A DNA stretch of 31,564 nucleotides from a virus. The first letter of the stretch is position 1, and every line of letters begins with the position of its first letter. The stretch covers positions 1 to 31,564 of the IMG/VR virus record IMGVR_UViG_3300042544_000573; one strand, written 5' to 3'. A model generated the notes under the pieces. It was given only the letters and a program-made list of their open reading frames with translations. It was not told the origin of the DNA and made no database searches. Below, one piece after another: positions 1-31,564 of the stretch. The position numbers were made by a program, and so were the translations under genes.

Positions 1-2526
1 GGGCTGCCAAGCCCTACCGTGGTCAATTCAGGCGGTGGCCTGCACGTCTACTGGCCGCTGACGGCCGACGTACCCACGACTGTGTGGATACCCCACGCTC
101 GATCACTCAAGCGCCTGTGTGCGCAGCACAACTTACATGCCGACCCCGCAGTCACTGCGGACGCTGCGCGTATCTTGCGCACCCCGGGCACCCACAACTT
201 CAAGGGCGGGCAGTCCCGCCCCGTTCAGATCATTGCACAAGGTCAGCCGACTGATCTTGCCGTGTTCACCGCGTGCCTGCCCCCGGCCCCTGTTGACTTG
301 TCTGCAGCCAAGCAGTTCGGGCTGGATGACACCTCCCGTGAGATGTCCGGTGGGGACTTCCCCCCATGCTCGTTTCAGCGCATCGCCTCCCGCAGTCTCA
401 AGGACAAGGGCTGTGCCCAGATCAAACACGCACTGGTCGACGCCGCTGTACTGGCCGAGCCGTTGTGGCGTGGCATGCTGTCGATCGCTATCCGGTGCGA
501 AGACGGTGCTACAGCCATCCACACTGCGTCCAAGGCGCACCCCGGATACACCGCTGCCAACACGGAAGCCAAAGCGGCGGAAACCAAGGGCCCGTACACT
601 TGCCAGTGGTACAAGGACAACAACGGCAGTTTGTGCAAAGGCTGCACTCAGACCGTATCCACTCCCTTGCTGATTGGCAAGACCGTGGTGGCTGCCGAAG
701 TAACTGACGATGCCTATGTGGTTGTGAAGGACGCGGACGATGAGGCCCCGGCTGTGGCTATCTCCATCCCGGCATATCCGTTCCCCTACTTTCGTGGTGC
801 CAACGGCGGGGTATTCCGCAAGGACCGGGACAAAGACGGAGAAGAGGTTGAGGTTGAGATATACCCAGACGACCTCTACTTAACAGAACGCTTTTTTGAT
901 TCAGACGACCACGGCAGTGGCGACGGTGAGATGGTGGGTATCAACCTGCACATGCGCAAAGACGGCGTGCGCCGGTTCTTCGCCCCTGTCACAACGCTGT
1001 TCTCCACGGAGAAGCTGCGTGACTTGCTGGTGCGCAACGGGGTCGTCGCCTATGGTAAAAAATTGGAGCAACTCATGGCTTACTTCGCCTCTGCAATTCG
1101 CAAGCTGCAGTCGCAGTACGCAGCAAACCGCACCCGCAATCAGATGGGGTGGACCCCTGACCTGCTGGGCTTCGTTGTCGGTGAGATCGAGTACACCGCG
1201 TCTGGCGCAAAGCTTGCACCCCCTGCCAGCGGCACCCGGCAACTGGCCGCTGCGTTCAAACCCACGGGCTCACTGGACGAGTGGAAGAAGATCGCCAACT
1301 TCTACGATCGCCCGGGGCTGGAGCCACATGCGCTGTCGTTGTTCTTCGGGTTCGGCTCGCCGCTCCTGCGGTTGATCGAGGGCAACGTGGTCAAGGGGGC
1401 TATGGTTCACCTGAAGCACAACGGGTCAGGCTCCGGCAAGTCAACTGCGCAGATGGTGGCCAACTCGATCTTTGGACACCCTGACGATCTGCTGATGAAG
1501 AAGGAAGACACGTATGCTGCCAAGATGCACATGCTCGGCATGGTCAACAGCTTGGTCTTCACGGTCGATGAGATCACCAACGAGAAAGCTGAAGTCCTGT
1601 CTGACATGGCCTACGGGTTCACATCCGGCCGGGGCAAGCACCGCATGGAGTCGCAGAGCAACAAGATGCGCGTCAACCACACGACGTGGTGCAACATCAC
1701 CCTGACATCCGGCAACGCTTCAGCCACGGACGTCCTGCAGCAATACAAGAGCACTGCAGAGGGGGAGTTGCGCCGCGTGTTGGAAATCTCCGTGCCCAAG
1801 TACACAGGTGCCACGAAGCAAGAGATCGACGCTGTGTTTGGCAAGCTCAACACCAACTACGGCCTTGCTGGGCCCCTCTACATTGAGTACGTCCTGAAGA
1901 ACATGGCGCAGGTGCGCAAGCTGCTGGTCAACATGCAAAACAAGATTGACGAAGAACTGCAGCTCGATCAGGCCGATCGGTTCCACTCCTCTATTCTTAC
2001 CTGTGCGTTTGTCGGAGCCTTGATCGCTGCACGGCTGGGCCTGCACTCCATTGAGACCTCACGCATCTACCAGTACGCGCTGAACGTGGTCAGGGACAGC
2101 AGGTCAGCTACCAAGGCAGACGTTGGCGACCCCACACTGATTGCACAGGAAACACTGGCGGCGTTCATAAACGAGAACGTGAACAACGCGCTTGTCGCGC
2201 CCACCGTGAATAGCGCGGGTCTGCCCGAGCGCCCGGCAATAGCTCCAAAAGGCCCGTTGCGCATGCGCTACGATCCAGTCACACGGGAGCTGGCCGTGTC
2301 CGTTGCGGAGTTCCGCAAGTTCTTCTCTCTGCGGCAAGTGGATGTGCGCGACAGCTTGGTAAGGCTCACGCAGGCCAAGTATCTCAAGCACGATGGGCGC
2401 TCGCATCCAGTGCGTATTGGTGCCGGTGCCGTGGGCGGCTTGAGCGGCATTGCGATTCGTTGCTACGTATTTGATGGGGACGCCATCGGTGTCGACGAAA
2501 CAGCGTTCATTACCCCCGAGGTCTGA
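1..2526 (+). CDS. Primase-polymerase / DUF927-like replicative helicase, 5'-truncated by window edge
   Basis: This is probably the phage replicative primase-helicase, making primers and unwinding DNA at the fork. The frame is open to base 1. A GTG at 19 could start an ORF, but the residues before it (LPSPTV) belong to the conserved prim-pol motif PT.VVNSGGGLHVYW, so the gene begins outside the window. Numbering from base 1, the end of a prim-pol domain is at about 1-75 (DPAVTADAARILRTPGTHN). A possible zinc knuckle follows (C201, C212, C215). A helicase of the DUF927 type comes next: Walker A GSGSGKST at 475-482, Walker B FTVDE with D523/E524, then a sensor-like TSGN. The C-terminus, about 750-840, looks like a winged helix. 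It is the only large plus-strand gene, opposite to the late operon. The family call rests on motifs read by eye. Confidence 0.88.
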   Translation, partial: GLPSPTVVNSGGGLHVYWPLTADVPTTVWIPHARSLKRLCAQHNLHADPAVTADAARILRTPGTHNFKGGQSRPVQIIAQGQPTDLAVFTACLPPAPVDLSAAKQFGLDDTSREMSGGDFPPCSFQRIASRSLKDKGCAQIKHALVDAAVLAEPLWRGMLSIAIRCEDGATAIHTASKAHPGYTAANTEAKAAETKGPYTCQWYKDNNGSLCKGCTQTVSTPLLIGKTVVAAEVTDDAYVVVKDADDEAPAVAISIPAYPFPYFRGANGGVFRKDRDKDGEEVEVEIYPDDLYLTERFFDSDDHGSGDGEMVGINLHMRKDGVRRFFAPVTTLFSTEKLRDLLVRNGVVAYGKKLEQLMAYFASAIRKLQSQYAANRTRNQMGWTPDLLGFVVGEIEYTASGAKLAPPASGTRQLAAAFKPTGSLDEWKKIANFYDRPGLEPHALSLFFGFGSPLLRLIEGNVVKGAMVHLKHNGSGSGKSTAQMVANSIFGHPDDLLMKKEDTYAAKMHMLGMVNSLVFTVDEITNEKAEVLSDMAYGFTSGRGKHRMESQSNKMRVNHTTWCNITLTSGNASATDVLQQYKSTAEGELRRVLEISVPKYTGATKQEIDAVFGKLNTNYGLAGPLYIEYVLKNMAQVRKLLVNMQNKIDEELQLDQADRFHSSILTCAFVGALIAARLGLHSIETSRIYQYALNVVRDSRSATKADVGDPTLIAQETLAAFINENVNNALVAPTVNSAGLPERPAIAPKGPLRMRYDPVTRELAVSVAEFRKFFSLRQVDVRDSLVRLTQAKYLKHDGRSHPVRIGAGAVGGLSGIAIRCYVFDGDAIGVDETAFITPEV

Positions 2527-2737
2527 GATACGGCAGTTCACCCTTCACGGGGTGGACTACTTCATCCAGTGGGAACACCTGTCGATCGGGGCGTCGTTCT
2601 TCCTACCCACCACGGCCACCAAAACCCAAGCCCATTACGCCCTGCGGCCGTACGCCCAATATCTGGGAATACAACTGCAGGTGCGCAACCGGTGTGAGTA
2701 CGGACGCTACGGCGTCCGCGTGTGGCGCGTTTACTGA
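2489..2737 (+). CDS. Small hypothetical protein after the primase-helicase
   Basis: I do not recognise this gene. It encodes roughly 82-95 residues rich in aromatic and basic amino acids, with a tail of alternating Arg, Tyr, Val and Trp. The start is unclear: ATG at 2450, ATG at 2474 and GTG at 2489 are all in frame and all overlap the end of the primase-helicase gene. I chose the GTG because GGGG lies about 10 nt before it and the overlap is smallest; the first residues overlapping the upstream gene look non-conserved in style. Its stop overlaps the stop of the convergent 2072-aa gene by 7 nt. A perfect 7-bp hairpin with a UACG loop lies in its last codons. An accessory role in replication is possible from position only. 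Confidence 0.55.
   Translation: MSTKQRSLPPRSEIRQFTLHGVDYFIQWEHLSIGASFFLPTTATKTQAHYALRPYAQYLGIQLQVRNRCEYGRYGVRVWRVY
2701..2718. terminator. Hairpin with UACG tetraloop at the convergent junction, possible terminator
   Basis: A perfect 7-bp inverted repeat (CGGACGC / GCGTCCG) encloses TACG, giving on the plus-strand RNA a cUACGg loop, one of the very stable UNCG tetraloops. It lies just before the overlapping stop codons of two convergent transcription units. No T-run follows on either strand, so a classical intrinsic terminator is not shown. It also codes for the last residues of the small plus-strand gene, so chance or coding constraint is possible. Confidence 0.4.
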
Positions 2738-5700
2738 CGGATCGAGGTCTTGGCCTCGCGCACCCAGCCGGTCAACTCGACTTCCATCTGCTTGATTTCC
2801 TTGAGTTCGGCTTCGCGCTCGGCAGCAGGCATATCCGCAGCAGCGTCTTTGCTGTTGAGGAACTTGCGATACGCCCGGGTGCGCTCAAGTTGCTCCAGCG
2901 TCGAGTTGATCGCCGACTCCATCATCAGCACGTCTGCGTTCTTCTCCGCATACTCGACGGCCCGGTCAAGGTCGGTCTTCATCAGTTCAGACAGCGTGGC
3001 GTTGGCGCGGCCAACCTTCTCCCGCTCGTCGTAGAACTCAGTCATGCGGCGTGTGCCCACGGGGTCGTACAGGTAGTTGCTCAGGAGCGCGTACTTGTGC
3101 AGGGGGCGGTCAACTCGCGTTGGGTTCAGCAGGCTGTCAGTCATGGCCACCAGCAATCCGGCAGTTGAACCGAAGTACCCGCTCAACGCGTTGTCCACCA
3201 AGATGGGCGAGATTTTGTCCACACCCACTACGTCACGGCTGAATGCAGAGATGGCGATGGCCAACTCCGATGTGTTCGATGCCCGGCGCATGCTGGGGTC
3301 CTGCTGCTTTTGATAGATGCCTTCCAGCTCGCGCCCTGTGAAGAACGAGTAGTTGGTCCATGCTTCCAACAAAGGTTTGGCAGCTTGCGGGATAGGCACC
3401 ACACGGCCGACGTACTGCTCGAAGATGTAGGACAAAGCTGTGCGGGTTGCCTCCCATGCCTCTTGCTCCTCTGGGGTGCCTTGGCGGCGCATGTACTCGA
3501 CGATGCGCTCGGGGACGACCTTGAACAGCGCGCCCAGTTCGGTTGGTACGCCGATCTTGAACCCGCCCGGCAGTATCCAGTTGCTGTCCCGAGTCCGCAG
3601 GTCCATCTCGTTGTACTCTTCGTCGTCATCCCCCTTGCCGAGTGCGTAAAACGTGCTCAGTGTCATGGCGATAGCCGCGCGGTTGTAGAACATGCGACGC
3701 GCTTGGGCCCGGCCCACTGAGGAGCTGGAGTCCTTGCCGGATGCGGCGCGGTACAGCACGTCCATACCTTGGATGTATGCGTTGAAAAACGGGATGGTGG
3801 TCACCATGGCACCGACAAAATCAGATGAGCCACGGCGGCGGAAGTTGATGAACTCTCGGGCCCGGGTCTGCGCCAGCAGTTGGTCTTTGGACTCGTTGAT
3901 GGTCTGGTCGTAGATGGCCTTGCGCACGGCCAAGTCAGACGCCCGGGTGATGCCCTCCAGCCGGTGCATGAGGGTCTCGAACTTACCGCGTGGGCGGTAG
4001 CCAAGGTCTTTGAGCAGTGACACTGCGGGTTTACCCTGCTGAAAGTCGAATTCACCCGTCAGGCCCAGAGCCTCCATCGCGCTTACAGTGGGGTGGCGGA
4101 TACCGCGCAGTTCGGCCAGCGCCAGCCCGCCGAAGTTAGAGAGCGTCATGCGCAGCAGTGCGCCGGGGTTCTTCACACCGGAGGTCATGATGGCCCGCTG
4201 CACGTCGTCTGTTACCTGCTTGAGCGCGAAGGGCGGCAGGATCGTCACCGACTTGCGCAGCACGTTGGACACTTGGCCCAGCACCTGCAGCCACTTGGCC
4301 TTGGGTGGGTTGAGTTCTTGGAACGCTGCCACATCGTAGCTGGACGGCAGGTCCCAGTACATGAGCTCGCCCTTGACGTATGCCTTGGCTGTGCGGTGCT
4401 TGGTGCCGGGCATGCGCGACGGCTTGCTGGTGTACCCTAAGTCCTCCAGACTGCGCAGGGTTTGCACCCGGGCATCGTTGGTCATGACTTGGCCGACCAT
4501 CCAGCCCATGGTGTTGAGGTAGTTCTCGAACACGTTGCCCACGGGCCGCGTGAAGGAGCCCTTGAGTTCAGGGTTCTTGGTCAGCATCAATGGGGAACGG
4601 CCAGTGGTCTTCTTGACTGCAGTGAAGCGCTCTGCGAAATCGTCAATGCGGTCGAACGGCACGTAGCCGATCACGGACTTCCACTCGTCGCCCTGCTCCT
4701 TGGACAGCCTGCCCACCTTCACCATCTGGTCGACCAGCGCGACACGGGGCTTGTCCATGGCAGCAGACATCTTTGCAAACGCTGGGTCTGCGTTGTACTC
4801 GGCCACCAGCAGCGCACGGTCTGAGTCTTTAATGTGTTTGGGGAAGTCAGGGTTGTCCTTGAGCACCTGCTCCAGACGGTAGGCTTCGATGACCCGGCTG
4901 GCGAACTGCTCGGCGCGCTCTTTGCTGCGGCCGGTGCGCTCGCCCCATGCGTAGATCATTGGGAACACATCGGTGGGCGCACTGCCGTCCTTGGCCTTGG
5001 TCACCTTGTATTGGCCTGTTTCCGCCTCCTTTTGCAAGGAGCCTTCTTGGAAGTACGCCAGCAGCAGCTTGGAGTAATCTTGCGCCTGACGGTACAGGCC
5101 CATGGGGTTGAGCTTGCCCATGCTGTCGCGCACAGCGCCGTTGAAATGCCCACTGAGTTTGTCCTCGACGGCAGCAGCAGAGTCGGCTACAGCCACGCGG
5201 AACTTGACCCCACGGCCCGGCTCGGCCGCGCTGCGCTCGCTGTCCTGCGCCCCTTTGAACATGCCCAGCACGCCGCGCTTGTCGTTTGGCGTCAGGTCGC
5301 CCATGCTGTCCACCACATCGTCTGCGGTGTAGGTTTTGGAAAACTCTTCCTTGCTCAACGTGCGGCTTTGACTTTCCACCGGGGTGAAATCTGCTGGGCC
5401 CATCTTGTTCAAAAAGTCTGCAACCGCTTTGTTTGGCGGGTACTTACGGCCGGTAACGAGCGCAACCAAATCCCGCATCTTCTGTGCCACCTTGGAGAAG
5501 AACTTCTCGGTGATGGTCAGCGGCTTTTCGTTGGTTGTAGCCCAGCGGGACACGTTGTCTGCAAACCACTCAGCATAGGAAGACCAATAGGAATTAAACC
5601 CGGGCATGTCGGCAGCGGCTTTTGCGCCCGCAGGGCCTTCCAGCAGTGCGTCTTGCGATGCCACGTCCTCTCGGTTACGCAGGGAGTTCATGAACTCCTT

Positions 5701-8700
5701 GACGTCCATCTTTTTGGTTTTCTCCAGCCAAGCTTTGTACTCTGCGTCGAGCGCCTGTCGAGTTGAAGCGTCCGCAAGACTTAGCAAGTGGTGCTCAATG
5801 ATGTGGCCCATCTCATGCGAAATGGTTTCCAGCGTATACGACTCACTGCGGTTAGGCCGAATGAACATGCCATACTGGCTGCGCTCGTCGTTGAGCGGGC
5901 GCACCGCTCCCTGCAGGTCACGGCTTCGGTACTTCTGCAGTGTTGGGAAGTCTTTGCCGTAAAGTTTGTATTTCTCCGCGCCAGCCGCTCCCTGCGTGTC
6001 AGTATCAATGTACATAAACACTTTGATGTTGCCCAACCCGAGGGACTGCATCAGATCGTTCAGGTACTGCACGTACTTGGCGTCGATAGACTCGCTACCA
6101 ATGACGCTTTTGCTTGTTCCAGTAAACGGGCCGTCAGGGTACTTGGCCGCGTTGGCGGCGTCGTCCGTTGCGGCTTTCCGGGCTTCTGCGCGAAGTTTGC
6201 GCTGCTGCTCCGCCGTGAGCACGCGCTCGTTGGTAATGGACTCAATCGGCGTAGTGACCATATACCCAGTACGATCCATGCCGTAGTACCGGGGCGTGTC
6301 CATACCGTCAAGCGCCCGCACCAGCGCCACTTCATCATCAACGTACACAACGGATTGGCTGCCGACTACCTTTTCGTCGGCCCACGAACGCTGGCGGGGC
6401 TCGGGCTTGGCTTCCACTGGTTCAGGCTTGACCTCTGCCTTTGGCGCAAGTTTTGCCTTTGGCTCCGCCTTAACTTTGGCCTCCTTGGTCACTTTCCCTT
6501 TGGCATCGAACAGCGCGCCTTGGGTGTCGGGAACATCACCTTCCTGCTCAATCTCCTCAAACAGCGCCGCCAGCTCACTGGTATCGCCTTCGTCTGCTTG
6601 CTCTTTGGCTTTTATGTATTCAGTGGCACGCTTGTCGTCAATCGGCTGCACCAGCATCTGCTTGCCGCGCTTCACTTCGCCAGTGCGTGCATCAACCCCA
6701 ATAGGCTCGAAGAACGCGGAGGGGATGGCGCGAGTAGGCTTGGCTTTGCCGGTGGGTTTTTCTTTTTCCGCAGGGATCGGCGCGGCGGGTGCTTGGCGTG
6801 GGCGGGTCCGGTCCAGCGCAGCAGTGAACATCGGCTCAAACCCGGGAGCGGCCAGCGCGTCCGTAAGAAACTCGTTGACGGCCTCATGCTCCACATGCGC
6901 AGGGTCGCGGCGAATACGGGCGACTCCATCCAGTGCCGACTCCAGTTGCGACTTAGTTTTTGCCTGCGACAGCGTAACTACAGCAGGGGACTGCTCGTAC
7001 GCTTTAGGCGCGTCTTCCTCGACTGAAACGGGCTTTGGTGGTTTTGCAGGAGTTACTGCAGCAGGCTCTGTTCTTTGAGGCGCAACTCTCGGTACAACAG
7101 GCCGTCCAGCAGGTACCAATCCGCGTCCGTCAGGTGTGACAGGTTCTCCGGTGGGTGCGGGTACTCCGGCTCCGGGTTCAGGTGCGACGGGGGCGGCAGG
7201 TTCACTAGGAACTCCCACGCTTGACTCACCAGCTCGGGGCTCATCTCGCTGCTCAACTGCAGGCGTCGGGGCAGGGGTCGGCTCACTAGGTTTCTCCTCA
7301 AACGGCGCTGGCTGAGGGGCCAGCAGCTCACGCAAAATCTTGGCTCGGGGGTTCTGGCCCTTGGTCAGCTCAGGCTGGCGTTTCACAAGCTGCTGCAGCT
7401 CAGGCACGGTCTTGCCCACCACATTCTGCTCGAACCATGGTTGCATGCCAACGCGTAAGGGAATGCCGATGTCTTGGACGTTCTGCATGGACAACTCACC
7501 CGGGCGGGCCGGGATTGTCAGGTCACGATTGGGCTCTCGGCCTTCTGGCACTGTGCGCAGCGGCAGTTTGTACTGCAGGGGAGCCTTCTCTTTGGTCGAG
7601 CGCAGCGTAGGCTCCGCGATATCCGCGCCGGGTTCGGCCGGTGGGGTGCCGAGGTCTTCGCCCGGGAACAACTCGCCCTGCGTGCGGGCCTTGACCTCAT
7701 CGGGCTGGGTCAGCAGATCAGGCGCTTCGGCCAGCGCCGGGAACTTCTTGCGGGTGGCGGCGTCTTCGGCGGCTGCAGCGGCAGTCAGCTCCTTCTCGGC
7801 ACGGATGCTCTCAATGTCGCTCTGCGTGTACAGCGCCATCTGCTCGGCCAGCTCGGCGACTCGGGCCTTGACCTCTGGGGTCTGGGGCTGCTGGCGCAGG
7901 CGCTCGCGCTCCGTGGCCATGTCGGCGTACTCGCGCTGAAAGTCGAGGCCAAGGTCTTGCTGCCCTTCGGGTACGGCCGTGGCCGCAGGGGGCTCGGCCG
8001 GTTCTTTAGCGCGAACCACGGGGTTACCGAACAGGTCCCGATCGGGCTCGGCGGGGGCGGCGCGCTCGTCCGGCGCAAGCAACTCGCCCTGAACGCCCGG
8101 GGCGGTAACCAAGGGGAGGCTGGGGGCTGCTGGCTGCTCTCCAGTGGGCGCAGGGGCTGCGCCGCGTGCACGTCGGCCGATCGCCAAGTCCATTAAACCC
8201 TGCACGATCGCACCGGTTGCGCCGCCGTAGGCAGCTTGTTCCCCCAGCCCCTCAATGAGCGCTTGCTCTGGCTTGTAGATGCCTTTGGCAATCATGTTCT
8301 GGGCCAAGCCCGATGCGACTTCCTGCGCGGCTTCTTCACCGCCCGCGACAAAGGCACGTTTGACGGCCTCCACCCCTGCAGCTTTGGACGCTGTGGGAAT
8401 ACGGGACAGAATACGGATGGGGGCAAATGCTTCCAGTGCGCCGGGGATAATACCCAAGGCTGTGGCTGTGCTTCGCTGGTCTCCAGTGGCTCCGGCTTCT
8501 TCTGCGCGTGTGCGAGACTCACCAGCGCCAGCACCAACACCCAGACCTACGGCCGCAGCGCGACCGGCCAAGCCAAAGGGGCCTGCAAGTAGGAATGGTG
8601 CGGTAGAGCCCACTGCCTCACTCAGCTTACGCGTGACCGAATCTTCGTATCCGGGTGCTGCGGCAAACGGTTCTTTGACAGCAGTGGCTACCGACTTGAT

Positions 8701-8949
8701 CTTCTCCCGGGCGGATTTCTCCATGTCCTCGGGCAGCAGCGCCGATGCACCTGTGGCAGCGCTTTCCAACAGATTGACTGCGCCGGGCACGAGGCCCTTG
8801 AACGCTTCTTTGACGTTGCCAAGCACCGTGGTTTGCGGGGCCCCAAGGTCGGGAAACTGTTGCCGGATGATGGCAGCAGCTTTGTCCTTTGATACGTCGT
8901 CTGGGAACTCTACGGTTCGGCCATCGGGCAAAGCTACTGTGTACGCCAT
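2731..8949 (-). CDS. Giant polyvalent virion protein with HEMGH metallopeptidase and LPD38-like domain
   Basis: This 2072-aa protein is the last gene of the late operon and probably an internal, ejected virion protein. Residues 1-35 form a short domain (YTVALPDGRTVEFPDD). About 50-260 is Ala/Gly-rich with hydrophobic stretches that could contact membranes. About 260-840 is Pro/Glu/Ala/Lys-rich linker. A zinc-metallopeptidase motif HEMGH is at 1045-1049, with a likely third ligand E1127 in YAEWFADN. About 1150-1700 is mostly helical. At about 1715-1870 FFNAYIQGMDVLYRA, then a D/E-rich turn and VPTELGALF, match what I remember of large polyvalent protein-associated domain LPD38. The C-terminus is charged and probably coiled. 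ATG at 8949 is preceded by GAGGT. By analogy with T7 gp16, an enzyme-bearing injected protein is plausible; this is inference. No internal frameshift is seen. Confidence 0.9.
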   Translation of the reverse strand: MAYTVALPDGRTVEFPDDVSKDKAAAIIRQQFPDLGAPQTTVLGNVKEAFKGLVPGAVNLLESAATGASALLPEDMEKSAREKIKSVATAVKEPFAAAPGYEDSVTRKLSEAVGSTAPFLLAGPFGLAGRAAAVGLGVGAGAGESRTRAEEAGATGDQRSTATALGIIPGALEAFAPIRILSRIPTASKAAGVEAVKRAFVAGGEEAAQEVASGLAQNMIAKGIYKPEQALIEGLGEQAAYGGATGAIVQGLMDLAIGRRARGAAPAPTGEQPAAPSLPLVTAPGVQGELLAPDERAAPAEPDRDLFGNPVVRAKEPAEPPAATAVPEGQQDLGLDFQREYADMATERERLRQQPQTPEVKARVAELAEQMALYTQSDIESIRAEKELTAAAAAEDAATRKKFPALAEAPDLLTQPDEVKARTQGELFPGEDLGTPPAEPGADIAEPTLRSTKEKAPLQYKLPLRTVPEGREPNRDLTIPARPGELSMQNVQDIGIPLRVGMQPWFEQNVVGKTVPELQQLVKRQPELTKGQNPRAKILRELLAPQPAPFEEKPSEPTPAPTPAVEQRDEPRAGESSVGVPSEPAAPVAPEPGAGVPAPTGEPVTPDGRGLVPAGRPVVPRVAPQRTEPAAVTPAKPPKPVSVEEDAPKAYEQSPAVVTLSQAKTKSQLESALDGVARIRRDPAHVEHEAVNEFLTDALAAPGFEPMFTAALDRTRPRQAPAAPIPAEKEKPTGKAKPTRAIPSAFFEPIGVDARTGEVKRGKQMLVQPIDDKRATEYIKAKEQADEGDTSELAALFEEIEQEGDVPDTQGALFDAKGKVTKEAKVKAEPKAKLAPKAEVKPEPVEAKPEPRQRSWADEKVVGSQSVVYVDDEVALVRALDGMDTPRYYGMDRTGYMVTTPIESITNERVLTAEQQRKLRAEARKAATDDAANAAKYPDGPFTGTSKSVIGSESIDAKYVQYLNDLMQSLGLGNIKVFMYIDTDTQGAAGAEKYKLYGKDFPTLQKYRSRDLQGAVRPLNDERSQYGMFIRPNRSESYTLETISHEMGHIIEHHLLSLADASTRQALDAEYKAWLEKTKKMDVKEFMNSLRNREDVASQDALLEGPAGAKAAADMPGFNSYWSSYAEWFADNVSRWATTNEKPLTITEKFFSKVAQKMRDLVALVTGRKYPPNKAVADFLNKMGPADFTPVESQSRTLSKEEFSKTYTADDVVDSMGDLTPNDKRGVLGMFKGAQDSERSAAEPGRGVKFRVAVADSAAAVEDKLSGHFNGAVRDSMGKLNPMGLYRQAQDYSKLLLAYFQEGSLQKEAETGQYKVTKAKDGSAPTDVFPMIYAWGERTGRSKERAEQFASRVIEAYRLEQVLKDNPDFPKHIKDSDRALLVAEYNADPAFAKMSAAMDKPRVALVDQMVKVGRLSKEQGDEWKSVIGYVPFDRIDDFAERFTAVKKTTGRSPLMLTKNPELKGSFTRPVGNVFENYLNTMGWMVGQVMTNDARVQTLRSLEDLGYTSKPSRMPGTKHRTAKAYVKGELMYWDLPSSYDVAAFQELNPPKAKWLQVLGQVSNVLRKSVTILPPFALKQVTDDVQRAIMTSGVKNPGALLRMTLSNFGGLALAELRGIRHPTVSAMEALGLTGEFDFQQGKPAVSLLKDLGYRPRGKFETLMHRLEGITRASDLAVRKAIYDQTINESKDQLLAQTRAREFINFRRRGSSDFVGAMVTTIPFFNAYIQGMDVLYRAASGKDSSSSVGRAQARRMFYNRAAIAMTLSTFYALGKGDDDEEYNEMDLRTRDSNWILPGGFKIGVPTELGALFKVVPERIVEYMRRQGTPEEQEAWEATRTALSYIFEQYVGRVVPIPQAAKPLLEAWTNYSFFTGRELEGIYQKQQDPSMRRASNTSELAIAISAFSRDVVGVDKISPILVDNALSGYFGSTAGLLVAMTDSLLNPTRVDRPLHKYALLSNYLYDPVGTRRMTEFYDEREKVGRANATLSELMKTDLDRAVEYAEKNADVLMMESAINSTLEQLERTRAYRKFLNSKDAAADMPAAEREAELKEIKQMEVELTGWVREAKTSIRQ

Positions 8950-8957
8950 CTGCTACC

Positions 8958-10820
8958 TCATTCAATTTTCCCCGTGGCGGGGTTGTATTTAAGACTGGTT
9001 CCGCCGGGGCCTGCTGCGCCGGGGGCTGGTAGCATTGTATCCAGTCCAGCCATTTTGGTAATCGCAGCCTCTACTGCACCCAGCTTGGTCTGCAGCGCAG
9101 CGCGCTCAGCCTTGTTGAACGTGGTCTTCATCTGGTTGGTGTACTGCGTCTGCAGGGCTTTCAACTCAGCCAACTGCTGTTTGTCGGCCCCACCACCCGC
9201 GCCACTCGTCCGGGCAGCCGCACCGATATTGGCCACCCTGATGTCTTTCACCATCTCCTCGCGGCGCAGCTCTGCCTGCTGCTTGAGCTCCAGCAGCTTG
9301 AGCGTTTCTTGCTGGGCCATCTTGCGGGTTTCCGTTTCGTTATTGCTAACTTGCTTGGCGGCTTCGTACTGGGCTTTGAAGATTTGGTCGAACTCTTTCT
9401 CGCCAACACCATACAGCTCTTTGGCGTATGCCCGAGCGCCGTCAATCTTGCCTTGCTCCTGCTCAATGATTTTGGTGCCAAGGTCAAAGCGTTTCTGGGC
9501 GCGCTGCTCCTCTAAGCCGCGCACGCCACGCGCACCGGTAGCGCCAGCTTGGAACGAAGACATGCCATTGGGCGCGGCCGAGATTTGCCCGAGGTACTCC
9601 ATGAGTTGCCCCCATTGATCCTTTGGACCGGACTGGCGATCTCGCTCTCCCTGCAACTGCTTGATCATTGCATCGCGCTGCGTGGTGTCTGGAGCGCCAA
9701 CTCGGGACCCGTACATCATCTCCTTGTTAGCAGCAGCAACTTGCGGGTCTTGCATCATGCGCTCGGCCAGAATTCGATCTGCGTCTGACTGAGGTGGTGG
9801 CATAGCGCTAGAAACTGCAACGGGTGGTGCTGCCTCTTCAACAGGTGGGCGGGTTACCTCTTGCCGCTTTTGAGCGGCAGCCAACGCCTTTAGGTCGGCC
9901 ACTGGTTTCGGTGCGGGTGGAGCGCTGCGTACTGCTGCATCGGCCGCGTTGATTGCAGCACGGTTCTCCGCTGCGGTTCGGCCCGTCGTGGCAACTTCGT
10001 TTTTGGCATCCCGAGCGCGCGCTACATCCGTAAACGGCGTCATGCTTTCTGGGTCGGCCCCTTCTGGTGTCAGCTTTGGCGACAAGTAAGCGGCGTTTAC
10101 GCCCGCAGCGCGCATTGGGCGGACAACTGCAGTGTCATACGCGCCGACCAGCCCCCTTGGCACCATGGTTGCAACGTCAGCAATGGCGCGGCCAGCCGAT
10201 TCGCTACCGCCGCGCAGCGTCTCCAGCAACTTAGCAATGGCTGAGCGGTCTGCCGCTGCCTGCGCGTCAAGCGGCTTGTCCGGCTCGCGCTTCTTACGCT
10301 CCGCTGCCTCGCGGTTTTCGCGGTTCATCCGGTCGTAAGGCGTTTCGTATTCTTCGCCCTCGTCGCCACCTTTTTTGAACGCAATGATGCCGCCCTCGGC
10401 CATATCAAAATTCACAGGCAGCTCGTCAATGCCTTGCGCGCCGGGCTGGGCTTCGGCAAACTGCGTCCCTTCTGGGACGGGGCCCGGGCCAGCTTGCTGC
10501 ATCAGCGCTTGAAGACCTTGCTGTTGCTGCTGGGCCTGCAGGGCCTGAGCCTCCATCTTCTGGCGCGCTTGCTCCTGCACGGATTCCATGACGGTGGGGG
10601 GCTTGCCTTGCGGGCCTTGCATCTGGGCGAGTTGGCTCAGGGCCTGCTGCTTGGCCATGGCATCTTTTTCGTTCGTGACGATGTTTAACGCCATAAGCTT
10701 TTGCAGGTCAGGAGGCAGCCCGGGCTTGCCCTGCTGTTCTTGTTGAATACGCTGCTGGAGCGGTGCGGGGTTCCCACGGAACAGTGAGGCAATGCCTTGA
10801 GCGCTGGGTTGTTGGGCCAT
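8958..10820 (-). CDS. Gln-rich coiled-coil virion structural protein
   Basis: This 620-aa protein carries no recognisable enzyme domain. About 20-115 is very rich in Gln, Ala and Met (QEQQ, QAQQQQQ). M140-AEGGIIAFKKGG-152 is a GG-containing motif of a kind that recurs in several proteins of this window. About 160-350 is charged and proline-rich. About 380-600 is predicted helical and coiled (Glu/Lys/Gln/Ala), and the end is Gly/Pro-rich (APGAAGPGG). ATG at 10820 follows AAGGA with 7 nt spacing and lies 9 nt after the previous stop. The gene sits between the 865-aa protein and the giant peptidase protein, so an internal or ejection role is plausible. The precise function is unknown. Confidence 0.82.
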   Translation of the reverse strand: MAQQPSAQGIASLFRGNPAPLQQRIQQEQQGKPGLPPDLQKLMALNIVTNEKDAMAKQQALSQLAQMQGPQGKPPTVMESVQEQARQKMEAQALQAQQQQQGLQALMQQAGPGPVPEGTQFAEAQPGAQGIDELPVNFDMAEGGIIAFKKGGDEGEEYETPYDRMNRENREAAERKKREPDKPLDAQAAADRSAIAKLLETLRGGSESAGRAIADVATMVPRGLVGAYDTAVVRPMRAAGVNAAYLSPKLTPEGADPESMTPFTDVARARDAKNEVATTGRTAAENRAAINAADAAVRSAPPAPKPVADLKALAAAQKRQEVTRPPVEEAAPPVAVSSAMPPPQSDADRILAERMMQDPQVAAANKEMMYGSRVGAPDTTQRDAMIKQLQGERDRQSGPKDQWGQLMEYLGQISAAPNGMSSFQAGATGARGVRGLEEQRAQKRFDLGTKIIEQEQGKIDGARAYAKELYGVGEKEFDQIFKAQYEAAKQVSNNETETRKMAQQETLKLLELKQQAELRREEMVKDIRVANIGAAARTSGAGGGADKQQLAELKALQTQYTNQMKTTFNKAERAALQTKLGAVEAAITKMAGLDTMLPAPGAAGPGGTSLKYNPATGKIE

Positions 10821-10829
10821 GATCTGTCC

Positions 10830-13427
10830 TTATTTCGTGGTCGCGGGCGTTTCGCCGAGCAAAATTCTCATTGCTTGGTCTGCGGTCAGTGTTCCATCAG
10901 AGAATTTCTGAAGAGCGCTACGAGCCGCTGCGCTGTACGACTGAGATTGCAGTGGCATACCAGACAACAGAGACTGCTCAAACTGCAGCATCTTGAACGG
11001 ATTCTCACGAGCCTCTTCAAACTGCTTCTTGTCCGCTGCGATGCCTTCGGACTCAATGCCGCGCTCGATGCCGCCCAGTGCTGTCAACTGGTTGAGCTGA
11101 GAAAGACCCAGATTGCCTTGACTTGTCAGAGCCTGCAACCGATTTGCATCCGCTGCGGAAGCCGCCGCGCTGTTGATCTGTGAAGCGGTAAGCGCAGCCG
11201 ACTGGTTTGAAGTGCTGGCCCTAAGCGCCAAATCTGCTGCCGTCTTGGCTTGGTCAGAGCTTTGGCCGTATCCAAATTGACCCGCCTGCTCTGTGGCTTT
11301 TTGCACATCAAGCGCCCGCAACTGGTCTGCATTGAACTGATCCATGGCCTTGTTGTAGGCGGTGTTGTACCCCGATGTCAGCAGCTCGTTTTGCTTACCC
11401 ATCAGGTTGCGACTGCCCTCAGCCTCCATGATGGCTTGACGGCTACCGCCAAAAGCCCCGGCCTTGGTTAACCGACCAGCGTCACCTATACGAGAAATCT
11501 CCGCCTGACGGCGAGCCTCCGCCAGTTGTGGATCAAGCGCAGACTTCAAGTACGGGTTCATGTACTGCTGGGCCTCAGCCGTACCAAATGTGCCGGTAGA
11601 AAACGTCCCGGGTTTATACGCTTCGGGCGCGACATACGTGGACGAAACATTTGACGCGTTGGCACCGCCACCACCTGTTGGCGCGTAATCTGCCAGACCA
11701 GACAGAGCGCTAGTAAGACCGGACGGCCTAGCGCCAGAAGCCATATCAAATGCTTGCGTCTGCAAACCCGAAGCGCCAGCAGTCAATGGGCCTGTGTATG
11801 CCTGATACGGCGCTTTCGCCAGCGCACTGCCCCGACCCATCAGGTCCGTAACGTATTCTCCTGCCCAGTTGGATAGGCTGGACTCAACGCCGGTAGTCCC
11901 CGCCGGAACCTTGGGAGTGGTAGTGGTTACTCCGCCTGCGTCATATCGCTGAACAGAGCCACCCGGCATGAACTTGTTGGGGTCAATCTGCTTGCCCTGC
12001 TCTGTGCTACCCGTCCGGGCTTGACGGATGCTGTCCATCATGGCGTAGAGCTTCTTGGCACCCTTTTCAGCGCTACCACCGCCAATACGCTTGACCATTG
12101 CAGGCGAGATAAATGCTTCGTCATTTGCCACACGAGCCTCCTGAGAGCCGTCAATCGTTGTGGGGATGGAGTCACTCATGCCATCACCGGCACCCTTGAT
12201 GGGCTTCGCCCCAAGGTTCTCTGCAAGCAGCTTTAAGCCAGCCTCGGAGCTACCATTGCCGTAGTGGCTGACCACATCGGCAGGAAGCACAAACCCGTTG
12301 CGCTCGAGCCCTTCCGCAATGCCACCCTTCGCAAACTTTGTTGCGTTGTAGCGACTTGTCACCACGTCCGGGCTGACATTCAAGGCTTCTGCTACTTGTT
12401 TTGGTGTTACAAGATTGGCGTCCATCGCAGTGGCAATAGTCTTGTCACTGGCACCTTTGTTGGTATTAAACCAGTTTGTAATATCCGCGCTTGCCACAGG
12501 CGGAGTCGCAGCGCCGGATCGAGCCAGATCAATCTCCGAGGCCAACTTGGGGTCTGCCGCACGGACTGATTTGACCGTATCCCCGAAAGTATCGAGCCCT
12601 TTATTCATCCAGTATTGGATGGCAGTTTCATCTGGAGTGAGAACTGCAAGGGGATTGTTTTTATAGGCATCAAGCACTTGCGCACGAGATGCGGACCCAG
12701 AAACGCTTGGAGTTTCGTAAGTTGCTTTTCTGCTAAACGGATTGGCCAGTGCTGCGGCGCGTAGATCGTCCAGCGTGCGTGCGTTGGACTGCACCACCTC
12801 GCCAGCAGCATTTTTAAACGTCACTCCGCCACCATAGTCAATGCCGCTCGAACCGGGACGACGGCCAACTTGGGGGTTGGTCAGCATCTGGCGCTCGGCG
12901 GTGTACTTTGGAATTGTGCCTTGATAGCCGGTTGCAATGCCCGCAGACCCACTGGGCCTTGTGGCCGAATAAAGACCAGCACCAACCGAGAGCAGCCGCT
13001 TCCAATCAACTTTACCGTCCTTGCCTTTAAACAAGTCCAGAAGTTGCTGGCCCCCCTTTTTAATAAAACCCATCAAACCGCTGTCGTCTCCGGCAAGGTT
13101 TCCCTTGCTGTCTACAAAACCGCCTTTTGTGGTGTCATACGTAAATTCGGTCCCCTTGGAATCTTTGAATGCCACATTGCCAGAGGCGTCAATCTTGTAA
13201 AAATTTCCCAATTCATCTTGCGTCCAACCTTGGCCAACTTCCGTGGGGTTGTCAAGTCCACCCGGTGTCAATGGGCTTGGGGTTGAGTCTCGCTCTGGAA
13301 TTTCAGCAGGAAGGTCGGTAGGAGGGGTAACTGGGTCCGAAGGTGGGTCAACAACAACGGGGGTTACCGGGGTCTCACTTTCGCCGTCATCGTACCAGTT
13401 TCCCAGTTCATCTTGTCGCATCGTCAT
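10830..13427 (-). CDS. Large virion structural protein with internal duplications
   Basis: This 865-aa protein is of a type I associate with phage structural regions but cannot name. QDELGN(W/F)Y occurs twice near the N-terminus, at 5-12 and 70-77, around a Pro/Thr/Val-rich linker. The middle carries KFAKGGI (364-370). A motif F(V/I).PA..V....G.GS.E.G.K.L then occurs at 379-400 and again at 439-460, exactly 60 residues apart, around GMSDSIPTTIDG. RYDAGGV follows at about 495. The C-terminal third (about 560-850) is Ala/Gln/Ser-rich and probably helical. ATG at 13427 is preceded by GAGGAG, and the previous gene's TGA ends one base before it. A tail-internal or ejection role is inferred from position. 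Confidence 0.83.
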   Translation of the reverse strand: MTMRQDELGNWYDDGESETPVTPVVVDPPSDPVTPPTDLPAEIPERDSTPSPLTPGGLDNPTEVGQGWTQDELGNFYKIDASGNVAFKDSKGTEFTYDTTKGGFVDSKGNLAGDDSGLMGFIKKGGQQLLDLFKGKDGKVDWKRLLSVGAGLYSATRPSGSAGIATGYQGTIPKYTAERQMLTNPQVGRRPGSSGIDYGGGVTFKNAAGEVVQSNARTLDDLRAAALANPFSRKATYETPSVSGSASRAQVLDAYKNNPLAVLTPDETAIQYWMNKGLDTFGDTVKSVRAADPKLASEIDLARSGAATPPVASADITNWFNTNKGASDKTIATAMDANLVTPKQVAEALNVSPDVVTSRYNATKFAKGGIAEGLERNGFVLPADVVSHYGNGSSEAGLKLLAENLGAKPIKGAGDGMSDSIPTTIDGSQEARVANDEAFISPAMVKRIGGGSAEKGAKKLYAMMDSIRQARTGSTEQGKQIDPNKFMPGGSVQRYDAGGVTTTTPKVPAGTTGVESSLSNWAGEYVTDLMGRGSALAKAPYQAYTGPLTAGASGLQTQAFDMASGARPSGLTSALSGLADYAPTGGGGANASNVSSTYVAPEAYKPGTFSTGTFGTAEAQQYMNPYLKSALDPQLAEARRQAEISRIGDAGRLTKAGAFGGSRQAIMEAEGSRNLMGKQNELLTSGYNTAYNKAMDQFNADQLRALDVQKATEQAGQFGYGQSSDQAKTAADLALRASTSNQSAALTASQINSAAASAADANRLQALTSQGNLGLSQLNQLTALGGIERGIESEGIAADKKQFEEARENPFKMLQFEQSLLSGMPLQSQSYSAAARSALQKFSDGTLTADQAMRILLGETPATTK
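12048..12293 (-). repeat. Two copies of a 22-residue motif inside the 865-aa protein
   Basis: Residues 379-400 and 439-460 share the pattern F(V/I).PA..V....G.GS.E.G.K.L with a 60-residue period. The conserved positions are hydrophobic and glycine, suggesting a duplicated small structural unit. This is seen at protein level; the DNA copies have diverged. Confidence 0.65.
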
Positions 13428-13428
13428 A

Positions 13429-14622
13429 TCAACTCCTCAGTAGCCGCGTAAGTTCGCGGTTCCGTGCATTAAGATCACCTGCTGAGGTCGCAAACAGGCC
13501 AGTTCCAAAAATATCGTTCATCAATTGTACGTCTGCGGCGTTCTTCTTGTCATCTTCCGACTCGGCTTCACTGCCCGGAGCACGAAGGACATTACCCGCA
13601 AGATACCTAAGAACGTCGTTGTTTGCGCTGCTGGCGTTTGTAGCAGGTTGAGATGGACCCCCGGCATTGACCCCAAAAAGGGAGTCAAGGTTGTCCCCGC
13701 CTGCCGAGGTAGAAGAATCAGTTGACGCGGTTGTAGAGCCTGTTGCCGACGATCCCGAGGACGATCCAACACCCAAAGCGCCGTCAATGGCTGCCGCCAA
13801 CGAAGAGGTGTTGGATTGCCCAGTGGGGGCCGCTCCGGTCGCCGAGTTAACTGCGCTAGATGTTGCTGACCCGATGGCTTGGCCAACACCCATTGCGGAC
13901 ATCCCAGAAGAAACCGTGCTTGCTGGAATTCCCGTTGCCTGAGAAATGGTTGAAGCCAGCGCAGCTACCACTGCCCCGGTTGTGGCGGCAGAAACGGCTT
14001 GCCCGGGGTTCCCGTTGACAATTCCAGAAACAACTCCAACAGGGATGCCAAGTGATGCGGCAACTTGGCCGATGGCTGCATTTGCAATGCTCTGGCCAAT
14101 GCTTGTTTGCCCAGACAGCATCCCCATAAGCCCTTGAGTCTGTGAAACCGCCAAGCCGAGCGTTGGGTTTATAAGTCCCAGTAGGGCGGGCAAGTTATTG
14201 GTCAAGGCGGTATTGGCATCCATCGCTGCCAGCGCCATATCAACCGTTTGAGTATCGGAAATACTCATACCCCCAAGGCCGTTTGCGGACAGCAAACCGA
14301 GCTCTGATTGAGTCATCCCGTTGGTGGCCACATTGGAGCCAGTCGCGTTCGACTGCGACATCATTGCCGCCTCAGTTGGGCTGATACCCAAAGCAGCGGC
14401 AATTTCCGAAAGCGATGTTACTGCGGGGTCAGATTCGGGAGTAGAAAAATCGGTGCTGGTAGAGCCCCCAGCGGGAGTCCCATTTCCCGTACCAGATGCG
14501 CCGGGTCCGGGGCCATCCCCAGTGGCAGACGAAGCAGCACCCGTACCACCGTCACCGCTATCCCCATCGCCATAACGGAATGGGCGACCCAAAAGCTTGG
14601 CCTTGTAGTACAGGATGTTCAT
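13429..14622 (-). CDS. Low-complexity Ala/Ser/Gly/Thr-rich virion protein
   Basis: This 397-aa protein has no recognised domain. After a short basic start (MNILYYKAKLLGRPFRYGD), residues 20-65 are Gly/Ser/Thr/Asp-rich and acidic. Residues about 75-250 alternate small and hydrophobic residues with loose repeats such as GIPVGVVSGIVNG and GIPASTVSSGMSAMG, which could form amphipathic, membrane-active helices. A Ser/Gly/Thr stretch follows at about 250-300, then a charged C-terminus. ATG at 14622 lies one base after the upstream stop, and its own TGA ends one base before the next ATG, so the three genes are probably translationally coupled. Its place among the presumed ejection proteins suggests a membrane-contacting role. 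That is inference, and the low complexity limits any homology claim. Confidence 0.75.
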   Translation of the reverse strand: MNILYYKAKLLGRPFRYGDGDSGDGGTGAASSATGDGPGPGASGTGNGTPAGGSTSTDFSTPESDPAVTSLSEIAAALGISPTEAAMMSQSNATGSNVATNGMTQSELGLLSANGLGGMSISDTQTVDMALAAMDANTALTNNLPALLGLINPTLGLAVSQTQGLMGMLSGQTSIGQSIANAAIGQVAASLGIPVGVVSGIVNGNPGQAVSAATTGAVVAALASTISQATGIPASTVSSGMSAMGVGQAIGSATSSAVNSATGAAPTGQSNTSSLAAAIDGALGVGSSSGSSATGSTTASTDSSTSAGGDNLDSLFGVNAGGPSQPATNASSANNDVLRYLAGNVLRAPGSEAESEDDKKNAADVQLMNDIFGTGLFATSAGDLNARNRELTRLLRS

Positions 14623-14623
14623 A

Positions 14624-14878
14624 TCAGACCTTCACTTTCAATACGTTGGAGGCAGAGGTGTCGCGGTACACATCGCCCGGGCGCAGATCGGCCACGTTTG
14701 CTTGTGTCGGCAAAGTGTTGATGTCGATGTTTAAACTGGAAATGTTGATGTGCTGTACGGCGGTGGTTTGCTGGAAGAACAAGTTGAAGACCGTCTGCAT
14801 CTGGTCCATAAACGCAGTGGTGTATTGCGCTGGCGCTGTGGTTGGCCGAGGCGGGGTAACGCGACTGAACATGCCCAT
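14624..14878 (-). CDS. Small conserved-type structural protein
   Basis: This 84-aa protein follows the 727-aa tail protein by 3 nt. ATG at 14878 is preceded by GAGGTG. A second ATG two codons later (MFSRV) is possible. The N-terminal half is Pro/Thr/Ala-rich, then FMDQMQTVFNLFFQQ looks like an amphipathic helix. The C-terminus, DLRPGDVYRDTSASNVLKVKV split over about 64-84, looks like a compact beta hairpin of a type I have seen in phage structural operons. Its function is unknown. An overlapping 88-residue reading frame here (14885-14619) is not used. Confidence 0.75.
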   Translation of the reverse strand: MGMFSRVTPPRPTTAPAQYTTAFMDQMQTVFNLFFQQTTAVQHINISSLNIDINTLPTQANVADLRPGDVYRDTSASNVLKVKV

Positions 14879-14881
14879 AGG

Positions 14882-17065
14882 TCACCTCGCGCCATCAGGA
14901 CGCAAATCAAAGCGCGGAGCCCCAAGCTGCCAAGTTACGCCAAGGCCGGTGCTCTCCACCTTCATGGACATCTGCCGTGCGCGAACCCGGGTAAAAATCT
15001 GCCCCGTAAATTCTTCAATTGGCAGCACGGCTGTACGCGTGATCGGTCGGTTGTTTTCACCGCCAACCGATGGAGGGGTAGTGTATCCTGAACCCGCGTT
15101 CTTTAAAGGCTGCATGTACATCCGGGCCGTAGGAGCTGCGGCCTCTGACCCACGGAACGTAATGTCCGGCAGGACGCGCCAAAGGAACATGAATTTGTGC
15201 CCATCATCCAGATCAAATTCAGCGGAAGTGATTGTTGCCGTAATCGGGGTTGGCACGTCGGTTGTCTTGTCGTCCACACCAAACTCGTGGTTCACAATGT
15301 TATTGGAGTACGTAGCCGCTATCGGGTAATCGAGCAACCCAGAATCCAGCCATGCTGTGCGACCTAAACTGCCGTAGTACCAGATGTCTTCGGAGTAGTT
15401 GTAGATCGCGTACTTGTCAACCACAAGGGAACCAGTCGAGCAGTAAAACCACCAAACCTCATTAAAGCCTTCGTTGGTCCCAGCAAAAACTTGGGCGTAC
15501 TGGTCTTTGTTTAGGTCTGAAAAAATATACTGACGCAAGTCGCACCGCAAGGTTTGAACTCGACCGTCGTACTTATAGAACTTGTCCACACCCATCCAAT
15601 AGACGACGCCAGAAGCAACGGCGGCGGCATTTTGCCCAACGATTGATGTGTTGTCACCAAGCAGTGTCGCACCCCAAACGATTGGAGGGCCGAGATACTG
15701 AAGGGCGTACACCGCGTTATCCGTGAACACCACAATTTCTTGGCGGGACTGGATGGCAGAAACAATGCGCGAACCCCGCGATAACTGCAATCCTCCAGCT
15801 TGGTTTGTTGGCGATGGCGTCCAATCTGCTGCGTTCTCTTGATCGGACCAGCGGATTAGCATTGGATTTTGCGCGGAGAGGCCGACATCATTGCACCCAA
15901 ATGCCAACACAAAGCGGCTCACATCCGAAACCAGCAAGTAGTTCTGCACCGTAGGCGCATCTGATGCGCCGTTAAGAGCTGTCAAGCTAACCGCTCTGGT
16001 GCTAGTTCCCCCAGAGGAGGCCCAATAGTAAATGCCCCCACCCCGTGGCCCAAAAACCAAATCTTCGCCGAAGTTGAACTGACTCCACAGCCGAATAGTA
16101 TCCAGTGTCGTTGCGCCTACGCCCCAAGGGCCAGCGCCCCAAGAGCCAGCGCCCCAACCCAGCAGAGGTACGGCGAACTCGCCCCCAGTATTGATCTGAT
16201 ACGCAGCAGCCACCGTCCCGCCGCCGGGAGAACCTGATACGTCCGTTGCGTTGGCGGTTGCGGACGCAGTGATGGCGTACGAGTTTGCATTGAGGACTGT
16301 GAGTTGGTACTCGCGGTTAAGAACACCTGCCGTGATGTTGCCGCCAAGGCCCACGGCTCCGCTGAAAGTAACAAAGTCCCCCGTATTGCAGCCGTGCGCC
16401 GTATCCGCGACAGTGATGACGTTGGAGCCCAGTGTGGCACTGAAGGGGTTTGTCAGGACGAAATTGTACTTCGTGTATGTAGCTACCACAGCAGCCCCGC
16501 CACCGCCAGCCACCGTAGAAGTAGCTGCGGTAAACACGGTGATCGTGTAACTATCAACGCCAGTCACCGTAACCGTGTGATTGGTGTTTAGGACTTCTGG
16601 GGGGATACCGCCAACTGCTACGGCCCCAGAAAAATTGGCAACGTCCCCGGTGACTAGGCCGTGCGCGGTGTCGGCCACGACAATTACTGCCAAACCAGAG
16701 GTGGTGCTAAATGGATTGGTCAGCGTTACAGGTGCCTCGGTGTACGACCGCAAAGGGGTAATGTCGTAATAGGCACCACCGCGCTCAATGTAAAACTTCA
16801 GGTTTGTGCCAACACCAATAAGGTTTAGGCCATCAAGCGTCACCCAGTTCCACATAGACCGGCACACGCCCAAAAAGAAGTTTACGGAGATGCGCTCCCA
16901 GCCACCAATTTTTTCGGGAGACCCTGAGCGAAACCGAACCTTGTCGCAATCGTACCAGCCAGCCGAATACGCGCCGTTGATCCCGGCAGGTCCGACATTT
17001 TCCGACAGGTATCTGGTGTTTTCGCGACTTACGCCGGGTCTGAACAGGAGTTTTTTGAGTGGCAC
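14882..17065 (-). CDS. Large tail protein (hub/stabilisation-like) with two FCCH-like repeats
   Basis: This 727-aa protein begins LLFRPGVSRENTRY and WYDCDKVRFRSGSPEKIGGW, a style typical of large podovirus tail proteins often labelled stabilisation protein, P22 gp10-like. A duplicated domain lies at 116-196 and 205-289: TNPFS.T.G...I.VADTAHG..TGD...FSGAV, resembling the E1 FCCH-type repeat seen in phage tail proteins. A Gly/Trp repeat (WGAGSWGAGPWGVG) follows near 305-318. About 330-640 has a repeating W/Y/F and Gly pattern that suggests a beta-propeller or beta-rich body. The start is GTG at 17065 with GAGGT five bases upstream. Position after the lysis genes and before the internal proteins supports a tail tube or nozzle role. 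The exact homologue is not proven. Confidence 0.85.
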   Translation of the reverse strand: MPLKKLLFRPGVSRENTRYLSENVGPAGINGAYSAGWYDCDKVRFRSGSPEKIGGWERISVNFFLGVCRSMWNWVTLDGLNLIGVGTNLKFYIERGGAYYDITPLRSYTEAPVTLTNPFSTTSGLAVIVVADTAHGLVTGDVANFSGAVAVGGIPPEVLNTNHTVTVTGVDSYTITVFTAATSTVAGGGGAAVVATYTKYNFVLTNPFSATLGSNVITVADTAHGCNTGDFVTFSGAVGLGGNITAGVLNREYQLTVLNANSYAITASATANATDVSGSPGGGTVAAAYQINTGGEFAVPLLGWGAGSWGAGPWGVGATTLDTIRLWSQFNFGEDLVFGPRGGGIYYWASSGGTSTRAVSLTALNGASDAPTVQNYLLVSDVSRFVLAFGCNDVGLSAQNPMLIRWSDQENAADWTPSPTNQAGGLQLSRGSRIVSAIQSRQEIVVFTDNAVYALQYLGPPIVWGATLLGDNTSIVGQNAAAVASGVVYWMGVDKFYKYDGRVQTLRCDLRQYIFSDLNKDQYAQVFAGTNEGFNEVWWFYCSTGSLVVDKYAIYNYSEDIWYYGSLGRTAWLDSGLLDYPIAATYSNNIVNHEFGVDDKTTDVPTPITATITSAEFDLDDGHKFMFLWRVLPDITFRGSEAAAPTARMYMQPLKNAGSGYTTPPSVGGENNRPITRTAVLPIEEFTGQIFTRVRARQMSMKVESTGLGVTWQLGAPRFDLRPDGAR
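16121..16157 (-). repeat. 15-nt tandem repeat coding for WGAG units
   Basis: GCCCCAAGGGCCAGC is followed at once by GCCCCAAGAGCCAGC and a partial third copy. It encodes Trp-Gly repeats (WGVG, PWGAG, SWGAG) of the tail protein. A short perfect-phase repeat like this could change copy number by slippage without breaking the frame. Confidence 0.7.
16199..16720 (-). repeat. Tandem FCCH-like domain duplication in the tail protein
   Basis: Two segments of about 81-85 residues, encoded by 16720-16478 and 16453-16199, align over TNPFS, VADTAHG, TGD, FSGAV and VLN, and both end near a Gly-rich loop. The spacing between them is about 8 residues. This is read at the protein level. Confidence 0.75.
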
Positions 17066-17073
17066 GTTTTACC

Positions 17074-17664
17074 TCATGCGGTCAGTACGTTGAGGGCGGT
17101 GTTGATGTGCGCAACCCTGTCTGCAAGCCCTATTGTCCCACCATTTATTTTTTTCGTCATCCCCGTGAAGTCTTTGGCATCGGCTTCCTTGTTCAAGCCG
17201 CGCTTGTTCCAGTACCAAGCAGCCGTCAGGGCGGCATATTCTTTGGACAGAACCAGCTCGGGGTCGGCCACAAGGTCTACGCCCAAGGCGTCAGAGGCAA
17301 GGCGGTAGTTGTCCTTGCCAGTCAACTGGATCAGGCCACGGCCACGGTACTTCCAGCCATCGCCCTCGTCGGTGTTGCCCATCCGGCCAGAATATACCTT
17401 GTTGGCAATCTTCTCGGGGTTGCGGTGGAACGGCTGCGCAGCCTCCTCAGATGCAAAGCGGCTGGGCCAAGTGGCGTGCAAGCCCTTGGCGCTGTAGTTC
17501 AGATTCTCCTGCAAGGTCTTAAAGTTACCCGACTCGTGGGCACACTGGCCGATGAACGCCGCTTGGCGCTCAGGGGTGCTGATGTCAAAACGCTGAAATG
17601 CCGCCGTCAATGGCTCCAGCCAAGACGGGTCGATGTGCATTTCCTTGAGCTGGTCTTCTGTCAT
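17074..17664 (-). CDS. GH19-family endolysin
   Basis: This 196-aa enzyme probably cleaves the glycan strand of peptidoglycan at lysis. It matches the phage/bacterial glycoside hydrolase 19 (chitinase-like) fold. CAHESGNF places the catalytic Glu at E44, a second acidic residue E53 sits in QENLNYSA, and YRGRGLIQLTGKDNY (about 106-120) is the typical core motif. There is no signal peptide and no separate cell-wall binding domain. The length suits a single-domain enzyme, so export would need a holin. ATG at 17664 overlaps the holin stop as ATGA, which supports coupled expression of holin and endolysin. The family assignment is strong; bond specificity cannot be told from sequence. Confidence 0.95.
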   Translation of the reverse strand: MTEDQLKEMHIDPSWLEPLTAAFQRFDISTPERQAAFIGQCAHESGNFKTLQENLNYSAKGLHATWPSRFASEEAAQPFHRNPEKIANKVYSGRMGNTDEGDGWKYRGRGLIQLTGKDNYRLASDALGVDLVADPELVLSKEYAALTAAWYWNKRGLNKEADAKDFTGMTKKINGGTIGLADRVAHINTALNVLTA

Positions 17665-18158
17665 TTAGAAGCTCCAGCTTTTGAAAGAAGGTCGGTTTTG
17701 GCCTGCGATCCAGCAGAGGAGCCGAAGTAGTAGGCAATAATGCCCGTCCACGCCGTGCCCAAGCTGCCCAGCATCATCAAGATGGCGGGGTTGCTGCTGT
17801 CAATCTGGTTGAAGAACATCATCACCATGATGCCAAAGAACCCAATGGTCACAGCGCCAGCCAGCAGGGGTGGCATCAAACTGCGGGTGGTGGCCTGCAT
17901 CTCCCGTGCGGACTTGCGGTCTTCAACTTCCAACTTCTCAAAGTTCAGGCCCAGCTCCTGCGCTTGCTTCTGAAGCTCGATCTCGGCAATCTTGACCTGT
18001 GCAATCTGTTCAGCCGACAGCTTGTTGTTGGAGATCATGTCGCCAACCTTGTCGGGGTCAACGCCGATGGCTTTTGAGATGGCCGACACAGCCATCCCCG
18101 CCAGTGGACCCCCCATCGCCGTGGCAATGGTGGGAGCGATTTGTTTAAGCCAATCCAT
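17661..18158 (-). CDS. Holin of the 3TM/GTA-holin type
   Basis: This 165-aa protein is the likely holin that opens the inner membrane for the endolysin encoded next. An amphipathic Gly/Ala/Ile-rich N-terminus (about 8-32) precedes a helical charged region (45-90, KIAEIELQKQAQELG). Membrane segments follow at about 97-117 and 124-146, ending YYFGSSAGSQAK. This order fits the holin family I know as GTA_holin_3TM (Holin_3TMs). ATG at 18158 has AAGGGG upstream. Its end overlaps the endolysin start by 4 nt. The C-terminal membrane segment resembles that of the 142-aa protein two genes upstream, suggesting a related pair. Confidence 0.85.
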   Translation of the reverse strand: MDWLKQIAPTIATAMGGPLAGMAVSAISKAIGVDPDKVGDMISNNKLSAEQIAQVKIAEIELQKQAQELGLNFEKLEVEDRKSAREMQATTRSLMPPLLAGAVTIGFFGIMVMMFFNQIDSSNPAILMMLGSLGTAWTGIIAYYFGSSAGSQAKTDLLSKAGASK

Positions 18159-18163
18159 ATCAA

Positions 18164-18619
18164 TTACCCCTTTAAGTCAAAACTCAGGTTGGTGTGGCGG
18201 GGATACTGCACAACGCGCTCCCCTTCCGGACATTTGTATTTGATGGTCGCCAGCAAAGTTGCCTTACCGCTGGCAATTTTCTCTTTGTTAACCATCGTGA
18301 GTTCGTATGTAAACGTGTCAATTTCCGGCCCTGCTGGACCGCTGAACTTGCTTGCGGTGGTGGTTGCCTCATGCACCATGCCTGCTGCATCACGAATGCT
18401 TGGGGTAAAGCTCTCAACAGAGCAGTCGTCACGTTTTTTGATCCGGGCAACCGTGACGTTGATGGGCTTACCAGCCTCGGCCACAATTTTGAAATGCTCA
18501 GGAGTCCACTCAATAATGGCCCTGTCAAGCAACCCAAACTTGTCGGCAAGCGTGTAGCTTCCACCTAACGCAGCAACACTGGCGGCAACGGCTCCAATTG
18601 CTTTGGTAAGGTCAACCAC
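18164..18619 (-). CDS. Membrane-anchored protein of unknown function in the lysis block
   Basis: This 151-aa protein starts at GTG 18619 (MVDLTKAIG), with AAGGGGG six bases upstream and only one base after the preceding stop. An N-terminal hydrophobic stretch (about 6-22, AVAASVAALGGSY) may be a signal anchor. The rest is soluble and beta-rich, with charged residues and two cysteines (C66 and C132 by my count) that could pair in the periplasm. I do not recognise the family. Position between two holin-like proteins suggests a lysis or envelope role, for example an antiholin or spanin-like part. This is inference; it could also be unrelated cargo. Confidence 0.75.
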   Translation of the reverse strand: MVDLTKAIGAVAASVAALGGSYTLADKFGLLDRAIIEWTPEHFKIVAEAGKPINVTVARIKKRDDCSVESFTPSIRDAAGMVHEATTTASKFSGPAGPEIDTFTYELTMVNKEKIASGKATLLATIKYKCPEGERVVQYPRHTNLSFDLKG

Positions 18620-18620
18620 G

Positions 18621-19049
18621 TCACGCCCCCTTTGACGTGGTAATGCTGTCTTCTCCCTTGGAGACCGTAACCTTTTCGCCTTCTACAGTAACCCGCATTG
18701 GAGGCTCCTTGCGGTCCAGACGGTCCAGCTTGTCGATCAGGTTCTTGATGACCTCAAACTCGGGCTTCTCTTGCTTGGCGTTTGCACCAGCAATGCCGTT
18801 GAGCATGGAGATCAAAGCAGTCAGCGCAGAGCCCAGCAAGCCCATCACCGCAGCAATCTTGGACTCATCCAAAAACAGGGAAGCACCAACGCCGATGATG
18901 ATGATCAGCGTGATGTAGAACAGTCCACCCTCGCCGATGGCCTTGCCAGCGATTTCTTTGGCCGGGGATGCTGCGTTCAGTTTGTCCAGCTCAACTTGAG
19001 CTTGGGCCTTGATGACGGCCAGCTCGTGCTTTAAAGTTTGCTCATCCAT
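18621..19049 (-). CDS. Holin-like two-TM membrane protein
   Basis: This 142-aa protein has a charged coiled N-terminus (1-30, LAVIKAQAQVELDKL), two membrane segments (about 41-60 and 65-87), and a charged C-terminal tail (about 95-142). Its second segment, MGLLGSALTALIS ending GIAGANAKQ, resembles the end of the 165-aa holin (MLGSLGTAW ending GSSAGSQAK). It may therefore be a paralogous holin or antiholin. ATG at 19049 has GGAG six bases upstream, lying inside the 31-aa gene, whose stop overlaps this start by 8 nt. The function is inferred from topology and position. Confidence 0.8.
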   Translation of the reverse strand: MDEQTLKHELAVIKAQAQVELDKLNAASPAKEIAGKAIGEGGLFYITLIIIIGVGASLFLDESKIAAVMGLLGSALTALISMLNGIAGANAKQEKPEFEVIKNLIDKLDRLDRKEPPMRVTVEGEKVTVSKGEDSITTSKGA

Positions 19050-19137
19050 ACATCACTCCAATAAAAACACGGGCGCACCAGACAATTAGCCCAACAATTA
19101 GGACCGCTGCAATGAATGCGACGGCCCAGTCTTTCAT
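19042..19137 (-). CDS. 31-aa single-TM peptide in the lysis block
   Basis: A very short gene encodes MKDWAVAFIAAVLIVG followed by more hydrophobic residues, one Cys-Ala-Arg near residues 21-23, and an end VMYG. It is essentially one membrane helix with K2/D3 at one end and R23 near the other. ATG at 19137 overlaps the lipoprotein's TGA as ATGA, and its own TGA overlaps the start of the 142-aa gene by 8 nt. This double coupling, without gaps, argues that it is a real gene even at this length. Otherwise about 85 nt would be non-coding in an operon with no gap over 12 nt. Possible roles are a small lysis regulator or holin partner; none is demonstrated. Confidence 0.65.
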   Translation of the reverse strand: MKDWAVAFIAAVLIVGLIVWCARVFIGVMYG

Positions 19138-19709
19138 GGTGCTGCTGCCGGAGTGACCACCACCTCTGGCCTGACAATTACAGGCGTAGGCTGAGTGACA
19201 ATAATTGGCGCAGGCTGCGTGATGGTGATCGGCGCAGGTTGAGTCACAACAGTCGGGGCGTGCGTGCTGTCGGTGTTGGTCGTTGTGGTCGTTGTGGTGA
19301 TCGCACCGGGCGCTTGAATCTTTCCAGCAAGACCCACAAAGGCAGCGTTGGTGCTTACGCCCAGAGTCGTGGCGTTGTTACTCTGTGCGATACCAACTTG
19401 AGCCTGTTTGCTCACGCTGTAGATCTGGGTTGCAGTGGGCAGCAACACAGAGGTCCACTGAAGCAGATGGTCACCAAATGACTTGGGCGCTGCGATCTGG
19501 GTTTGGTTCTGCACTGCACCCATTTGCAAGGACATCACAGCCGCGACTTTGGCCGCAGTGTCACCTTGCTTTGCAATTTCTGCCAGAGCCTGATAACGGG
19601 CCGTTTGAGATGCTGCCTGAGCCTTGTGGATGTCGGCATAGGCTGCGTATTCAGCAGTGGCGCAGCCTGTCAGGGACAGGACTGCAATCAATGGTGCGAT
19701 CAGCTTCAT
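19134..19709 (-). CDS. Lipoprotein with Pro-rich tail, lysis block
   Basis: This 191-aa protein begins with a lipoprotein signal: MKLIAPLIAVLSLTGC, lipobox LTGC, so Cys16 should be lipidated, with Ala at +2 as expected for outer-membrane sorting in enterobacteria. The middle (17-130) is helical, Ala/Gln-rich. The tail (about 140-191) has a Thr run and then three eight-residue repeats of the (V/I)TQPAPI type. I chose ATG 19709 because AAGGA lies six bases upstream; a TTG two codons earlier is less likely. A Pro-rich lipoprotein beside lysis genes invites an outer-membrane spanin guess, but it is longer than usual o-spanins and no clear inner-membrane spanin partner is seen. Treat that role as a hypothesis. 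Confidence 0.8.
   Translation of the reverse strand: MKLIAPLIAVLSLTGCATAEYAAYADIHKAQAASQTARYQALAEIAKQGDTAAKVAAVMSLQMGAVQNQTQIAAPKSFGDHLLQWTSVLLPTATQIYSVSKQAQVGIAQSNNATTLGVSTNAAFVGLAGKIQAPGAITTTTTTTNTDSTHAPTVVTQPAPITITQPAPIIVTQPTPVIVRPEVVVTPAAAP
19183..19254 (-). repeat. Three 24-nt tandem repeats coding for TQPAP units
   Basis: GGCGTAGGCTGAGTGAC, GGCGCAGGCTGCGTGAT and GGCGCAGGTTGAGTCAC start at 19183, 19207 and 19231, a 24-nt period. They encode the Pro-rich repeats near the lipoprotein C-terminus, which may be an extended rod or a surface-binding segment. Confidence 0.8.
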
Positions 19710-19718
19710 GGTCAATCC

Positions 19719-19958
19719 TTAGTTGGTCGGCAAAGGTGCAGACGGATTGTCGCGCTGCTCTTGCAGGTCGATTGCAGTCTGGTCTTTGGTAAACGCGCCC
19801 GTGGCGGGATCGTAGATGCAGAACTGGTTGATCCGAAAATCTCTGTCAGTAAAACCGTCTGGTGCGTTGACCTCTCCGGGTGCAATGTCTTCAGGCTCGT
19901 AGGAACCCCCGCGATACCCCGAGAGTCGGCTGTTGGTGTCAATTTGAAGAAATATCAT
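19719..19958 (-). CDS. Small hypothetical protein after the fibre genes
   Basis: I do not recognise this 79-aa acidic protein (IFLQIDTNSRLSGYRGG at the start, IYDPATGAFTKDQ in the middle). ATG at 19958 has GAGGAG eight bases upstream, inside the end of the preceding gene; a TTG two codons earlier would be too close to that site. It sits between the last fibre-type protein and the lipoprotein. The IYDPATGAF turn resembles short motifs in fibre-associated proteins. A role in fibre assembly is possible but unproven. Confidence 0.7.
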   Translation of the reverse strand: MIFLQIDTNSRLSGYRGGSYEPEDIAPGEVNAPDGFTDRDFRINQFCIYDPATGAFTKDQTAIDLQEQRDNPSAPLPTN

Positions 19959-19960
19959 GA

Positions 19961-20362
19961 TCAAAACTCCTCGACTGCTGAAAAATTGTATGTGGTACTG
20001 TTGCTGTCGCTAGTGCCGATAACAACCGTGCCGCCCGCTATCAGGTAAAATTCCGTATTCATAATGTAATAGCTAGTGCTACCGCCTGCGACCTCACGCA
20101 CTAGTTTTTGACCCGACCCCGGCGAAAGGCCAACAGGCCCGGTCCCGCTTAAAGTTGTATAACTGTTAAAATAAGAGGTAACAAGAACTCCGCTATTTCC
20201 AGTTACAAACACGTATTGGCCCCCAACGATCAAATATGCATAGCCGGTGCCGCCATTAGTTGAAAGCATCCCAATGGTAACTTTTGCCACTCGACTAGCG
20301 GGTACCGTATAGACCGTTGCAGCAGACGTTGACCCACTAAAAACTTTAATTGCTTTTGCCAT
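19961..20362 (-). CDS. Small beta-rich fibre-region protein
   Basis: This 133-aa protein starts at ATG 20362 with a strong AAGGAG site before it. Upstream in-frame residues back to 20503 overlap the neighbouring gene in another frame and are not used. It is rich in Ser, Thr, Gly, Val and Tyr (KVFSGSTSAATVYTVPASR, YAYLIVGGQYVFVTG) with the alternating pattern of beta strands. No family is recognised. Location at the end of the fibre block suggests a fibre tip, decoration or adhesin subunit. Confidence 0.75.
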   Translation of the reverse strand: MAKAIKVFSGSTSAATVYTVPASRVAKVTIGMLSTNGGTGYAYLIVGGQYVFVTGNSGVLVTSYFNSYTTLSGTGPVGLSPGSGQKLVREVAGGSTSYYIMNTEFYLIAGGTVVIGTSDSNSTTYNFSAVEEF

Positions 20363-20372
20363 TTTTTTCTCC

Positions 20373-20828
20373 TTAAAAAGCTGAAAATGCTGGGACAGTT
20401 GCCATGACAAATTCGGTTGTTGCAATCTGTGTTGTGTTGGTTCCAAAGGCGGCAGTTGGTGCTGTCGGAGTACCAGTAAATGCAGGGGAATTGAGCGGAG
20501 CACCAGTTGCCGTACCGCTTGTCCAAGTTGTCCCGTTTGATAACAGCACGTTACCCGCTGTTCCGGGAGCGACCACTTGAACAGCGGAAGTACCGTTGCC
20601 CAAGATGACGTTGTTGGCAGTCAATGATGCTGCACCAGTGCCGCCGTTAGATACAGGAGTGATGTTCGCAGCCAGCAGCTTCACAGTGCCAGCGGCGTTC
20701 TTGAAGTACAGCTTCTCGTCGGTCGTGTTGATGGCAAGTTCGCCGTCAGCAAGGTTGGTGTTAACTGGAACCGCAGCAGCCGTGGCCGTGCGGTAGAGTT
20801 GGATTGGGGTAAAACCTGTTGCAGCCAT
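20373..20828 (-). CDS. Short tail-fibre protein
   Basis: This 151-aa protein has familiar fibre motifs: IQLYRTATAAAVP and LADGELAINTTDEKLYFKN at the N-terminus (attachment-like repeats), VSNGGTGAASLTANNVILG in the middle, and NSPAFTGTPTAPTA then TTQIATTEFV near the C-terminus, a common phage fibre repeat. ATG at 20828 shares its A with the upstream TAA (TAATG), so the earlier in-frame ATG at 20888 is rejected. The protein probably joins the fibre or baseplate-distal structures. Receptor specificity cannot be told. Confidence 0.85.
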   Translation of the reverse strand: MAATGFTPIQLYRTATAAAVPVNTNLADGELAINTTDEKLYFKNAAGTVKLLAANITPVSNGGTGAASLTANNVILGNGTSAVQVVAPGTAGNVLLSNGTTWTSGTATGAPLNSPAFTGTPTAPTAAFGTNTTQIATTEFVMATVPAFSAF

Positions 20829-21253
20829 TAAAAAGTTCCTCCAGAGAAGATGTTGTTTGCAATTGTAGTGAAATCTAATCCGTCCCACGCAACTATTGCG
20901 TTAAAACCTGAAGGGATCAGCACCCCGGCTGTTGGGCCTGCGCCACGAACCACAATGCTCCCGGTTCCATCGTTGATGACGATGTATGGCTTGCTCTGCG
21001 CAGGCGCTGTGATGTTGCGTGTCGTGGCCCCGTTGCTTGCCGTCCAGCGGATGATGGCTTGGCGGGCTTCGTTGGCCGCGAGGGCTGTGGTCGTTAGCGT
21101 AACATCGGCGTCTACGCTCAGTATGGTTGTACCCGCAACGGCGGAGTCCACCAGCGAGGTAATAGAGTTGTTGACGGTAGTGCCCCATGTACCGTCGAGT
21201 TCGCCTTCAACCGGCAGTGCCAGTCCAAGTAGTGTGGTATTTCCTGTTGGCAT
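20828..21253 (-). CDS. Short tail-fibre/appendage protein
   Basis: This 141-aa protein starts TGNTTLLGLALPVEGEL and DGTWGTTVNNSITSLVD, a recurrent opening for small phage fibre or appendage proteins. A beta-rich body follows (RNITAPAQSKPYIVINDG, VRGAGPTAGVLIPSG), ending IFSGGTF. ATG at 21253 has AAGGA about 7 nt upstream. The end overlaps the next gene by one base. The C-terminal NGGTF/SGGTF ending is shared with the 64-aa protein immediately upstream, hinting at modular fibre pieces. Confidence 0.82.
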   Translation of the reverse strand: MPTGNTTLLGLALPVEGELDGTWGTTVNNSITSLVDSAVAGTTILSVDADVTLTTTALAANEARQAIIRWTASNGATTRNITAPAQSKPYIVINDGTGSIVVRGAGPTAGVLIPSGFNAIVAWDGLDFTTIANNIFSGGTF

Positions 21254-21262
21254 ACGTATTCC

Positions 21263-21457
21263 TTAAAAAGTGCCGCCATTGACGTTGGCCCATATTGGAG
21301 CCACCCCTGCGCCTTGGGACACAGGCACTTGCCCTGCCGTGCCGTTTGTTCCGCCCAAAACAATCTTTGGGTCGGTCAGGGTTTTGTTTGTGACCGTGTT
21401 TGTGCTCGTCGCAGTCAAGACGTTGGTTGGGGTGATGATGTTTGAAAGTATTGCCAT
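21263..21457 (-). CDS. Very short fibre-type protein
   Basis: This 64-aa protein (MAILSNIITPTNVLTATSTN, then TVTNKTLTDPKIVLGG) is of a type I associate with phage fibre repeats, where NKTLTDP is a recurrent motif. It ends NVNGGTF. ATG at 21457 follows CGGAG by 7 nt and lies 3 nt after the upstream stop. It is too short to be a whole fibre, so it may be a fibre adaptor or the remnant of a split fibre gene. Confidence 0.78.
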   Translation of the reverse strand: MAILSNIITPTNVLTATSTNTVTNKTLTDPKIVLGGTNGTAGQVPVSQGAGVAPIWANVNGGTF

Positions 21458-21460
21458 ATG

Positions 21461-21700
21461 TTACTCCGTGCCTTGCAAGATGATTAGTAACGCGCTTGGG
21501 TCTTCGGCGCTATCAATGCTGGACTGAAGTGCCGCATACTTGTCACGGACCGCTTGGCGCTGCGCCTCCACGGCCTGTACATCTGTGCCGGGAATCTGCT
21601 TCATGATGACTTCATCAAGCGGCGCAAACTCCTCTGCGCGTCTTTGCCTGCGGAGGTCATGGCTGATTGTTTTTGCTTTGTCTAAGTTGATTGTGATCAT
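21461..21700 (-). CDS. Small charged protein coupled to the fibre gene (possible fibre chaperone)
   Basis: This 79-aa helical protein (MITINLDKAKTISHDLRRQR, EEFAPLDEVIMKQIPG, EAQRQAVRDKYAALQ) resembles small tail-fibre assembly proteins by size, charge and position, though I cannot name the family with certainty. ATG at 21700 overlaps the preceding fibre stop as ATGA; an in-frame ATG two codons earlier is less likely. It ends in a hydrophobic ALLIILQ. Its direct coupling to a fibre gene suggests help in folding or trimer assembly. Confidence 0.78.
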   Translation of the reverse strand: MITINLDKAKTISHDLRRQRRAEEFAPLDEVIMKQIPGTDVQAVEAQRQAVRDKYAALQSSIDSAEDPSALLIILQGTE

Positions 21701-22356
21701 GCCCATGTCCCCACGCTTGTGTTGCTGCCTGATGTTCCAATTGGATAGATGCGAAAATAAGCCCCCAATGCAACCGTGTATGCGCCGCCGGGAGCTGCGC
21801 TTAGTTGGTACTGCGGAATAAATGTTCCACCAGCGTTGACCGAAACTGTTCCGGACAGTCGTGCGTGAAGAGCTACTGGGTTGGCTGATAATCCAACGCC
21901 TGTAAAAACGGCGGCGGTCGCCACTTGATAGTAGTAAATAGATGTCGCTATAGGAGAAGTAAGCGCTGTTGATGACGCGCCAGCAGCAACTATAGAGTAA
22001 CCAATGTTGTTGAGGGTTGCAGTCCCCCCAAATAATGCGCTTACGCTGTGGGCCGTTGTACCTGCCGCCTTAGACATTGGGAAGTACGCCTCAAAAGCAT
22101 AAACCGTACTACTGCTAAGAGTTACACCAACACCCAGCCAAGACTGCGCCCCAGTTGCGTTAGCCCCTACCAAGGCGCTATCTAGTCTGTAATACTGCAT
22201 GCCCGGCACGACACCGCGTTGCAACCCTTGCGGGGTGAAGTACGGAACTTTGCCGTCATACTCAAGCTCTCCTGCGACGGCAGAGCTCAAGGCGGCAGAA
22301 TTCAGCACGATAGGTGGCGTTGTAATACCCGCCGTCCCGTCTAATACAATTGCCAT
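21697..22356 (-). CDS. Fibre protein, paralogue B of a tandem pair
   Basis: This 219-aa protein is probably a receptor-binding or fibre-tip protein. It shares VPYFTPQGLQRGVVPGMQYY (about 37-56) and LSSSTVY with the 207-aa protein encoded 0.6 kb upstream in the operon. Its C-terminus (GGTFIPQYQLSAAPGGAY through SGSNTSVG.WA) is nearly identical: I count about 43 of the last 48 residues alike. The middle (about 95-170) differs strongly. ATG at 22356 has AAGGGG upstream. The stop overlaps the small charged gene as ATGA. This conserved-ends, variable-middle pattern fits host-range diversification. Confidence 0.82.
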   Translation of the reverse strand: MAIVLDGTAGITTPPIVLNSAALSSAVAGELEYDGKVPYFTPQGLQRGVVPGMQYYRLDSALVGANATGAQSWLGVGVTLSSSTVYAFEAYFPMSKAAGTTAHSVSALFGGTATLNNIGYSIVAAGASSTALTSPIATSIYYYQVATAAVFTGVGLSANPVALHARLSGTVSVNAGGTFIPQYQLSAAPGGAYTVALGAYFRIYPIGTSGSNTSVGTWA

Positions 22357-22359
22357 GGT

Positions 22360-22566
22360 CTACCCCTTGGTTGGTGCGTTTGTAAAATCGGCTTGCCAAG
22401 CATTGCGAAATGTCCGCTCTGCTGGGATGTCGTCTACGTGTGCTATCAAATACGGCTTGCCAACAGGTACTGATTTCAAGGCTTCCGATTGTTCAATACC
22501 GGGAGCAGGCACGACTACGGCAACGCCGTCTGCGTCATTTGGGTAAATTATTCTGTAGTTTGACAT
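22360..22566 (-). CDS. Small conserved-type protein in the fibre block
   Basis: This 68-aa protein (NYRIIYPNDADGVAVVVPAP, then IEQSEALKSVPVGKPYLIAH) looks like a compact alpha/beta protein I have seen with phage fibre genes, but I know no function. ATG at 22566 follows a strong TAAGGAG. It sits between the two fibre paralogue units. A fibre-assembly role is possible because a small gene follows each paralogue. Confidence 0.78.
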   Translation of the reverse strand: MSNYRIIYPNDADGVAVVVPAPGIEQSEALKSVPVGKPYLIAHVDDIPAERTFRNAWQADFTNAPTKG

Positions 22567-22575
22567 TGAGTCTCC

Positions 22576-22953
22576 TTATCTAAACAATGCAACTGCCACA
22601 TAGTTAACGTCTGCGAGCGTGCTTGGAATGCTGTAGGTGTTTATAAACGCAGCGCCTGCGGCCTGAGTTCCCGCAGAGCAATAAGACCCCGCAACTCCAA
22701 AATTTCGAGCCGCTCCCACAACACAACCAGCACCGTCTGCCATGGAGGTAGTAAGGTTTACTGTGTAACTGCCAACGGCACTGTCAGTGACACTGCTCAC
22801 GTTAAAAGCCGCTTGTATCGCAACTGTACCCGTGCCATTAAATTGGACCCATGCTCGGCAGAACGTACCAATCTGAGTGCCCGCACTGTCGTTTATTACG
22901 GGGGGTGTAGAGGCCGTATTGCTTTGGATTGTTGTTACGTTCAGTGTGCTCAT
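22576..22953 (-). CDS. Small fibre protein coupled to paralogue A
   Basis: This 125-aa protein starts MSTLNVTTIQSNTASTPPVI and continues NDSAGTQIGTFCRAWVQFNG, an opening typical of phage fibre or head-decoration proteins that assemble beta-rich trimers. The end (INTYSIPSTLADVNYVAVAL) is also beta-rich. ATG at 22953 overlaps the preceding TGA as ATGA; an ATG two codons earlier is less likely. It contains three cysteines, unusual for an extracellular fibre. Confidence 0.8.
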   Translation of the reverse strand: MSTLNVTTIQSNTASTPPVINDSAGTQIGTFCRAWVQFNGTGTVAIQAAFNVSSVTDSAVGSYTVNLTTSMADGAGCVVGAARNFGVAGSYCSAGTQAAGAAFINTYSIPSTLADVNYVAVALFR

Positions 22954-23573
22954 GCCCATTCCCCCACACTTGTGTTGCTGCCTGATGTGCTAATTGGGTA
23001 GATTAAAAAGTAAGCGCCAGATGCAACCGTATATGCGCCGCCCGGAGCTGCGCTAAGTTGGTACTGTGGAATAAATGTTCCACCAGCGTTAATTGACACT
23101 GTGCCCCTAAGCGTATATGTTGAAAATATAGTGGCTTGTGTTGATCCTGTCACCAGTGTTGTATTCGCCACACTTTGAATATACCCACCTAATTGTTGAT
23201 ATGAAGATACATCAGTGAAACTGGTCACGGACGCAGCTCTTGTAAACACAAAAGCAGCGTTGTTAACTGTAGCGGTCCCACCAAAATTTAGTTGAAAATT
23301 ATGCGATGTAGTTCCGGCGCTTTTACTTGTCGCAAAAATACATTCAAAGAAATAAACTGTGCTGCTGGACAGGGTTACTCCAGCCCCCAATATGCTTTGG
23401 GCTGCGGTTGAGTTAGCCCCTGCCAAGGCACTGTTTAACCTGTAATACTGCATCCCCGGCACAACGCCGCGCTGCAAACCTTGGGGTGTAAAGTAAGGAA
23501 CTTTAGTGTCACACTCAAATGTTCCCGCACTTGCAGTTGTTAGGGTCTCGGCTGTTAAAACAAGTTTTCCCAT
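22950..23573 (-). CDS. Fibre protein, paralogue A of a tandem pair
   Basis: This 207-aa protein is the upstream member of the tandem fibre pair. The N-terminal part (VPYFTPQGLQRGVVPGMQYY, LSSSTVY) and the last 48 residues match paralogue B closely, while residues about 85-158 do not (for example SSYQQLGGYIQSVANTT here). ATG at 23573 follows AAAGGA. DNA similarity is also visible between 21697-21850 and 22950-23110, and between 22130-22260 and 23385-23515. The two copies could therefore recombine. Which surface structure each recognises is unknown. Confidence 0.82.
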   Translation of the reverse strand: MGKLVLTAETLTTASAGTFECDTKVPYFTPQGLQRGVVPGMQYYRLNSALAGANSTAAQSILGAGVTLSSSTVYFFECIFATSKSAGTTSHNFQLNFGGTATVNNAAFVFTRAASVTSFTDVSSYQQLGGYIQSVANTTLVTGSTQATIFSTYTLRGTVSINAGGTFIPQYQLSAAPGGAYTVASGAYFLIYPISTSGSNTSVGEWA

Positions 23574-23582
23574 ATATTTCCT

Positions 23583-25640
23583 TTAAAGCACAACCCAACG
23601 CGAACCGCTGGATACGGTAACCGTGATGCCCGCATTTACAGTTACAGGGCCAGCGCTCATGCCATTATCGCCTGTTGCAATTGTGTAGTTGGTGCTGATC
23701 GTTGCGTTGTTGACCACAATGCCGTTGCTGGCCCTTGGAGCCTTCACGCTAAGTTCGCCAGTGCTGGGCTTGAACAAATACTGCGGATTGCTGGTGTATA
23801 TCGTTGACGCTGTTCCACTCGTTGCTGCTGCAAATAACGGGTATACGTTTGTTGCCGTAGAGGTATCGTTGCTCAGCGTTACTGAGGTGCCGCCGCCAGT
23901 ACCGCCGTTGCCGCCGATCTGTGCGTACACCTCCCATGTGGAGCCATCATAGACAAACTGGACGCTGACCCCGGAAATGTCGCACACGAGGTTTTCAGCC
24001 AGACCGCCAATGGTTGATCCATTGCGCCCGACCGTTAGGTTGTTCGTCCCCCAATTGTTGCCAGCATCCGCCACAATCACTTGAGCGCCTGCGGCTGGCG
24101 AAATAGGCAGTGTCACTGTGAACGACCCGCCAGAGGTGTCGGTCAAAACACCCTCTCTGTTGGCGGCGGTGTAGTTGGCTGTAACCAGAAAATAAGTAAT
24201 GCCTGCCACCGGGCCTGTAGCCCAGTTAATCGACGAGCCGTCCCATGTGACGTTCTGCCCTGACACTGTTGGCGCTGGAACAAAACCCGTGGCCCCTGCC
24301 CCAGTCTGGAAGGCAATTTGATTGGCTGCACCGCCTGCAAGGTTGGTAGACGTGGTGGCTGTCGTGGCGTTACCCGACAAAGCGGCTGTGATTGTTCCGG
24401 CAGCAAAGTTGCCCGAGGCGTCACGCGCTACGACCTTGGAGGCGGTGTTGGCCGATGTGGCATCAACAGCAATCGTGACTGGTGTTGTGCCGTTGTAGCT
24501 TGTACCAGTCAGATACCCATCAATGGTCAGGGCACTCGTGACACCACCAGACTGACCTGCAATATTGCCCGAGACCGCAGCGCCTGAAATGGCAATGGCT
24601 GTTGGCGTAACACCTGTGACCTGCCCTTGCGCGTTGGTTGTGATGACCGGGACGGAGGATGCAGAGCCGTACGTGCCCGCAGTACCGATGTTGGCAATGT
24701 TGAACGTGTAGGTTGGAGACTCGTTCAGGCCCGTGCCAGCCGTGTAGGTGATCGGCGCAGAGAACTGCTGAAAAACAATCGCTGTTGTGCCAATGGTTAT
24801 GGGTGGAGGGGTCTGCTGCACCCAAGCGGTATTGACGTTTGCCGTGCCGCTGGTCACCAAGAAGAAGTCACCTTCGTCAATCTCGTTAACTCCAGTGCCA
24901 ACAGAATCAAAGTCTGTGGCACGGGTCAGGATGTAAGGTGTTCCAGCAGAGCCAACCTGCGTGACGGTGTAAACGCCGTTATTGGCCCCTGCTGCTTCGT
25001 TCTTGACCAGTATCCGTTCTGTGGCAGTGGTCAGCGTGGAGTCCACGGACAGAGCGCCGTTGGCATTTCCTGTGAGCGTTGCCCCAACCCCGGATGTGCC
25101 GTTGTTGTAGGTATTTGCTGGCAGCGCTCCTGTGGTTGCCAAGTTGACCGCTTCATGGAAGTGGATGCCCGATGCAATTGCATCAGCGTATTGCTTGTTT
25201 ACGATGTCCGTGTTGTTGACGGGCGCGTTGGCAACTGTTCCCGCCGTGATGTTAGCCGTTGAGATGTTGGCCGTACTAGTTCCCAGAGTTCCGATGTCCA
25301 GCGTTGTGACGGCGGAGCCTGCCGCGTCCAGATACACCGCCCGCGACGAGGGGTACGTGACAAACACGTCCTTGGTGCCAGCGCCAAAGTTCACCAACGA
25401 GCCCGCGTTACTGGACGACACCACGGTAGTCCGGGACAGGGTTGTGCCAGAGGCTGTGTAAGTGCCGACACCGACCTCCCAAGCGCCCGAGGTTGCGTCC
25501 ACGATAGCGTAGAAGGTCTGGTTGCCATCACCCACAACAACAAAGGACTGGAAGCCTGCTGCCGCGCCCGCCAATGTGACTGTGCCCGTGCCCGTCGTAG
25601 CAGTGGTTTCCTTGACGCGATCTTTGAGGACTAAAGCCAT
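23583..25640 (-). CDS. Large tail-fibre protein
   Basis: This 685-aa Thr/Ala/Gly-rich protein is the main fibre candidate. The N-terminus (ALVLKDRVKETT, then DVFVTYPSSRAVYLD at about 111-125) is likely the virion-attachment part. IVNKQYADAIASGIHFHEAV (about 147-166), NNGVYTV and TRATDFD are typical fibre motifs. The middle carries repeated Ser/Thr/Gly segments (SGNATTATTSTNLAGG). The C-terminal part (about 510-685) has a beta-rich domain with GAQVIVADAGNNWGTNN and ends WVVL. ATG at 25640 follows AAGGA by 7 nt. No tail-spike enzyme motif is seen. Its immediate neighbours are smaller fibre proteins, which may form the distal tip. Confidence 0.88.
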   Translation of the reverse strand: MALVLKDRVKETTATTGTGTVTLAGAAAGFQSFVVVGDGNQTFYAIVDATSGAWEVGVGTYTASGTTLSRTTVVSSSNAGSLVNFGAGTKDVFVTYPSSRAVYLDAAGSAVTTLDIGTLGTSTANISTANITAGTVANAPVNNTDIVNKQYADAIASGIHFHEAVNLATTGALPANTYNNGTSGVGATLTGNANGALSVDSTLTTATERILVKNEAAGANNGVYTVTQVGSAGTPYILTRATDFDSVGTGVNEIDEGDFFLVTSGTANVNTAWVQQTPPPITIGTTAIVFQQFSAPITYTAGTGLNESPTYTFNIANIGTAGTYGSASSVPVITTNAQGQVTGVTPTAIAISGAAVSGNIAGQSGGVTSALTIDGYLTGTSYNGTTPVTIAVDATSANTASKVVARDASGNFAAGTITAALSGNATTATTSTNLAGGAANQIAFQTGAGATGFVPAPTVSGQNVTWDGSSINWATGPVAGITYFLVTANYTAANREGVLTDTSGGSFTVTLPISPAAGAQVIVADAGNNWGTNNLTVGRNGSTIGGLAENLVCDISGVSVQFVYDGSTWEVYAQIGGNGGTGGGTSVTLSNDTSTATNVYPLFAAATSGTASTIYTSNPQYLFKPSTGELSVKAPRASNGIVVNNATISTNYTIATGDNGMSAGPVTVNAGITVTVSSGSRWVVL

Positions 25641-25649
25641 TTTTGTTCC

Positions 25650-26366
25650 TTACGATGGCAGGTTGTTCCAGCCGGGAGACTGCGCATCATTGATGTTCAC
25701 CCAGCCGCTACCTTGAGCATTTACGATATTTTGCCAGTTTGGGTTCTGACTGTCGTCAATTACCACCCACACCAGCGTGCCGCCAATGTTAATGTAGAGC
25801 TGAACTCCGGTTGGATAGACGTTGGCCGTCTTGAGTACGCCTAGTTCGCTCAGAGCGCTAACCGCCTCAGAGATCGACACAGAGAAGACGATGCCCCCCA
25901 GCAGCGCGTCCGCACCGCTGGCACCCTCCGCAATTGCCATAAAGACCGACACACTTCTGTTAGCAGCGTCCGCGCCTGTTGCGTTTTCTGCAACATCTAC
26001 AGAGATCAGTAGGCCTCTATTTGCGGCATCAGCCCCTGTTGCGGCTTCTGACTGCGCGGCCAAGAAGGTGCCGATAGCAGCTTGGGCTTCGGTTGCCCCT
26101 GCTGCTTCAAAAACCTGCGCCAGCATGGTGGCAATGGCCGTTTGCAGACCTTGCGCTACAGCAGACTCCGATTGATTGGCGGATACGACTGCCGCTGCCG
26201 CCTGCACGGCTTGGCCCGCTACAGCCTCGTCAACAAGACCGCCGCGCAGCGAACTTATAACGACCACAGAATCAGTTGCAGTTGCCGTTTCTGCCTGCGC
26301 AACGGCGAACGTATTCCCGCCTAAAGCGGCGAAAGGTGCTTGGGCAAAAGTGACATCTCCAAACAC
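25650..26366 (-). CDS. Ala-rich repeat protein with Trp-rich C-terminus, GTG start
   Basis: This 238-aa protein starts at GTG 26366 (MFGDVTFAQAPFAALGG), the only usable start after the upstream TAA. Residues about 25-175 are Ala-rich loose repeats, including ATGADAANRGLLISVDVAEN and ATGADAANRSVSVFMAIAEG. The C-terminus (about 190-238) has Trp/Asn motifs: WVVIDDSQNPNWQNI, GSGWVNINDAQSPGWNNL. It is a probable fibre or adhesin-like virion component. The upstream gene lies in the same frame with only TAA and four codons between, so rare readthrough would fuse the two. The ribosome-binding site is weak, which fits coupling. Confidence 0.78.
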   Translation of the reverse strand: MFGDVTFAQAPFAALGGNTFAVAQAETATATDSVVVISSLRGGLVDEAVAGQAVQAAAAVVSANQSESAVAQGLQTAIATMLAQVFEAAGATEAQAAIGTFLAAQSEAATGADAANRGLLISVDVAENATGADAANRSVSVFMAIAEGASGADALLGGIVFSVSISEAVSALSELGVLKTANVYPTGVQLYINIGGTLVWVVIDDSQNPNWQNIVNAQGSGWVNINDAQSPGWNNLPS

Positions 26367-26378
26367 CGCACGTTCCGC

Positions 26379-26957
26379 TTAAGCGGCGTCAAGCGAGAAG
26401 GTGTACGTGACGTTCAGCGTGTCGCCGCTGTCAACCGTCTTGTCGCCGCCAGTGAAGTCGCCTGCCGAGAACAAGATGCCTGATGTGCCCGTGGCTACGC
26501 TGGAGAGAAACGCGCCAGCAACCACCGTGGCATTCACCAGCATGGCAAACGAAGACGGCGATGCGGAGTTGGTAATCACTGATGGGTCAGCCGTTGTGGC
26601 TGTACCAAACGTCACAGCCTTGCGGTTGCCAGTGTAGGCCGTGCCGGGAACCAGCTCCGTCCAACCAGCGTGCGAGGCAAGCGTGTCAGCAGCGGCAAAT
26701 GTCGTACCAGAACCGGGGCCTTGCACCAAGCCCAAGTACCAATCGGCGGTGAAACCGATGCCCTTGAAATACTTGCTGTTCATATCTTGCAGACCTTGGT
26801 TGACCACAAGGTTGTGGAAGGTGTCAGACCATTTCTCTTGGCCATCTGCGCCCACGCAAGTGACGGTAAATACACCGCCAGCGCCCATGCGCTCACTGCC
26901 AGTGCGTTGGGTGATTAACCCTGCTGTGATGCTGTCTTGAGCTTTGCTGTGTTCCAT
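26379..26957 (-). CDS. Virion structural protein (tail/fibre-associated)
   Basis: This 192-aa protein has a body of GVFTVTCVGADGQEKWSD, FHNLVVNQGLQDMNSKYF, DWYLGLVQGPGSG, then a Thr/Ala/Val-rich beta domain ending DTLNVTYTFSLDAA. I have seen proteins of this design next to fibre genes of podoviruses and cannot assign a precise role. ATG at 26957 follows AAGGA. Within the order adaptor, 148-aa protein, this protein, repeat protein, large fibre, it could link the tail to the fibres. Confidence 0.8.
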   Translation of the reverse strand: MEHSKAQDSITAGLITQRTGSERMGAGGVFTVTCVGADGQEKWSDTFHNLVVNQGLQDMNSKYFKGIGFTADWYLGLVQGPGSGTTFAAADTLASHAGWTELVPGTAYTGNRKAVTFGTATTADPSVITNSASPSSFAMLVNATVVAGAFLSSVATGTSGILFSAGDFTGGDKTVDSGDTLNVTYTFSLDAA

Positions 26958-26966
26958 GATTTGTCC

Positions 26967-27413
26967 TTACGAGATACGCACAATGGCGCTGTTGGCATCT
27001 GGGGTTGGGAAGATGATTTGGAAGGTGTCGTTGCTGACTGTCTTGTCTGCACCAAAATCCAGCACAGCCACAGACTTGTTGCCTTCGGTGCTGTTGTAGA
27101 TTAGTGCGCCACGAGCCGTGAATGTGGCGCTTGTCCACGATGTGTTGGAGAAACTGAAGTAAGCCGTTGGCACGTTGGCGCTGTTGTTTGCCGCTACCGG
27201 TGTGACGTTGATGACCAGCGTGTTGCCGCCAGCCGTGTAGCCAGCACCAACAACTTCACCAGATGTTGTGTAAACAGCCGTTGACCCATCCAGATTGGCG
27301 GCAGCGGTGTACAGCGCAACCTTGAACGTGTCGGGCGATGTGGGGCCAAAGTTGTGGATGCCTTGCGGCAACTCGACCTTGAATGAAGTTGTTGCTGTTT
27401 GCGCGATTGTCAT
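26967..27413 (-). CDS. Virion structural protein, beta-rich
   Basis: This 148-aa protein (SFKVELPQGIHNFGPTSPDT, FKVALYTAAANLDGSTAVY, FTARGALIYNSTEGNKSVAV) has the beta-rich, Thr/Ala pattern of a tail or decoration protein. Openings like FKVALYTA are common in a family of phage structural proteins encoded just after adaptor genes. ATG at 27413 overlaps the upstream stop as ATGA. The function is not known beyond probable virion location. Confidence 0.8.
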   Translation of the reverse strand: MTIAQTATTSFKVELPQGIHNFGPTSPDTFKVALYTAAANLDGSTAVYTTSGEVVGAGYTAGGNTLVINVTPVAANNSANVPTAYFSFSNTSWTSATFTARGALIYNSTEGNKSVAVLDFGADKTVSNDTFQIIFPTPDANSAIVRIS

Positions 27414-28063
27414 GACACATTGACCCTTGTCTGGCCGTCACGGTATGTGTCGGTGCGTTGTTTGCCATCACCCAAATTCTTGAGTAACGAAAGAGCCTGT
27501 ACGTACATATCTTGGTACAGCTTGACCATATCGGCCTCGCCCTTCATAAAGCGAATAGCTTCCACCAGTGAGCCGTTGAGCAGAGCAGAATCAAAATTCT
27601 CGCCTAACCATGTTACCCCGGCAGTCACGATGGACTCGGGGTAGTAGTAGTAATGCAGCTCAGCCGCGTACGCGGTATCCGGAGTAGGACCCAAAATGAA
27701 CGTCAGCTCGTTCACATCGTTCGACTGAGGGCCAAAAATGGCGTAGTGCTTGGGCTTCCCAGTGGTTGCTGGATTGGGGTACGCCTGACGGATGAAGTTC
27801 ACATCCTTGTCCAACAAGAACTCGTAGTTCCCACCCGCCACCGGGTAGATGGCCAACGAGTACACCGACAGAAAATCATTGGGAGCTGCCAGATACTTGT
27901 TGTTCGCGGTCAACGATCCAGTGACGTTCTTGCGCAAGTTAGCCAACTGGACCGTGTTGTAGATTTTCTGTTCCGCTTGCTGGGCGAACATGGCGTACTG
28001 ATCCTCTGTGAACTCGTTTTCACAGATGTCAGCAATGTTGGTCTTCAGCTCGGCGTAGTTCAT
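27410..28063 (-). CDS. Head-tail adaptor-like structural protein
   Basis: This 217-aa protein starts MNYAELKTNIADICENEFTE (as two helices), with QAEQKIYNTVQLANLRKN, then a beta region LAAPNDFLSVYSLAIYP and a helical C-terminus (LVEAIRFMKGEADMVKLYQD). This layout matches phage adaptor proteins that join portal and tail tube. A related-looking 233-aa protein lies 0.85 kb upstream in the operon, so one may be an adaptor and the other a tail-tube or nozzle component. ATG at 28063 has a weak ribosome-binding site and lies 3 nt after the previous stop. The family is judged by eye. Confidence 0.82.
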   Translation of the reverse strand: MNYAELKTNIADICENEFTEDQYAMFAQQAEQKIYNTVQLANLRKNVTGSLTANNKYLAAPNDFLSVYSLAIYPVAGGNYEFLLDKDVNFIRQAYPNPATTGKPKHYAIFGPQSNDVNELTFILGPTPDTAYAAELHYYYYPESIVTAGVTWLGENFDSALLNGSLVEAIRFMKGEADMVKLYQDMYVQALSLLKNLGDGKQRTDTYRDGQTRVNVS

Positions 28064-28066
28064 GCT

Positions 28067-28339
28067 TTATGCCATTGGGCCCCGGGCCATAACGCCCTTG
28101 GTAGCGCAGCCAGTACCACGGATTTTAATGCCGGTGGTCTTGACGTTATCCGCACCGGGATCGTTGGTGCTCACGCGGGGCGTGGCGGTATACCGCGTCA
28201 TCTTGTTCGCGGCCAAGGTGTTGGGGTCTTTCATGACCTTTAGGCCCGTGCCAGCCTTGCCGTCCATGGTGTGCGGCTTGGCGTAGACGCTGGCATCACC
28301 AACTTCTTTGCCCATCATTTTTTTGCTGAAGGTTGCCAT
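28067..28339 (-). CDS. Small basic protein with GCATKG tail motif
   Basis: This 90-aa Lys/Met/Thr-rich protein (FSKKMMGKEVGDASVYAKPH, KVMKDPNTLAANKMTRYTAT) ends IRGTGCATKGVMARGPMA. The tail motif resembles ADGCVTKG and RDGIATKG in the 78-aa and 128-aa proteins further upstream in the operon. Function is unknown. High positive charge fits nucleic-acid or virion-core binding, but that is only a guess. ATG at 28339 starts one base after the TGA of the 55-aa gene. Confidence 0.75.
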   Translation of the reverse strand: MATFSKKMMGKEVGDASVYAKPHTMDGKAGTGLKVMKDPNTLAANKMTRYTATPRVSTNDPGADNVKTTGIKIRGTGCATKGVMARGPMA

Positions 28340-28340
28340 T

Positions 28341-28508
28341 TCATTTCCCCTTGGGTGCAGACGATGTACGCTGGTTCATGACCTTGGCCATGCCGCGTCC
28401 GTATTCTTTCATCTGCAAGTTGGTCTTGCCGCCCTTGGCAAGCTTGGTCGGTTTTGCACCGGGGTGCATGTTGGCTTCGTGTTTGCCCACTGCTTTTTTC
28501 GCGTCCAT
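28341..28508 (-). CDS. 55-aa basic protein with AKGGK motif
   Basis: This small gene encodes MDAKKAVGKHEANMHPGAKP, then TKLAKGGKTNLQMKEYGRGM, then AKVMNQRTSSAPKGK. It is strongly basic and mostly without hydrophobic core. ATG at 28508 follows AAGGAG closely, with 6-7 nt spacing. The TGA ends one base before the next ATG. LAKGGKTN repeats the x-A-x-GG theme of its neighbours. The perfect fit between two genes and the good ribosome-binding site make it real; its function is unknown. Confidence 0.75.
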   Translation of the reverse strand: MDAKKAVGKHEANMHPGAKPTKLAKGGKTNLQMKEYGRGMAKVMNQRTSSAPKGK

Positions 28509-28519
28509 GTCAGACTCCT

Positions 28520-28909
28520 TTAAGATACCGATATTGTCACCGTGCCGATCAGCACAGTCAACGCCAATGTGTTGGGTGTGAGAAGCGTATCAAACGATCT
28601 CGACCCACCCACCGGGTTCCAACCCCACTGAATGTCCCTTGAGCCGCCAGACAGGTTCCCATCATCGTTTAAACCCGATGTGATGTAGGTCGTGTCCTTA
28701 CGTGGGTTCCTGAGCGCTTGAGGGTCATCCACAGGAAATGTTCCAAGCATCAACTGCGGCTGATCCGGGTCCCAGCACTCCGGGCACACCAGCAGCTCAT
28801 ACTTGCGCTGCTTGATGATCTCGGTCCGCAACTTCTTGAGTTTGTACTGCTGCCCACAGCGGTCGCACATGGCAATCGCTTTGTGTCCAGATGCAAACCG
28901 GTTAGACAT
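28520..28909 (-). CDS. Zinc-ribbon protein in the structural operon
   Basis: This 129-aa protein carries CDRC (C15, C18) and CPEC (C42, C45) about 24 residues apart, a four-cysteine zinc ribbon, with a basic helix (KLKKLRTEIIKQRKY) between. Residues about 60-129 are Asp/Asn/Gly/Thr-rich (TSGLNDDGNLSGGSRDI, WGWNPVGGSRS) and end in a hydrophobic beta stretch. ATG at 28909 overlaps the upstream stop as TGATG, so the longer frame back to 28996 is rejected. It lies between two adaptor-like genes, so it may be structural or a late regulator. The fusion of a ribbon to a beta-type tail favours a virion role. Confidence 0.82.
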   Translation of the reverse strand: MSNRFASGHKAIAMCDRCGQQYKLKKLRTEIIKQRKYELLVCPECWDPDQPQLMLGTFPVDDPQALRNPRKDTTYITSGLNDDGNLSGGSRDIQWGWNPVGGSRSFDTLLTPNTLALTVLIGTVTISVS

Positions 28910-29610
28910 CAGTAGCCACCGTTTCCAATGTGCGTTGCACGAGGAACAAACCTGACTGCCGCCTTCTCGCGGTCCTCGGTCGAGGCCAAATCCCAAGCCT
29001 CATCATACTGAGCCTTGAGCACCTGAAGGCGCTCCATGGCACCGGGAATCTTGAGCGCAAGGTGGTAGGCCAAGCCAGCCGTCATGGCCTCGTAGAAGCG
29101 AAACGGCATGTCCATGGTGTTCACACCCGTGCCAGCGTCCTGCATGCGGCGCAAGCGCCAGTACACGAACACGTAGGGCTGCGAGTTGTCTGGGATCGGA
29201 TAAACCGTGAATCTTGGCGTGTCCAGACGCTCAATCCAAACCTGAATGGGACGGCCCTGAGCCAGCTTATTGGGGATCGTGGCGTAGGTAGAAACGCTGA
29301 TCCGGGTGATGGTCAGGTCTGCCTGCGTTGACGCGCTGCCCGCGCCCGTTCGGATCACATGTTCCAGCAGGTCCACGGTGTCCGTTGGGAGCGGGTACGT
29401 GGCCTGCCCGGGCACCAGATTGATGGAGCCCTGCTCGTAGGTAAACATGTTCAGGCCACGGTTCGCCCAGTTAGAAAACATGAGGTTCAGGGACCTACTG
29501 GCCGTGCGCAGGTCATAGCCGGTACGCAACTCACCGCCAGCGCGCTCAAACGCCTCCTCAACGATTTCCGTGAGGTCCATATTGAACGCTGTGGTGCCGG
29601 AGGTTGCCAT
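28909..29610 (-). CDS. Head-tail adaptor / tail tubular-like protein
   Basis: This 233-aa protein begins with a helical segment DLTEIVEEAFERAGGELRTG and YDLRTASRSLNLMFSNWANR, typical of phage adaptor/tail tubular proteins, then LVPGQATYPLPTDTVDLLEH, a beta middle (RPIQVWIERLDTPRFTVYPI, YVFVYWRLRRMQD) and a C-terminal helix (AWDLASTEDREKAAVRFVPR). The design matches podovirus connector proteins of the T7 gp11 or P22 gp4 functional class. ATG at 29610 shares a base with the upstream TAA, and its TGA overlaps the zinc-ribbon start. Confidence 0.85.
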   Translation of the reverse strand: MATSGTTAFNMDLTEIVEEAFERAGGELRTGYDLRTASRSLNLMFSNWANRGLNMFTYEQGSINLVPGQATYPLPTDTVDLLEHVIRTGAGSASTQADLTITRISVSTYATIPNKLAQGRPIQVWIERLDTPRFTVYPIPDNSQPYVFVYWRLRRMQDAGTGVNTMDMPFRFYEAMTAGLAYHLALKIPGAMERLQVLKAQYDEAWDLASTEDREKAAVRFVPRATHIGNGGY

Positions 29611-29843
29611 TATCTAAACCCTGCTGTTTTCTTTGCGATGGTCTTGGGCTGGGCTACAAACTGCTTGCCCGCCGCCTTACCCGCACGCTTGGCTTTTGTG
29701 GTGGCCGCATACTCTGCGGGGCTGAGCGATTTTATCGCCTTCTCCGGCAAATAGCGCTCACCCGTTTTTGAGGACGGCTTCCCACTCTTGGTGCGCCATT
29801 TCTGGTCGCCCCAGTCTTTGAGGGATTGCTGGGGCGCTTTCAT
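29610..29843 (-). CDS. Small basic conserved protein (KWRTKSGKPS/GERYLP type)
   Basis: This 77-aa protein (MKAPQQSLKDWGDQKWRTKS, TGERYLPEKAIKSLSPAEYA, ATTKAKRAGKAAGKQF) has a strongly conserved-looking pattern that I remember from phages and some large algal viruses, probably the family called DUF5872; that name is from memory. It is very basic with many Lys and Ala. ATG at 29843 lies one base after the upstream TGA. The earlier in-frame ATG at 29891 overlaps another gene and is not used. No biochemical role is known to me. Confidence 0.8.
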   Translation of the reverse strand: MKAPQQSLKDWGDQKWRTKSGKPSSKTGERYLPEKAIKSLSPAEYAATTKAKRAGKAAGKQFVAQPKTIAKKTAGFR

Positions 29844-29844
29844 G

Positions 29845-30120
29845 TCAGTCCCTGTACCCGCCGCCAGCGGCCTTGTACTTCTTGGCCACAAGCTGGGCCT
29901 TGCGGGCCGACCACTGGCCAGCTCCGGTGCCTTGCGTTGCAGCCGACTTGACTTGGCTCACGATCCGCTTGCGCAGCTCGGGCTTGGTGTAATTGCCAGC
30001 CGCGTTGACTTTACCGCCTTCAGCGTACTGCGTGAAGTCGGTGTCATCCCGGCGAGCTTTACGCTTGCCTTTGGGCATTTTGGAGGGGGAGATGGCCCCC
30101 ATACCACGGCTGGCCAGCAT
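29845..30120 (-). CDS. Small basic protein with YAEGGK and GQWSARKAQ motifs
   Basis: This 91-aa protein contains SPSKMPKGKRKARRDDTDFT, YAEGGKVNAAGNYTKPELRK (about 32-51) and GQWSARKAQLVAKKYKAAGG near the end. I recall such proteins as common in small-gene clusters of freshwater and marine phages, without known function. Its charge suggests binding to nucleic acid or to an acidic protein surface. ATG at 30120 lies one base after the upstream stop. YAEGGK is one example of the GG motif shared by several proteins here. Confidence 0.8.
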   Translation of the reverse strand: MLASRGMGAISPSKMPKGKRKARRDDTDFTQYAEGGKVNAAGNYTKPELRKRIVSQVKSAATQGTGAGQWSARKAQLVAKKYKAAGGGYRD

Positions 30121-30121
30121 A

Positions 30122-30358
30122 TCAGCAGGTCTTTCCGCCCATGGCCATCTTGACCATCTTGCCTTTGGTGTGGCCCTTGGTCACACAGCCGTCAGCACGA
30201 GTCACTCCGCCTTTGGCGTAGCTTTTTTGGCCGCGCACGGCGTCACGAGGGTCGTCGGACGGCACTGTCTTCGACACCTTGTTATAGGCTTTGGTATCGG
30301 CTTCGGTAGCCTTCTTGTCCGCCATCATCTGACGGGCTTCTTTTTCTGCTGGACTCAT
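30122..30358 (-). CDS. Small basic protein with conserved GGKTC C-terminus
   Basis: This 78-aa protein starts at ATG 30358 with AAGGAG 6 nt upstream, so the longer frame to 30388 is not used. Residues 1-45 are charged and helical (EKEARQMMADKKATEADTKA). After YAKGGV (48-52), the tail ADGCVTKGHTKGKMVKM then GGKTC closely matches the end of the 128-aa protein encoded just upstream: 16 of the last 24 residues by my count. A terminal cysteine in both is notable. Function is unknown. Confidence 0.8.
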   Translation of the reverse strand: MSPAEKEARQMMADKKATEADTKAYNKVSKTVPSDDPRDAVRGQKSYAKGGVTRADGCVTKGHTKGKMVKMAMGGKTC

Positions 30359-30368
30359 GTTGATCTCC

Positions 30369-30755
30369 TTAGCAAGTTTTGCCGCCACGGGTCATTTTGA
30401 TCATGGTGCCCTTGGTTTTACCCTTGGTGGCAATACCGTCACGGCTTGGGGCTGCGGTTTTTACCGAACCCATCTTGGTCGTGCCAGCGGTGCCTCCAGC
30501 CTTCATGCCTTTGGCTTCCGCCATCTCGTGTTTGATCATGGATTTGGGAGCGCCCTTCTTCTTCATGAAGGCCATCTCTTTGCCAACCATTGCTTTAGAT
30601 TCTTTCATATCGCCACCTTTTGAAAATTTGCGGCCCTTGTCCGCGTTGGAGAACTCTTTGCCCACTGATTGTGGGACGCCTGCTTTCTTCGCAAAGGCTG
30701 GGTTATTCGCCACAGCCGCCATGAAGTTGTGTTGCTTTTTACTCGTGCTGGGCAT
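30369..30755 (-). CDS. Small basic protein, KKQHNFMAAVANNP type, GGKTC tail
   Basis: This 128-aa protein begins MPSTSKKQHNFMAAVANNPA, followed by FAKKAGVPQSVGKEFSNADK, a pattern widely seen in phage small proteins. The middle is Lys/Met-rich and helical (MVGKEMAFMKKKGAPKSMIK), with FSKGGD (45-49) and KAGG. The tail RDGIATKGKTKGTMIKM then GGKTC pairs with that of the 78-aa protein. ATG at 30755 is preceded by GAGGGG and overlaps the upstream gene's end by 17 nt, one of the longest overlaps in the operon. It may act as a small virion or DNA-associated protein; this is not shown. Confidence 0.8.
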   Translation of the reverse strand: MPSTSKKQHNFMAAVANNPAFAKKAGVPQSVGKEFSNADKGRKFSKGGDMKESKAMVGKEMAFMKKKGAPKSMIKHEMAEAKGMKAGGTAGTTKMGSVKTAAPSRDGIATKGKTKGTMIKMTRGGKTC

Positions 30756-30984
30756 GCCCGCCCCTCAGGTTGTCAATCTTGCGCTCAAGCCTGTCGAACC
30801 GGTCCAGCAACTGCTGCATATCTGCGCGAAACTCAGAACGGGTAATGTGGTCACGAGCAACTTCCTCGCGGGTCTTGTTCAGCAAAATGCTGAGCCGATC
30901 CAGCTCATCAAACTTGCCTTTAAGCAAGAAGCCCATGACCGCCACAATGGCGCTCAAGGCTGCGTTCCAAAGCATCATCTCCAT
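30739..30984 (-). CDS. Small membrane-anchored coiled-coil protein
   Basis: This 81-aa protein has one N-terminal membrane helix (about 5-22, LWNAALSAIVAVMGFLL) then a heptad-rich charged region (KFDELDRLSILLNKTREEVA, QQLLDRFDRLERKIDNL). Such a layout occurs in phage holin-like and spanin-like proteins. It lies far from the main lysis block, so another envelope or virion function is equally possible. ATG 30984 (or ATG 30978) follows the upstream stop by one base; GGAAG lies before it. Confidence 0.75.
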   Translation of the reverse strand: MEMMLWNAALSAIVAVMGFLLKGKFDELDRLSILLNKTREEVARDHITRSEFRADMQQLLDRFDRLERKIDNLRGGHAQHE

Positions 30985-30985
30985 G

Positions 30986-31240
30986 TCAGCACTTCCATCG
31001 CGCCAGTGACGCGGCTTTACGAGTGGGCTTGCCCTTCTCGTCTTTCATCGGACCCGGCATACCTGACATGCGTGCGCAGAACGAGTCCTTGCGCTTGCCG
31101 CCCTGCGGCTGCGGGGCTTTGAGGTTGCTGCCGGTAGCGGCGTTGTATTTGGCACGGCCCTTGGCCGTCAGCCCAGCCCCCTTGGAGGCAGGCAGCTTCT
31201 CGCCACGACCGATTGCAAGGGAGGGGGTCTTCTTAGCCAT
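30986..31240 (-). CDS. Small basic conserved protein (GLTAKGRAKYNAATGSNLKAP type)
   Basis: This 84-aa protein contains RGEKLPASKGAGLTAKGRA, KYNAATGSNLKAP and DSFCARMSGMPG, then a Lys/Arg-rich end with a terminal Cys (ARWKC). This is a recognisable conserved small protein of phages and, as I remember, some algal viruses, probably DUF6321; the name is from memory. Its role is unknown. ATG 31240 overlaps the upstream glycosyltransferase-like gene by 8 nt; a TTG two codons earlier is less likely. Confidence 0.8.
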   Translation of the reverse strand: MAKKTPSLAIGRGEKLPASKGAGLTAKGRAKYNAATGSNLKAPQPQGGKRKDSFCARMSGMPGPMKDEKGKPTRKAASLARWKC

Positions 31241-31564
31241 TGACAACTTTCAGTTTGGGTGTGCAGTGCTGCTCGATCAGCGGCATGAGCACAGCTTCTT
31301 TGAAACTGCGGTGGTATTCCTGAGAGCCAACGTGCGGCAGGGTGATCTCTGGGTCGATGAAGACCGTGAAACCGTCCGCCCGGGCACGCTTGCAGAACGT
31401 GTAGTCCTCGCCAACGTACTGCCCATTGGTCAACTCGAAGTCGAACAGGGCGCTCTCGTTGCGGTTGTACACGTCGTTGAAGTAGGTCCACTCGGGGTGG
31501 CCTGCAACCATCTTCTCCAGCACATGGCGCTGGATCATCATGAAGCCTGTGGCCACGTTCTCAA
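31233..31564 (-). CDS. Glycosyltransferase-like protein, C-terminal part (runs off the window)
   Basis: This is the last roughly 110 residues of a gene entering from the right edge; the frame is open to the end of the window. ATGFMMIQRHVLEKM, then NGQYVGEDYTFCKRARADGF, TVFIDPEITLPHVGS and YHRSF fit the C-terminal half of a GT-A type nucleotide-sugar glycosyltransferase: the ED...FC.R helix, a D-P-x-I strand and an H.G motif. GTG at 31556 could start a short ORF, but the residues before it continue the family pattern. It might modify host surface glycans or phage components; sugar and acceptor are unknown. Only the 3' part is seen, so the catalytic DXD motif cannot be checked. Confidence 0.75.
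   Translation of the reverse strand, partial: ENVATGFMMIQRHVLEKMVAGHPEWTYFNDVYNRNESALFDFELTNGQYVGEDYTFCKRARADGFTVFIDPEITLPHVGSQEYHRSFKEAVLMPLIEQHCTPKLKVVNG

Follow-up and report, generated by a model that had tools for sequence, protein, structure and literature searches.

The predicted peptidase of the LPD38 protein encoded in the window, i.e. the whole 31,564-base virus record analysed here, is an exchangeable cassette in otherwise near-identical proteins. One fixed slot of these proteins is occupied by exchanged peptidase families, and this is what is new here; such a slot is not described among the literature matches listed (supplements and subscription journals lay outside the scope of the search), and the available texts of PMC5512222, PMC8472413, and PMC7824862 contain no description of cassette exchange in one slot. 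With a probability of about 70%, we regard the product as a virion-carried, ejected protein in which a single exchangeable metallopeptidase cassette lies between an N part and an LPD38 C half that are both conserved.

Three families of predicted peptidase in one slot

A scan with an alignment of the C half recovered 75 loci; in 66 of them the open reading frame reaches the slot, and the other nine are ended by the contig end. All 66 relatives reaching the slot, near-identical copies included, display an HExxH or HExxxH motif there, while only about 0.03 such motifs per 2000 aa are expected by chance from the composition of 15 distant relatives. Loss of the HExxH residues in related phages had been named as an observation that would speak against the original prediction of a peptidase; none of the 66 slot-bearing relatives is without a zincin motif, and 35 of them hold a cassette of a different family. 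BLAST clustering divided the cassettes into three families with no member left over. Family A (n = 32, the window and 31 relatives) is marked by HE[LIM]GH together with EWFA, both kept by all 31 relatives, which were found via the C half; family B (n = 26) reveals HELLH or HELIH in 24 members, HEAVH in one, and HEVIH in another; and the nine members of family C all carry HEVGAH, which is of the HExxxH form. The predicted catalytic Glu is invariant throughout the aligned rows (51/51 in A, 19/19 in B, and 9/9 in C).

Profile comparison of families A and C gave no match (0.5%). The match between A and B is confined to the right flank that they share (27 columns), and the aligned stretch between B and C (96.9%) takes in the shared right flank as well, so that neither match says much about kinship. 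Profiles of family C and of the C half had no match in the PDB.

At the DNA level, a type A locus (L068) and a type B locus (L067) show 95.6% identity through aa 782, no match over aa 783-1160 (about 378 aa), and 96.7% identity over 9.4 kb downstream of the cassette. A further A and B pair (L020 and L022) is 94.3% identical, has a gap at 785-1143, and then shows 96.0% DNA identity. Near-identical pairs also differ in the first ~40 aa and in stretches upstream of the gene. A quick tree was built from 58 C halves after removal of nine of the 67, whose final 500 residues were the same as those of another sequence; 16 of its 55 inner branches are open, and five rows sit on long end branches. Parsimony required 17 family changes on it (shuffled mean 24.6; as low in 0/200 shuffles). 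When each family is contrasted with the other two and only well supported branches are counted, 12 changes are forced for A, eight for B, and seven for C. The scatter of family C over the tree is no lower than with shuffled labels, 194 of 500 such sets giving a value as low. Frequent cassette exchange could be neutral mosaicism.

Each cassette family is under purifying selection. In 13 same-family pairs of 80-98.5% identity, dN/dS was at most 0.133, with medians of 0.086 for A (seven pairs), 0.073 for B (five), and 0.083 for C (one), values that are rough because the pairs share members and many dS exceed 1. L016, its copy L017, L039, and L082 contain an additional ADP-ribosyltransferase-like stretch at the junction that follows the peptidase, and these insertions adjoin cassettes of all three families; the ART-PolyVal cut-off was passed by two of the three scanned (L016 and L039), L082 staying below it with 27.4 vs 31.2 bits.

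Among 15 distant LPD38 phage proteins, taken as representatives of 40 records, nine display HExxH or HExxxH at a distance of 315-616 aa on the N-terminal side of the C-half match; six, all of them short (504-1678 aa), display neither. The idea that every LPD38 half requires a zincin was rejected on these six, which also make the peptidase an addition to the LPD38 core that is constant in the near group. The type A cassette also resides in other giant proteins, since for 22 of 43 type A loci BLAST found nothing similar to the C half (four of these loci being open at the 3' end); it matches two of 50,697 phage records, one Microcystis phage and one Vibrio phage. Scanning bacterial genomes with the C-half alignment unveiled no relative and thus gave no host or prophage clue.

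The window protein and its type A cassette

The single open reading frame of 2072 aa at 2731-8949 was confirmed; it is encoded on the minus strand, a point on which the original prediction was silent. Its assumed position at the end of a late operon was borne out as well, the gene being the last of a minus-strand late-gene run that also holds a GH19-type endolysin and, upstream of the window gene, a tail-fibre-like gene; the gene place of T7 gp16, by comparison, is between internal virion proteins and the tail fibre. A plus-strand, DUF927 primase/helicase-like ORF (19-2526) lies on the other side. Three minus-strand neighbours upstream, of 620 aa (8958-10820), 865 aa (10830-13427), and 397 aa (13429-14622), have no confident family match and are candidate ejection partners by position only; a 727-aa virion structural protein (14882-17065, minus strand; phrog_3287, E 1.9e-66) provides late-gene context. 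A P22-type portal was found in none of 11 records, its control profile matching in E. coli, and a T7-type portal likewise in none of the 11, but the control for the latter matched nowhere either.

All parts of the gene given in the following are on the minus strand. The conserved N part, delimited by identity profiles, spans aa 1-640 (7030-8949), of which aa 1-40 and parts of 430-500 differ among relatives. Within it, aa 119-182 (8404-8595) contain two Ala/Gly-rich stretches, 119-138 and 163-182; the hydrophobic N-terminal segments noted before are thus present, though their hydrophobicity is only moderate (Kyte-Doolittle about 1.4 for both). A low-complexity Ala/Glu/Lys/Pro linker (aa 641-854; 6388-7029) lies within the variable stretch that separates the conserved parts. 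What had been described as a long Pro-rich linker is Ala/Pro/Glu-rich, with 94 A, 85 P, and 73 E among the 665 residues of 266-930. The type A peptidase cassette (aa 855-1210; 5320-6387) ends at a junction, aa 1200-1219 (KEEFSKTYTADDVVDSMGDL; 5293-5352), which bounds the exchange unit on the right, is modelled with low confidence, and is a candidate processing site. The conserved C half (aa 1205-2072; 2734-5337) is predicted to be mostly helical and contains LPD38 (PF18857; aa 1776-1945; 3115-3624; Pfam E 1.2e-25, 91.1 bits with a cut-off of 27), which had been expected at 1700-1900. No methylase or helicase domain was found in the protein with Pfam, no RNA polymerase domain was found in it, PADLOC reported no defence family over its cut-off, and a whole-protein sequence search against the PDB returned no match. 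A giant phage protein with a predicted enzyme domain and an LPD domain, encoded near virion genes, has the layout of polyvalent proteins.

In the cassette, HEMGH (aa 1045-1049; 5803-5817) comprises two predicted metal-binding His and the predicted catalytic E1046, and YAEWFADN (aa 1125-1132; 5554-5577) includes E1127, the predicted third metal ligand; the residue numbers first assigned to both motifs are right. Nine columns are invariant in the 51 aligned type A cassettes, H1045, E1046, G1048, H1049, Y1121, and E1127-A1130 (H190, E191, G193, H194, Y266, E272, W273, F274, and A275 in cassette numbering), the conservation of EWFAD being partly by construction in the cassette-scan set, since the patterns K[YF]PDGPF and [FY][ADG]EWFAD served to select its loci among viral sequences. 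HExxH is unaffected by this selection, and HExGH is kept in 43/43 loci from the cassette scan.

An AlphaFold model of aa 856-1210 (mean pLDDT 83, pTM 0.81) places HExGH in helix 181-199 and E272, equivalent to E1127, in a separate helix, 270-284. This predicted, zincin-like arrangement, which a structure model had been proposed to check, corresponds to that of clan MA, with HExxH on one helix and the third-ligand Glu on a later one. A model with the two His far from E1127 would have spoken against the original prediction, which, at the level of helix placement, this one does not. With Z from 7.9 to 6.4, lethal factor, Certhrax, and edema factor led the VIA-align rows, mostly through their N-terminal domain, which has the fold but lacks an active site; three lethal-factor rows reach the catalytic end (400-776, 399-776, and 578-773, with Z 7.8, 7.8, and 6.4), and further rows comprised Pro-Pro endopeptidases (Z 6.1-6.7), YbeY-type proteins (6.4 and 5.2), and Wss1 (4.8), all of this at a best Z of 7.9, and values below 8 can arise by chance or among unrelated models. 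Foldseek gave nothing at E <= 0.001 against the PDB (best E 0.094), and against viral models it recovered other large polyvalent-type proteins (best E 1.1e-10). The family A profile found only chance-level rows in the PDB (E 0.11 to 1.4), the Pfam peptidase cut-offs were not reached (Peptidase_M78 E 0.083, SprT-like 0.15), and no NCBIfam peptidase family scored over its cut-off for the window protein. Taken together, the invariant residues and the zincin-like model support the metallopeptidase motif originally seen in this LPD38 protein: the window protein carries a zincin-type motif, probably in a zincin-like fold, for which metal binding and catalysis are predicted.

Links to ejected proteins and known systems

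Judging from its relatives, the window protein is probably virion-borne and ejected, so that the delivery into the host proposed before gains support from LUZ19 gp37, JC1 gp69, and the pelagiphages. The family B profile matches PDB chain 9sfn_G ("internal virion protein") at 317-571 with E 3.5e-37, and this chain is identical to LUZ19 gp37 over the 300-aa fragment compared. LUZ19 gp37 has HEAVH at 423, which makes E424 its predicted catalytic Glu. The LUZ19 gp37 gene is flanked by internal virion proteins and tail fibres, and gp36, which lies beside it, is annotated with a lysozyme motif; our literature search revealed no paper on 9SFN and none dealing with LUZ19 cryo-EM together with an internal virion protein. 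Family B furthermore matches the virion RNA polymerase family phrog_2206 beyond the polymerase part (E 4.9e-13 and 1.2e-14), and domain C1 (2124-2375) of the N4 virion RNA polymerase is reported in a preprint to have an HExxH motif (PMC12633501). The tetrameric ejection protein of phiM1 (8vb2_A) was recovered with a profile built from LUZ19 gp37 and two relatives; the phiM1 chain reads LLHEAAHAKT at the aligned place, with H at residue 385, in a weaker first stretch of the match (E 0.0066). The authors of that structure called residues 268-528 an endolysin/exotransglycosidase-like domain (PMC11440229). Motif and alignment suggest that this domain is a zincin, a reading not found among the literature matches listed and considered new.

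By profile, the C half matches LPD38 proteins encoded by two pelagiphages (99.6%) and by two Bacillus pageviruses (99.5%). In the pelagiphages Lederberg and HTVC034P, the LPD38 protein comes after tail tubular proteins A and B, an acetyltransferase, an internal virion protein, and a protein of 580-590 aa, and is followed by the tail fibre gene. This is the order of T7 genes 11 to 17, with the LPD38 protein in the place of T7 gp16. Homology of the C half to the T7 gp16-type core was considered and is unsupported by sequence (0.7% profile probability against LUZ19 gp37 and two relatives). The first half of the C-half model, itself of low confidence (pLDDT 61.8), matches T7 gp16 (Z 6.2, 186 aligned) and phiM1 (Z 5.8, 208 aligned) weakly, and unrelated helical rows reach equal or higher Z. 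For JC1 gp69, which has LPD38 at 4195-4401, 51 unique peptides from purified virions are reported (PMC9144972).

A peptidase as the enzymatic core of a polyvalent protein had been taken for a surprise, which was not borne out, since zincin-like MPTases are the commonest domain of polyvalent proteins and have been known in them since 2017 (Iyer et al. 2017, PMC5512222); zincins in such proteins, the HEXXXH form, and LPD38 are all found there already, as is the proposal that these MPTases act on their own chain or on host targets. Similar to those MPTases, ours combine HExxH with a Glu on the following helix in giant phage LPD proteins, and the HEXXXH form is the motif form of family C; the available text of that study does not, however, describe near-identical proteins that differ in the kind of MPTase filling one fixed slot. 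The study distinguishes 12 clades, of which family A may be one; no Pfam or NCBIfam model passes for this family. With LUZ19 gp37 and phiM1 gp48, the counterparts of T7 gp16, the window protein shares the order of N part, zincin, and helical core, but neither family A (1.1%) nor the C half is matched by a profile of LUZ19 gp37. N4-type virion RNA polymerases resemble it in carrying an HExxH domain (C1) in a giant ejected protein, though family A itself has no match over C1 and the kinship runs via family B. DarB-like LPD38 proteins such as those of JC1 (gp69) and VvAW1 are likewise giant proteins with LPD38 close to the C-terminal end and differ by the methylase or helicase domain that we did not find with Pfam in the window protein. 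ArdC of plasmid R388 has a metalloprotease domain of the polyvalent type, but belongs to a conjugative element, contains an ssDNA-binding domain, and did not depend on catalysis in the published test, its E229A mutant conjugating like wild type (PMC7213743), which means that such catalytic sites can be dispensable.

Possible roles of the exchanged peptidase

In the reading that we prefer, the chain would pass into the cell in threaded form, either alongside the DNA or before it, and the cassette would refold inside the cell and then cut a protein there. Constant retention of the motif despite exchange of its carrier suggests that something is cut, possibly with changing specificity; as the zincin is kept and its kind often replaced, the activity would be needed for entry or early infection, and its specificity would be free or driven to change. 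The most likely target, with a chance slightly below even, is a host protein met on entry, as both the cassette exchange and the neighbouring ADP-ribosyltransferase-like insertions fit it; the host envelope proteins and internal phage proteins suggested before are putative substrates. A sizeable possibility, ranked next, is that the protein itself is the substrate and is cut at the flexible junction adjoining the cassette. In that case the peptidase would cut at aa ~1200-1215, where an F-S motif lies, during or after ejection, and would separate the LPD38 half from the N part. Such self-processing, conceivable but not what we would expect, is in line with the autoprocessing of polyvalent MPTases proposed by Iyer et al. 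2017 (PMC5512222), with the position of the junction at the right border of the exchange unit, and with the low model confidence at the start of the C half (its first 38 residues). At the junction, 47 of 53 proteins, covering all three families, show an F[SAQ]x motif, compared to 315 of 2032 (15.5%) 55-aa windows of the same whole proteins, the pattern having been written after viewing the sequences, five of 58 proteins having been dropped for want of an anchor, and the proteins being related and hence not independent. Yet this motif may merely mark the start of the C domain, and six of the 53 do without it; moreover, differently built peptidases would have to share one conserved flank site, unless each brings its own, and the N4 virion RNA polymerase, which belongs to the family that B matches, is packaged without prior processing (PMC5512222), which speaks against cutting before packaging.

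Other explanations dispense with the cutting of a host protein or of the chain itself. A zincin fold retained for packing or controlled unfolding in the ejectosome, with no cutting, would agree with the functional ArdC mutant mentioned above, with the inhibition of the N4 polymerase by its C-terminal region containing C1 (PMC12633501), and with the short LPD38 proteins that manage without a zincin motif; however, a catalytic Glu is needless for structure and is nevertheless invariant in all three families, and we consider a purely structural role unlikely. Equally unlikely is that the cassette is one more shuffled phage segment, exchanged without a functional message. The differences of near-identical pairs in their first ~40 aa and upstream stretches, as well as the scatter of family C, are in line with such mosaicism, but the slot is occupied by a zincin in 66 of 66 relatives, never by another enzyme class or by nothing, and the cassettes are under purifying selection. 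A peptidase that opens peptidoglycan cross-links, replacing the transglycosylase of T7 gp16, is very improbable; although no lysozyme or transglycosylase domain was recognised in the window protein or its three neighbours and the homologous phiM1 domain was taken for endolysin-like by its authors, the annotated lysozyme motif of LUZ19 gp36 and the lysozyme-like domain of the phiM1 partner protein (PMC11440229) place this function in a partner, and thus the zincin is not needed for wall opening in these phages.

Returning to an ejected protein with an exchangeable peptidase, a somewhat doubtful extension is that the slot forms a dedicated peptidase bay, which must hold a metallopeptidase and whose occupant is swapped by recombination between near-identical phages. 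If true, this bay would be similar to the tip exchange of polymorphic toxins, and an entering virus would change the host protein that it destroys first. The role of metallopeptidase domains in delivered phage proteins was left open by Iyer et al. 2017, as far as the available text goes (PMC5512222). Cassette exchange in near-identical phages indicates that the activity matters more than its kind, unlike in ordinary structural parts, and the link of family B to LUZ19 gp37, phiM1 gp48, and N4-type virion RNA polymerases carries the question to cultured phages with solved structures.

Inserts at the junction after the peptidase cassette

The stretch that follows the exchangeable peptidase cassette, at about residues 1200-1219 of the 2072-aa LPD38 protein, is also occupied by inserts in some of its relatives. 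An ART-PolyVal-like ADP-ribosyltransferase stretch lies at this one common junction in the loci L016, L017 (a copy of L016), L039, and L082, where it adjoins cassettes of all three zincin families, namely A, B, and C. A relative's locus, L022, carries an extra insert (4862-5494) at the same junction, for which no match was obtained in Pfam or PHROGs at E 0.01.

A second variable end, an apparently divided LPD38 protein, and other genes of the window

Comparison among relatives revealed a second variable end of the protein (aa 1-40; window 8830-8949): some relatives share 85-100% identity beginning at about residue 50, yet diverge strongly from one another over the first ~40 residues. Several annotated ORFs in the record of phage HTVC010P seem to make up the LPD38 protein between them, its C part forming a separate ORF of 504 aa.

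Among the plus-strand ORFs of the window, the longest (19-2526) encodes a DUF927 primase/helicase-like protein and is open at the window's end. A GH19-type endolysin (17074-17664) is encoded in the middle part of the run of late genes.

HExxH motifs in known ejection and internal virion proteins

In the tetrameric ejection protein gp48 of phage phiM1 (PDB 8vb2_A), a putative counterpart of the family B zincin site, an HExxH motif at about residue 385, was identified by sequence alignment. It sits within residues 268-528, which the published structure report describes as an endolysin/exotransglycosidase-like domain (PMC11440229). LUZ19 gp37 also displays an HExxH motif, at aa 423, and in many phiKMV-like records gp37 is named "internal virion protein with endolysin domain"; the "endolysin domain" of these names may refer to the HExxH-bearing domain or to another part of gp37.
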